Of a stretch of DNA of 64,000 nucleotides, positions 1 to 64,000 are shown one piece after another (within the stretch, counting starts at the first letter, position 1; each line of letters starts with the position of its first letter). Made by a program: the position numbers and the translations under genes. The stretch is from Promicromonospora iranensis (GTDB lineage: Bacteria; Actinomycetota; Actinomycetes; Actinomycetales; Cellulomonadaceae), in assembly GCF_028994805.1 (NCBI RefSeq), contig NZ_JAJQQP010000006.1:310001-374000 (forward strand). Reading direction: 5' to 3'. A model generated the notes under the pieces. It was not told the DNA's origin. It was given only the letters and a program-made list of their open reading frames with translations, and ran no database searches.

Positions 1-1
1 C

Positions 2-532
2 CGCATGGAGGTGCTCGCCACCGCGCCACGCGTGGTCGTGGACTTCGCGCACAACACCGAGGCGCTCGAGCTCAGCCTCGCGGCCCTGCGCCCGACGACG
101 ACCGGCCGTCTCGCCGTGGTGTTCGGCGCCACGGGCGACCGCGACCCCGGCAAACGGCCGTTCATGGGCGCCGCCGCCGTCCGCGGCGCGGACGTGGTCT
201 ACGTGACCGACGACGACCCCCACGACGAGGACCCCGCGAAGGTGCGGGCCGAGGTCCTCGCCGGGACCGGGCCGAACGGCACGCCCGAGCGCATCGTCGA
301 TGCGGCGGACGGCGGCGGCTCGCGTACCGTGGAGGTCCGCGAGGTCGCCCCGCGCGCGGACGCCATCCGCGCAGCGATCCTCGCCGCCGGCCCGGACGAC
401 ACCGTGCTGGTCGCGGGCCGCGGGCACGAGACCGTCCAGGAGATCGCCGGCGTGGACCATCCGCTCGACGACCGTGTCGAGGCGCGCGCAGCGCTGGCCG
501 CCCGGACGGGGCAGCCTCAGCAGAACGTGTAA
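2..532 (+). CDS. murE: MurE, UDP-MurNAc-tripeptide ligase, C-terminal part
   Basis: This is the last 177 codons of a Mur ligase whose start lies before the window. Mur ligases of this type add the third amino acid of the peptidoglycan stem in the cytoplasm using ATP. Visible are the C-terminal domain opening [10 protein letters not shown] and the [14 protein letters not shown] segment typical of MurE. The following substrate motif reads [10 protein letters not shown]. Diaminopimelate-adding MurE has DNPR here, while lysine-adding enzymes have DDP-type motifs, so L-lysine is the likely substrate (inference). It heads the division/cell-wall gene run, with murF 77 bases downstream. Confidence 0.93.
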
Positions 533-580
533 ACCCGGCAGCACGACGTGCGACGCCGGCGGTACGTGTAACCCGAGCAG
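525..580 (+). repeat. Imperfect 17-bp direct duplication between murE and murF
   Basis: ACGTGTAAACCCGGCAG (525-541) recurs as ACGTGTAACCCGAGCAG (564-580). The first copy contains the murE stop codon. It looks like a local duplication in the short spacer; no function is evident. Confidence 0.4.
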
Positions 581-609
581 TACCCCATGCAGGAGAGGAC
601 ACCACAGGC

Positions 610-2070
610 ATGATCGAGCTGACTGCGGCACAGGTCGCCGCAGCCACCGGCGGGCGGCTGCACGCCGACCCGGACGTGACGGTCACGGGGGCGGTGATCA
701 CCGACTCGCGCGACGCCGGGCCCGGTGCCCTCTTCGTGGCCCTGCCGGGCGAGCGGGTGGACGGCCACGACTTCGCGGCCACCGCGGTGGCCGCGGGCGC
801 CGCGCTGGTGCTGGCGTCCCGCGAGCTGGACGGCCTGCCGACCGTCGTGGTGGACGACCCGCAGACGGCCCTCGGCGAGCTCGCGCGGTACGTCCTGGCG
901 ACGGTGCGCAGCGGGGCCGACGGCGACGTCGTGCCCCAGGTGGTGGCCGTGACCGGCTCTGTCGGCAAGACGACCACGAAGGACCTGCTCGGCCAGCTGC
1001 TGACGCCCGAGGCCGGCAACGAGCACGCCATCATCGTCCCCAAAGGCTCGTTCAACAACGAGATCGGCCTGCCGCTCACGGTTCTCCGGGTCACCGCGGC
1101 GACGCGCTACCTGGTGCTCGAGATGGGCGCCGACCGCGTCGGCAACATCGCCTACCTCACGCGCATCGCGCCGCCCGACGTCGGTGTCGTGCTCGCGGTC
1201 GGCGTCGCGCACGTCGGCCACTTCGGCAGCATCGAGGCCATCGCCCAGACCAAGGGCGAGATGGTCGAGGGCGTGGTCGACGGAGGTTCGGTGGTGCTCA
1301 ACGCCGACGACCTGCGCGTCGTCGCCATGGCGAACCGCGCCGCCCCCGGCACCACCGTGCAGACCTTCGGCACCATCCCGTCCGCCGACGTCCGCGCCGA
1401 GGACGTCACCGTGGACCCCATGGGCCGGGCGAGCTTCACGCTCCGCGTCGCCCGCACCGGCGAGGCCGACGAGCAGCGCGCCGACGTCGCGCTGCAGCTC
1501 GTGGGCGCGCACCACGTGAGCAACGCCCTCGCCGCCGCGACGGTGGCGCTGCGCCTCGGCGTGCCGGTGCCCGACGTCGCGAAGCGGCTCTCCGAGGCCA
1601 CCGCCCTCAGCCCGCACCGCATGGCCGTCACCGAGCGGCCCGACGGTGTCACCGTGATCGACGACGCGTACAACGCGAACCCGGACTCGATGAAGGCGGC
1701 GCTGCGCACCCTCGCGGTGGTCTCTGGCCGGACCCGCCGCTCGGTGGCGGTGCTCGGCGAGATGCTCGAGCTCGGCGACGGCGCCCGCGCGGCGCACGAC
1801 GAGATCGGCCGGCTCGTGGTCCGGCTGAACATCAAGCAGCTCGTCGTGGTCGGCGAGGGTGCCTACCACATCCACGAGGGCGCCATGCAGGAGGGGTCCT
1901 GGGGCTCGGAGTCGATCTTCGTGCCGGACATCGCCGCTGCCCGCTCGATGCTGGACGAGTCGCTGGAGCCCGGCGACGTCGTGCTCGTGAAGTCGTCCCT
2001 CGGTGCCGGGCTGACCGAGCTCGGGGACCACCTGTCGATGGCTCGGACCGTAGAGGACAACAACAAGTGA
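610..2070 (+). CDS. murF: MurF, UDP-MurNAc-pentapeptide synthase
   Basis: MurF joins D-Ala-D-Ala to the UDP-MurNAc tripeptide in the cytoplasm, completing the pentapeptide. The 486-residue protein has the Mur ligase ATP loop [10 protein letters not shown] at residues 115-124 and the [10 protein letters not shown] segment typical of MurF, and its length is normal. The ATG at 610 follows an AGGAGAGG ribosome site. The stop overlaps the mraY start by four bases (GTGA), so the two are translationally coupled. Confidence 0.97.
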
Positions 2071-3149
2071 TCGCGATCCTGGTCAGCGCCGCAGTGGCGC
2101 TGCTCGTCGCCCTGCTGGGCACCCCGGTCTTCATCCGGTTCCTGGTCCACAAGAACTACGGCCAGTTCGTCCGCGAGGACGGCCCCACGGGGCACTTCAC
2201 CAAGCGTGGTACGCCCCAGATGGGCGGCGTCGTCATCATCGCCGCGACCGTGATCGGGGTCGCGGCCTCGATGCTGGTGTCCGGCCGGCTGCCGAGCGTG
2301 TCGGCGCTGCTGGCGCTCTACCTCATGGCGGGCCTGGGCCTGATCGGGTTCCTCGACGACTTCACCAAGATCCGCAAGCAGCGCTCCCTCGGCCTGACCC
2401 CGCGCGCCAAGCTGATCGGGCAGGGCGTGGTCGGCGTCTCCTTCGCGGTGCTCGCGCTGCAGTTCCCCAACGAGAACTCGCGCACCCCGGCGTCGACCAA
2501 GATCTCGTTCCTGCGCGACACGGAGTTCGACCTGGCGTTCGCCGGCGCCACCGTCGGTCTCATCCTCTTCGTGATCTGGGCCAACCTGCTGGTGTCCGCC
2601 TGGTCCAACGCGGTGAACGTGACCGACGGTCTGGACGGCCTGGCCACGGGCGTCTCGATCATCACGTTCGGCGCCTACGTGCTGGTCGGCATCTGGCAGC
2701 TCAACCAGTCGTGCCAGTTCCTGGCCACCGCGGGACCACGCTGCTACGAGGTGCGTGACCCGCAGGACCTCGCCATCGTGGCCGCCGCCGTCACGGGCGC
2801 CTGCGTCGGGTTCCTGTGGTGGAACGCCAACCCCGCCAAGATCTTCATGGGTGACACCGGATCGCTCGCCCTGGGCGGTGCGCTGGCCGGCCTGTCGATC
2901 CTGTCGCGGACCGAGCTCCTCGCGGTCATCATCGGCGGCCTGTTCGTGCTCATCGTCTCCTCTGTCGTGATCCAGGTCGGATACTTCAAGATGACGGGCA
3001 AGCGCGTGTTCAAGATGGCCCCGCTGCAGCACCACTTCGAGCTGTCGGGGTGGGGCGAGGTCACGATCGTCATCCGGTTCTGGCTCATCGCCGGCCTGCT
3101 CGCGGGCCTGGGCATGGGCATCTTCTACGCCGAGTGGGTCGCCTCGTGA
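2067..3149 (+). CDS. mraY: MraY, phospho-MurNAc-pentapeptide translocase
   Basis: MraY transfers phospho-MurNAc-pentapeptide to undecaprenyl phosphate, making lipid I in the membrane. The 360-residue polytopic protein has the family's key motifs: DDFTK with the paired aspartates (97-98), [13 protein letters not shown] (181-193), GDTGSLALG (262-270) and PLQHHFE (319-325). The frame is open far upstream, but the GTG at 2067 gives the standard MraY N-terminus and a four-base overlap with murF. Its own stop overlaps the murD GTG. Confidence 0.97.
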
Positions 3150-4636
3150 CCGAGGCGTCCGGTGCTCGCACGTCCGGTGCCGACACGTACGGCGCCGTCG
3201 AGCCGCGCGTCCCGCTGGGCGAGGCGCGGGTGGTCCTGGCCGGCCTCGGTGTCACCGGGCGCTCCCTCCAGCGCGTCCTGACGCCGCGTGTCGCGTCCCT
3301 GGTCACCGTCGACGACAAGGCGGACGACGCCGACCACAGCGGCCTGGGCTCCGACGGCGCGGCGGCCGTGCTGGCCGAGGCGGACCTGCTGGTCGCCTCA
3401 CCGGGGTTCGCGCCGCACCACCCGGTCGTCGCCGCCGCGCTGGCCGCCGGCGTGCCCGTGTGGAGCGAGGTCGAGCTGGCGTGGCGCCTGCGGGTCGACC
3501 GGCTGGGCTCCGAAGGGCCCGCGGAGTGGCTCGGCATCACCGGGTCCAACGGCAAGACGACCACCGTCGAGATGCTGGTGGCGATCCTGCGCGCCGCGGG
3601 CCTGCGCACCGCCGCCGTCGGCAACGTGGGCCGGTCCCTCGTGGAGGCGGCCCTCGACCCCACGCTCGACGTCGTCGCCGTGGAGCTCTCGAGCTTCCAG
3701 CTCCACTTCACGCACACGATGTCCCTGGAGGCCGGTGCGGTCCTCAACGTCTCGCCCGACCACCTCGACTGGCACGGCTCCATCGACGCCTACACGCGCG
3801 ACAAGGGCCGTATCTACGAACGCGTCCGGACGGCCTGCGTCTACAACGTCGCGGACCGGACGACCGAGGACCTGGTGCGCGAGGCAGACGTCGTCGAGGG
3901 CGCGCGCGCCGTCGGCTTCGTGGCGGGCACGCCCGGTCCGGGCGACCTCGGCCTGGTCGACGACGTCCTGGTGGACCGCGCCTTCCACACCGCGAGCGAC
4001 GACCCCGACCGCCGCAAGAGCGCCGCGGAGCTCGGCACCCTGGCCGACCTGAAGCAGCTGGGCGACCAGGGCGGCGTCGTGCCGACGCACATCGTGGCCG
4101 ACGCCCTGGCCGCCGCCGCCCTGGCGCGTGCGCACGGTGTGCCGGCGTCCGCCGTCCGCGACGGTCTGCGGTCCTTCGGGCCGAGCGAGCACCGTATCCA
4201 GCGGGTCGCCGAGGCGGACGGCGTCACGTACGTGAACGACTCCAAGGCGACGAACACGCACTCCGCGGCCGCCTCGCTGGCCGGCTTCGCCCACGGCACG
4301 GTCGTGTGGATCGCCGGCGGGCTGTCCAAGGGCGCCACGTTCGACGAGCTCGTCTCGTCCCGCGCCGACCGCATGCGCGCCGCCGTGGTGATCGGCGCCG
4401 ACCCCCGCCCGCTGGCCGACACGCTGGCCCGACACGCGCCGAAGATCCCGGTGGTGGTGATCGATCCCGGTGACACTGGGACCGTGATGCGCCGGGCGGT
4501 AGCCGCAGCGCGGGACCTGGCCCAGCCGGGGGACACCGTGCTGCTGGCCCCGGCGGGTGCGTCGCAGGACCAGTTCGCCTCGTACGCCCAGCGCGGCGAG
4601 GAGTTCGCACGCGTGGTGCGTGAGCTCACCTCCTGA
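3146..4636 (+). CDS. murD: MurD, UDP-MurNAc-L-Ala:D-Glu ligase
   Basis: MurD adds D-glutamate to UDP-MurNAc-L-Ala. The 496-residue protein has a Rossmann-type opening ([13 protein letters not shown], about 29-41), the ATP loop [11 protein letters not shown] (130-140), and the C-terminal [22 protein letters not shown] segment typical of MurD. The GTG at 3146 overlaps the mraY stop. The first 20 residues are a polar extension before the conserved domain. Confidence 0.96.
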
Positions 4637-4691
4637 GCTGCGGGCTCGGGAGCTGACGGCGCTGCTCGCGCACGGGGCAGGAGGGACAGGG

Positions 4692-5924
4692 ATGGCCACG
4701 ACGGGAACGAGCCGGAGGGCTCCTGCGCGTTCCTGGCTGGGCCAGTGGAACTCGGACGTCTCCAGCTACTACCTCCTGGTGGGCACCACCGGTCTGCTGA
4801 CCGTGATCGGTCTGATCATGGTGCTGTCCAGCTCGACGGTGACGTCGATCGCCGCGGACCAGTCGCCGTACGCGGCCTTCCTGGTCCAGGCGCAGTACGC
4901 GCTGATGGGCCTGCCCGTGCTCCTGGTCGCCGCGCACCTGCCGGTCCGTTGGTACAAGCGGCTCGCGCTGCCCGGGCTCGCCGTCGCGATGGTGCTGCTC
5001 GTCGCGGTGATCTTCATGGGGGAGATCGCCAACGGCCAGCAGAACTGGCTGGTGTTCGGACCGGTGCGTTTCCAGCCGTCCGAGCTCGCCAAGCTCGCTC
5101 TCGCCATCTGGCTCGGTACGGTGCTCGGTCGCAAGCAGGCCCTGCTGGGCAGCTGGTCGCACGCGATCCTGCCGGCCGTGCCGGGCGCGGTGGTGGTCCT
5201 CGGCCTGGTGCTCGGCGGAGGCGACCTCGGTACGGCGCTCGTGATGGGCCTCCTGGTGGCCGGCGCCTTCTTCGTGGCCGGCGTGCCCATGTCCCTCATG
5301 ACGCTCGGCGGCGCGCTGGGAGCCTTCGTGGTCGGGTACGTGTTCATCCTGCAGCAGGACGGCGGCGACCGGCTGCGGCGGATCGTGGCCACCTACGGCG
5401 CCGAGTGCGACAAGTCCTCCGACTGCTACCAGTCCCTGCACGGCCTGTTCGGGCTGGGCACCGGCGGGCTGTGGGGAGTGGGCCTGGGCGCGAGCCGCGA
5501 GAAGTGGAACTACCTGCCCGAGGCGCACAACGACTTCATCTTCGCCGTGATCGGCGAGGAGCTCGGGCTGTTCGGCACGGTGCTGGTGCTGGCGCTGTTC
5601 GCCGTGCTCGGCCTCGCGATGAGCCGCGTGATCCGGCGGCACACCGACCCGTTCGTCAAGGTCGCCACCGCCGCCGTCGCCTGCTGGATCGTGGGCCAGG
5701 CCTTCGTGAACATCGGCGTGGTGATCGGCGTGCTGCCGGTGATCGGCGTGCCGCTCCCGCTGGTGTCCGCGGGCGGGTCCGCGCTCATCACGACGATGGC
5801 GGCGCTCGGGATGGTGATCTCGTTCGCCCGGACCGAGCCAGGGGCTGCCAAGGCACTGGCTGCACGCGGTAGCGTCGTGCGCAAGTCACTGGCTGTGCTG
5901 GGCGGCGCGGTTCGTAGACGGTAG
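4692..5924 (+). CDS. ftsW: FtsW, SEDS-family septal peptidoglycan glycosyltransferase
   Basis: FtsW polymerises lipid II at the division septum with a cognate class B penicillin-binding protein. The 410-residue protein has many hydrophobic segments and the SEDS hallmarks FQPSELAKLALAIW, YLPEAHNDFIFAVIGEELG and GVPLPLVSAGGSALI. Translation is placed at ATG 4692, behind a CAGGAGGGACAGG ribosome site. The frame is open further upstream but overlaps murD there. A 117-base spacer separates it from murG. Confidence 0.96.
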   Translation: MATTGTSRRAPARSWLGQWNSDVSSYYLLVGTTGLLTVIGLIMVLSSSTVTSIAADQSPYAAFLVQAQYALMGLPVLLVAAHLPVRWYKRLALPGLAVAMVLLVAVIFMGEIANGQQNWLVFGPVRFQPSELAKLALAIWLGTVLGRKQALLGSWSHAILPAVPGAVVVLGLVLGGGDLGTALVMGLLVAGAFFVAGVPMSLMTLGGALGAFVVGYVFILQQDGGDRLRRIVATYGAECDKSSDCYQSLHGLFGLGTGGLWGVGLGASREKWNYLPEAHNDFIFAVIGEELGLFGTVLVLALFAVLGLAMSRVIRRHTDPFVKVATAAVACWIVGQAFVNIGVVIGVLPVIGVPLPLVSAGGSALITTMAALGMVISFARTEPGAAKALAARGSVVRKSLAVLGGAVRRR

Positions 5925-6041
5925 AAATGTGCACGGTGGCTCCAGCTGTGGACGAGTTCCGGCACCTCGGGTCTCGCACGGCGGAGCGCTGCGCACCGAC
6001 CCGCCCGGGCCGTTCGTCCGGGCGACGACGAGAAGGTGATG

Positions 6042-7202
6042 ATGAGCTCAGCAGTTGTGTCGGTGGTGCTCGCCGGTGGCGGTAGCGCGGGACACGTGAA
6101 CCCCCTGCTCGCGGTGGCGGACGAGGTACGGCGTCGGGAGCCCGGTGCGCGCGTGCTCGCGCTCGGCACCACGACCGGCCTGGAGGCCGAGCTCGTGCCG
6201 GCCCGCGGCTACGAGCTGCGGCCCATCCCGCGCGTGCCGCTGCCGCGGCGTCCCAGCCCGGACCTGCTGCGGCTGCCGGGCAGGCTGGCGGCCGCGGTGA
6301 GGTCGGCGGAGGAGGCGATCGACGAGATCGACGCGCAGGCCGTGATCGGTTTCGGCGGGTACGTGGCGACGCCCGCCTACCTCGCGGCCCGGCGCAAGGG
6401 CGTGCCGATCGTGATCCACGAGCAGAACGCGCGGCCCGGCCTGGCCAACCGCCTGGGCGCCCGGTGGGCGGCCCGCGTGGGCCTCACCTTCCCCGGCACA
6501 CCGCTGCGCGGGGGCGTCCTCACGGGTCTGCCGCTGCGGCAGGCGATCGCGGCGCTCGTGCAGGAGCGCGAGGCCGACGCCGCGGGCGCCCGCGCCCGTG
6601 CCGCCGCAGAGCTGGGCCTCGACCCGGCGCTGCCGACCCTCGTCGTGACGGGTGGCTCCCTGGGCGCGGTGAACCTGAACCGCGCGGTGTCCGGTGTCGC
6701 CGCCCAGATCCTCGCCGCCGGGGCGCAGGTGCTGCACCTGACGGGCAAGGGCAAGGGTGACGAGGTGCGCGCGACGCTCGCGGCCGTCCCCGCGCTCGAC
6801 GACCGGCGCTACCAGGTCCGCGAGTACCTGGAGCAGATGGAGCTCGCCTACGCGGTCGCCGACCTGGTGGTCTGCCGCTCCGGCGCCGGCTCCGTGGCCG
6901 AGCAGGCCGCGCTCGGTATCCCTGCGGTCTACGTGCCGCTGCCCATCGGCAACGGCGAGCAGCGGCTGAACGCCGCGCCGCTGGTCGGGGCGGGCGGCGG
7001 TCTGCTGGTGGACGACGCGGACCTGACGCCCGACTGGGTGTCGCGAGAAGTTCCTACGCTGCTCGCGGACCGTGAGCGGCTCGGTGTCATGGCGAAGGCC
7101 GCGCGGTCGGCCGGCACCACCGACGGCGCCGCACGTGTCGTCGATCTCGTCGAGCAAGCCGTACGGTCAGCAGGTACCGACACCACGGAGGTCAGGTCAT
7201 GA
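6042..7202 (+). CDS. murG: MurG, lipid II-forming GlcNAc transferase
   Basis: MurG moves GlcNAc from UDP-GlcNAc to lipid I on the inner membrane face, giving lipid II. The 386-residue GT28 protein has the N-terminal glycine loop GGSAGHVNP and the UDP-GlcNAc site around EQAALGIPAVYVPLP followed by NGEQRLNA. Three in-frame starts lie together (GTG 6036, ATG 6039, ATG 6042). ATG 6042 is chosen because it is best spaced from GAGAAGG at 6030-6036. It ends in an ATGA overlap with murC. Confidence 0.96.
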   Translation: MSSAVVSVVLAGGGSAGHVNPLLAVADEVRRREPGARVLALGTTTGLEAELVPARGYELRPIPRVPLPRRPSPDLLRLPGRLAAAVRSAEEAIDEIDAQAVIGFGGYVATPAYLAARRKGVPIVIHEQNARPGLANRLGARWAARVGLTFPGTPLRGGVLTGLPLRQAIAALVQEREADAAGARARAAAELGLDPALPTLVVTGGSLGAVNLNRAVSGVAAQILAAGAQVLHLTGKGKGDEVRATLAAVPALDDRRYQVREYLEQMELAYAVADLVVCRSGAGSVAEQAALGIPAVYVPLPIGNGEQRLNAAPLVGAGGGLLVDDADLTPDWVSREVPTLLADRERLGVMAKAARSAGTTDGAARVVDLVEQAVRSAGTDTTEVRS

Positions 7203-8710
7203 GCACCACGGTCACGGATCAGATGACAGATCAGGTCGCGAAGCTCGGACGCGTCCACATGATCGGCATAGGCGGGGCCGGCATGTCCGTCGTGGCCCGC
7301 CTGCTCGCCGGGCGCGGCGTGCCCGTGCAGGGCTCGGACGCCGCAGAATCGGAGACGCTGGAGGCCTTGCGGGCCGAGGGCGTCAAGGTGTGGGTCGGTC
7401 ACGATCCGGCCCACCTCACGGGGGTGGACTCCGTGGTGATCTCGAGCGCCGTGCACGAGGACAACCCGGAGCTGGCCGCTGCCCGCGCCCGCCGCCTGAA
7501 CGTGCTGCACCGCTCGCAGGCGCTGGCCGCGCTGATGGAGGGACAGCGCGGCATCGCCGTCGCCGGCGCGCACGGCAAGACGACGACGTCGGCCATGATC
7601 GCGACGATCCTGCGCGAGGCGGGCCTCGACCCGTCGTACGCGATCGGCAGCACCGTCCGTACCGCCAACGGGTCGACACCGGGTGGTCACCTGGGGACGT
7701 CCGACGTGCTCGTGGCCGAGGCCGACGAGTCGGACGGCTCGTTCCTGAACTACACGCCGACCATCGCGGTGGTGACGAACGTCGAGGCGGACCACCTGGA
7801 CCACTACGGCACCCCGGAGGCCTTCAACGGCGCGTTCATCCGGTTCGCGCGCCGCCTGGTGTCCGACGGCTGGCTCATCGCCTGCGCCGACGACGAGGGC
7901 TCGCTCTCCGTGGGGGCCACGATCTGCGCCACGGGCGGCCACGTCATCACCTATGGCACGAACGACACGGCGCGGGTGCGCGTCACCGACATCTCGACGA
8001 CGCCCGAGGGCACCACCGCGGTGCTGCGCGGCGACATCCTGGGCACCAACGAGCAGGTGGCCGACGGCGCCGGCGTGTCCGGCAACGTGCCGGGCATCCC
8101 GATGCGGCTCTCGGTCCCGGGCAAGCACAACGTGCTCAACGCGACCGCCGCCGTGATCGCCGCGGTGAAGCTGGGTGTGTCGCCCGAGCAGGCGGTCGCC
8201 GGCGTCGGCGCGTTCGTCGGCACGGGCCGCCGCTTCGAGGAGAAGGGCATCGCCGACGGCGTCCGCGTGATCGACGACTACGCCCACCACCCCACGGAGG
8301 TCCGGGTCATCCTGACGGCCGCGCGCGAGATCGCGGACGGCGGTCGCGTGCTCATCCTGTTCCAGCCGCACCTGTACTCGCGCACCAAGACCTTCGCCGA
8401 GAGCTTCGCCAAGGAGCTGTCGGCCGCCGACGAGGTGGTGGTCACGGACATCTACGGGGCCCGCGAGGAGCGCGACCCGTCGGTCACCGCGAACACGATC
8501 GTCGACCTGATGGCCGACCACGGCGCCGCCTACGCGGTGCCGGACCGGCTGGACGCCGCGCACGCGATCACCGACCTCGCCCGGCCGGGCGACGTGGTGC
8601 TCACGGTCGGCGCCGGTGACGTGACGCAGCTCGGGCCGGCCGTCCTGGCGCGCCTGAACGGCCGCGTCGCCACGGGCTCGGCCGCTGCACCGGGGCTGGG
8701 CGAGGACTGA
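7199..8710 (+). CDS. murC: MurC, UDP-MurNAc:L-alanine ligase
   Basis: MurC adds the first amino acid, L-alanine, to UDP-MurNAc. The 503-residue protein has the nucleotide loop GIGGAGMS (23-30), the ATP loop GAHGKTTT (123-130), and the DDYAHHPTEV motif of MurC near residue 360. Its ATG overlaps the murG stop (ATGA), and its own stop shares one base with the ftsQ start, so it sits in a tightly coupled operon. Confidence 0.97.
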   Translation: MSTTVTDQMTDQVAKLGRVHMIGIGGAGMSVVARLLAGRGVPVQGSDAAESETLEALRAEGVKVWVGHDPAHLTGVDSVVISSAVHEDNPELAAARARRLNVLHRSQALAALMEGQRGIAVAGAHGKTTTSAMIATILREAGLDPSYAIGSTVRTANGSTPGGHLGTSDVLVAEADESDGSFLNYTPTIAVVTNVEADHLDHYGTPEAFNGAFIRFARRLVSDGWLIACADDEGSLSVGATICATGGHVITYGTNDTARVRVTDISTTPEGTTAVLRGDILGTNEQVADGAGVSGNVPGIPMRLSVPGKHNVLNATAAVIAAVKLGVSPEQAVAGVGAFVGTGRRFEEKGIADGVRVIDDYAHHPTEVRVILTAAREIADGGRVLILFQPHLYSRTKTFAESFAKELSAADEVVVTDIYGAREERDPSVTANTIVDLMADHGAAYAVPDRLDAAHAITDLARPGDVVLTVGAGDVTQLGPAVLARLNGRVATGSAAAPGLGED

Positions 8711-9771
8711 TGCGACCGCCCGCGCGTCCTCGCGCCGCGGGCACGGCACGGCCGCGCCCCGCAGGTGAGGGCTCGGTACAGCAGGGAAAGAACGGCCAGG
8801 AGGCCCCGGGCGCTACCGCCCGGGGCGCCAAGGGCCAGGGCCCGGCGCAGGAGCCCGCTCAGCGGGCCACCGCGCCGGCCCGGCCCGGTCGCACGACGTC
8901 CGGTGCGCAGGCTCCGGGTAGGCGGCAGCCGGCGTCGCAGCCGGTGCCGCAGGGCACGGCCCCGCCGAGGACCTCGGCGAGCCGCCCGGACACGGCTCGC
9001 ACGTCGCCGTCGGGCACCCGGCACGACGTGGTGTCGGACCAGCTGGCCGACCGTCTCGCCGAGCGCACGGCGATGGCCCGCTACCGGGTGTGGCGCCGGA
9101 TCGGCTGGACCGCCCTGACACTGGCGGTCGCCGCGGGGCTGGTGTGGGCGACGTTCTTCTCGCCGCTGCTCGCGCTCGACCCGGAGCAGGTCCGGGTCGC
9201 CGGGCAGGGCACCACCGTCGACGTCGGGCAGGTGCGCGAGACGGTGACGGACCAGGCGGGCGTGCCGCTGCCCCGGATCGACACCGTCGGCCTGCGCGAG
9301 GAGATCCTCGCGATGAACGCCGTCAAGGACGTGGAGATCACGCGCGCCTGGCCCGACGGTCTGACGGTGCGGCTCACCTCCCGGGAACCGGTCGCCGCAG
9401 TCCCGCAGCAGGGTGACGTGTACGCCCTGATGGACGCGGAGGGCGTGCGGGTCGGCACGGCGGAGGACGTGCCCGACAACCTGCCGTCGATCGTCGTCTC
9501 GCTGGCCGAGGGCGAGGCCGGCCGGCGGGCCATGAACGCGGCGCTGGAGGTGCTGGGCGCCCTGCCGCAGAAGCTTGCGGGCGACATCCAGACGGTCAGC
9601 GCCGCGACGCAGGACGACGTGCGGACCACGCTGTCGGACGGTCGCGTGATCCGGTGGGGGAGCGGGGCGCAGGTCGAGCTCAAGACCAAGGTCGCGCAGA
9701 CCCTGCTGCGCGCGGAGCCGTCGGCGACGACCATCGACGTGTCGTCACCCGACCTGCCGGTCACGCGCTGA
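8710..9771 (+). CDS. ftsQ: FtsQ, divisome bitopic membrane protein
   Basis: FtsQ links early and late divisome proteins. The 353-residue protein has about 125 cytoplasmic residues rich in Pro, Ala, Gly and Arg, one membrane segment (about 132-152), then a POTRA-like region (about 155-225) and the FtsQ/DivIB domain outside the membrane. The disordered N-terminal part is longer than in enterobacteria, as is usual for actinobacteria. A weak stem with a bulge (about 9785-9807) follows the gene and could end the upstream operon. No ftsA follows, as expected in this phylum. Confidence 0.93.
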   Translation: MRPPARPRAAGTARPRPAGEGSVQQGKNGQEAPGATARGAKGQGPAQEPAQRATAPARPGRTTSGAQAPGRRQPASQPVPQGTAPPRTSASRPDTARTSPSGTRHDVVSDQLADRLAERTAMARYRVWRRIGWTALTLAVAAGLVWATFFSPLLALDPEQVRVAGQGTTVDVGQVRETVTDQAGVPLPRIDTVGLREEILAMNAVKDVEITRAWPDGLTVRLTSREPVAAVPQQGDVYALMDAEGVRVGTAEDVPDNLPSIVVSLAEGEAGRRAMNAALEVLGALPQKLAGDIQTVSAATQDDVRTTLSDGRVIRWGSGAQVELKTKVAQTLLRAEPSATTIDVSSPDLPVTR

Positions 9772-9876
9772 CCGCCGCCTGTCGGTCCCGCCCTCGGGCG
9801 GGGGGACGGTCCCGGGGGTCGCGCGTGTGATGTCGCTGGTCGGGCGTCCGGGACGGATGCCGCCCTGCCGCGCCTG

Positions 9877-9897
9877 AAAATGACATCCGTGTGATTT
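9877..9897 (-). promoter_or_regulatory. 21-bp imperfect palindrome upstream of ftsZ, shared with sepF
   Basis: On the reverse strand this reads AAATCACACGGATGTC, then A, then TTTT. The same 21 bases with one substitution occur at 12302-12322 in front of sepF. The arms AAATCACA and TGTCATTT are inverted copies with one mismatch around a 4-bp centre, which is typical of a site bound by a protein dimer. It lies about 74-94 bases upstream of the predicted ftsZ transcription start. The binding factor is unknown to me. Confidence 0.7.
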
Positions 9898-9905
9898 CTC
9901 GCGTG

Positions 9906-9932
9906 CATCGTTGCGCGACACGCGCAACGATG
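9906..9932. promoter_or_regulatory. Perfect 12-bp inverted repeat upstream of ftsZ
   Basis: CATCGTTGCGCG (9906-9917), spacer ACA, and its exact complement CGCGCAACGATG (9921-9932). It sits directly before the predicted -35 box of ftsZ and 9 bases after the shared palindrome. It has no T-run, so an operator is more likely than a terminator; ftsQ has its own candidate stem closer by. Confidence 0.6.
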
Positions 9933-9935
9933 TCT

Positions 9936-9964
9936 TCGACACAGTTCGACGCCGCACTTACCGT
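9936..9964 (+). promoter_or_regulatory. Predicted ftsZ promoter
   Basis: TCGACA (9936-9941), 17-bp spacer, TACCGT (9959-9964). The predicted start is near 9971, giving a leader of about 95 bases. A GTTCGAC/GTCGAAC inverted repeat (9944-9950, 9963-9969) spans the spacer and -10 box. Confidence 0.5.
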
Positions 9965-10066
9965 CGAACTCAGCAGCAACCTGACATAACTCTAACCCTC
10001 TACCTCAACCTGAGACTTCGGGAGGGACGAGAGTCGGGACTCGGGACCCGATCGAAAGGCGACGAC

Positions 10067-11416
10067 GTGGCAACTCCGCAGAACTACCTGGCAGTAATCA
10101 AGGTGGTCGGTATCGGCGGCGGTGGTGTGAACGCCGTCAACCGCATGATCGAGGTCGGCCTCAAGGGCGTCGAGTTCATCGCGATCAACACGGACGCACA
10201 GGCACTCCTGATGTCGGACGCCGACGTCAAGCTCGACGTCGGACGTGAGCTCACGCGCGGCCTCGGTGCCGGCGCGGACCCTGAGGTCGGCAAGAAGGCG
10301 GCCGAGGACCACGCCGAGGAGATCGAGGACGTCCTGCGCGGCGCCGACATGGTCTTCGTCACGGCGGGCGAGGGCGGCGGCACCGGCACCGGCGGCGCTC
10401 CCGTCGTAGCACGCATCGCGCGCTCGCTCGGCGCGCTGACGGTCGGCGTCGTGACGCGGCCGTTCACGTTCGAGGGCCGGCGCCGTGCGGTGCAGGCCGA
10501 GAGCGGCATCGAGAACCTCCGCGACGAGGTCGACACGCTGATCGTGATCCCGAACGACCGGCTCCTGTCGATGTCGGACCGGAACGTGTCGGCCATCGCG
10601 GCGTTCCACTCGGCCGACCAGGTGCTGCACTCCGGTGTGCAGGGCATCACCGATCTCATCACCACGCCCGGCCTGATCAACCTGGACTTCGCGGACGTGA
10701 AGTCGGTCATGCAGGGTGCGGGCTCCGCGCTCATGGGCATCGGCTCGGCACGGGGCGAGGACCGCGCGGTGCAGGCGGCCGAGCTGGCGATCTCGTCGCC
10801 GCTGCTCGAGGCCTCGATCGACGGCGCGCACGGCGTGCTGCTGTCGATCCAGGGTGGCAGCGACCTCGGTCTCTTCGAGGTGCACGAGGCCGCGCGCCTG
10901 GTGCAGGAGGCCGCGCACCCGGAGGCCAACATCATCTTCGGTACGGTCATCGACGACGCGCTCGGCGACGAGGTGCGGGTCACCGTCATCGCCGCGGGCT
11001 TCGACGGCGGCCTGCCCAAGGAGCGCAAGGACAACCGGGCCCTCGGTCAGGTGGCCGGAGCGGTGGCGAGCCCCGCGGCGACGCGGAGCCCCGCGACGGC
11101 GCCGGTGCCGCTGCCCGACGTCTCCGACGCGGCGCGCCGCGCACCGGAGCACCACAGCGGGAACGGCATGCCCCCGTCGGTCCCGCCGGCGCACCAGCAG
11201 CCGTCCCCGGTCTCCACGCTGCCTCGCGTGATCGACGACGAGGGTTCGGACGACGTGCCGCGCACGCTGGACGAGCCGGCCGTCGTGGTGCAGGGCTCGT
11301 TCAACCGGCAGGACGTCTCGCGCGAGCAGGGCGAGCGCGTGGAGGTCCCGCCGCTGTACGACGAGAACCCGCGCCGGACCTCCGAGGACCTGGACGTCCC
11401 CGACTTCCTGAAGTGA
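10067..11416 (+). CDS. ftsZ: FtsZ, tubulin-like division GTPase
   Basis: FtsZ polymerises into the Z-ring that sets the division plane. The 449-residue protein has the GIGGGGVNA loop (15-23), the tubulin signature GGGTGTGG (103-110), a variable Pro/Ser/Ala-rich linker from about 325, and the tail DLDVPDFLK. Tails of this kind bind SepF in actinobacteria. GTG 10067 follows GAAAGG at 10054-10059 with good spacing; the open frame further upstream contains the promoter. With no FtsA, the nearby SepF is the expected membrane anchor. Confidence 0.98.
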
Positions 11417-11440
11417 CCGGACCCGCGATCGTCCGCCGGG

Positions 11441-11446
11441 TACTCT
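11441..11446 (+). promoter_or_regulatory. -10 box of a leaderless pgeF promoter
   Basis: TACTCT ends 7 bases before the GTG at 11454, the geometry of actinobacterial leaderless transcripts. It supports this start over the in-frame GTG at 11508. Confidence 0.5.
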
Positions 11447-11453
11447 CGCACAC

Positions 11454-12245
11454 GTGAGCGACACCCGGACTCTTGCAGGCGTGCACCCCGTCGATCTCGG
11501 CGACGGGGTGCACGCCTTTTTCACGGCCGGCACGGGCGGTGTCTCGCCCGCCCCCTGGTCGCCGTCGGACGGCGGCGGGCTGAACCTCGGCCTCAACGTG
11601 TCCGACGACGCGGCGCGGGTGGCGGTCAACCGGTCACTGGTGGCTGAGCGGCTCGGTGCGCCGGTGGCCTTCGCCACACAGGTGCACGGCGACGTGGTGC
11701 TGGAGCTCGGGCCGGCCGAGCGCGTCGCGTGGGCCGCGCACCGGCCACCCGCGTCGGCGGGGGAGGGCGACGCCCTGGTCACCGCGGAACGCGGGCTGGG
11801 GCTCGGGGTCCTCGTCGCCGACTGCGTACCCGTGCTGCTGGCCGACCCGGAGGCACGCGTCGTCGCGGTCGCGCACGCAGGGCGCAAGGGCGTGCTGACC
11901 GGTGTGGTGCACCGGGCCCTCGACGCGCTGGTCGCGCGCGGTGCCGACCCGGCACGCGTGCGCGCCGCGGTCGGTCCGGCGGTGTGCGGGCGGTGCTACG
12001 AGGTGCCCGGCGCGATGCGCGACGAGGTGGCCGCCGTGGTGCCGGAGACCCGTGCGACGACCAGCGAGGGTACACCCGGCCTGGACCTGCCCGCGGGAGT
12101 GGTCGCGCAGCTCGCCGTGCGCGGCGTGGCGGCGACGCGGGTCGAGCGGTGCACGCTCGAGGATGCGAGCCTGTTCTCGCACCGTCGGGCCAGCGGTGTC
12201 GGTACCACAACCGGCCGCCAAGCCGGAATCATCGCGCTCATTTGA
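11454..12245 (+). CDS. pgeF: PgeF (YfiH family), peptidoglycan editing factor
   Basis: YfiH-family proteins are copper/zinc-dependent laccase-like or purine nucleosidase enzymes. In E. coli PgeF keeps wrongly built muropeptide precursors (L-Ser for L-Ala) out of the wall. The 263-residue protein shows ATQVHGD (His78), VADCVPVLLAD (Cys124), HAGRKG (His141) and the closing CTLEDASLFSHRR. The usual HAGWRG is HAGRKG here. It follows ftsZ by 37 bases. Codons 9-23 encode a perfect intrinsic terminator hairpin, noted separately. The yggS gene that often follows is absent. Confidence 0.88.
   Translation: MSDTRTLAGVHPVDLGDGVHAFFTAGTGGVSPAPWSPSDGGGLNLGLNVSDDAARVAVNRSLVAERLGAPVAFATQVHGDVVLELGPAERVAWAAHRPPASAGEGDALVTAERGLGLGVLVADCVPVLLADPEARVVAVAHAGRKGVLTGVVHRALDALVARGADPARVRAAVGPAVCGRCYEVPGAMRDEVAAVVPETRATTSEGTPGLDLPAGVVAQLAVRGVAATRVERCTLEDASLFSHRRASGVGTTTGRQAGIIALI
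11478..11521 (+). terminator. Intrinsic terminator inside the 5' end of pgeF
   Basis: GGCGTGCACCCCGTCG (11478-11493), 7-base loop, exact complement (11501-11516), then TTTTT (11517-11521). This 16-bp perfect stem with a T-run is the best terminator in the window. It lies 60 bases after the ftsZ stop, but within pgeF codons 9-23. Confidence 0.8.
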
Positions 12246-12301
12246 CGTCAGCGCCCGGATAGTCCTTCCGCGACACGCCGACAGCAACGCGCTGACCTGC
12301 A

Positions 12302-12322
12302 AAATCACACGGATGTCGTTTT
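12302..12322 (+). promoter_or_regulatory. 21-bp imperfect palindrome upstream of sepF, shared with ftsZ
   Basis: AAATCACACGGATGTC, then G, then TTTT. It matches the ftsZ copy at 20 of 21 positions, in the opposite orientation. It lies about 93-113 bases upstream of the predicted sepF transcription start and is followed by another perfect palindrome, as at ftsZ. Confidence 0.7.
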
Positions 12323-12337
12323 TAGCGAGCAATCGCT

Positions 12338-12360
12338 GAACAACTTTGGCAAAGTTGTTC
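12338..12360. promoter_or_regulatory. Perfect 11-bp inverted repeat upstream of sepF
   Basis: GAACAACTTTG (12338-12348), one central base, CAAAGTTGTTC (12350-12360). There is no T-run after it. It holds the same place relative to the shared palindrome as the inverted repeat in front of ftsZ, although its sequence differs. It could alternatively end pgeF transcripts. Confidence 0.6.
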
Positions 12361-12379
12361 GTGGCACGGCGTGTCGCAC

Positions 12380-12408
12380 TTCCGGGTCGGATAGCGCCGG
12401 GCTACTTT
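12380..12408 (+). promoter_or_regulatory. Predicted sepF promoter
   Basis: TTCCGG (12380-12385), 17-bp spacer, TACTTT (12403-12408). The predicted start is near 12415, leaving a leader of about 98 bases before the sepF ATG. Confidence 0.5.
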
Positions 12409-12512
12409 TGTCAAGGCGACCTCGATCAGGGGTCAAGGTCGGACCTGTTGTACGGGCCCGCTGGACACCGAGGCAGAAGGACGCACAGCAGGCGACGAAC
12501 GGAGAATGAGCG

Positions 12513-12983
12513 ATGGCCGGAGCGCTTCGCAAGACCATGCTGTATCTGGGCCTCGCCGACGATCAGGGCGAGCAGGAGTACCTCGACGACTACGACGAGG
12601 GCCTGGAGGAAAACGTGGAGGATCACCGGCACGCACAGGTCACGCCGCTGCACCGCGATGGTGTGCCGCGTGAGGCCCTGTCCTCCTCGGACCTGCGCCG
12701 CATCACGACGGTGCACCCCCGGTCGTACAACGACGCACGGAATATCGGCGAGGCTTTCCGCGCCGGCACTCCCGTCATCATGAACCTCTCCGACATGGAC
12801 GACGCCGACGCCAAGCGCCTGGTCGACTTCTCCGCCGGCCTGATCTTCGGTCTGCACGGCTCGATCGAGCGAGTGACCAACAAGGTCTTCCTGCTCTCGC
12901 CCGAGCACGTGGAGATCGCTGCTGAGGAGCAGGTTGCCACCGAGAAGCCGAACGGACGCGGCGGCTTCTACAACCAGAGCTGA
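12513..12983 (+). CDS. sepF: SepF, FtsZ membrane anchor
   Basis: SepF binds the FtsZ tail and tethers the Z-ring to the membrane; in actinobacteria without FtsA it is the main anchor. The 156-residue protein has an N-terminal amphipathic stretch ([14 protein letters not shown]), an acidic linker (about 20-45), and the SepF fold with [23 protein letters not shown] and the [16 protein letters not shown] dimer segment. ATG 12513 follows GGAGA with a 7-base gap. It has its own promoter region resembling that of ftsZ, and a terminator 38 bases after the stop. Confidence 0.96.
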
Positions 12984-13021
12984 GTCCGGCACGCCAGGAC
13001 GACGCAACACAGGACGATGTA

Positions 13022-13053
13022 TGAGGGGCGGTCGCTGCGGCGGCCGCCCCTCA
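13022..13053 (+). terminator. Terminator after sepF
   Basis: A 14-bp stem TGAGGGGCGGTCGC (13022-13035) / GCGGCCGCCCCTCA (13040-13053) with a 4-base loop and one G-U pair. There is no T-run. Confidence 0.6.
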
Positions 13054-13149
13054 CGCGTGTCCGGCCGTTCGCAGCCGTCCGCCTGTTCGTGACCGGACTC
13101 GCGCGGCACCCACACCAGGCACTTCCCGCTGTACCTTGCCGGAACAGGT

Positions 13150-13155
13150 TAGGTT
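13150..13155 (+). promoter_or_regulatory. -10 box of a leaderless yggT promoter
   Basis: TAGGTT ends 7 bases before the GTG at 13163. No ribosome site is visible for that start, so leaderless translation decides the choice. Confidence 0.45.
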
Positions 13156-13162
13156 GTCCCTT

Positions 13163-13444
13163 GTGATCTGGGACTTCATCGGCTTCGTGCTGTGGCTCTT
13201 CCTGCTGTTCCTCATCGGACGGCTCATCTTCGACTGGGTGCAGTTCTTTGCCCGGGACTGGCGACCCCGTGGTGTGCTGCTCGTGATCGCCGAGGCGATC
13301 TACACCGTCACGGACCCGCCTCTGCGGTTCCTGCGCCGCCTGATCCCGCCGTTGCGGCTGGGCCAGGTGCAGCTGGATCTCGCGTTCATCGTGCTGTTCT
13401 TCGGCGTCTCGCTGCTCTCGTCGCTCATCGGAGGTATCGGGTAG
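13163..13444 (+). CDS. YggT family membrane protein
   Basis: This 93-residue protein has two hydrophobic segments (about 2-22 and 68-90) around the conserved RLIFDWVQFF and PPLRFLRRLIPPLR segments of the YggT family, found next to sepF and divIVA in many Gram-positives. Its molecular role is not established. A TTG start at 13136 is possible, but it would add a polar stretch before the first membrane helix, so GTG 13163 is preferred. Confidence 0.85.
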   Translation: MIWDFIGFVLWLFLLFLIGRLIFDWVQFFARDWRPRGVLLVIAEAIYTVTDPPLRFLRRLIPPLRLGQVQLDLAFIVLFFGVSLLSSLIGGIG

Positions 13445-13707
13445 GCGAGTCGGCCTCGTGGTGAATCTGTGCTGGTTCGGAGCGACCCGGCCGGCACCGG
13501 GGCGTCGGTCCCGCGGAAACATTGACCGGGGCATGGATGGAGCCTGGGGTGACACGGCACACTCTGTGAGGAAATCGTGCCCGGGGGTGCTCCCGGTGTC
13601 CCACGCCGATGTCGTCCGCTACCGTGGGTTTCGACGGAGGGCGCGCGGCTGGGCAGCGCCGACGTCCGAGTTCTGCGTTCCTACGTTCTAACTTTCGAGG
13701 TGACACG

Positions 13708-14352
13708 ATGGCACTGCTTACTGCAGAGGACATCCTCAACAAGAAGTTCTCCGCGACGAAGTTCCGCGAGGGCTACGACGTCGAGGAGGTCGACGACTTC
13801 CTCGACGAGGTCGTGCGGACCCTGACCAACGTCCAGGAGGAGAACGAGGGCCTCCGGCAGAAGGTCGCCGCCGCCGAGCGGCGTATCGCCGAGCTCTCGC
13901 GGAACGAGGCCGCCGGCCCCGCCCGCGCACAGGCCGCTCCGGTCGCTGCCCCGGTCATGCCGACCGGCCCCGCCGCCGGCCCCAAGGGCAACGGCCCCGA
14001 GCCGGAGTCGGCGACCGGGATGCTCCAGCTGGCCCAGAAGCTGCACGACGACTACGTGCGCTCCGGCCAGGAAGAGGGCGACCGGCTCATCAGCGAGGCC
14101 AAGACCGAAGGTGCGCGTATCGTGCGCGACGCCGAGGAGACCTCGCACCGCACGCTCTCCCAGCTCGAGCAGGAGCGTTCGCTCCTGGAGCGCAAGATCG
14201 ACGAGCTGCGTCTGTTCGAGCGTGACTACCGCACCCGGCTGAAGAGCTTCCTGCAGAACCTGCTCGGTGACCTCGACGCCCGGGGCTCTGCTCTTCCGCC
14301 GCGCAACAACCAGCAGTCCGGCCGCCCGGCCGAGATGGCACAGGGCATCTGA
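13708..14352 (+). CDS. divIVA: DivIVA/Wag31, polar growth and division-site protein
   Basis: DivIVA coiled-coil proteins bind curved membrane at poles and septa and direct wall synthesis in actinobacteria. The 214-residue protein opens with the lipid-binding domain ALLTAEDILNKKFSATKFREGYDVEEVDDFLDEV, continues with a first coiled coil (about 35-75), an Ala/Pro linker (about 78-110), then a second coiled coil to about 195. ATG 13708 follows GAGGTG. The 263-base spacer after yggT holds a possible promoter (TACCGT at 13620-13625). A strong terminator follows. Confidence 0.96.
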   Translation: MALLTAEDILNKKFSATKFREGYDVEEVDDFLDEVVRTLTNVQEENEGLRQKVAAAERRIAELSRNEAAGPARAQAAPVAAPVMPTGPAAGPKGNGPEPESATGMLQLAQKLHDDYVRSGQEEGDRLISEAKTEGARIVRDAEETSHRTLSQLEQERSLLERKIDELRLFERDYRTRLKSFLQNLLGDLDARGSALPPRNNQQSGRPAEMAQGI

Positions 14353-14368
14353 CAGCAGTTTCCATCGA

Positions 14369-14411
14369 GCACGGCGGCCGGGCGTCCCCACCTCACGCCC
14401 GGCCGCCGTGC
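14369..14411 (+). terminator. Terminator after divIVA
   Basis: A perfect 17-bp stem GCACGGCGGCCGGGCGT (14369-14385) and its complement (14395-14411) with a 9-base loop, 16 bases after the divIVA stop. No T-run. Confidence 0.7.
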
Positions 14412-14533
14412 GCGACGAGCCAGTCGCATCCATGATTGGGGCACGCCACGTCGGCGTGCCCCGTTGTGCGTCCGGCCGCTTGTGCTTACGCTTCGTGGAC
14501 TTGACCACCGGGGGCGATCGTGAAGGGGAACCC

Positions 14534-15001
14534 ATGACCAAGATCTCGACCGCGACGCGAACCGCGATCAAGCAAGAGTTCCCGAACCTGACGCGTGACG
14601 TGAAGAAGTTCCCCGTCCGCGAAGGTGAAGAACCCTGGACCGCACGTGAGGTCGAAGAGCTGGCCGCGCTGCTGCTCGAGGACAAGGAGCGGCTGGAGCG
14701 CGAGCTGGAAGCGGCTGACCGCGAGCTGTCGGACCTTCTGCGGAACTCCGGGGACGGGGCGGGCGACGACCAGGCCGACTACGGCTCGAGCGCCCTGGAA
14801 CGCGAACAGGAGCTCACGCTCGTCAACAACATGCGTGACCTCCTGGACCAGACGAACCATGCGATCGACCGCATCCGTAAGGGCACGTACGCCACGTGCG
14901 AGCTCACCGACCTGCCGATCGGCAAGGCGCGGCTCCAGGCCTTCCCGAGGGCGACGCTGTCGGTCGAGGCCAAGGCGCGCGAGGAGCGTCGCGGGGCCTG
15001 A
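14534..15001 (+). CDS. TraR/DksA family protein with degenerate zinc finger
   Basis: DksA/TraR proteins act in the RNA polymerase secondary channel. This 155-residue protein has a long charged helical region (about 35-70), the segment ADYGSSALEREQELTLVNN, and the C-terminal IRKGTYATCELTDLPIGKARLQAFPRATLSVE that aligns with the family zinc finger. Three of the four expected cysteines are missing (only CEL remains), so zinc is probably not bound. ATG 14534 follows GAAGGGGAA. It sits between divIVA and lspA, a common actinobacterial neighbourhood. Confidence 0.8.
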   Translation: MTKISTATRTAIKQEFPNLTRDVKKFPVREGEEPWTAREVEELAALLLEDKERLERELEAADRELSDLLRNSGDGAGDDQADYGSSALEREQELTLVNNMRDLLDQTNHAIDRIRKGTYATCELTDLPIGKARLQAFPRATLSVEAKAREERRGA

Positions 15002-15015
15002 CCGGCTTCCGCTCT

Positions 15016-15103
15016 GAACCCCGCGGCTGACCTCATCGAAAATCCGATATCAAGACTGTGATGTCTGGCTTACGGGTATTCCTGGCGTAATGCCGCGGGG
15101 TTC
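15016..15103. repeat. Long-range 12-bp inverted repeat
   Basis: GAACCCCGCGGC (15016-15027) and its exact complement (15092-15103) enclose 64 less GC-rich bases. It could be a structured RNA, a terminator for the DksA-like gene, or the remains of a tiny palindromic element. Confidence 0.35.
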
Positions 15104-15152
15104 GGTCCTGGAATGTCGCCTTTTACTCGGTGCGCGCCTCGATGCGTTCGAA

Positions 15153-15181
15153 TTGACAGGGTGAAATTCTCGCCGGATGCT
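15153..15181 (+). promoter_or_regulatory. Promoter of the secreted two-repeat protein
   Basis: A consensus TTGACA (15153-15158), 17-bp spacer and GATGCT (15176-15181). The predicted start is at 15188, the first base of the palindrome that follows. Confidence 0.6.
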
Positions 15182-15187
15182 CGTCGA

Positions 15188-15213
15188 GATGAATCACACA
15201 CGTGTGGTTCATC
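15188..15213. promoter_or_regulatory. 26-bp palindrome at the predicted start point (operator candidate)
   Basis: Arms GATGAATCACAC (15188-15199) and GTGTGGTTCATC (15202-15213) match at 11 of 12 positions. It covers the predicted start and first transcribed bases of the downstream gene, a place where a bound repressor would block transcription. Confidence 0.5.
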
Positions 15214-15248
15214 GCTATTTCGTCTGAGCTATTCGAGGGGGATACACA

Positions 15249-15824
15249 ATGATCCGAGGATTCCGTGCAACCTGCCGTGCAGGGGCAGCCGTAGTCATGT
15301 CGGCCGGTCTGGTCGTCGGCGCGGCAACGGGTGCGAGCGCACTGGTGACGGGCGACGAGCCGATCAGCGCGCCGGCCGCCGGCAGCGCGACGGAGGTGGC
15401 CGACGGCGCTGCCGCTGCGGCCGACGTGCTCGGCACCGCGAGCCCGCTGGGTGTCGTGGGTACGGACGGCGCGCTGGACGTGCTCGAGGGCTACGGCACC
15501 TCGGAGCTGCCCGCGGGCGTCGACGGTGCGATGGTCCCCGAGGAGGTCGCCACCACCGGTGAGGTCGTCGAGATCGAGAGCGACGGCAGCTTCAACGCGC
15601 TGAACGACGTCTGTGTCGCTCCCTGGTACTGGGAGGGTCCGGGCAACGTGGGCAGCACCGCCAACGTGACCGACTACCAGGCCTGCAACGACGGTGACTA
15701 CGAGCTCGGTGGCGACGGTTCGGTCAACGTCCTGAACAACGTGTGCGTCGCGCCGTGGCACTGGGACGGCCCGCTGAACCTGTTCAACACGGGTAACGTC
15801 ACGAAGTACGCGGCCTGCAACTGA
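15249..15824 (+). CDS. Small secreted protein with two Cys-pair repeats
   Basis: This 191-residue protein is of unknown function. Residues 1-31 form a signal peptide with a likely cut after ASA. An acidic Ala/Gly/Val-rich region follows to about 110, then two copies of a 37-residue repeat (111-147 and 155-191). Each has the pattern DGS-N-LN-VCVAPW-W-GP-N, then NVT and a final AC-N. Each copy has two cysteines 24 residues apart (122/146, 166/190), probably a disulfide. The layout recalls small surface proteins such as chaplins, but the sequence is not a convincing chaplin. It has its own promoter, an AGGGGG ribosome site and a terminator. Confidence 0.75.
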   Translation: MIRGFRATCRAGAAVVMSAGLVVGAATGASALVTGDEPISAPAAGSATEVADGAAAAADVLGTASPLGVVGTDGALDVLEGYGTSELPAGVDGAMVPEEVATTGEVVEIESDGSFNALNDVCVAPWYWEGPGNVGSTANVTDYQACNDGDYELGGDGSVNVLNNVCVAPWHWDGPLNLFNTGNVTKYAACN

Positions 15825-15879
15825 CGCTTTCGTCAATTGACTGCTGTCGTGCGGTGACGCGACGGTAGTGCTGCACCAG

Positions 15880-15916
15880 GCGAGGCCCTTTCCCGGATAT
15901 CGGGAAAGGGCCTCGC
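15880..15916 (+). terminator. Terminator after the secreted two-repeat protein
   Basis: A perfect 16-bp stem GCGAGGCCCTTTCCCG (15880-15895) and its complement (15901-15916) with the 5-base loop GATAT. No T-run. Confidence 0.75.
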
Positions 15917-16057
15917 TGCATGTGTCGGACCGTGCCGCTCTCTTGATGAGCAATCAATGGCGGGATGGCGCGGAGAACGTCACCGGCACGGCCGTACGCC
16001 GCCCGGCCTCCGGGCGCGCGGGCCCGCGCGCGTCCGCGGCATGGGACACTTTGCCTG

Positions 16058-16750
16058 ATGTCTACTCCCGCTGAACCCTCCGCCGTGGCCGGCGGCGAGA
16101 CGGATCCCGCAGCAGCCACGCCCCCGTCGTCGGGCAGCCGTGTGCTGGTCGTCTGGACCGTCGTCCTCGCGGCCTTCGTCCTGGCCGCCGACCAGCTGAC
16201 CAAGTGGTGGGCCGAGTCCGCGCTCACCGTGGGTGGTGAGCCGATCCCGCTCGTCGGCGAGCTGCTGCAGCTGCGTCTGATCTACAACCCGGGTGCGGCT
16301 CTCTCGATCGCCTCGGGCTACACCTGGATCCTGACCATCGTCGTGACGGTCGTCGTGGTGTTCATCATCCGGGCGATCGGGCGCCTGGGCTCGCGTGGCT
16401 GGGCCGTCGCGCTGGGCCTGCTGCTCGGTGGCGCCGTCGGCAACCTCGTGGACCGCCTGGTGCGGGAGCCCGGGTTCGCGCGCGGCCACGTCGTGGACTT
16501 CATCGACTACGCGGGCTTCTTCGTCGGCAACGTCGCCGACATCGCCGTCGTCTCGGCAGCCGTGCTGATCGCGCTGCTGTCCCTGCGAGGCATCGGCCTG
16601 GACGGCAAGCGCCACACGGACGAGAAGTCCGGCGACCAGCTCGACGACGAGCCCGGCGACCAGCTCGCCGACAAGCCCGGCGAGAAGCCAGGCGACGAGC
16701 CCGGCGACGAGCCCGGCGGGCGGCCGGCCGGCCAGGGCGACCCCGCCTGA
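16058..16750 (+). CDS. lspA: LspA, lipoprotein signal peptidase II
   Basis: LspA cleaves the signal peptide of diacylated prolipoproteins in the membrane. The 230-residue protein has four membrane segments and the aspartyl protease motifs [12 protein letters not shown] and [11 protein letters not shown], whose aspartates are catalytic. A 45-residue polar tail made of short [24 protein letters not shown] units follows the last helix and is not part of the family fold. The start is ATG 16058, with GACACT as a weak -10 box seven bases upstream. The stop shares a base with the next start. Confidence 0.93.
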
Positions 16751-17679
16751 TGGCGCTCCGCACGCTGCCCGTCCCCGACGGGCTGGCAGGTGACCGTGTC
16801 GATGCCGCGCTGGCACGCATGCTCGGGCTCTCGCGGACCCGTGCGGCCGAGCTCGCCGAGGCGGGTGCCGTGCGTCTCGACGGGCGTCAGGTGCGCAAGT
16901 CGGACCGGGTGCTGCCCGGCGGCTGGATCGAGGTGGACCTGCCCGAGGAGCGGCCCGCCGTCGAGGTGGTGGCGGAGCCCGTGCCCGGCATGGGCATCGT
17001 GTACGACGACGACGACCTGGTGGTCATCGACAAGCCGGTCGGCGTGGCGGCGCACCCGTCGCCGGGCTGGACCGGGCCCACGGTGGTCGGGGCGCTCGTC
17101 GCGGCGGGCTACCGCGTGTCGACGTCGGGCGCGGCGGAGCGGCAGGGCATCGTGCACCGGCTCGACGTCGGCACGTCGGGACTGATGGTGGTTGCGAAGT
17201 CCGAGCTCGCCTACACCGGCCTGAAGCGCGCCTTCAAGGAGCGCACCGTCGACAAGATCTACCACGCCCTGGCACAGGGGCACCCGGACCCGACGTCGGG
17301 CACGATCGACGCCCCCATCGGGCGCCACCCCAGCTCGGACTGGAAGTTCGCCGTGACCGCCGAGGGCAAGCCGTCGGTGACGCACTACGAGACGCTCGAG
17401 ATGCTGTCGGCGGCGTCGCTGCTGGAGGTGCGCCTGGAGACCGGGCGCACCCACCAGATCCGCGTGCACCTCGCCGCGCTGCGCCATCCGCTCGTGGGCG
17501 ACCTGACCTACGGTGCGGACCCCGTGCTGGCCTCCAAGGTAGGTCTGACGCGCCAGTGGCTGCACGCGCACCGGCTGGGGTTCGAGCACCCTACGACCGG
17601 GCGGCGGGTCGAGGTCGAGTCCGGCTACCCGGCCGACCTCGCGGCCGCTCTCGAGGTCGTGCGGGGCGCGTACACGTGA
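16750..17679 (+). CDS. rluD: RluA/RluD family 23S rRNA pseudouridine synthase
   Basis: These enzymes isomerise specific uridines of large-subunit rRNA. The 309-residue protein has an N-terminal S4 RNA-binding domain (about 10-70) and the catalytic motif [13 protein letters not shown], whose aspartate is the nucleophile. [13 protein letters not shown] and [10 protein letters not shown] complete the family signature. The ATG overlaps the lspA stop by one base; lspA-rluD pairing is widespread. The exact target uridines cannot be told from sequence. Confidence 0.9.
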
Positions 17680-17728
17680 TGTGAGCTTCCGCTCGGCGTT
17701 GCTGGGCGAGAGTGTCGGTGGCTCGTTT

Positions 17729-17734
17729 TAGACT
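17729..17734 (+). promoter_or_regulatory. -10 box of a leaderless dnaE promoter
   Basis: TAGACT ends 6 bases before the dnaE ATG at 17741. No ribosome site lies in between. Confidence 0.6.
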
Positions 17735-17740
17735 CGCCGC

Positions 17741-20700
17741 ATGCCCACCGCCACCGCTGCCAAGAGCGACGACTTCGTCCACCTCCACGTCCACACCGAG
17801 TTCTCGATGCTGGACGGCGCGGCGAGGATCGGCGACCTCATGGAGGAGGTCGGGCGGCAGGGCCAGAAGGCCATCGCGACGACCGACCACGGGTACCTGT
17901 TCGGCGCGCACGAGTTCTGGGCACAGGCGCAGAAGGCCGGTATCAAGCCGATCATCGGCGTCGAGGCGTACGTCACGCCGGGTACCAGCCGGTTCGACCA
18001 GACGCGCGTGCGCTACGGCGAGGCGGGCCAGGAGTCGGACGACGTCTCGGCGCGCGGTGCGTACACCCACATGACGTTGCTGAGCAAGAACAACACCGGC
18101 ATGCACAACCTGTTCCGGGCGTCATCGCTGGCCTCTCTGGAAGGCCAGATGGGCAAGTGGCCGCGCATGGACAGGGACCTGCTGGAGAAGTACTCCGACG
18201 GACTCATCGCGACGACCGGCTGCCCGTCGAGCGAGATCCAGGTGCGGCTGCGGCTGGGCCAGTGGGACGAGGCGGTCCGGCAGGCGGGCGAGCTGCAGGA
18301 GATCTTCGGCAAGGAGAACTACTTCGTCGAGCTGATGGACCACGGGCTCGACATCGAGACCCGCGTGACCAAGCAGCTCATCGAGCTGAGCAAGACGATC
18401 GGCGCGCCGCTCGTGGCCACCAACGACCTGCACTACGTGCGCGAGGAGGACGCGACCAGCCAGGAAGCACTGCTCGCGATCAACTCCGGATCCACCCTGG
18501 ACGACCCGAACCGGTTCCGGTTCGGCGGCACCGGCTACTACGTGAAGTCGGCCGCCGAGATGCGGCAGATCTTCAAGGAGCTCCCTGAGGCGTGCGACAA
18601 CACCCTGCTCATCGCCGAGCAGTGCGAGGTCTCGTTCAACGACAAGGCCAACTACATGCCGCGCTTCCCCGTGCCCGAGGGGGAGGACGAGATCTCGTGG
18701 TTCATCAAGGAGGTCGAGGCAGGACTGCTCCGCCGGTACCCGAACGGGTACTCGGACGAGGTGCGCAAGCAGGCGGACTACGAGGTCGAGGTCATCATCC
18801 AGATGGGCTTCCCTGGGTACTTCCTCGTGGTCGCCGACTTCATCAACTGGTCGAAGCAGCAGGGCATCCGCGTGGGACCGGGCCGCGGTTCCGCCGCCGG
18901 GTCGATGGTGTCGTACCTGATGGGCATCACCGAGCTGGACCCGCTGGTGCACGGCCTCATCTTCGAGCGGTTCCTGAACCCCGAGCGCGTCTCCATGCCT
19001 GACGTCGACGTGGACTTCGACGAGCGCCGGCGCGGTGAGGCCATCCGGTACGTCACGGAGAAGTACGGCGACGACCGCGTGGCGATGATCGTCACCTACG
19101 GCACCATCAAGGCCAAGCAGGCGGTCAAGGACTCCGCACGCCTGCTCGGGTTCCCCTTCGCGATGGGGGAGAAGCTCACCAAGGCGATGCCGCCTGCCGT
19201 CATGGGCAAGGACATCCCGCTGTCGGGCATCTTCGACCCGAAGCACGAGCGGTACTCGGAGGCGTCGGAGTTCCGCCAGGTGCACGACACCGACCCCGAG
19301 GCGCAGCGGGTCGTCGAGCTCGCGCGCGGTATCGAGGGCCTGAAGCGGCAGTGGGGCGTGCACGCGGCCGGCGTCATCATGTCGAGCGACCCGCTGATCG
19401 ACATCATCCCGATCATGAAGCGCCCGCAGGACGGCGCGATCATCACGCAGTTCGACTACCCGACGTCCGAGGGCCTCGGCCTCATCAAGATGGACTTCCT
19501 GGGGCTGCGTAACCTCACGATCCTCGACGACGCGCTCGAGAACATCGTGATGAACGGCAAGGACCCGGTCGACATCGAGCACGTCGAGCTCGACGACAAG
19601 GCCACCTACGAGCTGCTCGCCAGCGGCAACACGCTCGGCGTGTTCCAGCTCGACGGAGGGGCCATGCGCTCCCTGCTGCGGCAGATGCGGCCCGACAGCT
19701 TCGAGGACGTCTCCGCCGTCATCGCCCTGTACCGGCCCGGGCCGATGGGCATGAACTCGCACATCAACTATGCGCTGCGCAAGAACGGGCAGCAGAAGAT
19801 CGAGGCGATCCACCCGGCTGTCGAAGAGCCGTTCGCGGAGATCTTGGACGAGACGTACGGCCTGATCGTCTACCAGGAGCAGGTGCAGCGCGCCGCCCAG
19901 ATCATGGCCGGTTACTCGCTGGGCCAGGCCGACCTGCTGCGCCGGGCCATGGGGAAGAAGAAGCCAGAGGTGCTGGCCAAGGAGTACGTCAACTTCGAGA
20001 AGGGCGCCAAGGACAAGGGATACAAGCCCGACGCGATCAAGGCGGTCTGGGACACGCTGGTCCCGTTCGCCGGGTACGCGTTCAACAAGGCGCACTCCGC
20101 CGGCTACGGCCTCGTTGCGTACTGGACCGCCTACCTCAAGGCGAACTACCCGGCCGAGTACATGGCCGGACTGCTCCAGTCGGTGGGCGACAACAAGGAC
20201 AAGATGGCGCTCTACCTCAACGAGTGCCGTCGCATGGGCATCACGGTGCTCCCGCCGGACGTCAACGACTCGTCGGCGAAGTTCACGGCCGTCGGGGGAG
20301 ACATCCGCTTCGGCCTCACCGGCGTGCGGAACGTGGGCCGCAACGTCGTGGACGCGATCGTGGCGGCCCGTGAGGAGAAGGGCGTCTACACGTCGTTCCA
20401 GGACTTCCTCGACAAGGTGCCCGCGCCGGTCTGCAACAAGCGCACCATCGAGTCGCTCATCAAGGCAGGGGCGTTCGACTCGCTCGGGCACACGCGGCGC
20501 TCGCTGCTCGTGGTGCACGAGCAGGCCGTCGACTCCGTGATCAGCGTCAAGCGCAAGGAAGCGGAGGGTCAGTTCGACCTCTTCGCCGACTTCGGCGGCG
20601 GGGGCGACGACGACGCCGGCATGGGCTTCTCCATCGAGGTCCCGGACCTGCCCGACTGGGAGAAGAAGCAGAAGCTGCAGTTCGAGCGGGAGATGCTCGG

Positions 20701-21292
20701 CCTGTACGTGAGCGACCACCCGCTGTCCGGGCTGGAGCACGTGCTCCAACGGGCAGCCGACACGTCGATCGCCTCGCTGATCACCGACGAGCACCGGCCG
20801 GACAACTCAGTGGTGACCGTCGCGGGCCTGCTCACCTCGGTACAGCGCAAGATGAGCAAGAACGGCAACCCGTGGGCCGCGGTGACCGTGGAGGACCTGG
20901 AGGGCGCCGTCGAGGTCATGTTCTTCGGCGAGACCTACCTTGCGTACTCGACGATGCTCGCGGAGGACCAGGTGGTGGTGCTGCGCGGCAAGGTGCGGCG
21001 CCGGGACGAGTCGATGTCGCTCCAGGCCATGGAGGTCGCGCTGCCCGACATCACCGTCGGGTCGGACTCGCCGCTGGCCGTCACCGTGCCGCACAGCCGG
21101 GCCGTCGAGCCCGTCATCGTGCGGCTGCGGGAGGTGCTGGCGACGCACCCGGGATCGGCCGAGGTGCACGTCGTCGTGGCCGAGCCGGGCAAGAAGACCC
21201 TGGTGCGGGCCTCCGACAGCCTGCGTGTGGAGAAGTCGCCCGCCCTCTTCGGTGATCTGAAGGCGCTGCTCGGGCAGGGCTGCCTCTCGTGA
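17741..21292 (+). CDS. dnaE: DnaE, replicative DNA polymerase III alpha subunit
   Basis: DnaE is the replicative polymerase. The 1183-residue protein starts with a PHP domain (HLHVHTEFSMLDG, TTDHGYLFG) whose metal ligands look intact, then the polymerase core with GPGRGSAAGSMVSYLMGI and the catalytic PDVDVDFDERRR near 420-430. The finger/tau-binding region, a helix-hairpin-helix region and an OB fold (about 995-1085) follow. Length and order fit the essential actinobacterial DnaE1 rather than the mutagenic DnaE2. It appears to be transcribed as a leaderless message. The stop overlaps the Nudix gene by four bases. Confidence 0.97.
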   Translation: MPTATAAKSDDFVHLHVHTEFSMLDGAARIGDLMEEVGRQGQKAIATTDHGYLFGAHEFWAQAQKAGIKPIIGVEAYVTPGTSRFDQTRVRYGEAGQESDDVSARGAYTHMTLLSKNNTGMHNLFRASSLASLEGQMGKWPRMDRDLLEKYSDGLIATTGCPSSEIQVRLRLGQWDEAVRQAGELQEIFGKENYFVELMDHGLDIETRVTKQLIELSKTIGAPLVATNDLHYVREEDATSQEALLAINSGSTLDDPNRFRFGGTGYYVKSAAEMRQIFKELPEACDNTLLIAEQCEVSFNDKANYMPRFPVPEGEDEISWFIKEVEAGLLRRYPNGYSDEVRKQADYEVEVIIQMGFPGYFLVVADFINWSKQQGIRVGPGRGSAAGSMVSYLMGITELDPLVHGLIFERFLNPERVSMPDVDVDFDERRRGEAIRYVTEKYGDDRVAMIVTYGTIKAKQAVKDSARLLGFPFAMGEKLTKAMPPAVMGKDIPLSGIFDPKHERYSEASEFRQVHDTDPEAQRVVELARGIEGLKRQWGVHAAGVIMSSDPLIDIIPIMKRPQDGAIITQFDYPTSEGLGLIKMDFLGLRNLTILDDALENIVMNGKDPVDIEHVELDDKATYELLASGNTLGVFQLDGGAMRSLLRQMRPDSFEDVSAVIALYRPGPMGMNSHINYALRKNGQQKIEAIHPAVEEPFAEILDETYGLIVYQEQVQRAAQIMAGYSLGQADLLRRAMGKKKPEVLAKEYVNFEKGAKDKGYKPDAIKAVWDTLVPFAGYAFNKAHSAGYGLVAYWTAYLKANYPAEYMAGLLQSVGDNKDKMALYLNECRRMGITVLPPDVNDSSAKFTAVGGDIRFGLTGVRNVGRNVVDAIVAAREEKGVYTSFQDFLDKVPAPVCNKRTIESLIKAGAFDSLGHTRRSLLVVHEQAVDSVISVKRKEAEGQFDLFADFGGGGDDDAGMGFSIEVPDLPDWEKKQKLQFEREMLGLYVSDHPLSGLEHVLQRAADTSIASLITDEHRPDNSVVTVAGLLTSVQRKMSKNGNPWAAVTVEDLEGAVEVMFFGETYLAYSTMLAEDQVVVLRGKVRRRDESMSLQAMEVALPDITVGSDSPLAVTVPHSRAVEPVIVRLREVLATHPGSAEVHVVVAEPGKKTLVRASDSLRVEKSPALFGDLKALLGQGCLS

Positions 21293-21804
21293 CCGAGGCC
21301 GGGGACGTCGGGACCGACCGCTACCGCGAGGCCGATCACGACCGTTTCGCGCTTGTGCCCGCTGCCTACGTCTTCTTCCGGCGGGAGGGCCAGGTGCTGC
21401 TCCAGCTACGACAGGGCACCGGCTACCGCGACGGGTACTGGGCCTGCGCGGCGGCCGGTCACGTCGAGGAGGGCGAGTCGGTGATCGACACCGCGGTGCG
21501 CGAGGCCCACGAGGAGCTCGGCGTGGTCGTGGCGCCGGAGGACGTGCGGCCGCTGACCGTCCTGCACCGCGGCGAGCCGGGCGGACCCGCCATCGAGCAG
21601 CGCGTCGACTTCATGTTCGAGGTCACCCGGTGGACCGGTACGCCGTCGATCCAGGAGCCCGAGAAGGCTGCCGACCTGGCGTGGTTCCCGTTCGTGGCGC
21701 TCCCGGAGCCGCTCGTCCCGCACGAGGCGGTGGTGCTGCGGGCAGTGCACGACGCCGGCCGGCACGGCACCGAGATGCCGCGCCTGCTGACGTACGGCTT
21801 CTGA
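21289..21804 (+). CDS. Nudix hydrolase
   Basis: This 171-residue protein has a full Nudix box, GHVEEGESVIDTAVREAHEELGV, at about 64-86, fitting GX5EX7REUXEEXGU. Nudix enzymes hydrolyse nucleoside diphosphates linked to another group; the substrate is not evident. The GTG start overlaps the dnaE stop by four bases, so it is co-translated with the polymerase. A nucleotide-pool cleaning role would fit that neighbour, but this is inference. Confidence 0.88.
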   Translation: MTEAGDVGTDRYREADHDRFALVPAAYVFFRREGQVLLQLRQGTGYRDGYWACAAAGHVEEGESVIDTAVREAHEELGVVVAPEDVRPLTVLHRGEPGGPAIEQRVDFMFEVTRWTGTPSIQEPEKAADLAWFPFVALPEPLVPHEAVVLRAVHDAGRHGTEMPRLLTYGF

Positions 21805-21860
21805 CCGGCCCCCAAGGTGCCCGTGCCCTCGTACGGGGCCCGGTTTGCTCCTCCCACCGT

Positions 21861-21926
21861 CTCTTCGAGGTCTAAGTTTCTCCGTTCTGAAACGGTTCAG
21901 AGCGGAGAAACCTAGACCTCGAAGAG
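21861..21926. terminator. Bidirectional terminator between the Nudix gene and hisD
   Basis: A 31-bp stem (21861-21891 with 21896-21926) around the tetraloop ACGG, matching at 29 of 31 positions. One mismatch is a G-U pair on each strand's RNA in turn, so it is equally good both ways. It separates convergent genes. Confidence 0.8.
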
Positions 21927-21960
21927 GTGGGGCAGCGGTCGAACGGCTCCTCGCGGACCG

Positions 21961-23286
21961 TCAGTGGAACCTGCCCCGGACCGCCTCGCCGTGCGCGGGC
22001 AGGTCCTCGTCGTTGGCGATGGCGACGATGCGGTCGGCGAGCTCCTCGAGGGCGTCCCGCGTGTACTCGACCTGCTGCACCGACTTCAGGAAGCTGTGCA
22101 CGCCCAGGCCGCTCGCGAAGTGCGCGGTGCCTCCGGTCGGCAGCACGTGGTTGGACCCGGCCATGTAGTCGCCCAGCGACACCGGCGACCACGGTCCGAC
22201 GAAGATCGCACCGGCGCTGTGCACACGTGAGGCGACCCGGGCGGCGTCGGCCGTCTGGATCTCGAGGTGCTCCGCGCCGTAGGCGTTGACGACGGCCACA
22301 CCGGCGTCGATGTCGTCCACCAGGACGACCGCGGACTGAGGGCCGTCGAGGGCACGCGCCACGCGGGTGGAGTGCTTGGTGGCCGACGCGAGGTCCAGAA
22401 CCCGCGCCTCGACCGCGGACGCCAGCTCGACCGAGTCGGTGACCAGCACGGACGCGGCCATCGGGTCGTGCTCGGCCTGGCTGATCAGATCGAGGGCCAC
22501 GTGCCCGGGGTCGGCGCTGCTGTCGGCGAGGACGGCGATCTCGGTGGGTCCGGCCTCGGCGTCGATCCCGACGATGCCGCGCACGAGCCGCTTCGCCGCG
22601 GCGACGTAGACGTTGCCGGGGCCGGTGATCACGTCGACGGGTTCGCACAGCGTCTCGCCGTCCTGCGGCTCGCTCCCGGCGACGCCGTACGCGAACATCG
22701 CCACCGCCTGTGCGCCGCCGACCGCGTAGACCTCGTCCACGCCCAGGAGCGCGCACGCGGCGAGGATCGTCGGGTGCGGCAAGCCACCGTTGTCCTTCTG
22801 CGGCGGTGAGGCGACGGCGAGGCCGGGCACGCCCGCCTCCTGCGCCGCGACGACGTTCATCACGACCGACGACGGGTACACCGCCAGCCCGCCCGGCGCA
22901 TAGAGGCCGACCCGCTGGACCGGAATCCAGCGCTGCCGCACGACGGCGCCCGGCGCGAGGTCGGTCACGTGGTCGGCGGGGAGCTGCTCGGCGTGCGTCC
23001 GGCGGACACGGCGGATCGACTCCTCCAGGGCGCGACGCACCAGCGGCGTCAGGCTGTCAAGAGCATCCGTCAGCGCGGTGGTGGGCACCCGCAGGTGCTC
23101 CGGCGCGATCCCGTCGAACCGCAGACCGATCTCACGCAACGCAGCCGCGCCGCCCTCGCGGACCTGGCGCAGCAACGGCTCGACCACATGGACGGCCTCG
23201 TCCACTCCGGCCTCGGCACGGGGTAGGACGTCGAGGAGGGCGCGCCGGCCGAGTGGTCGGCCGCGTAGGTCGATGCGTTGGATCAC
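21961..23286 (-). CDS. hisD: HisD, histidinol dehydrogenase
   Basis: HisD oxidises histidinol to histidine in two NAD-dependent, zinc-assisted steps. The 441-residue protein shows the family segments [50 protein letters not shown] and [16 protein letters not shown]. The reverse-strand GTG at 23286 has TAGACT six bases upstream, so it is read as leaderless. It is separated from hisC by 5.7 kb and lies on the opposite strand, whereas in many actinobacteria hisD leads the his operon. Confidence 0.97.
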
Positions 23287-23292
23287 CTGACC

Positions 23293-23298
23293 AGTCTA
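23293..23298 (-). promoter_or_regulatory. -10 box of a leaderless hisD promoter
   Basis: TAGACT on the reverse strand, six bases before the hisD GTG. It lies 15 bases from the divergent -10 box at 23314-23319, so the two promoters overlap. Confidence 0.6.
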
Positions 23299-23313
23299 TG
23301 GCGGCGAGCGGGA

Positions 23314-23319
23314 GACAAT
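23314..23319 (+). promoter_or_regulatory. -10 box of the S4-protein gene
   Basis: GACAAT ends 6 bases before GTG 23326. It is divergent from and overlaps the hisD promoter region. Confidence 0.45.
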
Positions 23320-23325
23320 GCTGTG

Positions 23326-23586
23326 GTGTCCAACTCTGCATCCCACCCAGCATCCGATTCCGGCTCCGTACCCGAGGTCCCGATCCGGGACGACGTCATC
23401 CGCCTGGGCCAGTTCCTGAAGCTCGCCGACCTCGCCGAGGACGGCGCGCAGGCGCGTGACCTCATCGCCGACGGCGAGGTGCGGGTCAACGGCGAGGTCG
23501 AGACCCGCCGTGGCCGCCAGCTCGTGCGCGGCGACGTGGTCAGCGTGGCGCTGGCGACGGGCGACGAGCAGGCAAAGGTCAGCTGA
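23326..23586 (+). CDS. S4-domain RNA-binding protein
   Basis: This 86-residue protein consists mostly of one S4 domain: IRLGQFLKLADLAEDGAQARDLIADGEVRVNGEVETRRGRQLVRGDVV. Small stand-alone S4 proteins of the YbcJ/RsgI-like type bind structured RNA, often rRNA; the exact role is unknown. GTG 23326 is chosen over GTG 23323 because of its distance from the -10 box. The gene is transcribed away from hisD. Confidence 0.82.
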   Translation: MSNSASHPASDSGSVPEVPIRDDVIRLGQFLKLADLAEDGAQARDLIADGEVRVNGEVETRRGRQLVRGDVVSVALATGDEQAKVS

Positions 23587-23608
23587 CCCACAACCAAGGT
23601 GGTGGGTG

Positions 23609-24013
23609 TCAGGAGGCCATGTAGGTCGAGGCCATCACCTTGTCGACGGTCACGCGCAGGACCACGCGCTCCGGGTTCGGGCTCAGCTGGCGGTAGCGGC
23701 GCGCGTACCGTGCGACGGCGTCGGCGATCTCGGCCTCGTCCTCGCTGACGGCGATGGTGCCCTCGAGCGTGATCCAACGGCCGCCGGCGACCTGGCAGAG
23801 CGCGGCGCGCGGGGGTCCGCCGTCGGGCAGGGGGGTGGCGTTGCGGGCCTTGAACGAGGTGCGGTTCGTCGTGATCCGCGCGACCCCGGCGTCGGCGTCC
23901 CAGGTGAAGGCGACGGGGACCACGTGCGGGGTCCCGTCGGGGCGAAGGGTGGTGAGGGTCGCGAGGTGGCGCTCGGTGACGAAGACGAGCTGCTCGGGGT
24001 TGAGTCGGATCAC
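23609..24013 (-). CDS. PPOX-class F420-dependent oxidoreductase-like protein
   Basis: This 134-residue protein has the split-barrel flavin/F420-binding fold of the pyridoxamine 5'-phosphate oxidase superfamily: VTERHLATLTTLRPDGTPHVVPVAFTWD, ITTNRTSFKARN and WITLEGTIAVSEDEAEI. Short actinobacterial members mostly bind F420 or heme-like cofactors; the substrate is unknown. The reverse-strand GTG has TAGACT at 24020-24025, six bases upstream. It converges with the S4 gene, 22 bases apart. Confidence 0.8.
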   Translation of the reverse strand: MIRLNPEQLVFVTERHLATLTTLRPDGTPHVVPVAFTWDADAGVARITTNRTSFKARNATPLPDGGPPRAALCQVAGGRWITLEGTIAVSEDEAEIADAVARYARRYRQLSPNPERVVLRVTVDKVMASTYMAS

Positions 24014-24019
24014 GACGCG

Positions 24020-24025
24020 AGTCTA
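24020..24025 (-). promoter_or_regulatory. -10 box of the PPOX gene (leaderless)
   Basis: TAGACT on the reverse strand, six bases before the GTG at 24013. Confidence 0.55.
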
Positions 24026-24072
24026 GGTCGGGGTGGACGTGCGCCCAGCGGCGGGGGTGTGGGTTCCCCGTA

Positions 24073-24101
24073 TTCCCCGCGGTACCGGACCTGGCTAGCG
24101 T
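24073..24101 (+). promoter_or_regulatory. Predicted chitinase promoter
   Basis: TTCCCC (24073-24078), 17-bp spacer, TAGCGT (24096-24101), predicted start near 24108. The heptamer TTCCCCG occurs twice in tandem around the -35 box (24064-24070 and 24073-24079). Confidence 0.45.
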
Positions 24102-24143
24102 GCCTGACACATGCGCCACCCGGCGCGCGACCCGAGGAGTGCC

Positions 24144-25469
24144 ATGAGACGGCGTACATCGTTCCTGGCGGCGGGCGTCGCCGCCCTGCTCGTCAGCGGA
24201 CTGGCGATACCGGCTGTCGTCGCGCAGACCGGGCCGGTGGCACAGGCGGCCGTTGCCGGCTGCGCGGCGGCGACATGGGCCGAGGGCAGCACCTACGCCA
24301 CCGGCGATCAGGTGACCCACCTCGGCCGTGGGTATACCGCGCGGGTGGGGCACACCGCGCACGTCGGCGCCGGCTGGACGCCCGGCACCACGCCCAGCCT
24401 CTGGACCGACGACGGGGCGTGCGCCACCCAGCCCGACCCGGACCCGACCGATCCGACGCCCGACCCGGACCCCGATCCCACCGAGCCGACACCGGACCCC
24501 GAGCCCACGCCCACCGACTGCGGCCAGCGTCCGCGTCCGTCGGGCAAGGTTCTGCAGGGCTACTGGGAGAACTGGGACGGGGCGAGCAACGGCGTGCACC
24601 CCGGTCTCGGGTGGATCCCTGTCACGGACTCGCGCATCACGCAGCACGGCTACAACGTGGCGACCCTCGCGTTCCCCGTGATCCGGTCCGACGGCACGGT
24701 CCTGTGGGAGGACGGCATGGACTCCGGTGTGCGCGTGCCCACGCCCGAGGAGATGTGCGCGGCGAAGGAGAACGGGCTGACGATCCTGATGTCGATCGGC
24801 GGCGCCACCGCCGGGATCGACCTGTCCTCGCAGGCGGTGGCCGACCGGTTCGTCGAGACGATCGTGCCGATCCTGCGCGAGTACAACTTCGACGGGATAG
24901 ACATCGACATCGAGACGGGCCTGTCCGGCAGCGGCTCGATCACCCAGCTCTCGACGACGCAGGCCAACCTGATCCGGATCATCGACGGCGTGCTCGCCGG
25001 CATGCCCGCCGGGTTCGGGCTCACCATGGCGCCCGAGACGGCGTACGTCACCGGGGGCAGCGTCGTCTACGGCTCGATCTGGGGCTCCTACCTGCCGATC
25101 ATCAAGAAGTACGCAGACAACGGGCGGCTCTGGTGGCTCAACATGCAGTACTACAACGGGTCGATGTACGACTGCTCCGGCAACTCCTACGCGGCCGGCA
25201 CCGTCGAGGGCTTCCGGGCGCAGACCGACTGCCTGGACGCAGGGCTCACCATCCAGGGCACGACCATCCGCGTGCCCTACGACAAGCAGGTCCCGGGCCT
25301 GCCGGCCCAGCAGGGCGCGGGCGGCGGGTACATGGTGCCGTCCCTGGTGAGCCAGGCGTACGGCTCCTACGACGGGGCACTCAAGGGCCTCATGACCTGG
25401 TCGATCAACTGGGACGGCTCGCGCGGCTGGACCTTCGGCGACAACGTGAAGGGTCTGCAGGGGCGGTAG
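24144..25469 (+). CDS. Secreted GH18 chitinase with chitin-binding module
   Basis: Chitinases of family 18 cut beta-1,4-GlcNAc polymers by substrate-assisted catalysis. The 441-residue protein has a signal peptide (about 1-30), a CBM5/12-like module with the ATWAEGSTYATGDQVTHLGRGYTA pattern (about 36-85), a Pro/Asp/Thr linker with PDPDPTEP repeats (about 90-125), and a GH18 barrel. The barrel carries the catalytic FDGIDIDIE, whose final Glu is the acid. ATG 24144 follows GAGGAG; the in-frame ATG 24111 would add residues before the signal peptide. A terminator follows. Confidence 0.93.
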   Translation: MRRRTSFLAAGVAALLVSGLAIPAVVAQTGPVAQAAVAGCAAATWAEGSTYATGDQVTHLGRGYTARVGHTAHVGAGWTPGTTPSLWTDDGACATQPDPDPTDPTPDPDPDPTEPTPDPEPTPTDCGQRPRPSGKVLQGYWENWDGASNGVHPGLGWIPVTDSRITQHGYNVATLAFPVIRSDGTVLWEDGMDSGVRVPTPEEMCAAKENGLTILMSIGGATAGIDLSSQAVADRFVETIVPILREYNFDGIDIDIETGLSGSGSITQLSTTQANLIRIIDGVLAGMPAGFGLTMAPETAYVTGGSVVYGSIWGSYLPIIKKYADNGRLWWLNMQYYNGSMYDCSGNSYAAGTVEGFRAQTDCLDAGLTIQGTTIRVPYDKQVPGLPAQQGAGGGYMVPSLVSQAYGSYDGALKGLMTWSINWDGSRGWTFGDNVKGLQGR

Positions 25470-25511
25470 CGCCGGCGGCGTGGGTCCACCCGTCCGCCGT
25501 CGGGCAGCGCC

Positions 25512-25548
25512 CTGAGCCCCGGCGTTCTGTGCGAGCGCCGGGGCTCAG
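25512..25548. terminator. Terminator between chitinase and methyltransferase genes
   Basis: A perfect 13-bp stem CTGAGCCCCGGCG (25512-25524) and complement (25536-25548), 11-base loop, between convergent genes. Confidence 0.7.
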
Positions 25549-25561
25549 CGGGTCGCCGACA

Positions 25562-26236
25562 TCAGGGGCGCGGGCTGAGCGCGCGTACCACCGCGTACTG
25601 ATAGCGGTGGCCGCTGCCCGGGCGGCTCAGCCGTGTCCACCACGACTCGACCTCGCCGTGCTCCCCGAGGCGCTCGCGGACCATCGCGTCGGTGCGGCGG
25701 TGGAAGTAGCGGGGCGGGCCGTAGTCCTCGTCGGGCTTGGCCGCCGGGCCGACGGTCAGCTCCGACGCGCCCCACATGCCGACCGCGAACAGCCCGCCCG
25801 GCACCAGCACCCGGATGATCTCCGACAGTGCCGCGTCCAGCTCGGTGTCGTCGAGATGCATCAGGGTGCTCATGGACCACACCGCGTCGAAGCTATGGTC
25901 CTCGAACGGCAGGTCGGTCGCCGACGCGACGTGTGCGTCCAGGCTCGCCGCGCGGGCGACCTCGACCATGCCGGGGGAGAGGTCGGCTCCCGTGTACGCG
26001 AAGCCGGCGGCGGTGAACGCCGCACCGTCCAGGCCCGGTCCGCAGCCGACCTCCAGCACGGTGCGTGACCGCTCGTCCGTGAGCCGGGCCAGGAACTCCT
26101 CCCGGGCGGCGTCGCGCCACGATGGCATCGGCCGCAGGGCCCGGTCTGCGGCTTCCGCGTCGTAGTAGGCCCGGAAGTCCGCACGGCGCGCTTCCCGGTC
26201 CGCCGGTGGGTCGGGCGTGCTCGTGGTGGAGGTCAC
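25562..26236 (-). CDS. Class I SAM-dependent methyltransferase
   Basis: This 224-residue protein has the SAM-binding motif VLEVGCGPGLDGAAF (about 57-71), an acidic residue at the end of the second strand (TGADLS), and the post-motif segment FDAVWSMSTLMHLDD. These are the marks of small-molecule methyltransferases of the Methyltransf_11/25 group. The substrate is unknown. The reverse-strand GTG at 26236 has TAGAAT (26245-26250) eight bases upstream. It diverges from recQ, with 83 bases between. Confidence 0.85.
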   Translation of the reverse strand: MTSTTSTPDPPADREARRADFRAYYDAEAADRALRPMPSWRDAAREEFLARLTDERSRTVLEVGCGPGLDGAAFTAAGFAYTGADLSPGMVEVARAASLDAHVASATDLPFEDHSFDAVWSMSTLMHLDDTELDAALSEIIRVLVPGGLFAVGMWGASELTVGPAAKPDEDYGPPRYFHRRTDAMVRERLGEHGEVESWWTRLSRPGSGHRYQYAVVRALSPRP

Positions 26237-26306
26237 AGGACGTGATTCTAGGTACCGCGGACGCGGTCGGTGTGGATAACCCGCTCGCGGTGTCGGTGGC
26301 TGCTCT

Positions 26307-26312
26307 TAGGAT
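26307..26312 (+). promoter_or_regulatory. -10 box of a leaderless recQ promoter
   Basis: TAGGAT ends 7 bases before GTG 26320, fixing the start within a frame that is open upstream. Confidence 0.55.
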
Positions 26313-26319
26313 CGATGAT

Positions 26320-28902
26320 GTGACCAAGGACCCCTTCGCAGATCTGCCCTTCAACGTGGAGGAGCCGCCGGACGACGCAGCGTTCCTGACCGAGGTCGGT
26401 GACCCGGCGCCTCCGCCGTCCGCCCGGAACACGCCGGAGGCACAGGCCGCCAAGCTGCAGATGCTGCGCGGGCTGCTGGACGAGGGAGCGGCTGCGGCGG
26501 CTGCAGCGGTCGCTGCAGCCCCGCCGACGCCCGAGCGCACGGCCGCACCCGAGCCGACGCCGGTGCCGGTGCCGGTGCCCGAGCAGACCGATGCGGTCGA
26601 CACCGCCGAGGCCGAAGCGGCCGACGAGGCCGCCGCACCGAGCGAGCCGGCCGCCATCCCGGTCGCCGCGGCCGCGCCGGGCGCCTCGCTGCGGGAGGAG
26701 GCCGAGGCGGCACTCCGCGAGCTGGTGGGCCGCGAGGACGCGCGCCTGCGCGACGACCAGTGGACCGCCATCGAGGCGCTTGCCGCGTTCCACCGCCGGG
26801 CGCTGGTGGTGCAGCGCACGGGGTGGGGCAAGTCGGCCGTGTACTTCGTCGCGACCAAGCTGCTGCGGGCGCGTGGCGCCGGGCCGACGGTGATCGTGTC
26901 ACCGCTGCTGGCGCTCATGCGCGACCAGATCTCGGCCGCCTCCCGTGCGGGCATCCGGGCGGTGACCATCAACTCGGCCAACATGACCGAGTGGGACGAG
27001 GTGCACGCGTCCATCTCGCGGGGCGAGGTGGACGTGCTGCTGTGCTCGCCGGAGCGCCTGAACAACCCGGGCTTCCGGGACGAGGTGCTCCCGCGGCTGG
27101 CGGCCGACGCCGGGCTCGTGGTCATCGACGAGGCGCACTGCATCTCCGACTGGGGTCACGACTTCCGCCCGGACTACCGGCGCATCCGCACCCTCCTGGC
27201 CGACCTGCCCACGGGGATCCCCGTGCTCGCCACGACGGCCACCGCGAACGAGCGCGTCACGCAGGACGTCGCCGAGCAGCTCGCGGTGCACGCGGACGGC
27301 GCGGGCTCCGATGACGTGCTGGTGCTGCGCGGCGGACTCGACCGCGAGTCGCTGCACCTGGCCGTGCTGGAGCTCGGCGACCAGCCCACCCGCGTGGCGT
27401 GGCTGGCCGAGGCGCTGCAGGACATCGACGGTTCCGGCATCGTCTACTGCCTCACCGTGTCGGCGGCGGAGCAGGTCGCCGAGCAGCTGCGCGGCTACGG
27501 CCTGGCGGTCGCGGCGTACACCGGGCGGACCGAGCCCGCGCAGCGTGAACAGCTGGAGGTGGACCTCAAGAACAACGAGGTCAAGGCGCTGGTCGCGACC
27601 TCCGCCCTGGGTATGGGCTTCGACAAGCCGGACCTGGCGTTCGTCGTGCACCTCGGTGCGCCGTCGTCACCCATCGCGTACTACCAGCAGGTGGGTCGTG
27701 CCGGACGTGGTGTCGACCAGGCGCTCGTGGTGCTGCTCCCGGGCGTGGAGGACAAGGCGATCTGGGACTGGTTCGGCGAGCAGGCGTTCCCTGCCGAGAG
27801 CCAGGTACGGGCGACGCTCGACGCGCTGCGTGACGGCGGCACCATGTCGACGGCCGTGCTGGAGACCCAGGTGGACCTGCGCCGGTCCCGCCTGGAGACC
27901 ATGCTCAAGGTGCTCGACGTCGACGGCGCCGTGCGGCGGGTCCGCGGCGGCTGGGAGTCCACGGGCCAGGAGTGGTCGTACGACGCCGAGCGGTACGCCC
28001 GGGTCTCTGCCAGCCGCGCCGCGGAGCAGCAGGCGATGGTCGACTACGTGGGCACCCAGGGCTGCCGCATGGCGTACCTGCGGGCCCAGCTCGACGACCC
28101 GGAGCTGACGCCGGGCTGGCGGTGCGGCCGCTGCGACCGGTGCGGCGGGATGGCGCTGCCGGAGCCTCCCGACGCCGAGGCGGTCGCCGCGGCGCGTGCC
28201 GAGATGGACCGCCCGGGCGTCGAGGTCGAGACCCGCAAGATGTGGCCCACGGGCCTGGCCTCGATCGGCCTGGACCTCAAGGGCAAGATCCCGCCGGCCG
28301 AGCTCGCCGAGCCCGGACGGGCGGTCGCCCGGCTCGACGGCCTGGGCTGGTCGGGTCCGTTGCGCGACCTCCTCGCCCCGACGGCGGGCGACGGGGAGCT
28401 CCCGGTGCCGCTGCGCCGGGCCGCCGCGCGCGTGCTGGACGAGTGGAGCGCTCTCCGTCCGGTGGCCGACGCCGTCGATCCCGCCGAGGCGGGCACCGGC
28501 GAGACCGGTGAGCCGGGCGGTACGGGGGAGCCGGCGGAGCCCGGCCCCCTCGTGATCGAGGCGGTGGTGGCGGTCCGGTCCATCACCCGGCCGCAGCTGT
28601 CGTACCACCTGGCCACCGGGCTGGCGAAGTACCTCGGCGTGCCGATGATCGGCGCCATCGGTCCGGTCGCCGGGCAGGAGCAGCCCGGCCGCCACGACGT
28701 GAACTCGGCGATGCGGCTCGCGGGCGTGGCCCGGCGGCTGCAGCTGCAGCTCGGCGAGGGCGCGCTCCGCGGCCTGCCGGGCCGCACCGTGCTGCTCGTG
28801 GACGACTACACCGACTCGGGCTGGACGCTGACGGTCGCCGCACGGCTGCTCCGCCAGGCCGGCGCGGCGGCCGTGTACCCGTTCGTGCTGGGTGTGCGGT
28901 GA
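26320..28902 (+). CDS. recQ: RecQ-family DNA helicase with C-terminal phosphoribosyltransferase-like domain
   Basis: RecQ helicases unwind DNA 3'-5' during repair. The 860-residue protein has about 125 residues of Ala/Pro/Glu-rich extension, then the helicase: Walker A as RTGWGKSAVYF (about 166-176), DEAHCISDWGHDFRPDYRRI (about 270), TTATAN, and the GRAGRG motif VI. A cysteine cluster (CRMAYLR, WRCGRCDRC) is the RecQ zinc site. After about 700 comes a domain ending in TVLLVDDYTDSGWT (about 825-838), which resembles the PRPP loop of phosphoribosyltransferases. That tail is not part of classical RecQ and replaces the HRDC domain. Confidence 0.9.
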   Translation: MTKDPFADLPFNVEEPPDDAAFLTEVGDPAPPPSARNTPEAQAAKLQMLRGLLDEGAAAAAAAVAAAPPTPERTAAPEPTPVPVPVPEQTDAVDTAEAEAADEAAAPSEPAAIPVAAAAPGASLREEAEAALRELVGREDARLRDDQWTAIEALAAFHRRALVVQRTGWGKSAVYFVATKLLRARGAGPTVIVSPLLALMRDQISAASRAGIRAVTINSANMTEWDEVHASISRGEVDVLLCSPERLNNPGFRDEVLPRLAADAGLVVIDEAHCISDWGHDFRPDYRRIRTLLADLPTGIPVLATTATANERVTQDVAEQLAVHADGAGSDDVLVLRGGLDRESLHLAVLELGDQPTRVAWLAEALQDIDGSGIVYCLTVSAAEQVAEQLRGYGLAVAAYTGRTEPAQREQLEVDLKNNEVKALVATSALGMGFDKPDLAFVVHLGAPSSPIAYYQQVGRAGRGVDQALVVLLPGVEDKAIWDWFGEQAFPAESQVRATLDALRDGGTMSTAVLETQVDLRRSRLETMLKVLDVDGAVRRVRGGWESTGQEWSYDAERYARVSASRAAEQQAMVDYVGTQGCRMAYLRAQLDDPELTPGWRCGRCDRCGGMALPEPPDAEAVAAARAEMDRPGVEVETRKMWPTGLASIGLDLKGKIPPAELAEPGRAVARLDGLGWSGPLRDLLAPTAGDGELPVPLRRAAARVLDEWSALRPVADAVDPAEAGTGETGEPGGTGEPAEPGPLVIEAVVAVRSITRPQLSYHLATGLAKYLGVPMIGAIGPVAGQEQPGRHDVNSAMRLAGVARRLQLQLGEGALRGLPGRTVLLVDDYTDSGWTLTVAARLLRQAGAAAVYPFVLGVR

Positions 28903-28968
28903 TCGCGCCGTGACGTTGCCCACGCGCCCGGTGGGCGGACTCGCACCAGGTCGGTGCCGCACGGTTCG

Positions 28969-28974
28969 TAGACT
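28969..28974 (+). promoter_or_regulatory. -10 box of a leaderless hisC promoter
   Basis: TAGACT ends 6 bases before GTG 28981. This is the predicted promoter for the hisC-hisB-hisH-hisA run. Confidence 0.6.
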
Positions 28975-28980
28975 GGTCCG

Positions 28981-30171
28981 GTGATGACCCACGCCGTCGA
29001 CCAGCACAGCGCGGAGGACAGCGCGCCCTCGGTGCGTCTGCCGCTACGCCCTGAGCTGGCGAACGAGAAGCCGTACGGCGCGCCGCAGCTCGACGTCCCG
29101 GTGCTGCTGAACGTCAACGAGAACCCGTACCCGCCCGGCGACGAGGTGGTGGCGACCATCGCCGAGGAGGTGGCGCGCGCCGCTCGCGGGATGAACCGCT
29201 ACCCCGACCGCGACGCGACGGTCCTCCGCCAGGACCTGGCGGACTACCTCGCCGTGGAGACCGGCGTCGACCTGGAGCATCTCGACGTGTGGGCGGCCAA
29301 CGGGTCCAACGAGGTGATGCTGCACGTGCTGCAGGCCTTCGGCGGGCCGGGCCGCACGGCTCTGTCGTTCGCGCCCACGTACTCGATGTACCCGGAGTAC
29401 GCGCGCGACACGCACACGGCCTGGGTGGTGGGCCGTCGACAGGAGAACTTCACGCTCGACCCGGTCTACGCCGCGGAGACCATCCGTGAGGTGCGCCCGT
29501 CGGTGGTCCTGCTGGCCAGCCCCAACAACCCGACCGGCACGGCACTGCCGACGGCCACCGTCGAGGCGGTCTGCGAGGCGGCCCTGACCGTCGACCTCGA
29601 CGGCGCGCACCCCGTCGTCGTCGTGGACGAGGCCTATGCGGAGTTCCGGCGTCCGGGCACACCGTCCGCCGTGGCACTGCTGGCGCGGTACCCGAACCTG
29701 GCGGTCACGCGCACCATGTCCAAGGCGTTCGCCGCGGCCGGTGCCCGGCTCGGCTACCTGGTCGCGTCGGGCGACTTCGTCGACGCGCTCCGGATCGTGC
29801 GGCTGCCCTACCACCTGAGCGCCATCACGCAGGCCGCGGCAGGCGCCGCGCTGCGCCACCGCGAGTCCCTCATGGCACAGGTCGCCACGCTGCGCGCCGA
29901 GCGCGACGCATGCGTCGCCTGGCTCCGTGAGCAGCGGTTCCCGAGCGGCCTCCCGTTCGACGTCGCCGACACCGACGCCAACTTCGTGCTGTTCGGCAGG
30001 TTCAGCGATCGGCACGCCGTGTGGCAGGGTCTCCTGGACCGCGGTGTCCTGATCCGCGAGACCGGCCCCGAGGGCTGGCTGCGGGTGTCGATCGGCACGT
30101 CCGCCGAGATGGCCGCGTTCCGTGCGGCGCTCACCGAGGTCCTGCGGGAGCAGGGAGAGGAACAGCCATGA
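28981..30171 (+). CDS. hisC: HisC, histidinol-phosphate aminotransferase
   Basis: HisC is a PLP enzyme that converts imidazole acetol phosphate and glutamate to histidinol phosphate. The 396-residue protein has [10 protein letters not shown], the [17 protein letters not shown] loop, [22 protein letters not shown] and the PLP-lysine segment [17 protein letters not shown]. It begins the second his cluster and overlaps hisB by ATGA. Two starts lie together (GTG 28981, ATG 28984); the -10 spacing favours the first. Confidence 0.96.
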
Positions 30172-30767
30172 GCAGGACAGCACGCGTGGAGCGCGCCACG
30201 TCCGAGTCGAAGGTGCTGGTCGAGCTGGATCTCGACGGCACCGGGCGGACCGAGATCAGCACGAGCGTGCCGTTCTACGACCACATGCTCACCGCGCTCG
30301 GCAAGCACTCGCTGATCGACCTCACCGTGCAGGCGACCGGCGACACCCACATCGACGCCCACCACACGGTGGAGGACGTCGCCATCAGCATCGGCGAGGC
30401 GCTGCGTCAGGCGCTCGGCGACAAGGCGGGCATCTCCCGGTTCGGCGACGCTCTGGTGCCGCTCGACGAGGCGCTCGCCCAGGCCGTGGTGGACGTGTCG
30501 GGCAGGCCCTACCTGGTGCACGAGGGTGAGCCCGCGGGCCAGGAGTACCACCTGATCGGCGGCCACTTCACCGGTTCGCTGACGCGGCACGTGCTCGAGT
30601 CGATCGCCCACCACGCCGGCATCTGCCTGCACGTGCGGGTGCTCGCGGGCCGGGACCCGCACCACATCGTCGAAGCTCAGTTCAAGGCGCTGGCGCGTGC
30701 GCTGCGCGCCGCCGTCGCCGTCGACCCGCGGGTCGACGGCATCCCGTCCACGAAGGGTGCGCTCTAG
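30168..30767 (+). CDS. hisB: HisB, imidazoleglycerol-phosphate dehydratase
   Basis: HisB removes water from imidazole glycerol phosphate using manganese. The 199-residue single-domain protein shows the metal-binding signatures [17 protein letters not shown] and [12 protein letters not shown], plus [14 protein letters not shown]. It lacks the phosphatase domain of the enterobacterial fusion, as expected outside gamma-proteobacteria. It overlaps hisC by four bases. Confidence 0.97.
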
Positions 30768-30772
30768 CAGCC

Positions 30773-31375
30773 ATGTCCGACAGCACCAGGCCCGAGAACG
30801 ACGGGTCCAGCAGCAGCACGCCGGCCGGCGACGACCTGCCCGACTTCGATCTTGACAACCTCGAGATCCCGGACGACCTGTCGTCCCTGACCGGCAGCGG
30901 TGAGCCGGAGTTCGCCGCGCTCATCACGCAGATCGCCGGCGCCGAACCGCTCGCGGCGGCCAGCTCCCTGGCACAGCTCGACCTCGACGCGGTACCCACC
31001 TCCGTCGGCGCGGTCGGGGTCCTCAAGGACCTCACGGGCGACGCTCCGGAAGAGGCTGCCGCGGCGATCTCGCAGCTCGTGCGGGGGGTTCCGCTCGTCC
31101 TGGTGACCCGCACGGGCGAGCAGATGACGGCGGTCCGGTTCGCCGACGGCGTCCGCGGCGACGAGCTCGCCCCCGGTCTCGTGCTGGGCGGCGCCCCCGA
31201 GAACGTGGTCGACCTGCTGACGGGCGCCACCAGCGTGGCCGACCTGGACGGCGTGGTCGCCTCGACGTCGATCAGCAAGTTCAAGGCGGTGCGGATGCTG
31301 ACGTCCGCGGCGCGCAAGGCCCGCAAGAGCATGGGCAAGGGCGAGCCCGGTCCCGGCAGCACGGACGGGGCCTGA
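30773..31375 (+). CDS. Unknown protein encoded within the his operon
   Basis: I do not recognise a named family for this 200-residue protein. It has a Ser/Asp-rich N-terminus (about 1-45), a central mixed region (45-170) including a hydrophobic strand [22 protein letters not shown], and a basic tail [16 protein letters not shown]. It has no signal peptide or membrane helix. It lies 5 bases after hisB and 2 before hisH, so it is co-transcribed with histidine genes. It could be a cytoplasmic accessory protein; no function is proposed. Confidence 0.7.
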
Positions 31376-31377
31376 GC

Positions 31378-32022
31378 ATGGGCGCGAGGGTCGTCGTCCT
31401 CGACTACGGCTTCGGCAACGTCCGGTCCGCCGTCCGCTCCCTGGAGCGGGTCGGCGCGGACGTGACGCTGACCGCCGACCGGTCCGCGGCGCAGGAGGCC
31501 GACGGTCTCGTGGTGCCGGGCGTCGGTGCGTTCGCCGCGTGCATGGACGGCCTCAAGGCCGTTCGCGGGCACGAGGTGGTGGGCCGCCGGCTGGCCGGCA
31601 ACCGTCCGGTCCTCGGCATCTGCGTGGGCATGCAGGTCATGTTCGACGCCGGCGTGGAGCACGGTGAGCGGGCCGACGGCATGGGGGAGTGGCCCGGCGT
31701 CGTCGAGCGGCTGCAGGCCGCCGTCGTGCCGCACATGGGCTGGTCGCCGGTGGAGGTGCCTGACGGCTCGACCCTCTTCGAGGGGATCGCCGACGAGCGC
31801 TTCTACTTCGTGCACTCGTACGCCGCGCAGACGTTCGCCAAGGGCCACGACGAGAAGGCGGTGGGGATCTTCTCGCCGCCGAAGGTGACCTGGGCCGACC
31901 ACGGCGGGCGCTTTGTCGCTGCGGTGGAGGACGGCCCCCTGGCGGCGACCCAGTTCCACCCCGAGAAGTCGGGCGACGCCGGGGCGCGGCTCCTGGAGAA
32001 CTGGGTCCGCTCGCTCGCCTGA
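31378..32022 (+). CDS. hisH: HisH, glutaminase subunit of imidazole glycerol phosphate synthase
   Basis: HisH hydrolyses glutamine and channels ammonia to HisF, which is not in this window. The 214-residue class I amidotransferase shows [11 protein letters not shown], the nucleophile-elbow cysteine in [12 protein letters not shown], and the His-Glu pair in FHPEKSG. It follows the unknown gene by two bases. Confidence 0.96.
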
Positions 32023-32057
32023 CCGCACCACTGCACGACCACACCACCGCACCACCC

Positions 32058-32118
32058 GCTGAGTGCTGGATATCTGTCGGCCTACGAGGGCCGATGCAAC
32101 AGATACCCAGCACTCAGC
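32058..32118. repeat. Nested long hairpin between hisH and hisA
   Basis: Arms of 20 bp (32058-32077 and 32099-32118) match at 19 positions and begin GCTGAGTGCTGG. Inside is a second perfect 5-bp stem, CGGCC/GGCCG (32078-32082, 32089-32093). It fills most of the 125-base spacer and ends 22 bases before the ribosome site of hisA. It could be a terminator, an RNA processing signal or a palindromic repeat element. Confidence 0.65.
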
Positions 32119-32147
32119 CCAGAGACAGACACAGACCTTGGAGAGAC

Positions 32148-32891
32148 ATGACCGACCGCCTCGTGCTCCTGCCCGCCGTCGACGTCGCCGACGGCCAGGC
32201 CGTCCGCCTCGTCCAGGGCGAGGCCGGCTCGGAGACCTCGTACGGTGACCCCCTGACCGCCGCCCTGGACTGGCAGTCCGGCGGCGCCGAGTGGGTCCAC
32301 CTCGTGGACCTGGACGCCGCCTTCGGGCGCGGTTCCAACGCCGAGCTGCTCGCGCGGGTCGTCGGTGAGCTGGACGTGCAGGTCGAGCTGTCGGGCGGCA
32401 TCCGCGACGACGAGTCCCTCGAGCGGGCCCTCGCGACCGGCGCGCGCCGCGTGAACCTGGGCACCGCTGCGCTCGAGGACCCGGCCTGGACGGCCAAGGT
32501 CATCGCCGAGCACGGTGACCGCGTGGCCGTCGGGCTCGACGTGCGCGGCACGACGCTCGCCGCCCGCGGCTGGACCAAGGAGGGCGGCGACCTCTGGGAG
32601 GTCCTCGCCCGCCTGGACGAGGCGGGCTGTGCCCGCTACGTGGTCACCGACGTGACCAAGGACGGCACGCTGCGCGGCCCCAACCTGGAGCTCCTGTCCG
32701 ACGTCGCCGCGCGCACCACCGCGCACGTCGTCGCCTCGGGCGGCATCTCCTCGCTCGACGATCTCACCGCCCTGCGTTCGCTCGGCACCATCGAGGGCGC
32801 CGTGGTCGGCAAGGCGCTGTACGCGGGGGCGTTCACCCTGCCCGAGGCGCTCGACGTCGCCGGCCGCCCGGGTGCCGAGGCCGGAGAGTGA
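32148..32891 (+). CDS. hisA: HisA/PriA, phosphoribosyl isomerase
   Basis: HisA isomerises ProFAR in histidine synthesis. In many actinobacteria the same protein (PriA) also does the TrpF reaction of tryptophan synthesis. The 247-residue barrel has [21 protein letters not shown], the phosphate-binding [15 protein letters not shown] and [13 protein letters not shown], and [13 protein letters not shown]. The sequence alone does not settle whether it is bifunctional. ATG 32148 follows GGAGAG closely. It overlaps the next gene by GTGA. Confidence 0.93.
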
Positions 32892-33616
32892 AGTCGATCC
32901 AGCCGTCCAGCCAGTTCGCGGACGACGACGGCTCGGCCGACGAGGAGCTGACCCGGCTGCTCGCCGGCTACACGACGGGGACCACCCCGCTGCGCGACGT
33001 CGTCCTGCGGCTGGCCGAGACCCGGGTGCTCGTGCCGGTCCTGGCCGAGCTCGGCGTCGCCGAGCAGAACCCGGACGGCCTCACGGTCGACAAGGAGGCG
33101 TCGTCCGGCGTCGTGGCGCTGGAGGCCCCGGACGGCCGCCGGGCGCTGCCCGTGTTCACGTCGGTGGCGGCCATGCAGGCGTGGCGGGCCGACGCGCGTC
33201 CCGTACCGGTCGAGGCGTCGCGCGCGGCCCTGTCCGCGGTCAACGAGAACTGGGCGCTGATCGTCGTCGACCCCGCGGGGCCGTCGACGGCGCTCGTGCC
33301 GCGGCCCGCCGTCTGGGCGCTGGCGCAGGGCAAGGAGTGGCGGCCGGCGCTCGTGCCGCACGAGGACGGCCTGGCGGTGGACCCGGAGGTCGCCGCGGAG
33401 GTGGCCGTCGCGGCCGCGCCGGTGCAGCACGTGGTGCGGGCGCACGCCGAGCCGGGCCGCAAGGCGGAGGTCGCGGTGGTGCTCGGCCTGAACCCGGGCC
33501 TGGACCGGGCCGGCCTCGATGCGGTGCTGGCCCAGGTCAACGCCCGGCTTGCGGCGTCAGAGGTGATCTCGTCGCGCGTGGACTCGCTGGAGCTGCGGAT
33601 CGGCGCCGCACGCTGA
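32888..33616 (+). CDS. SseB N-terminal domain family protein
   Basis: This 242-residue protein resembles the SseB N-terminal domain family: [29 protein letters not shown] near the middle and a LIVVDPAGP strand. The domain is widespread in actinobacteria and its function there is not established; the name comes from an enhancer of serine sensitivity in enterobacteria. It is coupled to hisA by a four-base overlap, so the his operon probably ends here. It converges on the protease operon with a 25-base gap. Confidence 0.8.
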
Positions 33617-33641
33617 TGACGGCAGAGCGGACCAGCGCCGC

Positions 33642-34391
33642 TCAGCAGCCCTTCGCCGGCGTGAACGCCGTGTCGTCGGCCAGCATGTCCTGGAGCGTCG
33701 ACAGGGGCACGAGCAGGCTGTTGTCGTCCGCGGTCTTCGCGTAGACGACGCCGATCACCCGCCCCTTGTCGTCCAGTGCCGCCGACCCGGACGAGCCGGG
33801 CTCGACCGGAGCATCGGTGAGCAGCACCTCGCCGAGGTTCGCGTTGAGCGGGTCCCGCGTGGTGCCCATGACCTCGCCCTCCGTCACGGTGAGCTCGCCG
33901 CCTGCCGGGTAGCCCACCACGGTGACAGGGTCGCCGGACTTCGGGTCGGACCCGGCGAGCTTCGGGAACGACGGCAGGGGGTCGGTGGTCCGCACGACGG
34001 CGAGGTCCGCGAGCCCTGCCGTCGAGGTGGCGCCGACGGTGATGTCATGCCCGTCGTACGTGCTGACCTCGAGGTCCTTCGAGTCGGCGACCACGTGCTT
34101 GTTGGTGATCAGGGTGTGCTCGTCGATCGCGAAGCCGGAACCCGTGGACAGCTCCTCGCAGCCCACGTTGCGGATCCGGACCGCCATGCGCTCGACGGCG
34201 TCGAAACCGTCGGGGCTCAGGGCGTCGCCGCCGGCCGCGGGGGAGAGCTCGACCGGGGTGGACGGGACGATGTCGCTCGGCACCGGCTCCGGCATGGGCG
34301 GCAGCACACCACAGCCGCCCAGCGAACCGGTCAGGAACAGCGTCCCGACGACGAGGGCGTGCCCCGCACGCGAACGGTGCCCCGACCTCAC
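33642..34391 (-). CDS. Lipoprotein trypsin-like serine protease
   Basis: This 249-residue protein is an S1-type protease. The catalytic triad is visible in LITNKHVVADS (His), GLADLAVVRT (Asp) and EPGSSGSAALDDKG (Ser). The N-terminus has a basic start, a hydrophobic stretch and the lipobox LGGC, so it should be lipid-anchored outside the membrane. The frame is open upstream, but GTG 34391 overlaps the stop of the preceding gene by four bases. It is last in a three-gene reverse operon. The substrate is unknown. Confidence 0.85.
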   Translation of the reverse strand: MRSGHRSRAGHALVVGTLFLTGSLGGCGVLPPMPEPVPSDIVPSTPVELSPAAGGDALSPDGFDAVERMAVRIRNVGCEELSTGSGFAIDEHTLITNKHVVADSKDLEVSTYDGHDITVGATSTAGLADLAVVRTTDPLPSFPKLAGSDPKSGDPVTVVGYPAGGELTVTEGEVMGTTRDPLNANLGEVLLTDAPVEPGSSGSAALDDKGRVIGVVYAKTADDNSLLVPLSTLQDMLADDTAFTPAKGC

Positions 34392-34936
34392 GGGCGCAGC
34401 TCCTGCTGCAGTGCCTCGTTCGCCTGCTCGGCGTCCTCGCACAGCGCGCCCACCTGACGCTCGTAGCGGCTCAGGTCGGCAGCCTCGTACTGGTCGGCGT
34501 CCTTGAGGTAGCCGACCAGCTGCTCCTGGCCCGACACGCACTGCCCGAGCGCCGAGGCCACGGTGGCCGCTGCCGCGCTGACCTGCGTCTGGTAGTCGAG
34601 GTACTGCTGCGACGCCACGTTCTCGTCACCGAGCTGGGCCTTCTCGTTCGCCAGGTCCGTGATCCGCGCCGTCGCGGTGGACAGCTGGTCGCGGGCCGCC
34701 TGCAGCTCGTTGTTGACGCCGTCGAGCTGCATCCGCAACGACGCCACCTCCTCGGCGTACTCGTGCGCCTTGCCCTCCCACTCGGCGGAGCTGCGCTGCC
34801 AGCGGACGGTCGTCACCCACAGGTAGGCGCCCACGGCGATCGTGGCGACCAGCAGTACGGCGAGCCAGCGTGAACCACGGCGCGGCCCCGGTGCCCGAGC
34901 AGGGCCGGGGGCCGCCACGACGGGAGCCTCGGTCAT
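34388..34936 (-). CDS. Single-span membrane protein with coiled coil
   Basis: I do not recognise the family. The 182-residue protein has a short Pro/Ala/Arg-rich cytoplasmic start, one membrane helix (about 23-43, WLAVLLVATIAVGAYLWV), then an extracytoplasmic coiled coil (about 50-105) rich in Glu, Gln and Ala, and a C-terminal helical part with two cysteines (C134, C167). It is translationally coupled on both sides, to DUF1844 and to the lipoprotein protease. A partner, scaffold or inhibitor role for the protease is a guess from position. Confidence 0.72.
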   Translation of the reverse strand: MTEAPVVAAPGPARAPGPRRGSRWLAVLLVATIAVGAYLWVTTVRWQRSSAEWEGKAHEYAEEVASLRMQLDGVNNELQAARDQLSTATARITDLANEKAQLGDENVASQQYLDYQTQVSAAAATVASALGQCVSGQEQLVGYLKDADQYEAADLSRYERQVGALCEDAEQANEALQQELRP

Positions 34937-35313
34937 CAGACGACGGAACCCGTGTACTTCTCGCCCGGCCCCTCGCCCGGAGCGTCGGGGATGACCGACG
35001 CCTCACGGAACGCGAGCTGGAGGCTGCGCAGGCCGTCGCGCAGCGAACGGGCGTGCTGGTTGCCGATGTCGGGCGCGCTCGCGACCACCAGCGCGGCGAG
35101 CGCGGTGATCAGCTTGCGGGCCTCGTCGAGGTCCTTGAGCTCCTCGGCGTCGTCCCCCTCGGCCAGGCCGCACTTCACGGCGGCGGCACTCATGAGGTGC
35201 ACGGCGGCGGTCGTGATGACCTCGACGGCCGCGACCTCGGCGATGTCGCGTGTTGCCTGGTCAGTGCCCACCGGAGCCTGGATGTCGGTAGGGGTCTCGT
35301 CGCTGGAGCTCAT
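34936..35313 (-). CDS. DUF1844 domain protein
   Basis: The 125-residue helical protein matches the DUF1844 pattern: VAAVEVITTAAVHLMSAAAVKCGL, then LDEARKLITALAALV and ARSLRDGLRSLQLAF. The family is common in actinobacteria, typically close to infC; its function is unknown. ATG 35313 is chosen because GGAAAG lies nine bases upstream, whereas ATG 35322 abuts it. It shares a base with the next gene. infC is now 13 kb away, which suggests insertion of the intervening genes. Confidence 0.8.
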   Translation of the reverse strand: MSSSDETPTDIQAPVGTDQATRDIAEVAAVEVITTAAVHLMSAAAVKCGLAEGDDAEELKDLDEARKLITALAALVVASAPDIGNQHARSLRDGLRSLQLAFREASVIPDAPGEGPGEKYTGSVV

Positions 35314-35365
35314 GGGGACCATCTTTCCATCCCGACAGGGGTGCGGGTGAACATCCCTTCTGGGC

Positions 35366-35388
35366 TAGCCTGCCACCGTTCAACGGTG
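35366..35388 (+). promoter_or_regulatory. -10 box and palindrome before the GH38 mannosidase gene
   Basis: TAGCCT (35366-35371) is followed by the perfect palindrome CACCGTT-C-AACGGTG (35374-35388), which covers the expected start point near 35378. The palindrome differs from the LacI-type operator upstream of the binding-protein gene. No convincing -35 box is seen. Confidence 0.4.
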
Positions 35389-35407
35389 ACACAGGGGAGG
35401 CCTTTTG

Positions 35408-38400
35408 ATGCATGACGACATCACACTGACCACCGGGCGCGCACAGCGCGTGCTGACGGAGCGCATCTGGCCGGCGGTCCACGGGACGTCCGTCCCGCTC
35501 GGCGTCGAGTGGCACGTGCTGCCGGGGGAGCCGATCCCCCCGCAGGAGGGCCTGGCCCTCGCCATGGAGCCCTACGAGGTGGGCACGCCGTGGGGCAGGG
35601 CCTGGGGCACCACCTGGTTCCGGCTGACCGGGTCGGTGCCCGCCGAGTGGGCGGGCCGTGCCGTCGAGGCGGTGGTCGACCTCGGCTTCGACACCAGCAT
35701 GCCGGGCTTCCAGGCCGAGGCACTGGTCTACCGGCCGGACGGCACCACGGTGAAGTCGATCAACCCGCGCAACCAGTACGTCCCGGTGGCCGACGCCGCG
35801 GCGGGTGGCGAGCAGGTCGAGCTGCTCCTGGAGGCGGCCTCGAACCCGGTGCTGCTCGGGCACGACATGTTCCGGCAGACCCAGGAGGGCGACACCAGGA
35901 CGTCCTCACCGCGCCCTCTCTACACGACGCGGCGCATGGACCTCGCGATCTTCGAGGCCGAGGTGCACGGTCTCGCGCTCGACGTCGAGGTGCTGCTCGA
36001 GCTGCAGGCCGAGCTGCCCACGGGCCGGCGCCGCATGCGGATCCTGCAGGCCCTCGACGACGCCCTCGACGTGCTCGACCTGCAGCGCATCCCCGAGACG
36101 GCGGCGGCGGCCCGGGCGGAGCTCGTGGACGTGCTCGCCAGCCCCGCGGAGGCGAGTGCCCACGAGATCTCGGCGGTCGGGCACGCGCACATCGACTCCG
36201 CCTGGTTGTGGCCGGTGCGGGAGACGATCCGCAAGGTCGCGCGGACGACGTCGTCCATGGCGGACCTCATCGACCGCACCGACGACTTCGTCTACGGCAT
36301 GTCGTCGGCGCAGCAGTACGCGTGGGTCAAGGAGCACCGGCCCGAGGTGTGGACCCGGACCAAGGAGGCGGTGGCGTCCGGGCGGTTCCTGCCGCTGGGC
36401 GGCATGTGGGTCGAGTCCGACACCGTGATGCCGTCGGGCGAGGCGCTCGCGCGCCAGTTCTCCCAGGGGCAGCGGTTCTTCGAGCGTGAGTTCGGCCTGC
36501 GGTCGCACGGTGTCTGGCTGCCGGACTCCTTCGGCTACTCGCCGGCATTGCCGCAGCTCGTGCGCCGCGCCGGGTTCGACTGGTTCTTCACGCAGAAGAT
36601 CTCGTGGAACCAGGTCAACAAGTTCCCGCACCACACGTTCTGGTGGGAGGGCATCGACGGCTCGCGGGTGCTGACCCACTTCCCGCCCATGGACACCTAC
36701 AACGCAGAGCTCTCGGGCGAGGAGGTCGCCCGGGCGACGCGCCAGTTCAACGAGTCCCGGCACGCCACGGGCTCGATCGCACCGGTCGGCCATGGCGACG
36801 GCGGTGGCGGCACGACCCGTGAGATGACCGGCAAGGCCGAGCGGCTCGCCGACCTCGAGGGCAGCGCGAAGGTGCGCTGGGAGCACCCGGACGCGTTCTT
36901 CGAGCGTGCTCGCACGGAGCTGGCCGCGCACGCGACCAGTGACAGCGCTGTCTGGGTGGGCGAGCTCTACCTGGAGCTGCACCGCGCCACGCTGACCTCG
37001 CAGCACAAGACCAAGCAGGGCAACCGGCGCAACGAGCACCTGCTGGTCGAGGCGGAGGCGTGGGCGGCCACGGCGTCCGTCCGCACCGGTGCGGACTACC
37101 CGTACGACGAGCTGGACTCGCTGTGGCAGCAGGTGCTGCTGCTGCAGTTCCACGACATCCTGCCCGGGACGTCGGTCGCCTGGGTGCACCGGGAGGCCAT
37201 GGAGCAGCACGCGGCGATCACGGCGGGTGCGCAGGAGATCATCGAGCGCTCCCTGCGGACGCTGGTGGGCGAGGGCGACACCGCCCTGCGGGCGAACCCC
37301 GCGGTGTTCGCCCAGGCGGGCGTGCCGGCCCTGGGTGTGGCCCCGGCGTCGGCCCCGGCCGCGGCGGCCAGCACCCTGACCGAGCTGCCCGGCGGCGGCT
37401 ACGTGCTGGCGAACGACCTCGTCCGGGTCACGCTCGACGGGGCCGGGCACGTGACGTCCGCGATCGACCTCGCCACCGGCCGCGACGCCGTCGCGCCCGG
37501 CCGCGAGGCCAACGTGCTCCAGCTCCACCAGGACTTCCCGAACAAGTGGGACGCCTGGGACGTCGACCGGTTCTACCGCAACTCGGTGACGGACCTGCGC
37601 GCGGCCGAGAAGGTCACCGCCACGGTCGACGAGGGCGTGGCGGTCGTGACCGTGCGTCGGACGTTCTCCTCGTCCAGTCTCGAGCAGGTGATCACCCTCG
37701 CGCCGGGCAGCCGGACCCTCGAGGTCGCCCTGGAGACCGACTGGCACGAGGCCGAGAAGTTCCTCAAGGTCGCCTTCCCGCTCGACGTGCGCGCCGAGCA
37801 CATGGCGGCAGAGACCCAGTTCGGGTTCCACAAGCGGGTGACCCACACCAACACCAGCTGGGAGGCGGCCAAGTTCGAGACCTCCATGCACAAGTGGGTG
37901 CTCGCCGAGGAGCCAGGCTTCGGCGTCGGCCTGGTCAACGACTCGGTCTACGGGTACGACGTGACCCGTGAGGTGTCCGACGACGGGGTGGCGCCGGCGC
38001 CGGGGGCCCCCGACGTGACGACCACCGTGCGCCTGTCGCTGCTGCGGGCACCGCGGTTCCCCGACCCCGAGACGGACCAGGGGAGCCAGACCCACCGCTA
38101 CGGCCTGGTGGTGGGTGTGGACACCGCGGCGGTGACCGAGGCGGGCGCGACGTTCGGCGCGCGGCCGCGGGAGCTGCGCGGTGGCGCCGGGTTCGAACCC
38201 CTGGTCAGCGTGTCGGGCGGCGTGACGCTGTCGGCCGTCAAGCTCGCCGACGACCGGTCGGGCGATCTCGTGGTCCGCGTCTACGAGGCGCTGGGCCGCC
38301 GGGCGTCGGGCACCGTCACGGTGGCCGCGCCGGTGTCCGGTGCGCGCACCGTGAGCCTGATCGAGGACGACCTCGAGGGTGGTGCCGCGGACGTCACGGC

Positions 38401-38467
38401 GGCCGGCGCCGTCACCGTCGAGCTCAGCCCGTTCGAGGTCCGCACCCTGCGCTTCACGCGCGCATAG
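35408..38467 (+). CDS. GH38 alpha-mannosidase, cytoplasmic
   Basis: Family 38 enzymes release alpha-linked mannose with retention, using zinc. The 1019-residue protein has the zinc/catalytic segment GHAHIDSAWLWPVRE (about 257-271), the nucleophile region LPDSFGYSPALPQL (about 372-385), PHHTFWWEGIDGSRVLTHFPP, and GHGDGGGGTT. A C-terminal beta-rich half follows, so the length is complete. No signal peptide is present, so it acts on imported oligosaccharides. ATG 35408 follows GGGGAGG. It opens the mannoside locus and ends before a strong hairpin. Confidence 0.93.
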   Translation: MHDDITLTTGRAQRVLTERIWPAVHGTSVPLGVEWHVLPGEPIPPQEGLALAMEPYEVGTPWGRAWGTTWFRLTGSVPAEWAGRAVEAVVDLGFDTSMPGFQAEALVYRPDGTTVKSINPRNQYVPVADAAAGGEQVELLLEAASNPVLLGHDMFRQTQEGDTRTSSPRPLYTTRRMDLAIFEAEVHGLALDVEVLLELQAELPTGRRRMRILQALDDALDVLDLQRIPETAAAARAELVDVLASPAEASAHEISAVGHAHIDSAWLWPVRETIRKVARTTSSMADLIDRTDDFVYGMSSAQQYAWVKEHRPEVWTRTKEAVASGRFLPLGGMWVESDTVMPSGEALARQFSQGQRFFEREFGLRSHGVWLPDSFGYSPALPQLVRRAGFDWFFTQKISWNQVNKFPHHTFWWEGIDGSRVLTHFPPMDTYNAELSGEEVARATRQFNESRHATGSIAPVGHGDGGGGTTREMTGKAERLADLEGSAKVRWEHPDAFFERARTELAAHATSDSAVWVGELYLELHRATLTSQHKTKQGNRRNEHLLVEAEAWAATASVRTGADYPYDELDSLWQQVLLLQFHDILPGTSVAWVHREAMEQHAAITAGAQEIIERSLRTLVGEGDTALRANPAVFAQAGVPALGVAPASAPAAAASTLTELPGGGYVLANDLVRVTLDGAGHVTSAIDLATGRDAVAPGREANVLQLHQDFPNKWDAWDVDRFYRNSVTDLRAAEKVTATVDEGVAVVTVRRTFSSSSLEQVITLAPGSRTLEVALETDWHEAEKFLKVAFPLDVRAEHMAAETQFGFHKRVTHTNTSWEAAKFETSMHKWVLAEEPGFGVGLVNDSVYGYDVTREVSDDGVAPAPGAPDVTTTVRLSLLRAPRFPDPETDQGSQTHRYGLVVGVDTAAVTEAGATFGARPRELRGGAGFEPLVSVSGGVTLSAVKLADDRSGDLVVRVYEALGRRASGTVTVAAPVSGARTVSLIEDDLEGGAADVTAAGAVTVELSPFEVRTLRFTRA

Positions 38468-38487
38468 CTGGACCGGGCGGAGAGCAG

Positions 38488-38553
38488 GTGGTCGGCAGTT
38501 CGTCAGGTGGTCGGTAGTCCGAGCTGCCGATCACCTGACGGACTGCCGACCAC
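38488..38553 (+). terminator. 30-bp hairpin after the GH38 gene
   Basis: Arms 38488-38517 and 38524-38553 with a 6-base loop pair along all 30 positions in plus-strand RNA. The three non-Watson-Crick positions are all G-U there and would be A-C on the other strand. Each arm contains two near-copies of GGTGGTCGGCAGT. No T-run follows. It most likely ends or stabilises the GH38 transcript. Confidence 0.7.
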
Positions 38554-38564
38554 GCGGGCCTGCC

Positions 38565-38593
38565 TTGACAGCACCGGGGGCGCGCGGGAGGCT
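38565..38593 (+). promoter_or_regulatory. Promoter of the sugar-binding protein gene
   Basis: A consensus TTGACA (38565-38570), 17-bp spacer and GAGGCT (38588-38593). The predicted start is at 38600, the first base of the operator. Confidence 0.55.
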
Positions 38594-38599
38594 GGCGGG

Positions 38600-38613
38600 C
38601 TAAAGCGCTTTAG
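38600..38613. promoter_or_regulatory. LacI-family operator
   Basis: The perfect 14-bp palindrome CTAAAGCGCTTTAG has the central CG typical of LacI/GalR-family sites. It covers +1 to +14 of the predicted transcript. The LacI-type gene two genes downstream is the obvious ligand and would be autoregulated. Confidence 0.75.
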
Positions 38614-38668
38614 TCGACATCGCAGCACCACGCAGGACGCGACGAAGCATCTGCTGGAAGGAACTGTC

Positions 38669-39961
38669 ATGACGATCACGAGGATCGGGGCCGCGGGAGC
38701 CGCCCTGACCGTGCTGGCCGCTCTCGGTGGCTGCACCGTCGACGGTGCCGACGGCACGACGGCCGAGCCGGCCGCGGACGCGGCCGCGGCGGCCGACGTG
38801 ACCGGGGAGGTCACGCTGCAGACCTGGGCGCTCGAGCCGCGCTTCACCCAGTACGTCGAGGGAGTCATCGCCGGCTTCGAGAAGACGTACCCCGGCACCT
38901 CGGTGACCTGGCTCGACCAGCCGGGCGACGGGTACTCGGAGACCGTGCTCTCGCAGGCCGCCGCCGGCGAGCTGCCCGACGTCACGAACCTGCCGCCCGA
39001 CTTCGCCTTCTCGCTGGCGCGCGAGGACCTCCTCACGGACCTCACCACCGTCGACGACGAGCTCGCGGACACGTACGTGCCCGGAGCGCTGGAGGCCTAC
39101 GAGTACGCAGGCATCGAGGGCACGTTCGGGTACCCGTGGTACCTGACCACCGACCTGAACTACTGGAACACGGAGATGTTCGAGGAGGCGGGCCTCGACC
39201 CGGCGGCGCCGCCCACCACGCTCGACGAGCTCGTCGAGCAGGCACGCACGATGAAGGAGGTCACCGGCGGCTACCTCATGAGCCGCAAGCCGGGACTGGG
39301 CGACTTCGCGGCCGAGGGCGTCCCGGTGCTGTCCGAGGACGGCACGACGTTCACGTTCAACACGCCGGAGGCCGCCGGGCTGCTCGACGTCTACCGCGAC
39401 GCGTACGCCGACGGGCTCATGCCCGACGACGTGCTCACCGACGCCTACCTCGGCAACAGCCAGCTGTTCACCGAGGGCGAGGTGGCGTGGTCCACGGGTG
39501 GTGGCAACTTCATCAGCACCGTGCTCGAGAACAACCCGTCGCTCGAGGGGAAGATCGTCCCCTCGCCGTACATGGGCACCACGCCGCTGTACGTGCAAGG
39601 GCTGTCGGTCTCGAACCAGTCGGCCAACCTGCCGACCGCGGTGGCGCTGGCGCGGTTCATCACGAACGCCGCCAACCAGGAGGCGTTCGCGGCGGAGGCG
39701 CCCGGCGTCTTCCCGTCGACCACCACGTCGCTGGAGCAACCGGAGCTCGGCGAGAGCGACGGGACCCCGCAGGGCGCGGCCAAGCAGATCGCGTTCACCA
39801 GCCTCACCACCGCGCGGGTGCTGCAGCCGGTCGAGGTCAGCGAGGCGATGACGACGATCGTCAACCAGCAGCTCGCGGCGGCGATAGCGGGGGACACGAC
39901 GTCGCAGGAGGCCCTGGACGCGGCGGTCGAAGAGTGCAACAAGCTGCTCGCCGACCAGTGA
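38669..39961 (+). CDS. Extracellular sugar-binding lipoprotein (ABC transporter, CUT1 type)
   Basis: This 430-residue solute-binding protein captures oligosaccharides for an ABC importer. It has a lipoprotein signal with lipobox LGGC (cysteine about 23), then the family 1 fold opening EVTLQTWALEPRFTQYVEGVIAGFE and the hinge regions FGYPWYLTTDLNYWN and GEVAWSTGGGNF. ATG 38669 follows GGAAGGA. Permease and ATPase genes, which usually follow, are absent; LacI overlaps its stop by four bases. The ligand is probably a mannose-containing glycan, from the neighbours only. Confidence 0.88.
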   Translation: MTITRIGAAGAALTVLAALGGCTVDGADGTTAEPAADAAAAADVTGEVTLQTWALEPRFTQYVEGVIAGFEKTYPGTSVTWLDQPGDGYSETVLSQAAAGELPDVTNLPPDFAFSLAREDLLTDLTTVDDELADTYVPGALEAYEYAGIEGTFGYPWYLTTDLNYWNTEMFEEAGLDPAAPPTTLDELVEQARTMKEVTGGYLMSRKPGLGDFAAEGVPVLSEDGTTFTFNTPEAAGLLDVYRDAYADGLMPDDVLTDAYLGNSQLFTEGEVAWSTGGGNFISTVLENNPSLEGKIVPSPYMGTTPLYVQGLSVSNQSANLPTAVALARFITNAANQEAFAAEAPGVFPSTTTSLEQPELGESDGTPQGAAKQIAFTSLTTARVLQPVEVSEAMTTIVNQQLAAAIAGDTTSQEALDAAVEECNKLLADQ

Positions 39962-41007
39962 CGTCGTTCGCCGAGCGCGCGGGCCGCCGCCCCACCATCG
40001 CCGACATCGCCGCGCAGGCGGGCGTCTCCCCGACGGCGGTGTCGTTCGCGCTCAACGACCGCCCGGGAATCAGCGAACAGACCCGGACCCGCATCCTCGC
40101 CGCCGTCACGGAGCTCGGATGGCGGCCGAACGTGGCCGCCCGCGCCCTGGGCGGACGGCGGGCCGACACGGTGGGCCTGGTCGTCGCGCGCCCCGCGCGG
40201 ACGCTGGGCGTCGAGCCGTTCTTCGCCCAGCTGGTCTCGGGGCTGCAGGCACGGCTGTCGGCCGACCTCGTGGCCCTGCAGCTGCTCGTCGTGGAGGACG
40301 TCTCCGCCGAGCTCGACGTGTACCGCCGCTGGGCCGCGGAGCGGCGCACGGACGGGGTGGTGGTGCTCGACCTGAAGCAGGACGACCCGCGCCCCGAGGC
40401 GCTGGGGCGGGCAGGACTGCCCGCCGTGCTGGTGGGCGGTGACGGTACGCCAGGCCCCGTGCCGGCGGTCTTCGCCGACGACCACGCCGCCGTGACCGTG
40501 CTCGCGGAGCACCTGGCCGCGCTGGGGCACGCGCACGTCGGCCACGTCGGCGGCATCCCCGCCTACGTCCACTCCGCGCGGCGGGTCGCCGCGCTGCACG
40601 ACGCCGGGGCGCGCCTCGGTCTGACCATCACGACAGTGCCGACGGACTTCTCGCAGGACGAGGCCGCGGCAGCCACCCGGGCCCTCCTGGCCCGCGACGA
40701 AAGGCCTACTGCAATCGTCTACGACTCCGACGTCGCCGCGCTCGCGGGCGTCACCGTACTGGCCGAGGCAGGACTCAGCGTCCCCGGGGACCTCTCGGTG
40801 GCCTCCTTCGACGACTCCGAGCTCGTGCGCCTCGCGCACCCACCGCTCACCGCCATGACCCGGGACACCTTCGAGCTCGGCGAGCTCGTGGCCGAGACCG
40901 TGCTGTCGCTGGTCCGGGGCCGGGCGGTGCCCGACGTCGTCAGCGCTCCCACCTCGCGGCTGACCGTGCGGGGCAGCACGGGCCGCGTGCCGGAGGTGGT
41001 CGCATGA
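39958..41007 (+). CDS. LacI-family transcriptional regulator
   Basis: The 349-residue regulator has the LacI helix-turn-helix TIADIAAQAGVSPTAVSFALNDRPGISEQTRTRI (about 13-46), with the hinge helix NVAARALGG that inserts in the minor groove. A periplasmic-binding-like effector domain follows. The GTG at 39958 overlaps the binding-protein stop, and its own stop overlaps the GH92 start (ATGA), so all three are co-translated. The operator at 38600-38613 is the likely target, making it an autoregulated repressor relieved by a sugar. Confidence 0.92.
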   Translation: MTSFAERAGRRPTIADIAAQAGVSPTAVSFALNDRPGISEQTRTRILAAVTELGWRPNVAARALGGRRADTVGLVVARPARTLGVEPFFAQLVSGLQARLSADLVALQLLVVEDVSAELDVYRRWAAERRTDGVVVLDLKQDDPRPEALGRAGLPAVLVGGDGTPGPVPAVFADDHAAVTVLAEHLAALGHAHVGHVGGIPAYVHSARRVAALHDAGARLGLTITTVPTDFSQDEAAAATRALLARDERPTAIVYDSDVAALAGVTVLAEAGLSVPGDLSVASFDDSELVRLAHPPLTAMTRDTFELGELVAETVLSLVRGRAVPDVVSAPTSRLTVRGSTGRVPEVVA

Positions 41008-44000
41008 CCGGCCCCGCACACGTCCCGGCCGGCCTGCCCGGTGTCGGCCTGACCAGGCAGGACGCACGACGGATCGACCACAGCGGCGAGGGCCGCACGG
41101 TGGTGCTCGACGGTCTGGACGTGCCGGTCGAGTCGGGTACCGAGCTGCGCTGGACGCTCCTGCCGGTGCTCGACCAGGAGCTCACCTATCGCTCGACCTA
41201 CGTGGCCGTCGACCTGCTGCTCGACGACGGGACCTGGCTCTCGCAGACCGCGCCCGGCCGCGCGCTCACCGACCAGCACGGCATGCTCGCGACCGCCGTC
41301 GGGCAGGGCGAGGCCCGGATCCTGGTACCCGACCACTGGAACGCCGTCCGCGTCGGCCTGGACGACGTGGCCGAGCGGCTGCCCGGCCGCCGCGTGCGCG
41401 CCGCCGCAGTCGTGACCGCGCCGCCGGACGGCGGGGACACCGAGGTGTGGCTCGACGCCGTCACGGTCGGACCGCGTCCGGAACGGACCGTGACCGGCCG
41501 CACCGACCTCGTCGACACCCGCCGCGGCACGCACTCCTCGGGCACGTACTCGCGCGGCAACAACGTGCCGGCGGCGGCCGTGCCGAACGGCTTCACGATG
41601 TGGGTGCCGCTGACCGACGCGTCGTCGGCGAGCTGGCTCTACTCCTGGGCAGCGCACAACGGGCCCGGCAACCGGCCGCGTCTGCAGGGCGTCGGCATCT
41701 CGCACGAGCCGAGCCCGTGGATGGGGGACCGCAACCAGCTCGCGTTCCATCTGGTCCCGGCCCTGCCGGACGGGGACGGCGTGCCGGACGCGGGCCTGGA
41801 GGCCCGCGCCGTCGGCTTCTCCCACGACGACGAGACCGCCCGCCCGCACCGGTACACCGTCGACCTGGACGGCGGTGCGCGGGTCGACGTCGCCGCGGCC
41901 GACCACGGTGGGGTGCTCCGCTTCACGTTCCCGCCCGGAGCCACCACCGGCCACCTGATCGTCGACGCCGTGAGCGACGCCGGCGCCGCCGGCCCGCCCG
42001 TGGCCGTCACCGTGCACGACGACGGCACGCTCACCGGCTGGAGCGACCACGGCAGCCCGCTGTCGGTGGGCCGCAGCCGCATGTACGTGGTGGGCCAGGT
42101 CTCCCGGCCGGTCCTGCGCACCGGCCGGGCGCACGGCCGGGAACACGCCACCTACGCGACGGTGGCGCTGGACCCGGCGGCCGCACCCGGTGACCAGCCG
42201 GACCGCACGGTAGAGGTGCGCGTGGCGACGTCGTACATCAGCGAGGACCTCGCCTGGCGCGCCCTGGACCGGGAGGTGAGCGGATCCTTCGACGACGTGG
42301 CCGAGCGCGCCCGCGCACAGTGGGAGGAGCGCCTGGGCGTGCTCGACGTCGCGGGCGCGTCGCCGGAACAGCAGGTCACGCTCTACTCCAACCTCTACCG
42401 CCTCAACCTCTACCCCTCCTCGTACACCGAGGTCGGGACCGACGGCCAGCTCGTGCACGCCTCGCCGGTGCTCGACGGCGCACCCGTCGTACCCGGCGAG
42501 ATGTTCGTCAACCACGGCTTCTGGGACACCTACCGCACCTGCTGGCCCGCCTACGCGCTGCTCTACCCGGAGGTCGCCGCACGGCTCGCCGACGGGTTCG
42601 TGCAGCAGTACCGCGAGGGCGGCTGGGTCGCGCGGTGGTCGTCGCCGGGCTACGCGGACCTGATGACGGGCACGTCGTCCGACGTCGCCTTCGCCGACCT
42701 GTACCTCCGCGGTGTCACCCTGCCCGACCCGCTCGCGACCTACGACGCGGGCCTGCGCAACGCGACGGCGCTGCCCACCCGGTCCGGCGTGGGCCGCAAG
42801 GGCCAGGACTTCGCCCTCACCCACGGGTGGGTGCCACGCGACGTCGACGAGTCGGTGTCCTGGAGCCTCGAGGGCTACATCAACGACGCCGGCCTGGCGC
42901 GGATGGCCGAGGCGCTCGCGGACGCACCAGGGACTCCCGAGGAGCGCCGCCGTACGCTGCGGGACGAGGCGGCCTACCTGCGGCAGAGCTCTCACGGGTA
43001 CGTGCACCTGTTCGACCCGGAGACGGGGTTCTTCCGCGGGCGCGGCCGGGACGGCGGGTTCGGCTCGGAGCCGTTCGACCCGGACGTGTGGGGCGGCGAC
43101 TACACCGAGTCGGACGCCTGGAACTTCCTCTTCCACCCCGTGCACGACGGGGCCGGCCTGGCCGCGCTGCACGGCGGCCGTGCCGGGCTGGAGCGCCTGC
43201 TGGAGACGTTCTTCGCCACACCCGAGCGGGCGGACAAGCCCGGGACGTACGGGTTCGTGATCCACGAGATGGTCGAGGCGCGCGACGTGCGTCTGGGCCA
43301 GCTCGGCCAGTCCAACCAGGTGTCGCACCACATCCCGTACGTGTGGCTGTACGCCGGTCGCCCGGACCGCACGCAGGAGACGGTGCGCGAGATCCTGGCC
43401 CGGCTGTGGACCGGCAGCGAGATCGGGCAGGGCTACCACGGCGACGAGGACAACGGTGAGATGTCCGCCTGGTACCTCCTCTCGGCCCTGGGCCTCTACC
43501 CGCTGGAGATCGGCTCGTCGCGCTGGGCCGTGGGCTCGCCGCTCTTCGAGCGGGCGGTGGTGCACCGGCCCGACGGCGACCTGGTGGTCGAGGCCCCCGG
43601 TGCGGCGGACCGCTGGTACGTGGCGGGCCTGGAGGTGGCCGACGGCGCCGGTGCGACCCGGGCGGTCACGTCGCCGTCGGTGGAGCACGGCGAGCTGACC
43701 GGGGGAGCGACCCTGCGGTTCGCCCTGTCCGAGGCACCGACCCGCTGGGGCGCGGCTGCGCCGTCGGGCGCCCCGGTGGACGGTGAGGTGGGCGGCCCCT
43801 GGCAGCGGGCCGACGGCGGCTGGCACAGCACCGCGGGCCCTGTGCCGGGTCTGACCGACGGCGACCTGACGACCGCCGTCGAGGTAGCGGGGACGCTGGA
43901 GTGGCTGCCGTCCGGGGAGGCGCCGGAGGGCGCCGTGCTGCGCGCCTACACGCTGACGTCGTCGACGCGGGCGGCTGGAGCGGACGGGAGGCCGCCGTCG

Positions 44001-44177
44001 ACGTGGCGACTGGTCGCGGACGACGGCCGCGTGCTGGACGAGCGGTCCGGGCAGGAGTGGCGCTGGCCGGGCCAGCTGCGGCCGTTCGTGCTGGCCGAGC
44101 CCGTGGCGCTGACCGGCCTCCGGCTGGAGCTCCGTGACGGCGGGGCGCTGGCCCAGGTGGAGCTGCTCGTCGGCTGA
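41004..44177 (+). CDS. GH92 alpha-1,2-mannosidase, cytoplasmic
   Basis: Family 92 enzymes are calcium-dependent inverting exo-mannosidases that trim alpha-1,2 mannose from N-glycans and mannoproteins. The 1057-residue protein has an N-terminal beta domain and a C-terminal alpha barrel with NHGFWDTYRTCWPAYALLYP, GYADLMTGTSSDVAFADLY and the catalytic-region GDEDNGEMSAWYLLSALGLY near 812-832. A further beta domain follows to the end. No signal peptide is visible, unlike many Bacteroides GH92 proteins. It is coupled to the LacI gene. Confidence 0.93.
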   Translation: MTGPAHVPAGLPGVGLTRQDARRIDHSGEGRTVVLDGLDVPVESGTELRWTLLPVLDQELTYRSTYVAVDLLLDDGTWLSQTAPGRALTDQHGMLATAVGQGEARILVPDHWNAVRVGLDDVAERLPGRRVRAAAVVTAPPDGGDTEVWLDAVTVGPRPERTVTGRTDLVDTRRGTHSSGTYSRGNNVPAAAVPNGFTMWVPLTDASSASWLYSWAAHNGPGNRPRLQGVGISHEPSPWMGDRNQLAFHLVPALPDGDGVPDAGLEARAVGFSHDDETARPHRYTVDLDGGARVDVAAADHGGVLRFTFPPGATTGHLIVDAVSDAGAAGPPVAVTVHDDGTLTGWSDHGSPLSVGRSRMYVVGQVSRPVLRTGRAHGREHATYATVALDPAAAPGDQPDRTVEVRVATSYISEDLAWRALDREVSGSFDDVAERARAQWEERLGVLDVAGASPEQQVTLYSNLYRLNLYPSSYTEVGTDGQLVHASPVLDGAPVVPGEMFVNHGFWDTYRTCWPAYALLYPEVAARLADGFVQQYREGGWVARWSSPGYADLMTGTSSDVAFADLYLRGVTLPDPLATYDAGLRNATALPTRSGVGRKGQDFALTHGWVPRDVDESVSWSLEGYINDAGLARMAEALADAPGTPEERRRTLRDEAAYLRQSSHGYVHLFDPETGFFRGRGRDGGFGSEPFDPDVWGGDYTESDAWNFLFHPVHDGAGLAALHGGRAGLERLLETFFATPERADKPGTYGFVIHEMVEARDVRLGQLGQSNQVSHHIPYVWLYAGRPDRTQETVREILARLWTGSEIGQGYHGDEDNGEMSAWYLLSALGLYPLEIGSSRWAVGSPLFERAVVHRPDGDLVVEAPGAADRWYVAGLEVADGAGATRAVTSPSVEHGELTGGATLRFALSEAPTRWGAAAPSGAPVDGEVGGPWQRADGGWHSTAGPVPGLTDGDLTTAVEVAGTLEWLPSGEAPEGAVLRAYTLTSSTRAAGADGRPPSTWRLVADDGRVLDERSGQEWRWPGQLRPFVLAEPVALTGLRLELRDGGALAQVELLVG

Positions 44178-44213
44178 GCCGGGACATCGATGGGCAGCAC
44201 AGCTCCTGCGGAG

Positions 44214-44219
44214 TACCGT
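44214..44219 (+). promoter_or_regulatory. -10 box of the RDD gene (leaderless)
   Basis: TACCGT ends 7 bases before ATG 44227. Confidence 0.45.
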
Positions 44220-44226
44220 CTGCCTG

Positions 44227-44733
44227 ATGAATGCCGAGGCGTGGCGCCGCATCGCCGCATGGCTGGTCGACTGGCTCTGCTTCCTCGTGTGGCTCGGGCT
44301 GCTCGCGGCGGTCGGGATCCCGCTGTACCTCTCCGGAGTGACGGGCCAGTGGTCCGCCCTGACGACGAACGTGATGTCGGCGCTCGTCACGGCGGTGCCG
44401 CTGACGGTCTTCCTCGCCGCTCTCGAGTCCGGCACGCGGCAGGCGACGATCGGCAAGCGCGTGCTGGGGCTCAAGGTGGTGGGCGCCAGGGACGGCGAGC
44501 GGCTCTCGTTCGCCGCTGCCCTGACCCGGAACGCGCTCAAGATCGCCGTGCCGTGGACGATCGGTCATGCCGCGGCGATCGGCCTCGTCAGAGCGTCGGA
44601 GATCGGCCCCGGCCTCGCGGTCCTCACGGCTGCGGCGTACGTGCTCCCGATCGTGTACGTCATCACCCTGTTCGCCGGCGGGGGCCGCACCCCGTACGAC
44701 CACGCCGGCGGAGCCAGGGTCGTCCGCGCCTGA
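44227..44733 (+). CDS. RDD family membrane protein
   Basis: RDD proteins are small membrane proteins named after conserved Arg and Asp residues; most have no proven function, though some transport ions. The 168-residue protein starts with the RDD-like helix WRRIAAWLVDWLCFLVWL, has the IGKRVLGLKVVGARDGERLSFAAALTRN loop typical of the family, and three or four membrane helices. It has its own leaderless start after the GH92 gene and converges on the GH18 gene with 16 bases between. Confidence 0.8.
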   Translation: MNAEAWRRIAAWLVDWLCFLVWLGLLAAVGIPLYLSGVTGQWSALTTNVMSALVTAVPLTVFLAALESGTRQATIGKRVLGLKVVGARDGERLSFAAALTRNALKIAVPWTIGHAAAIGLVRASEIGPGLAVLTAAAYVLPIVYVITLFAGGGRTPYDHAGGARVVRA

Positions 44734-44749
44734 CCCCGGCGTCGGTCCG

Positions 44750-45703
44750 TCAGGAGCTGACGACGTCCGCCACGTGCGCGAACCAGCTCTCCCGGCCGCC
44801 GCCGGCGTACCCGACGGAGTTGAAGTACTCCCAGCCGAAGACGCCGCCGAAGTCCGGGTGCTGCGCGACCAGGGAGCCGATCGTGGCGTCGAAGGTGGGC
44901 CAGTCGACGTACCCGCTGCAGTTCGCCGGGTTGGTGACGGTGCCCGCCACCACGCGGTCGGGCGTGAACCCGTTCGCGAGGATCTGGTCGTAGACCGTCG
45001 TGGTCCGCAGGTCGCCCCAGCCGCAGTAGAACTGGGTGTTGTACCAGTCGATCCGGTCGCCGGCACGACGCTCGAGCTCGGCGTAGGAGAAGCCGCCCGA
45101 GAAGCTCGTCCGCCCGGCCATGTCGGTGGCCACGGGCGTCAGCGTGATCACGAAGTCCGGGCCGAAGTCCGCGCGCAGCGTGTCGACCAGGTGGATCGTG
45201 TCCGCCAGCGAGAACGTCTCCTCGATGTCGAGGTCCACGCCGTCCAGCCCGTAGGTGCGCAGGAAGTCCCGCAGGACCGGGTAGTACCGGTCGAAGTCCT
45301 CGCGCAGGTACCGGTAGGTGCCAGGGGCGGCCCCGCCGAGGAACGCGCTGACCGTCACGCCGCGGTCCTGCATGGCCGCCAGGTCGTCCCACATGACGCC
45401 GAGCTCGGGGTGGTCCGCCGGGATGTCGTTGACCGTGAGGGACGCGTCGGCGTTCAGGTGGATGGCGCCCACGTTGACGTCCGTGACCGAGCCGAGGAGC
45501 GGCTTGGGGTCGACGTAGCGGCGGACGCCGTCGGAGCCGGTCTCGTAGATGGTCTGGTAGAAGGCGAGGACGCGGTGGGAGGCGGAAGCGGGTTCCTGCT
45601 TCGGGCCCTGCTCCGGTGCTGAGGCGGCCGGGCCGGCCGCCGCCGTCAGGGCCAGCACTCCGGCCACGAGAGCGGCGCCGATCCGGGTGAGCGAGCGAGA
45701 CAT
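44750..45703 (-). CDS. Secreted GH18 enzyme, endo-beta-N-acetylglucosaminidase-like
   Basis: This 317-residue protein has a signal peptide (about 1-29, cut near AASA) and one GH18 barrel with the catalytic LDGVDLDIEE (about 148-157). The compact single-domain form without a chitin-binding module, and FYCGWGDLRTTTVYDQIL in the late barrel, look more like endo-glycosidases that cut the chitobiose core of N-glycans than like chitinases. That choice leans on the neighbouring mannosidases and is inference. The start has AAAGGGAG seven bases upstream. It is on the opposite strand from the mannosidases. Confidence 0.78.
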   Translation of the reverse strand: MSRSLTRIGAALVAGVLALTAAAGPAASAPEQGPKQEPASASHRVLAFYQTIYETGSDGVRRYVDPKPLLGSVTDVNVGAIHLNADASLTVNDIPADHPELGVMWDDLAAMQDRGVTVSAFLGGAAPGTYRYLREDFDRYYPVLRDFLRTYGLDGVDLDIEETFSLADTIHLVDTLRADFGPDFVITLTPVATDMAGRTSFSGGFSYAELERRAGDRIDWYNTQFYCGWGDLRTTTVYDQILANGFTPDRVVAGTVTNPANCSGYVDWPTFDATIGSLVAQHPDFGGVFGWEYFNSVGYAGGGRESWFAHVADVVSS

Positions 45704-45857
45704 CGTTGACTCCCTTTGTTCTTGTTGCGGTCAGGTGAGCATCCCGCGGCGCCGACGCGCTCCATGGCGCCTTCGGACCGTAGCGGCAGCGACTGCCGTC
45801 GGGCAACGGTGCCCTCCCGACCATGGGGATATCCCTGATGCGGACCCGGCGTGGGAA

Positions 45858-45898
45858 CGGCCGAGGCCGGGCCCCCGACGGGGACCCGGCCTCGGCCG
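45858..45898 (-). terminator. Terminator after catalase
   Basis: A perfect 14-bp stem CGGCCGAGGCCGGG (45858-45871) and complement (45885-45898), 11 bases beyond the katA stop. It can extend inwards by four more pairs past one mismatch. Confidence 0.7.
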
Positions 45899-45909
45899 CA
45901 GCAGGTGGA

Positions 45910-47358
45910 TCAGGCGGAGACGGCCGCGCGCAGCTTGGCGCCCAGCTCCTGGTCCACGTTGGTCCAGTACTGGAAGAAGCGCTCACGGATCTCGTCGATC
46001 GTGATCGCCTGGCCCTGACCGGTCAGGGTCTCCAGCAGACGGGCCTTCGCGCCGTCGTCGTAGACCTCACGGTAGAGCGTGCCCGGCTGGCCGAAGTCGC
46101 TGTCCTCGCTGTGCAGCGTGGCAGCGGTGCGCACCAGCTCGCCGTCCGACTCCCAGGCGCCGTCCTGGCCACGGGCAGGGTCGGCGACGGGGCCACCGAA
46201 CGAGTTCGGCGCGTAGTTCGGGACGCCGACCTCGTTGAAGTGGTGGCGCTGCGAGCCGTCCTGCGAGTAGTTGTGCACCGGTGCGGCGTGCGGCTGGTTG
46301 ACCGGGACCGACTGGTAGTTGGTGCCCACGCGGTAGCGCTGCGCGTCCGGGTAGGAGAACACCCGGGCCATCAGCATCTTGTCGGGCGAGATGTCGGTGC
46401 CCGGGACCTGGTTGGCCGGGGACAGCGCGATCTGCTCGATCTCCGCGAAGTGGTTCTTCGGGTTGCGGTTCAGCGTGAAGTTCCCGAAGTGGATCAGCGG
46501 GTAGTCCGCGTGCGGCCAGACCTTGGTCAGGTCGAACGGGTTGAACCGGTAGGTCTTCGCGTCGTCGTACGGCATGACCTGGACCTTGATGTCCCACGTG
46601 GGGTTGTCCCCGCGCTCGATCGCGTCGTACAGGTCGCGCCGGTAGTAGTCGGCGTCCTGGCCGGCGATCCGTGCCGCCTCGTCGTTGTCGAGGAACTTCA
46701 CGCCCTGGCGGGAGATGAAGTGGTACTTGACCCAGAACTTCTCGCCCTCGGCGTTGGTCCACATGTAGGTGTGCGAGCCGTAGCCGTTCAGCTCTCGCCA
46801 CGAGGACGGCAGACCGCGGTCGCCCATGAGGTAGGTGACCTGGTGCGCGGACTCCGGCGACAGGGTCCAGAAGTCCCACTGCATGTCGGCGTCGCGCAGG
46901 CCCGACCACGGGAGACGCTTCTGGGAGTGGATGAAGTCCGGGAACTTGATCGCGTCGCGGATGAAGAACACCGGGGTGTTGTTGCCGACGATGTCGAGGT
47001 TGCCCTCGGTCGTGTAGAAGCGCAGGGCGAAGCCGCGCACGTCGCGCCAGGTGTCGGGGGAACCCATCTCACCGGCGACGGACGAGAAGCGCAGGGCCAC
47101 CTCGCCCTTGGCGCCCGGCTGGAAGGCCGCGGCACGGGTGTACTGCGACACGTCACCGGTGATCTCCCACTCACCGAAGGCGCCACCGCCCTTGGCGTGC
47201 ACGATCCGCTCCGGGATGCGCTCGCGGTTGAACTGCGCGAGCTTCTCGACCAGGTAGCGGTCGTGGAGGACCGTGGCGCCGTCGGCGCCGACGGTCAGCG
47301 AGTGTGCGTCGCTGACGACCGGCGTGCCGGTCTGGGTGGTGGTGTAAGGAGTTGTCAT
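45910..47358 (-). CDS. katA: KatA, monofunctional heme catalase
   Basis: Catalase dismutates hydrogen peroxide. The 482-residue small-subunit enzyme has the distal heme site [20 protein letters not shown] with the catalytic His, [21 protein letters not shown], and the proximal heme ligand segment [17 protein letters not shown] containing the Tyr. Start ATG 47358 ([11 protein letters not shown]) matches known catalases; the frame is open 17 codons further. A GAGGAAGG site lies 11 bases upstream. It follows a Fur-type gene by 90 bases, a classic regulator-catalase pair. Confidence 0.96.
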
Positions 47359-47448
47359 CTGTGGACGTGCCTTCCTCTGCTGCTTACGGGGTTCTTGGGG
47401 GTTCGGCATGGTCGGCGAAGTCTCGGCGCCCGGCTCTCCGGGCGAGCC

Positions 47449-47880
47449 TCAGGCGCTGCAGTCGGGACACAGGCCCCAGTAGGTGACCTCGGCGGTCTCG
47501 ACCACGAACCCGTGGTCGTCGCTCGGGGTCAGGCAGGGGGCGTGGCCGACCGAGCAGTCCACGTCGCCGATGGCGCCGCACCTGCGGCAGACGACGTGGT
47601 GGTGGTTGTCGCCCGTGCGGCGCTCGTAGCGCGCGGGGTGGCCGGCGGGCTCGATGCGGCGCAGGAGGTCGGCGCCGGTCAACGCGTGCAGGACGTCGTA
47701 GACCGCCTGGACCGATACCGTGCCGAGCTCTGCGCGGACCGAGCTCAGGACGTCGTCCGCCGTGGCGTGCTGCTGGTCGCCCACGGCGTGCAGGGCTGCC
47801 ACCCGGGCAGCGGTCACACGCAGGCCGGCACCGCGGAGGAGATCCTCCGGCGTGGCGGCGGTGGGGGCGGTCGACGTCAT
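47449..47880 (-). CDS. Fur-family regulator (FurA/CatR/PerR-like)
   Basis: The 143-residue protein has the winged-helix domain (LLRGAGLRVTAARVAALHAVGDQQHATADDVLSSV), the metal-sensing segment HPARYERRTGDNHHHVVCRRCGAIGDVDC, and a second CPDC pair near the end for structural zinc. Fur paralogues next to catalase are usually peroxide-responsive repressors of that gene. The start is ATG 47880, with TAGGCT seven bases upstream (leaderless) and a 19-bp palindrome before it. Confidence 0.9.
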   Translation of the reverse strand: MTSTAPTAATPEDLLRGAGLRVTAARVAALHAVGDQQHATADDVLSSVRAELGTVSVQAVYDVLHALTGADLLRRIEPAGHPARYERRTGDNHHHVVCRRCGAIGDVDCSVGHAPCLTPSDDHGFVVETAEVTYWGLCPDCSA

Positions 47881-47887
47881 GTCCAGC

Positions 47888-47919
47888 AGCCTAGACCCTA
47901 AACTGGAATGATTCCAGTT
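47888..47919 (-). promoter_or_regulatory. Fur-box palindrome and -10 box of the fur-katA operon
   Basis: The perfect 19-bp palindrome AACTGGAAT-N-ATTCCAGTT (47901-47919) has the 7-1-7 layout of Fur/PerR sites. On the reverse strand the -10 box TAGGCT (47888-47893) follows it and ends seven bases before the fur ATG. A bound regulator would sit between -35 and -10, so autoregulation is likely. Confidence 0.75.
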
Positions 47920-48023
47920 GAGGTCACCGACCGGTCGGCCCCGGGAATCCGTCCGGCGGCGGGGGTCGAGGCGGGCGGCCGACCTCACACCGGCCGGTAT
48001 GGCGGGCGGCCTCGGCATGCTGC

Positions 48024-48029
48024 TATCGT
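48024..48029 (+). promoter_or_regulatory. Predicted infC promoter -10 box
   Basis: The extended -10 TGCTATCGT (48021-48029) predicts a start near 48036 and a long infC leader of about 235 bases. Confidence 0.4.
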
Positions 48030-48190
48030 TGAGCCACGACCGACCCGGTGTGAGCCGGGTGCACAAAGTGGATCACCATCCCACCCGAGTCACGACAGAG
48101 CGCCGCAAGGTGCCGACAGAGTCCGGGTCCTAGGTCGGGTGCAGAGGTTGGGCAATGTTTCTCGTCCAGCCCGTGCACCCTTTCCTTGTG

Positions 48191-48223
48191 ATGGCTTCCA
48201 CCTGTGTTCAGGGCGGGAGCCAT
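48191..48223 (+). promoter_or_regulatory. Attenuator-like hairpin in the infC leader
   Basis: ATGGCTTCC (48191-48199) pairs with GGGAGCCAT (48215-48223), 9 bp with one G-U pair, and is followed by TTCTCGTT. Leader attenuation of infC-rpmI-rplT is known in other bacteria; here it is only suggested by the structure and the long leader. Confidence 0.35.
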
Positions 48224-48269
48224 TTCTCGTTCCTGGTGGTCAATCAAACGACTTCTGAGGAGCATCACC

Positions 48270-49346
48270 ATCACCGAGCCTCGCATCAACGACCGGATCC
48301 GTGTCCCCGAGGTCCGACTCATCGGTCCTGGCGGGGAGCAGGTCGGCGTGGTTGCCACGGCGGTCGCCCTGAAGCTCGCCCAGGACGCTGACCTCGACCT
48401 CGTCGAGGTTGCCCCGGACGCCCGCCCGCCTGTCACCAAGCTCATGGACTTCGGCAAGTTCAAGTACGAGTCCGACATGAAGGCGCGGGAAGCGCGGCGC
48501 AACCAGGCGAACACGGTTCTCAAGGAGATCCGGTTCCGTCTGAAGATCGACCCGCACGACTACGAGACCAAGAAGGGCCACGTCGTCCGCTTCCTCTCGG
48601 CAGGCGACAAGGTCAAGGTCATGATCATGTTCCGCGGCCGTGAGCAGTCGCGCCCCGAGATGGGCCGTCGCCTGCTCGAGCGCCTGGCGGAGGACGTCGC
48701 CGAGCTCGGCTTCGTCGAGTCGATGCCGAAGCAGGACGGCCGCAACATGACCATGGTCCTCGGGCCGGTCAAGAAGAAGGCTGACGCCAAGGTCGAGCAG
48801 CGCAAGCGCGCGGACGAGGTCAACGCCGGTCGGATGACCAAGTCCGAGGCCAAGGCGCGGGCCCGCGCGGCTGACGAGCCCGAGGTCGACGAGCTGGTCG
48901 AGGACCAGGTCGAGGACCAGGTCGAGGACCAGGTCGACGAGACGGTCGAGACCACGGTCGAGGAGCCGGCCGCGGCGCCGGCTCCTGAGCCCGTCGTCGC
49001 GGAGCCCGAGCCCGTCGCGGAGCCCGAGCCCGTCGCGGAGCCCGAGCCCGTCGCGGAGCCCGAGCCCGTCGCAGAGGCCGAGCCCGTCGCGGAGCCCGAG
49101 CCGGAGCCCGTCGTCGAGCCGGAACCTGTCGTCGAGCCTGAGCCTGTTGCCGAGGCCGAGCCGGAGCCCGTCGTCGAGACGCCCGCCCCGGAAGAGCCGA
49201 AGCCGGCCACCAAGCCTGCGGCCAAGACTGCCTCGAAGCCGGCAGCGAAGCCGGCCACCAAGGCGGCTCCGAAGCCTGTCTCGGCCCCCAAGCCGGCGCC
49301 GAAGCCCGTGGCTCCCAAGCCGCGCGCCCCGCGCAAGGCCGGCTGA
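48270..49346 (+). CDS. infC: Translation initiation factor IF-3 with long C-terminal tail
   Basis: IF-3 keeps ribosomal subunits apart and checks the start codon. The two-domain core runs from [17 protein letters not shown] to [11 protein letters not shown] (about 3-167). No ATG or GTG fits; ATC 48270 lies 7 bases after GAGGAG and gives the family N-terminus, and infC is known for such non-standard starts. About 190 further residues follow: an acidic EPEPVA-repeat region, then a basic Lys/Pro/Ala region ending KPRAPRKAG. Typical IF-3 ends near 180. It begins the infC-rpmI-rplT cluster. Confidence 0.93.
49002..49073 (+). repeat. 18-bp tandem repeats in infC
   Basis: Four copies of GAGCCCGAGCCCGTCGCG (the last differs by one base), encoding EPEPVA units, with more diverged copies after. 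Array length is expected to vary between strains. Confidence 0.85.
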
Positions 49347-49450
49347 GGCAACGGTCCCCAAGACCACTACGACACCGGGCCGGCCTACCGGCCCAGGTAC
49401 AACGTCGCCGCTCCAGCAGCGGTCGACCGACATGAGGAGACACGGCAGTC

Positions 49451-49645
49451 ATGCCGAAGAACAAGACGCACTCCGGCTCGAAGAAGCGGTTCAAGGTCAC
49501 CGGTAGCGGCAAGATCATGCGCGAGCAGACCAACGGTCGCCACTACCTCGAGCACAAGTCCAGCCGTCGCACGCGTCGTCTGGCCATGGACCAGGCCGTT
49601 GCGCCGGCCGACGTCAAGAAGGTCAAGAAGCTGCTCGGTAAGTGA
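49451..49645 (+). CDS. rpmI: Ribosomal protein bL35
   Basis: The 64-residue basic protein [21 protein letters not shown] is a full-length bL35 of the large ribosomal subunit. ATG 49451 follows GAGGAGACACGGCAGTC. A small hairpin GGGCCGG-CCTA-CCGGCCC (49377-49394) sits in the spacer after infC and may be a processing site. Confidence 0.97.
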
Positions 49646-49713
49646 CCTTTGTGGCGTACGCCTGACGGGCGTCGCCAAGAACCTTTTCAGCCCCGAAGTA
49701 CAAGGAGTCTCAC

Positions 49714-50097
49714 GTGGCACGCGTGAAGCGGGCAGTAAATGCCCAGAAGAAGCGCCGTACAACCCTCGAGCGCGCCGCCGGTTACCGCGGCCAGCGCTCG
49801 CGCCTCTACCGCAAGGCGAAGGAGCAGGTCACCCACTCGCTCGTCTACGCCTACCGTGACCGGAAGGCGCGCAAGGGTGACTTCCGCAAGCTGTGGATCC
49901 AGCGCATCAACGCTGCGTCCCGCGCGCAGGGTCTGACCTACAACCGCCTCATCCAGGGCCTCAAGGCCGCTGGTATCGAGGTCGACCGCCGCATGCTCGC
50001 GGAGCTCGCGGTCAACGACGTCGCGGCGTTCAACGCCCTCGTCCAGGTCGCCAAGGACGCGCTGCCGGCGGATGTCAACGCCCCGGCCGCTGCCTGA
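49714..50097 (+). CDS. rplT: Ribosomal protein bL20
   Basis: The 127-residue protein ([38 protein letters not shown]) is a full-length bL20, an early assembly protein of the large subunit. In other bacteria it can repress its own operon. GTG 49714 follows AAGGAG. It is 68 bases after rpmI, in the usual infC-rpmI-rplT order. Confidence 0.98.
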
Positions 50098-50150
50098 GGT
50101 TGAGCAGTTCATCGGACGCCCGGCCAGTTTCCTCCTCGGAGGCCCGACCA

Positions 50151-50996
50151 GTGCTTGATGTGACGCTCGCGAATCCGCGAGCCGACCGCATCAAGCAGGT
50201 ACGGGCACTGGCCGGGCGTTCGGCGCGCTCCCGGCACGAGCTGTACCTGGTCGAAGGGCCGCAGGGCGTGCGCGAGGCGGTCCGGCACGCGCCGTCGTCC
50301 GTCCGGGACGTCTATCTGACGCCGGCCGCCGCCTCCCGGTACGCGGAGATCGTCGACGACGCCCGCGCGGCCGGGCTGTTCCTGCATCTCGGCACCCCGG
50401 AGGTGCTCGAAGCGATGAGCGCCGACGCCCAGGGTGTGCTCGCCGTCGTGCGGTCCTCCGCGCCGTCGCTGGGGGAGGCGCTGGACGCGCGAGACCCGGA
50501 GCGTGCCGGGCGGCCGCTGCTGGCCGCCGTGCTCGCCACCGTCCGCGACCCCGGCAACGCGGGCACCGTCATCCGGGCCGCCGACGCGGCCGGCGCCGAC
50601 CTCGTGGTCCTCGCGGGGGAGAGTGTCGACGTGCACAACCCCAAGGTGGTGCGTTCCACCGCCGGGTCGCTGTTCCACCTGCCGGTCGTCACCGGGCTGT
50701 CGCTGGAGGCCACGGTGGCGCAGCTGCGCGCCGTGGGCTGCCACGTCCTCGCGGCGGACGGCAGTGGACCGCTCGACCTGGACGACCTCCTGGATTCCGC
50801 GGGGTCCGGTGCGTCTCCTGACCTGGCCGGCCCGACGGCCTGGGTGTTCGGCAACGAGGCCTGGGGCCTGCCGGAGGAGGACCGGGCGCTGGCCGACGCC
50901 GTCGTGCGGGTTCCGATCCGCGGCAAGACCGAGTCGCTCAACCTGGCGGCGGCAGCGACCGTCTGCCTGTACGCGAGCAGCCGGGCCCAGCGCTGA
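50151..50996 (+). CDS. SpoU/TrmH-family RNA 2'-O-methyltransferase
   Basis: SpoU-family enzymes use SAM and a trefoil knot to methylate ribose in rRNA or tRNA. The 281-residue protein has an N-terminal substrate-binding domain (SRHELYLVEGPQGVREAV), then motif 1 TVRDPGNAGTVIRAADAAGAD, motif 2 VFGNEAWGLPEE and motif 3 VRVPIRGKTESLNLAAAATV. GTG 50151 follows CGGAGG with eight bases between. A gene of this kind after rplT is common in actinobacteria. The exact nucleotide target is not clear. Confidence 0.9.
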   Translation: MLDVTLANPRADRIKQVRALAGRSARSRHELYLVEGPQGVREAVRHAPSSVRDVYLTPAAASRYAEIVDDARAAGLFLHLGTPEVLEAMSADAQGVLAVVRSSAPSLGEALDARDPERAGRPLLAAVLATVRDPGNAGTVIRAADAAGADLVVLAGESVDVHNPKVVRSTAGSLFHLPVVTGLSLEATVAQLRAVGCHVLAADGSGPLDLDDLLDSAGSGASPDLAGPTAWVFGNEAWGLPEEDRALADAVVRVPIRGKTESLNLAAAATVCLYASSRAQR

Positions 50997-51015
50997 GCGA
51001 GCGGCGGAGCGGCGG

Positions 51016-51576
51016 ATGACGGCCGGCGTCTGGGGCGAGTGGGGCCATGTGGTGCGCCCGGCCCTGCTCTGTCTCCTCGCCGCCGTGCTGGCGATCCGCG
51101 TGCTCGTGCGGCTACGCACCCTGCGCGGGGTCCCCAGGCAGCGCGCGTGGCGGCACTCCGTCGCCGAGGTCGGCATGGTCGTGGGGACCGCGCCCTGGGT
51201 CTGGATGATCCTCACGCCCAGGCCTCGCGACAGCTCGCTCTCGCTGGTCCCCTTCCGGGACCTCGCGGACCAGCTCGGCGGCCCGGTCGCCGGGGCGGTG
51301 GTCCAGGTGGGCGGCAACCTCCTGGTCCTCGCCGCCCTCGGCTTCTTCCTGCCGATCCGTTTCCGGCTCGCGCCCGACGCCGGTCACCGCACGGCGGCGG
51401 TCCTCGCCCGTGTGGCCCTGCTCGCCGCCGGGATCTCGGTGACCGTCGAGGTCCTCCAGCTCGCGCTCGGCCTGGGCCGCGTGAGCTCGGTCGACGACGT
51501 CCTGGTCAACACCGCGGGTGCGGTGCTCGCCGCGCTGTGCTCGCGCAGATGGTGGCCCCAGGTCGCTGGTCCGTAG
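51016..51576 (+). CDS. VanZ-like membrane protein
   Basis: The 186-residue protein has four to five membrane helices and the VanZ pattern: SLVPFRDL in a loop, GNLLVLAALGFFLPIRF, and the closing SVTVEVLQLALGLGRVSSVDDVLVNTAGAVLAAL. The prototype lowers teicoplanin sensitivity by an unclear mechanism; most chromosomal members have no known role. It begins 19 bases after the methyltransferase stop. Confidence 0.82.
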   Translation: MTAGVWGEWGHVVRPALLCLLAAVLAIRVLVRLRTLRGVPRQRAWRHSVAEVGMVVGTAPWVWMILTPRPRDSSLSLVPFRDLADQLGGPVAGAVVQVGGNLLVLAALGFFLPIRFRLAPDAGHRTAAVLARVALLAAGISVTVEVLQLALGLGRVSSVDDVLVNTAGAVLAALCSRRWWPQVAGP

Positions 51577-51738
51577 GTGCGCGGACCTCACGCACCTGAT
51601 CTGAGCCGCATCAGCGAGTCGCTGGCCGAAGCCATCGGTGCCGCCTCGCAGGTGGGGCTCCGGCTGGACGGGTCGGGCCGGTCGCCGGCGCGGACCGTCG
51701 ACGAGATCAGGTCTCGCCCGGACGAGACGGTCGCCTAG
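51577..51738 (+). CDS. Possible 53-residue ORF after vanZ
   Basis: A GTG directly after the vanZ stop opens a frame to TAG 51738, translating to a polar peptide (DLSRISESLAEAIGAASQ, then a charged RTVDEIRSRPDETVA end). It has no ribosome site or recognisable family. Its stop overlaps the next gene's -10 box. It may be real, a gene remnant, or chance. Confidence 0.22.
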   Translation: MRGPHAPDLSRISESLAEAIGAASQVGLRLDGSGRSPARTVDEIRSRPDETVA

Positions 51739-51741
51739 GAT
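51736..51741 (+). promoter_or_regulatory. -10 box of the RNA ligase-like gene (leaderless)
   Basis: TAGGAT ends 6 bases before GTG 51748. Confidence 0.55.
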
Positions 51742-51747
51742 CGCCGG

Positions 51748-52344
51748 GTGCGGTTGTTCACGGCGGTCTTCCCGCCCCAGCGTGTCAAGGACCATCTCGG
51801 GCTCGCCATCGACGGCGTACCGGCCTCTCCCCGTTGGGTCCCGCGGGAGAGCCTGCACATCACCCTCGCGTTCTACGCGGACCTGCCCGAAGGAACGGTT
51901 CCCGAGCTGCGCGACGAGCTGACCGACGTCGCGCGCAAGCACGGCCCCATCGATCTGCGGTTGCGCGGCGCGGGGTCGTTCGGCGCCCGCGTCCTGTGGA
52001 TCGGCGTCGACGGCGGGACCGCCGCGCTGAAGAGTCTGGCGACGGACTGCCTGGCGGCCTCGCCCCGCGAGGTGCCGGAGGACGTCAAGCCGCACCGGGC
52101 GCACGTCACCGTCGCCCGCGCCCGGGCCGGCCAGGTCAGGCCGCCGCGAGGGCGCGACCGCTGGGGCAGGAGCGGGGGCGGCGAGCCGCGGTCCGCTCTG
52201 GAGCCCGCGGCCCGTGCGCTGTCCGTCTACGCGGGGCCGGACTGGACCGCGAACTCGTTCGCGCTCGTCGAGTCGCACCCGGGGGAGGGGCCGCAGGGCG
52301 GCCCGCGGTACGAGATCGTGGAGACCTGGGACCTCGAGGGCTGA
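51748..52344 (+). CDS. thpR: 2'-5' RNA ligase family protein (2H phosphoesterase)
   Basis: This 198-residue protein has the two His-x-Thr-x motifs that form the 2H active site: LHITLAF (about 37-43) and AHVTVAR (about 116-122). Bacterial ThpR proteins ligate or hydrolyse RNA 2',3'-cyclic phosphates in vitro; the physiological role is unclear. An Arg/Gly-rich insertion (RARAGQVRPPRGRDRWGRSG) follows the second motif. It is predicted to be leaderless, and a terminator follows. Confidence 0.88.
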   Translation: MRLFTAVFPPQRVKDHLGLAIDGVPASPRWVPRESLHITLAFYADLPEGTVPELRDELTDVARKHGPIDLRLRGAGSFGARVLWIGVDGGTAALKSLATDCLAASPREVPEDVKPHRAHVTVARARAGQVRPPRGRDRWGRSGGGEPRSALEPAARALSVYAGPDWTANSFALVESHPGEGPQGGPRYEIVETWDLEG

Positions 52345-52400
52345 TCGTTCGAGGTGCCCATGGTCCTGTCCATCGGCTCTGTCCACCGGCTCTGTCCACC

Positions 52401-52441
52401 GTCTCCGCGGCCGGGGCCAGGGCCGCCCCGGCCGCGGAGAC
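52401..52441 (+). terminator. Terminator after the RNA ligase-like gene
   Basis: A perfect 17-bp stem GTCTCCGCGGCCGGGGC (52401-52417) and complement (52425-52441) with a 7-base loop. A TGGTTGT stretch follows. Confidence 0.7.
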
Positions 52442-52730
52442 CTGGTTGTCCGAAGGTGAGCGTCGAGCGACGTGCGGCGCGCCAGGGAAGAGGCCGGAAG
52501 CCGGCCAACGCGCTCCGCTCGCTCCACACCGTTCTTCGAACATGTGTCGCACCGTAGTCGAGCCCACTGACAACGCATAAAAAGTGTGCCAAGCGCTCCA
52601 TGTCGACGCGTGCGAATCGACGTTGCCGGCACGGGCGAGGCCGTGCAACGATGGCGCCATGCAGCCGTTGACCCGCCGATTTACGCAGCCCGCCATGGGC
52701 TGTGCGGCGAGTGCTGCGCGCGGGCACTGA

Positions 52731-53912
<1,182 letters not shown>

Positions 53913-53913
53913 A

Positions 53914-56490
53914 GTGCCCCTCATCGTGAAGGACTGGCTCGCTGACCACGTCGAGGTGCCCGCGGACCTCACCGCCGAGCAGCTCGCGGCCGACCTCGTC
54001 AAGGTAGGCCTGGAAGAAGAGGCGATCCACGGGGCGGCCGTGACCGGCCCCCTCGTGGTCGGCCGGGTGCTCGAGATGACGCCCGAGCCCCAGAAGAACG
54101 GCAAGACGATCAACTGGTGCCGTGTCGACGTCGGCCCCGACCACAACGACACCGAGGGCGCGCGCGGCATCGTCTGCGGTGCGCACAACTTCGCGCCCGG
54201 TGACCTCGTGGCCGTGGCGCTGCCCGGCACCGTGCTGCCCGGACCGTTCCCCATCGCCGCCCGCAAGACCTACGGGCACGTGTCCGACGGCATGATCTGC
54301 TCGGTCCGGGAGCTCGGGATCGGGGAGGACCAGGACGGCATCCTGGTGCTGACCCGGCACGGGTTCGCCGAGGAGGACCTCAACCCCGGCCAGGATGCGA
54401 TCGCGCTCCTCGGCCTCGGCGAGGAGGTCCTGGAGATCAACGTGACGCCGGACCGCGGGTACGCCTTCAGCTACCGCGGTGTGGCGCGCGAGTACGCCCA
54501 CTCCACGGGCGCGAAGTTCACGGACCGCGGCCTGCCCACGGGTGCCGAGCCCGTCCCGACGGCCGACGGCTTCGAGGTCCAGGTCCGGGACGACGCGCCG
54601 ATCAACGGCGTGGTGGGCTGCGACCGGTTCGTGACGCGCATCGTGCGGGGCATCGACCCGGCCGCGCCCACGCCCGCGTGGATGAAGCACCGGCTCGAGG
54701 GCTCCGGCATGCGGTCGATCTCCCTGGCGGTCGACATCACGAACTACGTGATGCTCGACCTCGGGCAGCCGCTGCACGCCTACGACCTCGCCAAGGTCTC
54801 GGCCCCGATCGTCGTCCGCCGCGCGACCACGGGCGAGCGCCTCACCACCCTGGACGACGCCGACCGCACGCTGCACGCTGAGGACCTCCTGATCACCGAC
54901 TCGCCCGCCGGAGCGGGCAGCCGCGTGCTGAGCCTGGCAGGTGTGATGGGCGGAGCGTCCTCCGAGATCTCTGGGACCACGGCGGACGTGCTGATCGAGG
55001 CCGCGCACTTCGACCCGATCACCGTGGCCCGTACCGCGCGCAGGCACAAGCTCCCGACCGAGGGCGCCAAGCGCTGGGAGCGCGGCGTGGACCCGCTCCT
55101 TGCCCCGGTCGCGGCACAACGTGCTGTCGAGCTCCTGGTCGATCTGGGCGGCGGCACCGCCGACGCCGCGGTGGGCGACCTCGACGACACCGCGGGCACG
55201 ACCCCGCAGAAGGCGATCGCGCTCAAGGTCACCGAGCCCACCCGGCTCTCGGGCGTCGAGTACACGCCGGAGCAGGTGCGCAGCACCCTCGAAGAGATCG
55301 GCGCCACGGTGACCGAAGCCTCCGCGTCGGTCGAGCCTGTCGAAACCCTCCTCGTCACCCCGCCGTCCTGGCGCCCCGACCTCACCGGCCCGGCCGACCT
55401 GGTCGAGGAGGTCGTGCGCATCCAGGGCTACGACCAGGTGCCGTCGGTGCTCCCGGCCGCGCCGGGTGGCCGCGGGCTCACGGCCGAGCAGCGCACGCGC
55501 CGTTCGGTCGCGCGAGCACTGGCCGAGGCGGGCTTCGTCGAGACGCTCAGCTACCCGTTCGTCGGCACCCCTGAGTACGACGCGCTCGGTCTGCCCGCCG
55601 ACGACCCGCGCCGCGTCTCGCTCCGGCTCGTCAACCCGATGGCCGACGACAAGCCGCTGATGCGGTCGAACCTGCTGGTGACGCTGCTCGACACCGTGCG
55701 CCGCAACGTCTCGCGCGGGCTGACCGATCTCGCGGTGTACGAGATCGGCCTCGTCACCCGCCCGACGCCGGGCGCCCCCGCGGCGCCCACGCTGCCCGGC
55801 GGGGTGCGGCCCAGCGACGAACAGCTCGCGGCGCTCGCCGCGGCGGTCCCCGAGCAGCCGCGACGGGTCGCCGGCGTGCTGACCGGCAAGCGGGAGCTCG
55901 CCGGCTGGTGGGGCGTAGGCCGCACGGCCGGCTGGGAGGACGCCCTCGCGGCGGCCCGGCTGGTGGCAGAGCGGGCCCGGGCCGAAGTCGTCGTGGTCCC
56001 GGACCCCGAGCACCTGCCGTGGCACCCCGGTCGTTGCGCGCGCCTCGAGCTCGCGGACGGCACGCTCGTCGGCCACGCCGGTGAGCTGCACCCCAAGGTC
56101 GTCGAGACGCTGGGGCTGCCCGCTCGTGCCGCGGCGTTCGAGGTGGACCTGAGCGTCCTCGTCGCTGCGGCGTCGAGCGAGCCCGTCGCAGCAGTGCCCG
56201 TGTCGGCGTTCCCGGCTGCCAAGGAGGACTTCGCCTTCGTGGTCGACGGCGGTGTGCCGGCCGAGGCCGTTCGGTCGGCGATCGTGGCGGGTGCCGGCGA
56301 GCTGCTCGAGGATGTCGCGCTGTTCGACGTCTTCACGGGGGAGCAGGTGGGCGAGGGCAAGAAGTCGCTCGCGTACTCGCTCCGCCTGCGTGCGGCGGAC
56401 CGCACCCTCTCCGCCAAGGAGGTCCGCGCGGTGCGCGACGCCGTCGTGGAGTCGGCCGCGGAGAAGGTCGGGGCGGTACTGCGTGGCTGA
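53914..56490 (+). CDS. pheT: PheT, phenylalanyl-tRNA synthetase beta subunit
   Basis: PheT binds tRNA and edits Tyr-tRNA-Phe. The 858-residue protein has the EMAP-like tRNA-binding domain with GIVCGAHNFAPGDLVAVALPG (about 84-104), the B3/B4 editing region, B5 (LSGVEYTPEQVRSTLEEIG), the catalytic-like core, and the C-terminal anticodon-binding FDX-ACB domain. GTG 53914 lies one base after the pheS stop, with GGAG seven bases before it. Length and order are normal. The SDR gene overlaps its end by eight bases. Confidence 0.97.
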   Translation: MPLIVKDWLADHVEVPADLTAEQLAADLVKVGLEEEAIHGAAVTGPLVVGRVLEMTPEPQKNGKTINWCRVDVGPDHNDTEGARGIVCGAHNFAPGDLVAVALPGTVLPGPFPIAARKTYGHVSDGMICSVRELGIGEDQDGILVLTRHGFAEEDLNPGQDAIALLGLGEEVLEINVTPDRGYAFSYRGVAREYAHSTGAKFTDRGLPTGAEPVPTADGFEVQVRDDAPINGVVGCDRFVTRIVRGIDPAAPTPAWMKHRLEGSGMRSISLAVDITNYVMLDLGQPLHAYDLAKVSAPIVVRRATTGERLTTLDDADRTLHAEDLLITDSPAGAGSRVLSLAGVMGGASSEISGTTADVLIEAAHFDPITVARTARRHKLPTEGAKRWERGVDPLLAPVAAQRAVELLVDLGGGTADAAVGDLDDTAGTTPQKAIALKVTEPTRLSGVEYTPEQVRSTLEEIGATVTEASASVEPVETLLVTPPSWRPDLTGPADLVEEVVRIQGYDQVPSVLPAAPGGRGLTAEQRTRRSVARALAEAGFVETLSYPFVGTPEYDALGLPADDPRRVSLRLVNPMADDKPLMRSNLLVTLLDTVRRNVSRGLTDLAVYEIGLVTRPTPGAPAAPTLPGGVRPSDEQLAALAAAVPEQPRRVAGVLTGKRELAGWWGVGRTAGWEDALAAARLVAERARAEVVVVPDPEHLPWHPGRCARLELADGTLVGHAGELHPKVVETLGLPARAAAFEVDLSVLVAAASSEPVAAVPVSAFPAAKEDFAFVVDGGVPAEAVRSAIVAGAGELLEDVALFDVFTGEQVGEGKKSLAYSLRLRAADRTLSAKEVRAVRDAVVESAAEKVGAVLRG

Positions 56491-57355
56491 GCCGCACCAG
56501 GCGGCCGGAGCCGGCGCGACCCCGCCGGCGCGCACGGCGCTCGTCACGGGCGCGTCGCGCGGGATCGGCCGGGAGGTCGCGCTCGGTCTCGCGCGAGCAG
56601 GGCTGGACGTCGCCCTGCTCGCGCGGGACGCGGGGCGGCTCGCAGCCGTGGCCACGGAGGTCCGGGCCGCGGGGGTGACGGTGGTCGAGCTGACCGCCGA
56701 CGTGACCGACCCGGCGGCGGTGCGTGCCGCCGTCGGGCAGGCCGAGGAAGCACTGGGATCGATCGACCTGCTGGTGAACAACGCCGGCGCGATCGAGTCG
56801 GAGCATCCCCTGTGGGAGGCCGATCCCGACGAGTGGTGGTCCGTGTTCGAGACCAACGTGCGTGCGCCGTTCCTGTTCAGCCGGTACGCCGTGCCGGGCA
56901 TGATCGAGCGTGGCGGCGGCCGGGTCATCGACCTGGCCTCCGGTGCGAGCTCGCACGAGATGGCCGGCGGCTACTCCGCGTACAACGCGAGCAAGACCGC
57001 GCTGGTACGGATGGGGGCCAACCTCCACGGCGACGGCTTCCGGCACGGGATCCGCGTCTTCGAGCTCGCTCCCGGTGTCGTGAAGACCGACATGTCGACG
57101 GGCATGTCCCTGCACGAGGGCCGCACCGACTGGACCCCGGTCGAACGGGTGACCGACGTCGTGAACGCGGTGGCGGCCGGCGAGCTCGACGCCTGCTCGG
57201 GCTGGTTCCTGCGCGTCAGCGACGACACCCCCGAATCGCTGAGGGCGTTGGCGGCAGGTGCCGCGGAGCAGGGCTCCGCGGCGACGGCGCGCAGGCTGCG
57301 CGTGCTTCCCGCGGGCGGCGGCGACCCGCTGGCGGACACCCTCACCCGGCGCTGA
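56483..57355 (+). CDS. Short-chain dehydrogenase/reductase
   Basis: This 290-residue protein has the classical SDR features: the cofactor loop TGASRGIGREVALGLARAG (about 19-37), NNAG, and the active-site YNASK with Tyr and Lys. The residue after the second strand (LLARD) favours NADP. GTG 56483 overlaps pheT by eight bases, so it is translationally coupled to an essential gene. The substrate is unknown; the C-terminal 50 residues are extra to the core. Confidence 0.88.
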   Translation: MAEPHQAAGAGATPPARTALVTGASRGIGREVALGLARAGLDVALLARDAGRLAAVATEVRAAGVTVVELTADVTDPAAVRAAVGQAEEALGSIDLLVNNAGAIESEHPLWEADPDEWWSVFETNVRAPFLFSRYAVPGMIERGGGRVIDLASGASSHEMAGGYSAYNASKTALVRMGANLHGDGFRHGIRVFELAPGVVKTDMSTGMSLHEGRTDWTPVERVTDVVNAVAAGELDACSGWFLRVSDDTPESLRALAAGAAEQGSAATARRLRVLPAGGGDPLADTLTRR

Positions 57356-57391
57356 CCGGCGGCCATCGGACGTTCATCCGGTGGTACTGGT

Positions 57392-57439
57392 GTGAGGGGA
57401 CGGGCACTCCCTACGGTGTGCAAGCAACCGTCCCCTCAC
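57392..57439 (+). promoter_or_regulatory. 12-bp hairpin just before the ribosome site of the secreted-protein gene
   Basis: GTGAGGGGACGG (57392-57403) and its complement (57428-57439) with a 24-base loop. It ends 2 bases before the AAGGAG site. It could end the SDR transcript, stabilise the mRNA 5' end, or control access to the ribosome site. Confidence 0.5.
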
Positions 57440-57453
57440 GCAAGGAGACCACC

Positions 57454-58701
57454 ATGCGCCATCGTCGTCGCCCCGCGTTCGCCGTCGCGAGCCTGGGACT
57501 GTGCGTCCTGCTCGCCTCCGCGGGCCAGGCGGTCGCCACGGAGCCCGCGAGCGAACAGGCCGGGCCCTCGGCGGCGGCCGCCGCGACACGGCTCACGGCC
57601 AGCAACTTTCGCTACACGCTGTCCGAGACGTCGTCGTCCCTGGTCGGAGCGCTCGACTCGGCGCTGCCGAACGTGACCATGGGTGCGGTGGCCGACGACG
57701 CCAACCGCACGCCGAGCTGCGGCAGCGCGCCGTCGGTCACGCACCGCACCGCGTACTACTGCTGGAACGACGGCGACCAGGACACCGCCGCGTGGTACCC
57801 GCAGGGCATCACCACCAGCTCCGACGCCTACGGGGCGGGCACCTACGACGGCAAGCGCCTCAACCTGGTGAGCTGGTACGACCACGCCGAGGACGGCATC
57901 GACAAGGGCGTTCGTATCAGCGTGTCCAACCTGTCCGCGAGCGCCTCGGCGCCGCCGTACCGGCACATCCTGCTGGTCGAGCCGAGCGGCACCACGAGTG
58001 CGCCGTCGTACCGGCCGGTCAACATCCATGCGGGCGGCATCATGTGGTACGGCAACCTGCTGTACGTGGCGGACACGAGCGGTGGTTTCCGGGTGTTCGA
58101 CCTGGATCACCTGTGGCGGGTCTCGACGGGCCGCTCGTCGGCGATCGGGCGCCAGGCGGACGGCTCGTACCACGCGTTCGACTACAAGTACGTGCTGCCG
58201 CAGACGGCCAAGTTCACGGACTCGACGGCCGGCGGGTACGCGCAGCTGCAGCACTCGTCGGTCGCGCTCGACCGGACGAGCTCGCCGGACTCGGTGATCG
58301 TGAGCGAGTACCGGAGCCCGTCGGCCGTCGACGCCGGTGCCCAGGTCCGGACGATCCGGGTGCCGATCGACTACACGAACCGGTACCTGAAGGCGGCGGC
58401 CGACGGCATCATCAAGGCGACGGAGGCGTACCGGACCGACCTGGAGAGCGTGCAGGGCTCGACCGCCATCAACGGTGAGTTCTTCTTCTCGCAGAGTGAC
58501 GGCTCGAACCACTCGGACCCGAACTCGGACGGTGACCTGCACACGTTCGCGGCGCCGTCGGGGCCGATCGTGCGGCACGGCAACGCGCTGACGGTGGGTG
58601 CGGAGGACCTCTCGTACGACCCGACCCGGGACTACCTGTGGTCGCTCGGTGAGTATCCGGGTTACCGCTGGGTCTATGCGGCGGACGCCTCGTCGTTCTG
58701 A
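57454..58701 (+). CDS. Secreted protein of unknown function
   Basis: This 415-residue protein has a clear signal peptide (about 1-30, cut near AVA-TE). The mature part has segments such as IMWYGNLLYVADTSGGFRVFDLDHLW and LSYDPTRDYLWSLGEYPGYRWVYA that resemble beta-propeller blades, but I recognise no named family and no catalytic motif. It contains a single nearby Cys pair (CGSAP...YYCW). ATG 57454 follows AAGGAG. It is flanked by a hairpin upstream and the GH15 promoter downstream, so it is probably a single-gene unit. Confidence 0.8.
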   Translation: MRHRRRPAFAVASLGLCVLLASAGQAVATEPASEQAGPSAAAAATRLTASNFRYTLSETSSSLVGALDSALPNVTMGAVADDANRTPSCGSAPSVTHRTAYYCWNDGDQDTAAWYPQGITTSSDAYGAGTYDGKRLNLVSWYDHAEDGIDKGVRISVSNLSASASAPPYRHILLVEPSGTTSAPSYRPVNIHAGGIMWYGNLLYVADTSGGFRVFDLDHLWRVSTGRSSAIGRQADGSYHAFDYKYVLPQTAKFTDSTAGGYAQLQHSSVALDRTSSPDSVIVSEYRSPSAVDAGAQVRTIRVPIDYTNRYLKAAADGIIKATEAYRTDLESVQGSTAINGEFFFSQSDGSNHSDPNSDGDLHTFAAPSGPIVRHGNALTVGAEDLSYDPTRDYLWSLGEYPGYRWVYAADASSF

Positions 58702-58750
58702 CCTTCCCGTTCCGGGACGACACAGGCCTGCGGACTTTGCGCCGCGCACC

Positions 58751-58756
58751 TAGTCT
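58751..58756 (+). promoter_or_regulatory. -10 box of the GH15 gene (leaderless)
   Basis: TAGTCT ends 7 bases before ATG 58764. Confidence 0.55.
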
Positions 58757-58763
58757 GAGAGCG

Positions 58764-60650
58764 ATGACCAGCCGAATTGAAGATTACGGAATTGTCGGAG
58801 ATCTCCAGACCGCGGCGTTGATCGGTCGTGATGGTGCGGTCGACTGGATGTGCCTGCCGCAGTTCGACTCCCCGGCCTGTTTCGCCGCGCTCCTCGGGGA
58901 CGAGCAGCACGGGTCGTGGCGCCTCGGCCCGGAGTCGGGTGGTGAGTGCACCAGCCGGAGCTACCGGGACGGCACCCTCGTCCTCGAGACGGAGTGGGAC
59001 CTGCCGGAGGGTCGGGTCCGGGTGATCGACCTGATGCCGCCGCGCAGCGGCCAGGCCGACCTCGTCCGGATCGTCGAGGGGATCAGCGGGAACGTCCCGA
59101 TGACCACCGAGCTGCGGCTCCGGTTCGACTACGGGAACGTCGTGCCCTGGGTCACCCAGGAGCGTGACGGCCTGCGTGCGGTGGCCGGACCCGACTCGGT
59201 CCACATCGACGCGGGCGTCGACCTCACCGCAGAGGGGGTCGCCGACGACGCTGTCCACCGGGCCCACTTCACCGTCGGACCGGGTGACCGGGTGCCGTTC
59301 GTCCTGACCTACCACGCGTCCCACCTACCGATCAAGCCGCCCGTCGGAGTGGAGACGGCGCTGCGGGAGACCGAGGAGTTCTGGCGGTCGTGGATCGCGA
59401 AGTCGACCTACGACGGCCCGTGGGCCGACGCCGTGCACCGGTCCCTGATCACGCTGAAGGCTCTGACCTACGCCCCGACGGGCGCCATCGCCGCAGCGGC
59501 CACGACCTCGCTCCCCGAGGAGATCGGCGGCTCGAGAAACTGGGACTACCGGTTCTGCTGGCTGCGGGACGCGGCGTTCACGCTGCAGGCCCTCGTCGGG
59601 ACGGGGTTCATCGACGAGGCGCGTGCGTGGCGCGCGTGGCTCCTGCGCGCGGTGGCCGGCGACCCGGCGGACCTGCAGATCATGTACGGCCTCGACGGGC
59701 GACGGCGGCTGCCCGAGTACACGCTCGACTGGCTACCGGGCTACGAGGGCTCTGCTCCGGTGCGGATCGGCAACGGCGCGGCCGGTCAGCTCCAGATCGA
59801 CGTCTGGGGCGAGACTCTCGACGCCCTGCACCTGGCGCGGGAGGCGGGACTCGAGACCGACCATGAGGCATGGAACCTGCAAAAGGCGCTCCTGGAGTAT
59901 CTCGAAGAACACTGGGACGACCTCGACAACGGGCTCTGGGAGGTGCGCGGTCCGCGACGTGCGTTCGTGCATTCCCGGGTCATGGCGTGGGCCGGGTTCG
60001 ACCGGGCGGTGCGTGCCGTCGAGGAGCACGGGCTCGAGGGTCCCGTAGAGCGGTGGCGCGAGGTGCGCGACCGCATCCATACCGAGGTGTGCACACAGGG
60101 GTTCGACGCCGAGCGGAACACGTTCACGCAGTTCTACGGCTCGGAGGGTCTGGACGCCGCCCTGCTGCTCATCGGGCAGGTCGGATTCCTGCCCTGGGAG
60201 GACCCGCGTGTCATCGGCACGGTCGACGCCGTCCAGCGGGAGCTCAGCCAGGACGGTCTCCTGCTGCGCTATCACACGCACGCCGACGACAGGGTCGACG
60301 GCTTGCCGGGAGAGGAGGCCACGTTCCTGGTGTGCAGCTACTGGCTCGTCGACGCCCTGCACGGGATCGGCCGGGTCGACGAGGCCGTCGCGCTGTTCGA
60401 GCGCCTGCTCTCGCTGCGCAACGACCTCGGGCTGCTGAGCGAGGAGTACGACGTGCACACGGGACGCCACCTCGGTAACACCCCCCAGGCGTTCAGCCAC
60501 CTCGGTCTGGTCAACAGCGCGCTGCGGCTCGGCCGGGGCGTCACGGCGCGCGACGTGGAGTCCGGCGTGGCCGACCGCGTGGCCGTTCCTGCCGCCGTCC
60601 CGCACACCGGTGTGCCCGCTGCTCGCCCGTCCACGGAGGAGGTCGCCTGA
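58764..60650 (+). CDS. GH15 glucosidase (glucoamylase or trehalase type), cytoplasmic
   Basis: The 628-residue protein matches the actinobacterial GH15 group: IEDYGIVGDLQTAALIGRDGAVDWMCLPQFDSPACF at the start, then the barrel with GGSRNWDYRFCWLRDAAFTLQAL (about 255-277) and EEATFLVCSYWLVDAL. Characterised members hydrolyse trehalose (mycobacteria) or alpha-glucans, freeing glucose. There is no signal peptide. The stop shares one base with a glucose-dehydrogenase-like gene, pointing to intracellular glucose as the shared intermediate (inference). Confidence 0.9.
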   Translation: MTSRIEDYGIVGDLQTAALIGRDGAVDWMCLPQFDSPACFAALLGDEQHGSWRLGPESGGECTSRSYRDGTLVLETEWDLPEGRVRVIDLMPPRSGQADLVRIVEGISGNVPMTTELRLRFDYGNVVPWVTQERDGLRAVAGPDSVHIDAGVDLTAEGVADDAVHRAHFTVGPGDRVPFVLTYHASHLPIKPPVGVETALRETEEFWRSWIAKSTYDGPWADAVHRSLITLKALTYAPTGAIAAAATTSLPEEIGGSRNWDYRFCWLRDAAFTLQALVGTGFIDEARAWRAWLLRAVAGDPADLQIMYGLDGRRRLPEYTLDWLPGYEGSAPVRIGNGAAGQLQIDVWGETLDALHLAREAGLETDHEAWNLQKALLEYLEEHWDDLDNGLWEVRGPRRAFVHSRVMAWAGFDRAVRAVEEHGLEGPVERWREVRDRIHTEVCTQGFDAERNTFTQFYGSEGLDAALLLIGQVGFLPWEDPRVIGTVDAVQRELSQDGLLLRYHTHADDRVDGLPGEEATFLVCSYWLVDALHGIGRVDEAVALFERLLSLRNDLGLLSEEYDVHTGRHLGNTPQAFSHLGLVNSALRLGRGVTARDVESGVADRVAVPAAVPHTGVPAARPSTEEVA

Positions 60651-61696
60651 TGCGCGCGCTGACCGTTGTCCCGCAGACCTCGGACAGCCTGGCCGTCACT
60701 GACGTCGACGAGCCGGTCCCCGGAGACGGCGAGCTCCTGGTCGACGGCCTGGCCGTCGGGGTGTGCGCCACGGACCGCGAGATCGCCGCGGGCGAGTACG
60801 GCTGGGCGCCGCCCGGGCGCGAGCGGCTGGTGCTCGGCCACGAGTCGCTCGGCCGGGTCCGCTCGGCGCCCGACGGCTCGGGCTTCGAGGCCGGTGACCT
60901 GGTGGTGGGCGTGGTCCGCCGCCCGGACCCGGAGCCGTGCGGTGCGTGCGCTCGCGGCCAGTTCGACATGTGCCGCAACGGTGAGTACACGGAGCGGGGC
61001 ATCAAGGCGATCGACGGGTTCGCGTCCGAGCGGTGGACCGTCGAGGCCGACTACGCCGTCCGCCTCGACCCGGCGCTCGCCGACGTCGGCATGCTGCTCG
61101 AGCCGACATCGGTGGTCGCCAAGGCGTGGGAACAGATCGACCTGGTCGGCGGCCGCGCCTGGTTCGAACCGAGGGTGGCCCTGGTGACGGGTGCCGGCCC
61201 GATCGGCCTGCTGGCCGCGTTGATCGGCGTGCAGCGGGGTCTGGAGGTGCACGTGCTCGACCGCGTCACCGACGGTCCGAAGCCACAGCTGGTCCGGGAC
61301 CTGGGCGCCGAGTACCACACCACATCTGTCACGGACGTGGCTGCCGCCGTCCGCCCAGGCGTTGTGATCGAGGCGACCGGCGCGAGCCCGGTGGTGCTCG
61401 ACGCCTTGTCCGCGACCAAGAGCTACGGCGTCACCTGCCTCACGGGTGTCACTACCGCAGGGCGGCAGTTCACGATCGACGCCGGGGCGCTCAACCGGGA
61501 GATCGTGCTGGAGAACGACGCGATCATCGGTTCGGTGAACGCCAACCTGGGCCACTATCGGGCCGCGGCGGAGGTCCTGGCCCGGGCCGATGCCGAGTGG
61601 CTCGGCCGCATGGTGACCCGCCGGGTGCCGCTCGAGGACGCGGTGGAGGCGTTCGCGGGCGACCCCGGCGGGATCAAGACGGTACTGGAGCTGTAG
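60650..61696 (+). CDS. Glucose 1-dehydrogenase-like zinc-type dehydrogenase
   Basis: The 348-residue medium-chain dehydrogenase resembles archaeal-type glucose 1-dehydrogenase: GVCATDREIAAGEYGWAPPGRERLVLGHESLG in the catalytic half with the zinc ligands, a structural-zinc-like stretch CGACARGQFDMC, and the nucleotide loop VTGAGPIGLLAALIG (about 180-194). The expected product is gluconolactone. The ATG overlaps the GH15 stop. A terminator starts on its stop codon. Confidence 0.87.
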   Translation: MRALTVVPQTSDSLAVTDVDEPVPGDGELLVDGLAVGVCATDREIAAGEYGWAPPGRERLVLGHESLGRVRSAPDGSGFEAGDLVVGVVRRPDPEPCGACARGQFDMCRNGEYTERGIKAIDGFASERWTVEADYAVRLDPALADVGMLLEPTSVVAKAWEQIDLVGGRAWFEPRVALVTGAGPIGLLAALIGVQRGLEVHVLDRVTDGPKPQLVRDLGAEYHTTSVTDVAAAVRPGVVIEATGASPVVLDALSATKSYGVTCLTGVTTAGRQFTIDAGALNREIVLENDAIIGSVNANLGHYRAAAEVLARADAEWLGRMVTRRVPLEDAVEAFAGDPGGIKTVLEL

Positions 61697-61722
61697 CGCC
61701 GGCCCGGTCGCCGGGCCGGCGC
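61696..61722. terminator. Terminator between dehydrogenase and LLM oxidoreductase genes
   Basis: A perfect 12-bp stem GCGCCGGCCCGG (61696-61707) and complement (61711-61722) with a 3-base loop, between convergent genes. Confidence 0.7.
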
Positions 61723-61731
61723 GAGCTCGGC

Positions 61732-62511
61732 TCAGTGGCGCTCGTCGCGCCAGTCGACCCAGGCCTGGGCGGTGCTCAGGTCGTAGTCCGGCCCGCTCGA
61801 CCCGATGGTGAACAGGGTCGCGCCGGCCGCCACGAGAGCCTCACCGGTCGCCTCCGGCGCGCCGCTGACCCCCACCGACCGCTCCACCAGCGCGGCGGTG
61901 TCGCGTCCGACGGCAGCGCCGTGCTCGTCGAGGATCGCGGACTTGGTCTTCAGGACGTCGACGTCGCCGAAGCTGTGCCAGACGTCGGCGTGCTCGGCCA
62001 CGATGCGCAGGGTCTTCTTGACGCCGCCGCCACCGATCAGGAGGGGGATCTCCCGCTCGGGTGCCGGGTTGCCGGCGGCGAGGCGGGACTTGATCCGCGG
62101 CATGGCGTCGGCCAGGCTCGCGATACGGGACCCTGCGGTACCGAACTCGTAGCCGAACTGGTCGTAGTCCTTCTCGAACCAGCCGGCGCCCAGGCCCAGG
62201 ATCAGGCGCCCGCCGGAGATGTGGTCGACGGTGCGTGCCATGTCGGCCAGCAGGTCCGGGTTCCGGTACCCGATCCCGCTCACCAGCGCGCCGATCTCGA
62301 CCCGCTCGGTCTGCTCGGCCCAGGCGCCGAGCATGGTCCAGGCCTCGAAGTGCTTGCCGTCCGGGTCGCCCGTGAGCGGGTAGAAGTGGTCCCAGTTGAA
62401 GATGACGTCGACCCCGATGTCCTCGGCGCGGAGCACCGCGTCGCGGATGGCGGAGTAGTCGGCGTGCTGCGGCTGCAGCTGCAGGGCTATGCGGATGGGG
62501 CGATCAGTCAT
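61732..62511 (-). CDS. LLM-class F420-dependent oxidoreductase
   Basis: This 259-residue protein is a luciferase-like monooxygenase-fold enzyme of the F420 group. It has RIALQLQPQHADYSAIRDAVLRAEDIGVDVIFNWDHF at the start, the RNPDLLADMARTVDHISGGRLILGLGAGW core signature, and IPLLIGGGGVKKTLRIVAEHADVWH. Substrates of such proteins are rarely known. The reverse-strand ATG has TAGGCT six bases upstream (leaderless). Confidence 0.88.
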   Translation of the reverse strand: MTDRPIRIALQLQPQHADYSAIRDAVLRAEDIGVDVIFNWDHFYPLTGDPDGKHFEAWTMLGAWAEQTERVEIGALVSGIGYRNPDLLADMARTVDHISGGRLILGLGAGWFEKDYDQFGYEFGTAGSRIASLADAMPRIKSRLAAGNPAPEREIPLLIGGGGVKKTLRIVAEHADVWHSFGDVDVLKTKSAILDEHGAAVGRDTAALVERSVGVSGAPEATGEALVAAGATLFTIGSSGPDYDLSTAQAWVDWRDERH

Positions 62512-62517
62512 GTCCGC

Positions 62518-62523
62518 AGCCTA
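62518..62523 (-). promoter_or_regulatory. -10 box of the LLM oxidoreductase gene (leaderless)
   Basis: TAGGCT on the reverse strand, six bases before the ATG at 62511. Confidence 0.55.
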
Positions 62524-62662
62524 TGACCAGGACGAGCGTGTCGCGCCGCGGCCGCAGCCGGCGGGCCCCGCATGCGTGTCGGTCACCTCGCGCCACCCGC
62601 CCCCGGGCCGAGACTATGGGTGCGCCGCCGGTCGGCGACAACCGGAGATGACAGGAGCACGC

Positions 62663-63088
62663 ATGCCGAACTACAGCACGTCCGCAGAGATCGATGCCTC
62701 ACCGGAGGCCGTATGGGCTGTCCTGTCCGACGTCGAGCACATGCCGGACTGGACGTCGTCCATGACGTCGGTGTCGATCATCGACGGGCCGAACCCGCCC
62801 GACGTCGGCACGCAGGTGCGGATCGAGCAGCCGAAGATGCCCCTCGCGGTCTGGCTGATCGACGAGTGGGACCCGCCGCGGCACTTCGCGTGGATCAGCG
62901 AGGCACCCGGCGTGACCACGCAGGCGGAGCACCTCGTGGAGCGGCTGCCCGACGGTCGCTCCCGGGTGACGCTCGCGATCACGCAGACCGGCGGCCTCGC
63001 ATGGCTGATCGGCAAGCTGGCCATGGGCCGCACCCGTCAGTACGTCGACACCGAGCTCGCCGGGCTGCGGGCCAGGATGAGCTCGTAG
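62663..63088 (+). CDS. SRPBCC (START-like) family protein
   Basis: The 141-residue protein has the polyketide cyclase/dehydrase 2 pattern: STSAEIDASPEAVWAVLSDVEHMPDWTSSM at the start, a run of beta strands, and a C-terminal long helix (YVDTELAGLRARM). This fold binds hydrophobic ligands; no ligand is evident. ATG 62663 follows AGGAG. It is divergent from the LLM oxidoreductase gene and converges on the methyltransferase gene. Confidence 0.82.
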   Translation: MPNYSTSAEIDASPEAVWAVLSDVEHMPDWTSSMTSVSIIDGPNPPDVGTQVRIEQPKMPLAVWLIDEWDPPRHFAWISEAPGVTTQAEHLVERLPDGRSRVTLAITQTGGLAWLIGKLAMGRTRQYVDTELAGLRARMSS

Positions 63089-63130
63089 CCGGCCTTCCTG
63101 ACGCCCGGCGCCTCGCCCGGAGCTCAGGGA

Positions 63131-63889
63131 TCAGGCCCGGGTCGTCACCGCGAAAACCCTACGGAACGCCAGCGGCGTGCCGTAGGCATGCTCCGGGTAG
63201 GCCTCGCGCAGCGCCGCGCCGAGCTCCTCCTCGAACCGGGCGCGCAGAGCCGGGTCCTTGGCCTCCAGCGCCTGCAGAGTGGGCTGCGCGCCGGTGGCCG
63301 AGATCCAGCGCAGCACGGGATCCGGCCCGTGCAGCAGGTGCGTGTAGGTGGTCTCCCACGCGTCGACCGTCCAGCCCGGCCGGGCGAGGCGGTCCAGATA
63401 TTCGGCGGGGTCGGCGGTGGCCCGCCGTTCGACCGGTCCGACGACGTCGGCGAACGGCTCCCGTGCGGCGACCTCGCGCAGCAGGACGTGGCTGGGCGCG
63501 TCGTGGTTTCCCGGAACCTGGAAGGCGAACGACTGCGCCGCCCGGTCGGCGAGCGCCGTCAGCAGCTCGCGATGCCCGGGCACCCACTGGAGTGCGGCGT
63601 TGCTGAGGACGAGGTCGGCGGTGTGGTCGTCGGTGCTGAGGTCGGCCAGCACGTACTCGGTGCCGGGATCGGCGGCGCGTGCGCGCTCGATCATGGCGGG
63701 GGAGGCATCGACGCCGGTCACCTGAGCGCCGGGCCAGCGAGCGCGGAGCACCGCCGTCAGGTGCCCGGGGCCGCACCCGAGGTCGACGATCGTCGCGGGC
63801 GTCCCGGGAACCCGGGCGACCAGCTCGGTGAACGGGCGGGACCGCTCGTCCGTGTACTGCAGGTACGCGCCAGGATTCCAGTCCGCCAC
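63131..63889 (-). CDS. tam: Trans-aconitate 2-methyltransferase-like protein
   Basis: Tam methylates trans-aconitate, a toxic by-product that inhibits aconitase. The 252-residue protein has WNPGAYLQYTDERSRPFTELVARV at the start and the SAM motif IVDLGCGPGHLTAVLRARWPGAQVTGVDAS, then VLSNAALQWVPGHRELL, all typical of Tam. The frame is open to ATG 63931, but that start lies beyond a 20-bp palindrome. GTG 63889 has GAGGAG six bases upstream and gives the family N-terminus, so it is preferred. Confidence 0.88.
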   Translation of the reverse strand: MADWNPGAYLQYTDERSRPFTELVARVPGTPATIVDLGCGPGHLTAVLRARWPGAQVTGVDASPAMIERARAADPGTEYVLADLSTDDHTADLVLSNAALQWVPGHRELLTALADRAAQSFAFQVPGNHDAPSHVLLREVAAREPFADVVGPVERRATADPAEYLDRLARPGWTVDAWETTYTHLLHGPDPVLRWISATGAQPTLQALEAKDPALRARFEEELGAALREAYPEHAYGTPLAFRRVFAVTTRA

Positions 63890-63909
63890 CGTCAACTCCT
63901 CGCCGTCGA

Positions 63910-63929
63910 GTATCTTGATATCAAGATAC
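63910..63929. promoter_or_regulatory. Perfect 20-bp palindrome (operator candidate)
   Basis: GTATCTTGAT (63910-63919) followed by its exact complement ATCAAGATAC. It lies 20 bases before the chosen tam start and stands out as AT-rich. Palindromes of this kind are bound by MarR- or PadR-type repressors. The regulator may be encoded beyond the window end. Confidence 0.65.
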
Positions 63930-64000
63930 ATGACTGGGGCCGGTCGGGGGACGAAGTCGTGCCGCCGCCCAGCGATTGCGCCCGGAACGTTGAGGCGTCG

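Follow-up and report, generated by a model that had tools for sequence, protein, structure and literature searches.

The window analysed here, a stretch of 64,000 nucleotides from a Promicromonospora-like genome, contains ftsZ and sepF, separated by a pgeF/yfiH-like gene (Table 1). FtsZ and its membrane anchor SepF need to be produced jointly. A 20-bp palindrome with the consensus RAATSACA-N4-TGTSATTY was found 5' of both genes. As claimed in a preliminary description of this DNA, the two copies were near-identical, agreeing in 20 of 21 bp, and both included the 16-mer AAATCACACGGATGTC, at 9882-9897 on the minus strand and at 12302-12317 on the plus strand. With up to three mismatches allowed, AAATCACACGGATGTC matched the window twice, against a mean of 0.17 matches in 100 shuffles, none of which gave two, and the only exact matches in the 5.84 Mb assembly were the ftsZ and sepF copies. 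The same description had noticed no other copy in the intergenic regions it covered, which did not hold: a third copy is present 5' of a gene for a probable secreted protein, between a dksA-like gene and lspA. Pfam and NCBIfam searches with this 191-residue protein gave no match.

Table 1. Genes and predicted regulatory features around ftsZ and sepF (positions in the window).
Feature	Position	Strand	Basis
Predicted operator palindrome 5' of ftsZ, AAATGACATCCGTGTGATTT	9878..9897	.	exact match to RAATSACANNNNTGTSATTY
27-bp palindrome at ftsZ, contains GACAC box	9906..9932	.	12-bp arms 9906-9917/9921-9932
WhiA-like box CGACACGCG at ftsZ	9916..9924	+	starts 43 nt before TACCGT
-35-like TCGACA, ftsZ promoter	9936..9941	+	sequence; 17 bp before TACCGT
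-10-like TACCGT, ftsZ promoter	9959..9964	+	sequence; visible in relatives
Putative FtsR-like box, ftsZ leader	9994..10018	.	17/25 bases shared with reverse complement of the C. glutamicum FtsR site (as given in an excerpt of PMC6683498)
ftsZ	10067..11416	+	PF00091 and PF12327
pgeF/yfiH-like gene	11454..12245	+	PF02578
Predicted operator palindrome 5' of sepF, AAATCACACGGATGTCGTTT	12302..12321	.	1 mismatch to consensus
23-bp palindrome at sepF, GAACAACTTTGGCAAAGTTGTTC	12338..12360	.	11-bp arms 12338-12348/12350-12360
WhiA-like box at sepF (GGCGTGTCG on +)	12368..12376	-	comparison with relatives
-10-like TACTTT, sepF promoter	12403..12408	+	sequence; TTCCGG 17 bp upstream
sepF	12513..12983	+	PF04472
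Third operator-like site, GAATCACACACGTGTGGTTC	15191..15210	.	1 mismatch to palindromic consensus
Probable secreted protein (191 aa) gene, 3' of third site	15249..15824	+	secretion judged by eye

All three sites recurred in Promicromonospora and Myceligenerans, and those at ftsZ and sepF were conserved in Antribacter. The ftsZ site (at most one mismatch) was found in seven named loci of these three genera and the sepF site (at most two mismatches) in eight. The third site occupied the same position in 10 of the 13 clade loci examined (at most two mismatches) and was absent from L049, L051, and L354. Among all loci sampled, the site was absent at ftsZ in 62 of 70 and at sepF in 74 of 79 (at most one mismatch). 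A lack of conservation in related species had been named as grounds for abandoning the idea of a shared control element; the site was kept inside the clade, but was missing outside it. Judged by these comparisons, the ftsZ and sepF sites are real and evolutionarily conserved, and resemble protein-binding sites. The recurrence of the pair in the three genera, together with the occurrence of the site 5' of a sepX/glpR-like gene in other genera, gives good support to the suggestion of a regulator common to ftsZ and sepF. The site is not confined to these two genes, however, and is commonest 5' of genes encoding DUF3263 proteins.

The 17-bp promoter spacing described for both genes was borne out at ftsZ, where TCGACA and TACCGT fit, but TTCCGG and TACTTT at sepF make a weak match. 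The long perfect palindrome reported at each gene was confirmed. Mismatches to the 27-bp palindrome at ftsZ numbered zero to two in L052, L053, and the Promicromonospora loci, four in L351 and L352, and six to seven in Antribacter, where its left half was altered. The 23-bp palindrome at sepF, present once in the genome (at most three mismatches), differed at no more than two positions in all 14 clade loci, and its core resembles a RamB site quoted in the accessible part of PMC6683498. The idea of a single long palindrome common to both genes was rejected, as the two sequences differ though each is conserved in the clade. A two-part control region was retained in modified form: the second palindromes are conserved but dissimilar, and the second part common to both promoters is a WhiA-like GACAC box (CGACACGC, at 9916-9924 and, on the minus strand, at 12368-12376). 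GGCGTGTCG was also found 5' of sepF in Isoptericola, Puerhibacterium, and Krasilnikoviella loci. The WhiA motif is given as GACAC in an excerpt of PMC3781837, and a GACAC box 5' of ftsZ, as in a WhiA-type promoter, was found 42-43 nt from the -10 in 36 of 70 ftsZ promoters, with the same spacing at sepX.

The pattern was scanned exactly in 150 genomes of the family, with the reversed pattern as control. There were 64 sites in 52 of the 150 genomes and none for the control; at one mismatch or fewer the pattern was found in 119 genomes and the reversed control in 10. Thirty-eight of the 64 exact sites were 78-276 bp upstream of a match to DUF3263 (PF11662, the NapA family), five, from two genera, were 73-74 bp upstream of a sepX/glpR-like match, and the remainder were mostly in the ftsZ-divIVA cluster. 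A genome scan had been proposed to test for clustering at division genes; the sepX/glpR-like gene and the ftsZ-divIVA cluster were among the places matched, but the commonest was upstream of DUF3263. The exact scan of 118 class genomes gave 29 sites, spread over 28 of them (control zero); 18 were upstream of DUF3263, which was present in 114 of the 118 genomes, and 10 were near neither DUF3263 nor ftsZ. A search of the 450 bp upstream of DUF3263 (at most three mismatches) found a site in 24 of 30 loci from the family and in 38 of 50 from the class, far above chance (reversed pattern 0/30 and 0/50; shuffles 2/600 and 1/1000). The ung gene, which adjoins DUF3263 in the family, was set aside as the regulated gene because the class-sample site stays at DUF3263 without ung; 36 of the 38 class-sample sites had no ung in the fetched locus, indicating that the site tracks DUF3263 rather than its neighbors. 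In the class-wide sample the position of the site at DUF3263 was one that would overlap the predicted DUF3263 promoter. A TAnnnT was present no more than 14 nt after the palindrome in 52 of 62 loci, and in 51 of these the distance was 5-6 nt (raw counts without a control). The DUF3263 match in the window's own genome exceeded the Pfam PF11662 cut-off, and the best NCBIfam model for the protein was NapA, although it scored 138.9 bits against a cut-off of 160 for the NF053843 equivalog (82-residue part scored). DUF3263 proteins bind DNA, PDB entry 9n2n being M. tuberculosis NapA on DNA.

Retention of a canonical DUF3263 did not always go with retention of the site. All six family misses upstream of DUF3263 were from genus g21, Isoptericola, in which the site was upstream of the gene in none of nine loci with a canonical DUF3263 and was nowhere in 15 genomes (at most one mismatch). 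Two of the three f22 loci (L268 and L270, probably mycobacterial) also had a canonical-looking DUF3263 without a site. The absence of a site at DUF3263 genes of diverged sequence (L271-L273, L277-L280, and L284), by contrast, speaks for a link between site and protein. Decay of the DUF3263 site was seen in 13 Promicromonospora genomes, three of which (L221, L228, and L229) retained the left half, GAATGACA, which doubles as the -35, but not the right half.

At sepX/glpR-like promoters the site was just upstream of a WhiA-type promoter, exact in two genera and with mismatches in more; a script search did not find a GACAC/-10 pair in 15 of 26 sepX regions. The best named family for the sepX-like protein was NF050099, at 63 bits against a cut-off of 150 (209 residues scored), and the sepX/glpR-like name rests on that score, inspection by eye, and gene order. 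Second sites in genus g7 (AAATCACACCSGTGTGGTTC) were treated as coding matches, because in the case opened, L237, the site falls inside a hemE-like coding region (by eye). Sites seen once or twice also included those 5' of an nrdH-like gene (L019) and an exonuclease-like gene (L017 and L181) and that within a uppS/phoH-like gap (L020); the gene names here were given by eye. No common target was seen for the G027:C44 site and class sites L366-L375, except that two precede a small ORF. One of the ten class sites, G363:C195, matches the DUF3263 site of its own genome in every base; the two are at different contig ends and may be the same place.

One phage contig (L338) encoded a DUF3263 protein (74% identical) and, in the gap separating two divergent ORFs, had a site with one mismatch. 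A site with at most three mismatches was found in only 1 of 13 DUF3263-bearing phage loci, and DUF3263 was absent from every stretch fetched for the 61 viral loci that match GAATSACA-N4-TGTSATTC exactly; the evidence for a phage link is therefore this single contig. In the viral scan 28 of the 61 matches were in stretches above 55% GC, and of the 25 sites inspected, some of which are duplicates, 19 were judged intergenic by a rough criterion.

The presence of the same site 5' of the NapA/DUF3263 gene in many actinobacteria, its commonest place in both family and class, suggests this protein as the likely factor for the ftsZ and sepF sites. We consider it probable that a NapA-type (DUF3263) regulator, ancestrally autorepressive, has the palindrome as its operator, and that this operator was co-opted at ftsZ and sepF in a single lineage. 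The NapA-family protein of the cell would bind the palindrome, probably as a dimer via its helix-turn-helix. Autorepression of DUF3263 is the most likely ancestral role, because the site appears to cover the -35 and spacer of the DUF3263 promoter in most actinobacterial genera sampled. The ftsZ and sepF sites would have been gained in the Promicromonospora/Antribacter/Myceligenerans lineage; in Promicromonospora and Myceligenerans a third gene in that cluster would have gained one as well. As the site at ftsZ and sepF is upstream of the GACAC box and the -10, a role as activator or WhiA partner would fit better there than that of a simple blocker.

A different, unlinked transcription factor might instead own the operator, with DUF3263, sepX, ftsZ, and sepF all as targets and DUF3263 not the binder. 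Such a factor would account for Isoptericola having DUF3263 without any site, for Promicromonospora retaining the ftsZ and sepF sites after loss of that at the DUF3263 promoter, and for the 10 of 29 class sites that are elsewhere. However, the DUF3263 promoter is the most constant place of the site across many families, regardless of the neighboring gene, which is as expected for a self-regulating DNA-binding protein, and no other regulator gene was noticed recurring beside the sites opened (neighbors judged by eye). On balance we regard an unlinked factor as rather unlikely. A role for the palindrome in the WhiA/WhiB control of division genes, in which two inverted GACAC words would make up an extended WhiA site, is very improbable: either G or C is found at its inner base (TSACA), the window sites carry TCACA and GACAT, and, whether or not they have the palindrome, ftsZ and sepX promoters show a separate CGACAC[GA]C box 42-43 nt before the -10. 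Some sites do read GACAC-N2-GTGTC, ftsZ and sepX are WhiA/WhiB targets in Streptomyces venezuelae according to excerpts of PMC8748795 and PMC3781837, and the ftsZ and sepF promoters of the window bear GACAC boxes, but the WhiA word is short and asymmetric and the palindrome is a distinct element upstream of it. The agreement of the two copies in 20 of 21 bases within this genome could also reflect chance or a recent local duplication without function, which we find scarcely credible. Chance is excluded by the shuffles, the assembly-wide uniqueness, and the absence of reversed matches in the family scan; the flanks of the two copies are unrelated, copies in relatives (e.g. L049 and L355) differ from one another yet stay near the palindrome, and conservation in the clade contradicts a lack of function.

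NapA (Rv0430) of Mycobacterium tuberculosis belongs to the same protein family (DUF3263/PF11662) as the proposed binder. The accessible part of PMC7177045 describes NapA as a nucleoid protein that prefers and coats AT-rich DNA, and a title cited there reports it as a regulator of a virulence operon. This AT-preferring behavior, as described in that part, differs from the sequence-specific operator proposed here for DUF3263. The napA gene itself is presumably a member of that M. tuberculosis virulence operon. The portion of the NapA literature searched gave no sign of a palindromic operator or of autoregulation across the class, and did not connect NapA with ftsZ, sepF, or sepX. FtsR, the MerR-type ftsZ activator of Corynebacterium glutamicum (Rv1828), binds an inverted repeat that, like the palindrome, is upstream of ftsZ, and that is centered at -73 in C. 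glutamicum according to an excerpt of PMC6683498. The FtsR site given there is a 25-bp AACCCT...AGGGTA repeat, to which the palindrome shows no resemblance, and the putative FtsR-like box of the window is separate from the palindrome, in the ftsZ leader.

Little is known, to our knowledge, of how FtsZ and SepF are supplied jointly in actinobacteria, and this work supplies a concrete predicted operator and a candidate factor. In one bacterial lineage, the site of a regulator was lost at one promoter and is present at two division genes. More tentatively, and with less than even confidence, DUF3263/NapA proteins across the class may be more than nucleoid proteins, namely sequence-specific, self-regulating transcription factors with a small Z-ring regulon (comprising sepX/glpR in some genera and, through recruitment in a single lineage, ftsZ and sepF) that would couple levels of a chromosome-binding protein to the supply of division proteins, with actinophages carrying decoy or hijacked copies of site and protein. 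If the proposed operator is correct, a family known as nucleoid proteins or of unknown function would become one of sequence-specific division regulators.

The window belongs to a genome of 5.84 Mb in 31 contigs (G000:C28:310001-374000), and the genes in it run ftsQ, ftsZ, pgeF-like, sepF, yggT, divIVA, dksA/traR-like, a probable secreted-protein gene, lspA and rluD; yggT, lspA and rluD are presumptive names based on position. Judged by SepF, its nearest named records are those of Promicromonospora, with P. iranensis at 100%. The preliminary description had paired a palindrome upstream of ftsZ with one upstream of sepF, and this pair was borne out: in a scan of the whole assembly, the 16-mer core was found exactly at these two places and nowhere else, and with up to three mismatches it gave 14 matches versus 1 for the reversed control. 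The reported identity of 20 of 21 bases also stands in this genome. No other copy had been noticed in the intergenic regions read, but the 20-bp form RAATSACA-N4-TGTSATTY occurs at up to one mismatch at three sites in the genome, all inside the window; one additional genomic place matches with two mismatches. The third site precedes a gene in the divIVA-lspA interval, whose product is a probable secreted protein of 191 amino acids with repeated VCVAPW-W motifs and without a match in Pfam or NCBIfam.

Palindromes and associated features in the window
Feature	Coordinates	Remark
Palindrome at ftsZ	9878-9897	up to 1 mismatch to RAATSACA-N4-TGTSATTY
Exact 16-mer at ftsZ	9882-9897	
Second palindrome at ftsZ	9906-9932	27 bp
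FtsR-like inverted repeat	9994-10018	within the ftsZ leader; the TACCGT promoter lies upstream of it
Palindrome at sepF	12302-12321	up to 1 mismatch to RAATSACA-N4-TGTSATTY
Exact 16-mer at sepF	12302-12317	
Second palindrome at sepF	12338-12360	23 bp
Third palindrome	15191-15210	up to 1 mismatch to RAATSACA-N4-TGTSATTY
Gene after third palindrome	15249-15824	probable secreted protein

Among 80 named loci around sepF, scoring was possible for the 300 bp upstream of ftsZ in 70 loci and for those upstream of sepF in 79. At up to one mismatch the site was present at ftsZ in eight loci (seven from the clade of Promicromonospora, Antribacter and Myceligenerans, and Cellulomonas denverensis) and at sepF in five. 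Allowing two mismatches added one ftsZ locus (L108) and five sepF loci, three of them from the clade and the others from Cellulomonas triticagri and Luteimicrobium, and the reversed pattern gave no match in either set even at three mismatches. Conservation at related ftsZ and sepF promoters, implied by the proposal of a shared regulator, was found within the clade and not in the Isoptericola, Cellulosimicrobium, Krasilnikoviella, Oerskovia and nearly all of the Cellulomonas loci of this set. The one-mismatch site upstream of ftsZ in C. denverensis (L094), GAATCACACCGGTGTGATCC, lies outside the clade and is perhaps an independent gain. Of 13 clade loci examined, 10 had the third site in its position, with up to two mismatches. 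Variation among the clade copies falls mainly in the N4 centre and at the outer base, and the ftsZ and sepF copies of one genome are often unlike each other (for example L049 and L355), which indicates that the near identity in the window does not reflect recent duplication.

Genome-wide, with up to one mismatch allowed, 119 of 150 family genomes contained the palindrome (reversed control, 10 of 150). There were 64 exact sites in 52 of these genomes, and none for the reversed control. By position, 38 were assigned upstream of DUF3263 (PF11662, the NapA family) and five, which belong to genera g13 and g20, to a position upstream of a gene like sepX/glpR. Of the 21 others, the 12 that were opened all lay within the ftsZ-divIVA cluster, seven probably do so judging from their spacing to partner sites, one (G027:C44) was elsewhere, and one (G300) was left out of placement. 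The class set gave 29 exact sites in 28 of 118 genomes, again with none for the reversed control; 18 were upstream of DUF3263 in a comparison by eye with the DUF3263 match positions, one was the window's own ftsZ site, and ten were elsewhere, one of which may be a DUF3263 site repeated at a contig end. Two of these ten, from different families, precede a small ORF that carries the motif WLADG-P-L-CDL (L369, 1566; L374, 1518).

PF11662 matched in 146 of the 150 family genomes and in 114 of the 118 class genomes. Among 50 class loci, 30 chosen by top score and 20 for spread, the 450 bp upstream of DUF3263 contained the site with at most one mismatch in 32 and with at most three in 38; the other 12 comprised diverged DUF3263 sequences, the cut-short L256, L287, and the canonical-looking L268 and L270. 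Among the 30 best-scoring family loci 24 had the site, and the six without it were all Isoptericola. In the family the divergent neighbour of DUF3263 is ung, named by eye, and an ung gene was not detected in 36 of the 38 class loci that carry the site. In 52 of 62 loci a TAnnnT lay no more than 14 nt beyond the palindrome, and in 51 of them the gap was 5 or 6 nt, so the left half ATGACA could act as a -35 element about 17 bp from the -10, and a protein occupying this position would block transcription from its own promoter. Across 13 Promicromonospora genomes every DUF3263 site had at least three mismatches; three of them retain GAATGACA with the right half lost, which is what a continued need for the -35 would predict. 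The two Antribacter-genus genomes retain one- and two-mismatch sites upstream of DUF3263.

The palindrome is most likely, as predicted from sequence, an operator of the NapA-family (DUF3263) protein. Weak points in this reading are that Isoptericola has a canonical protein yet no site, that the site is lost at the Promicromonospora DUF3263 gene itself, and that some class sites are located elsewhere. A relative of DUF3263, 9n2n, has a solved structure. The NCBIfam NapA model scored 138.9 bits against the Promicromonospora DUF3263 fragment, under its cut-off of 160. The predicted structure of a phage DUF3263 homologue is all-helical (mean pLDDT 76.9), a fold compatible with a helix-turn-helix, and its sole match at E < 0.01 was 9n2n, "Structure of M tuberculosis NapA bound to 20mer AT rich DNA". 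A review presents NapA as AT-preferring and as a global transcription factor (PMC7177045). No account of this operator was found in the literature searched, a weak absence given that the primary NapA paper was not covered; a text search for DUF3263 turned up a single paper, on a cyanophage.

The palindrome also occurs in viral sequences. A phage contig (L338) has a DUF3263 gene at 3941-4234, adjoining an ORF judged by eye to resemble a serine recombinase; at 2076-2095 a one-mismatch palindrome lies in the gap separating two divergent ORFs that match nothing in Pfam, perhaps an immunity region. In IMG/VR, 61 viral stretches (L377-L437) carried exact GAATSACA-N4-TGTSATTC, 28 of them above 55% GC; by a crude test the site lay between ORFs in 19 of 25 inspected, and DUF3263 was encoded in none of the 61.

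In Streptomyces venezuelae both ftsZ and sepX belong to the targets of WhiAB, and the motif of WhiA is GACAC (PMC3781837 and PMC8748795); the SepX paper also states that an additional factor might control sepX. The sepX-like protein here is nearest NCBIfam SepX_GlpR_2, under the cut-off (63 versus 150 bits). In the best 30 loci by score of 144 genomes with a match, the palindrome (0-3 mismatches) was found upstream of a CGACAC[GA]CC box in 13, with a gap of 5-8 bp in 11 and 17 bp in two, and the other 17 lacked this arrangement. Five sepX regions, three of Promicromonospora and two of the Antribacter genus, had no palindrome. The distance from the box start to TA[CA]CGT was 42 or 43 nt in all 13 loci, in all 11 further promoters where a script detected both elements, and in 36 of 70 ftsZ promoters; at the window's ftsZ it is 43 nt.

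The second palindrome at sepF, a single copy in the genome, was conserved in all 14 clade loci, with 0-2 mismatches; its core AACTTTG-G-CAAAGTT resembles a RamB site with one extra central base. The one at ftsZ had 0-2 mismatches in the Promicromonospora loci, 2-4 in those of Myceligenerans and similar ones, and 6-7 in Antribacter, whose copies keep the right half and the GACAC core (L047, without the ftsZ region, was left out). From the end of the shared palindrome to the GACAC box there are 18 bp at ftsZ and 46 bp at sepF, where the box has the opposite orientation. The position of the palindrome upstream of the core promoter at both genes suits activation or cooperation with WhiA, and the predicted NapA-family operator may act in this way on ftsZ and sepF.
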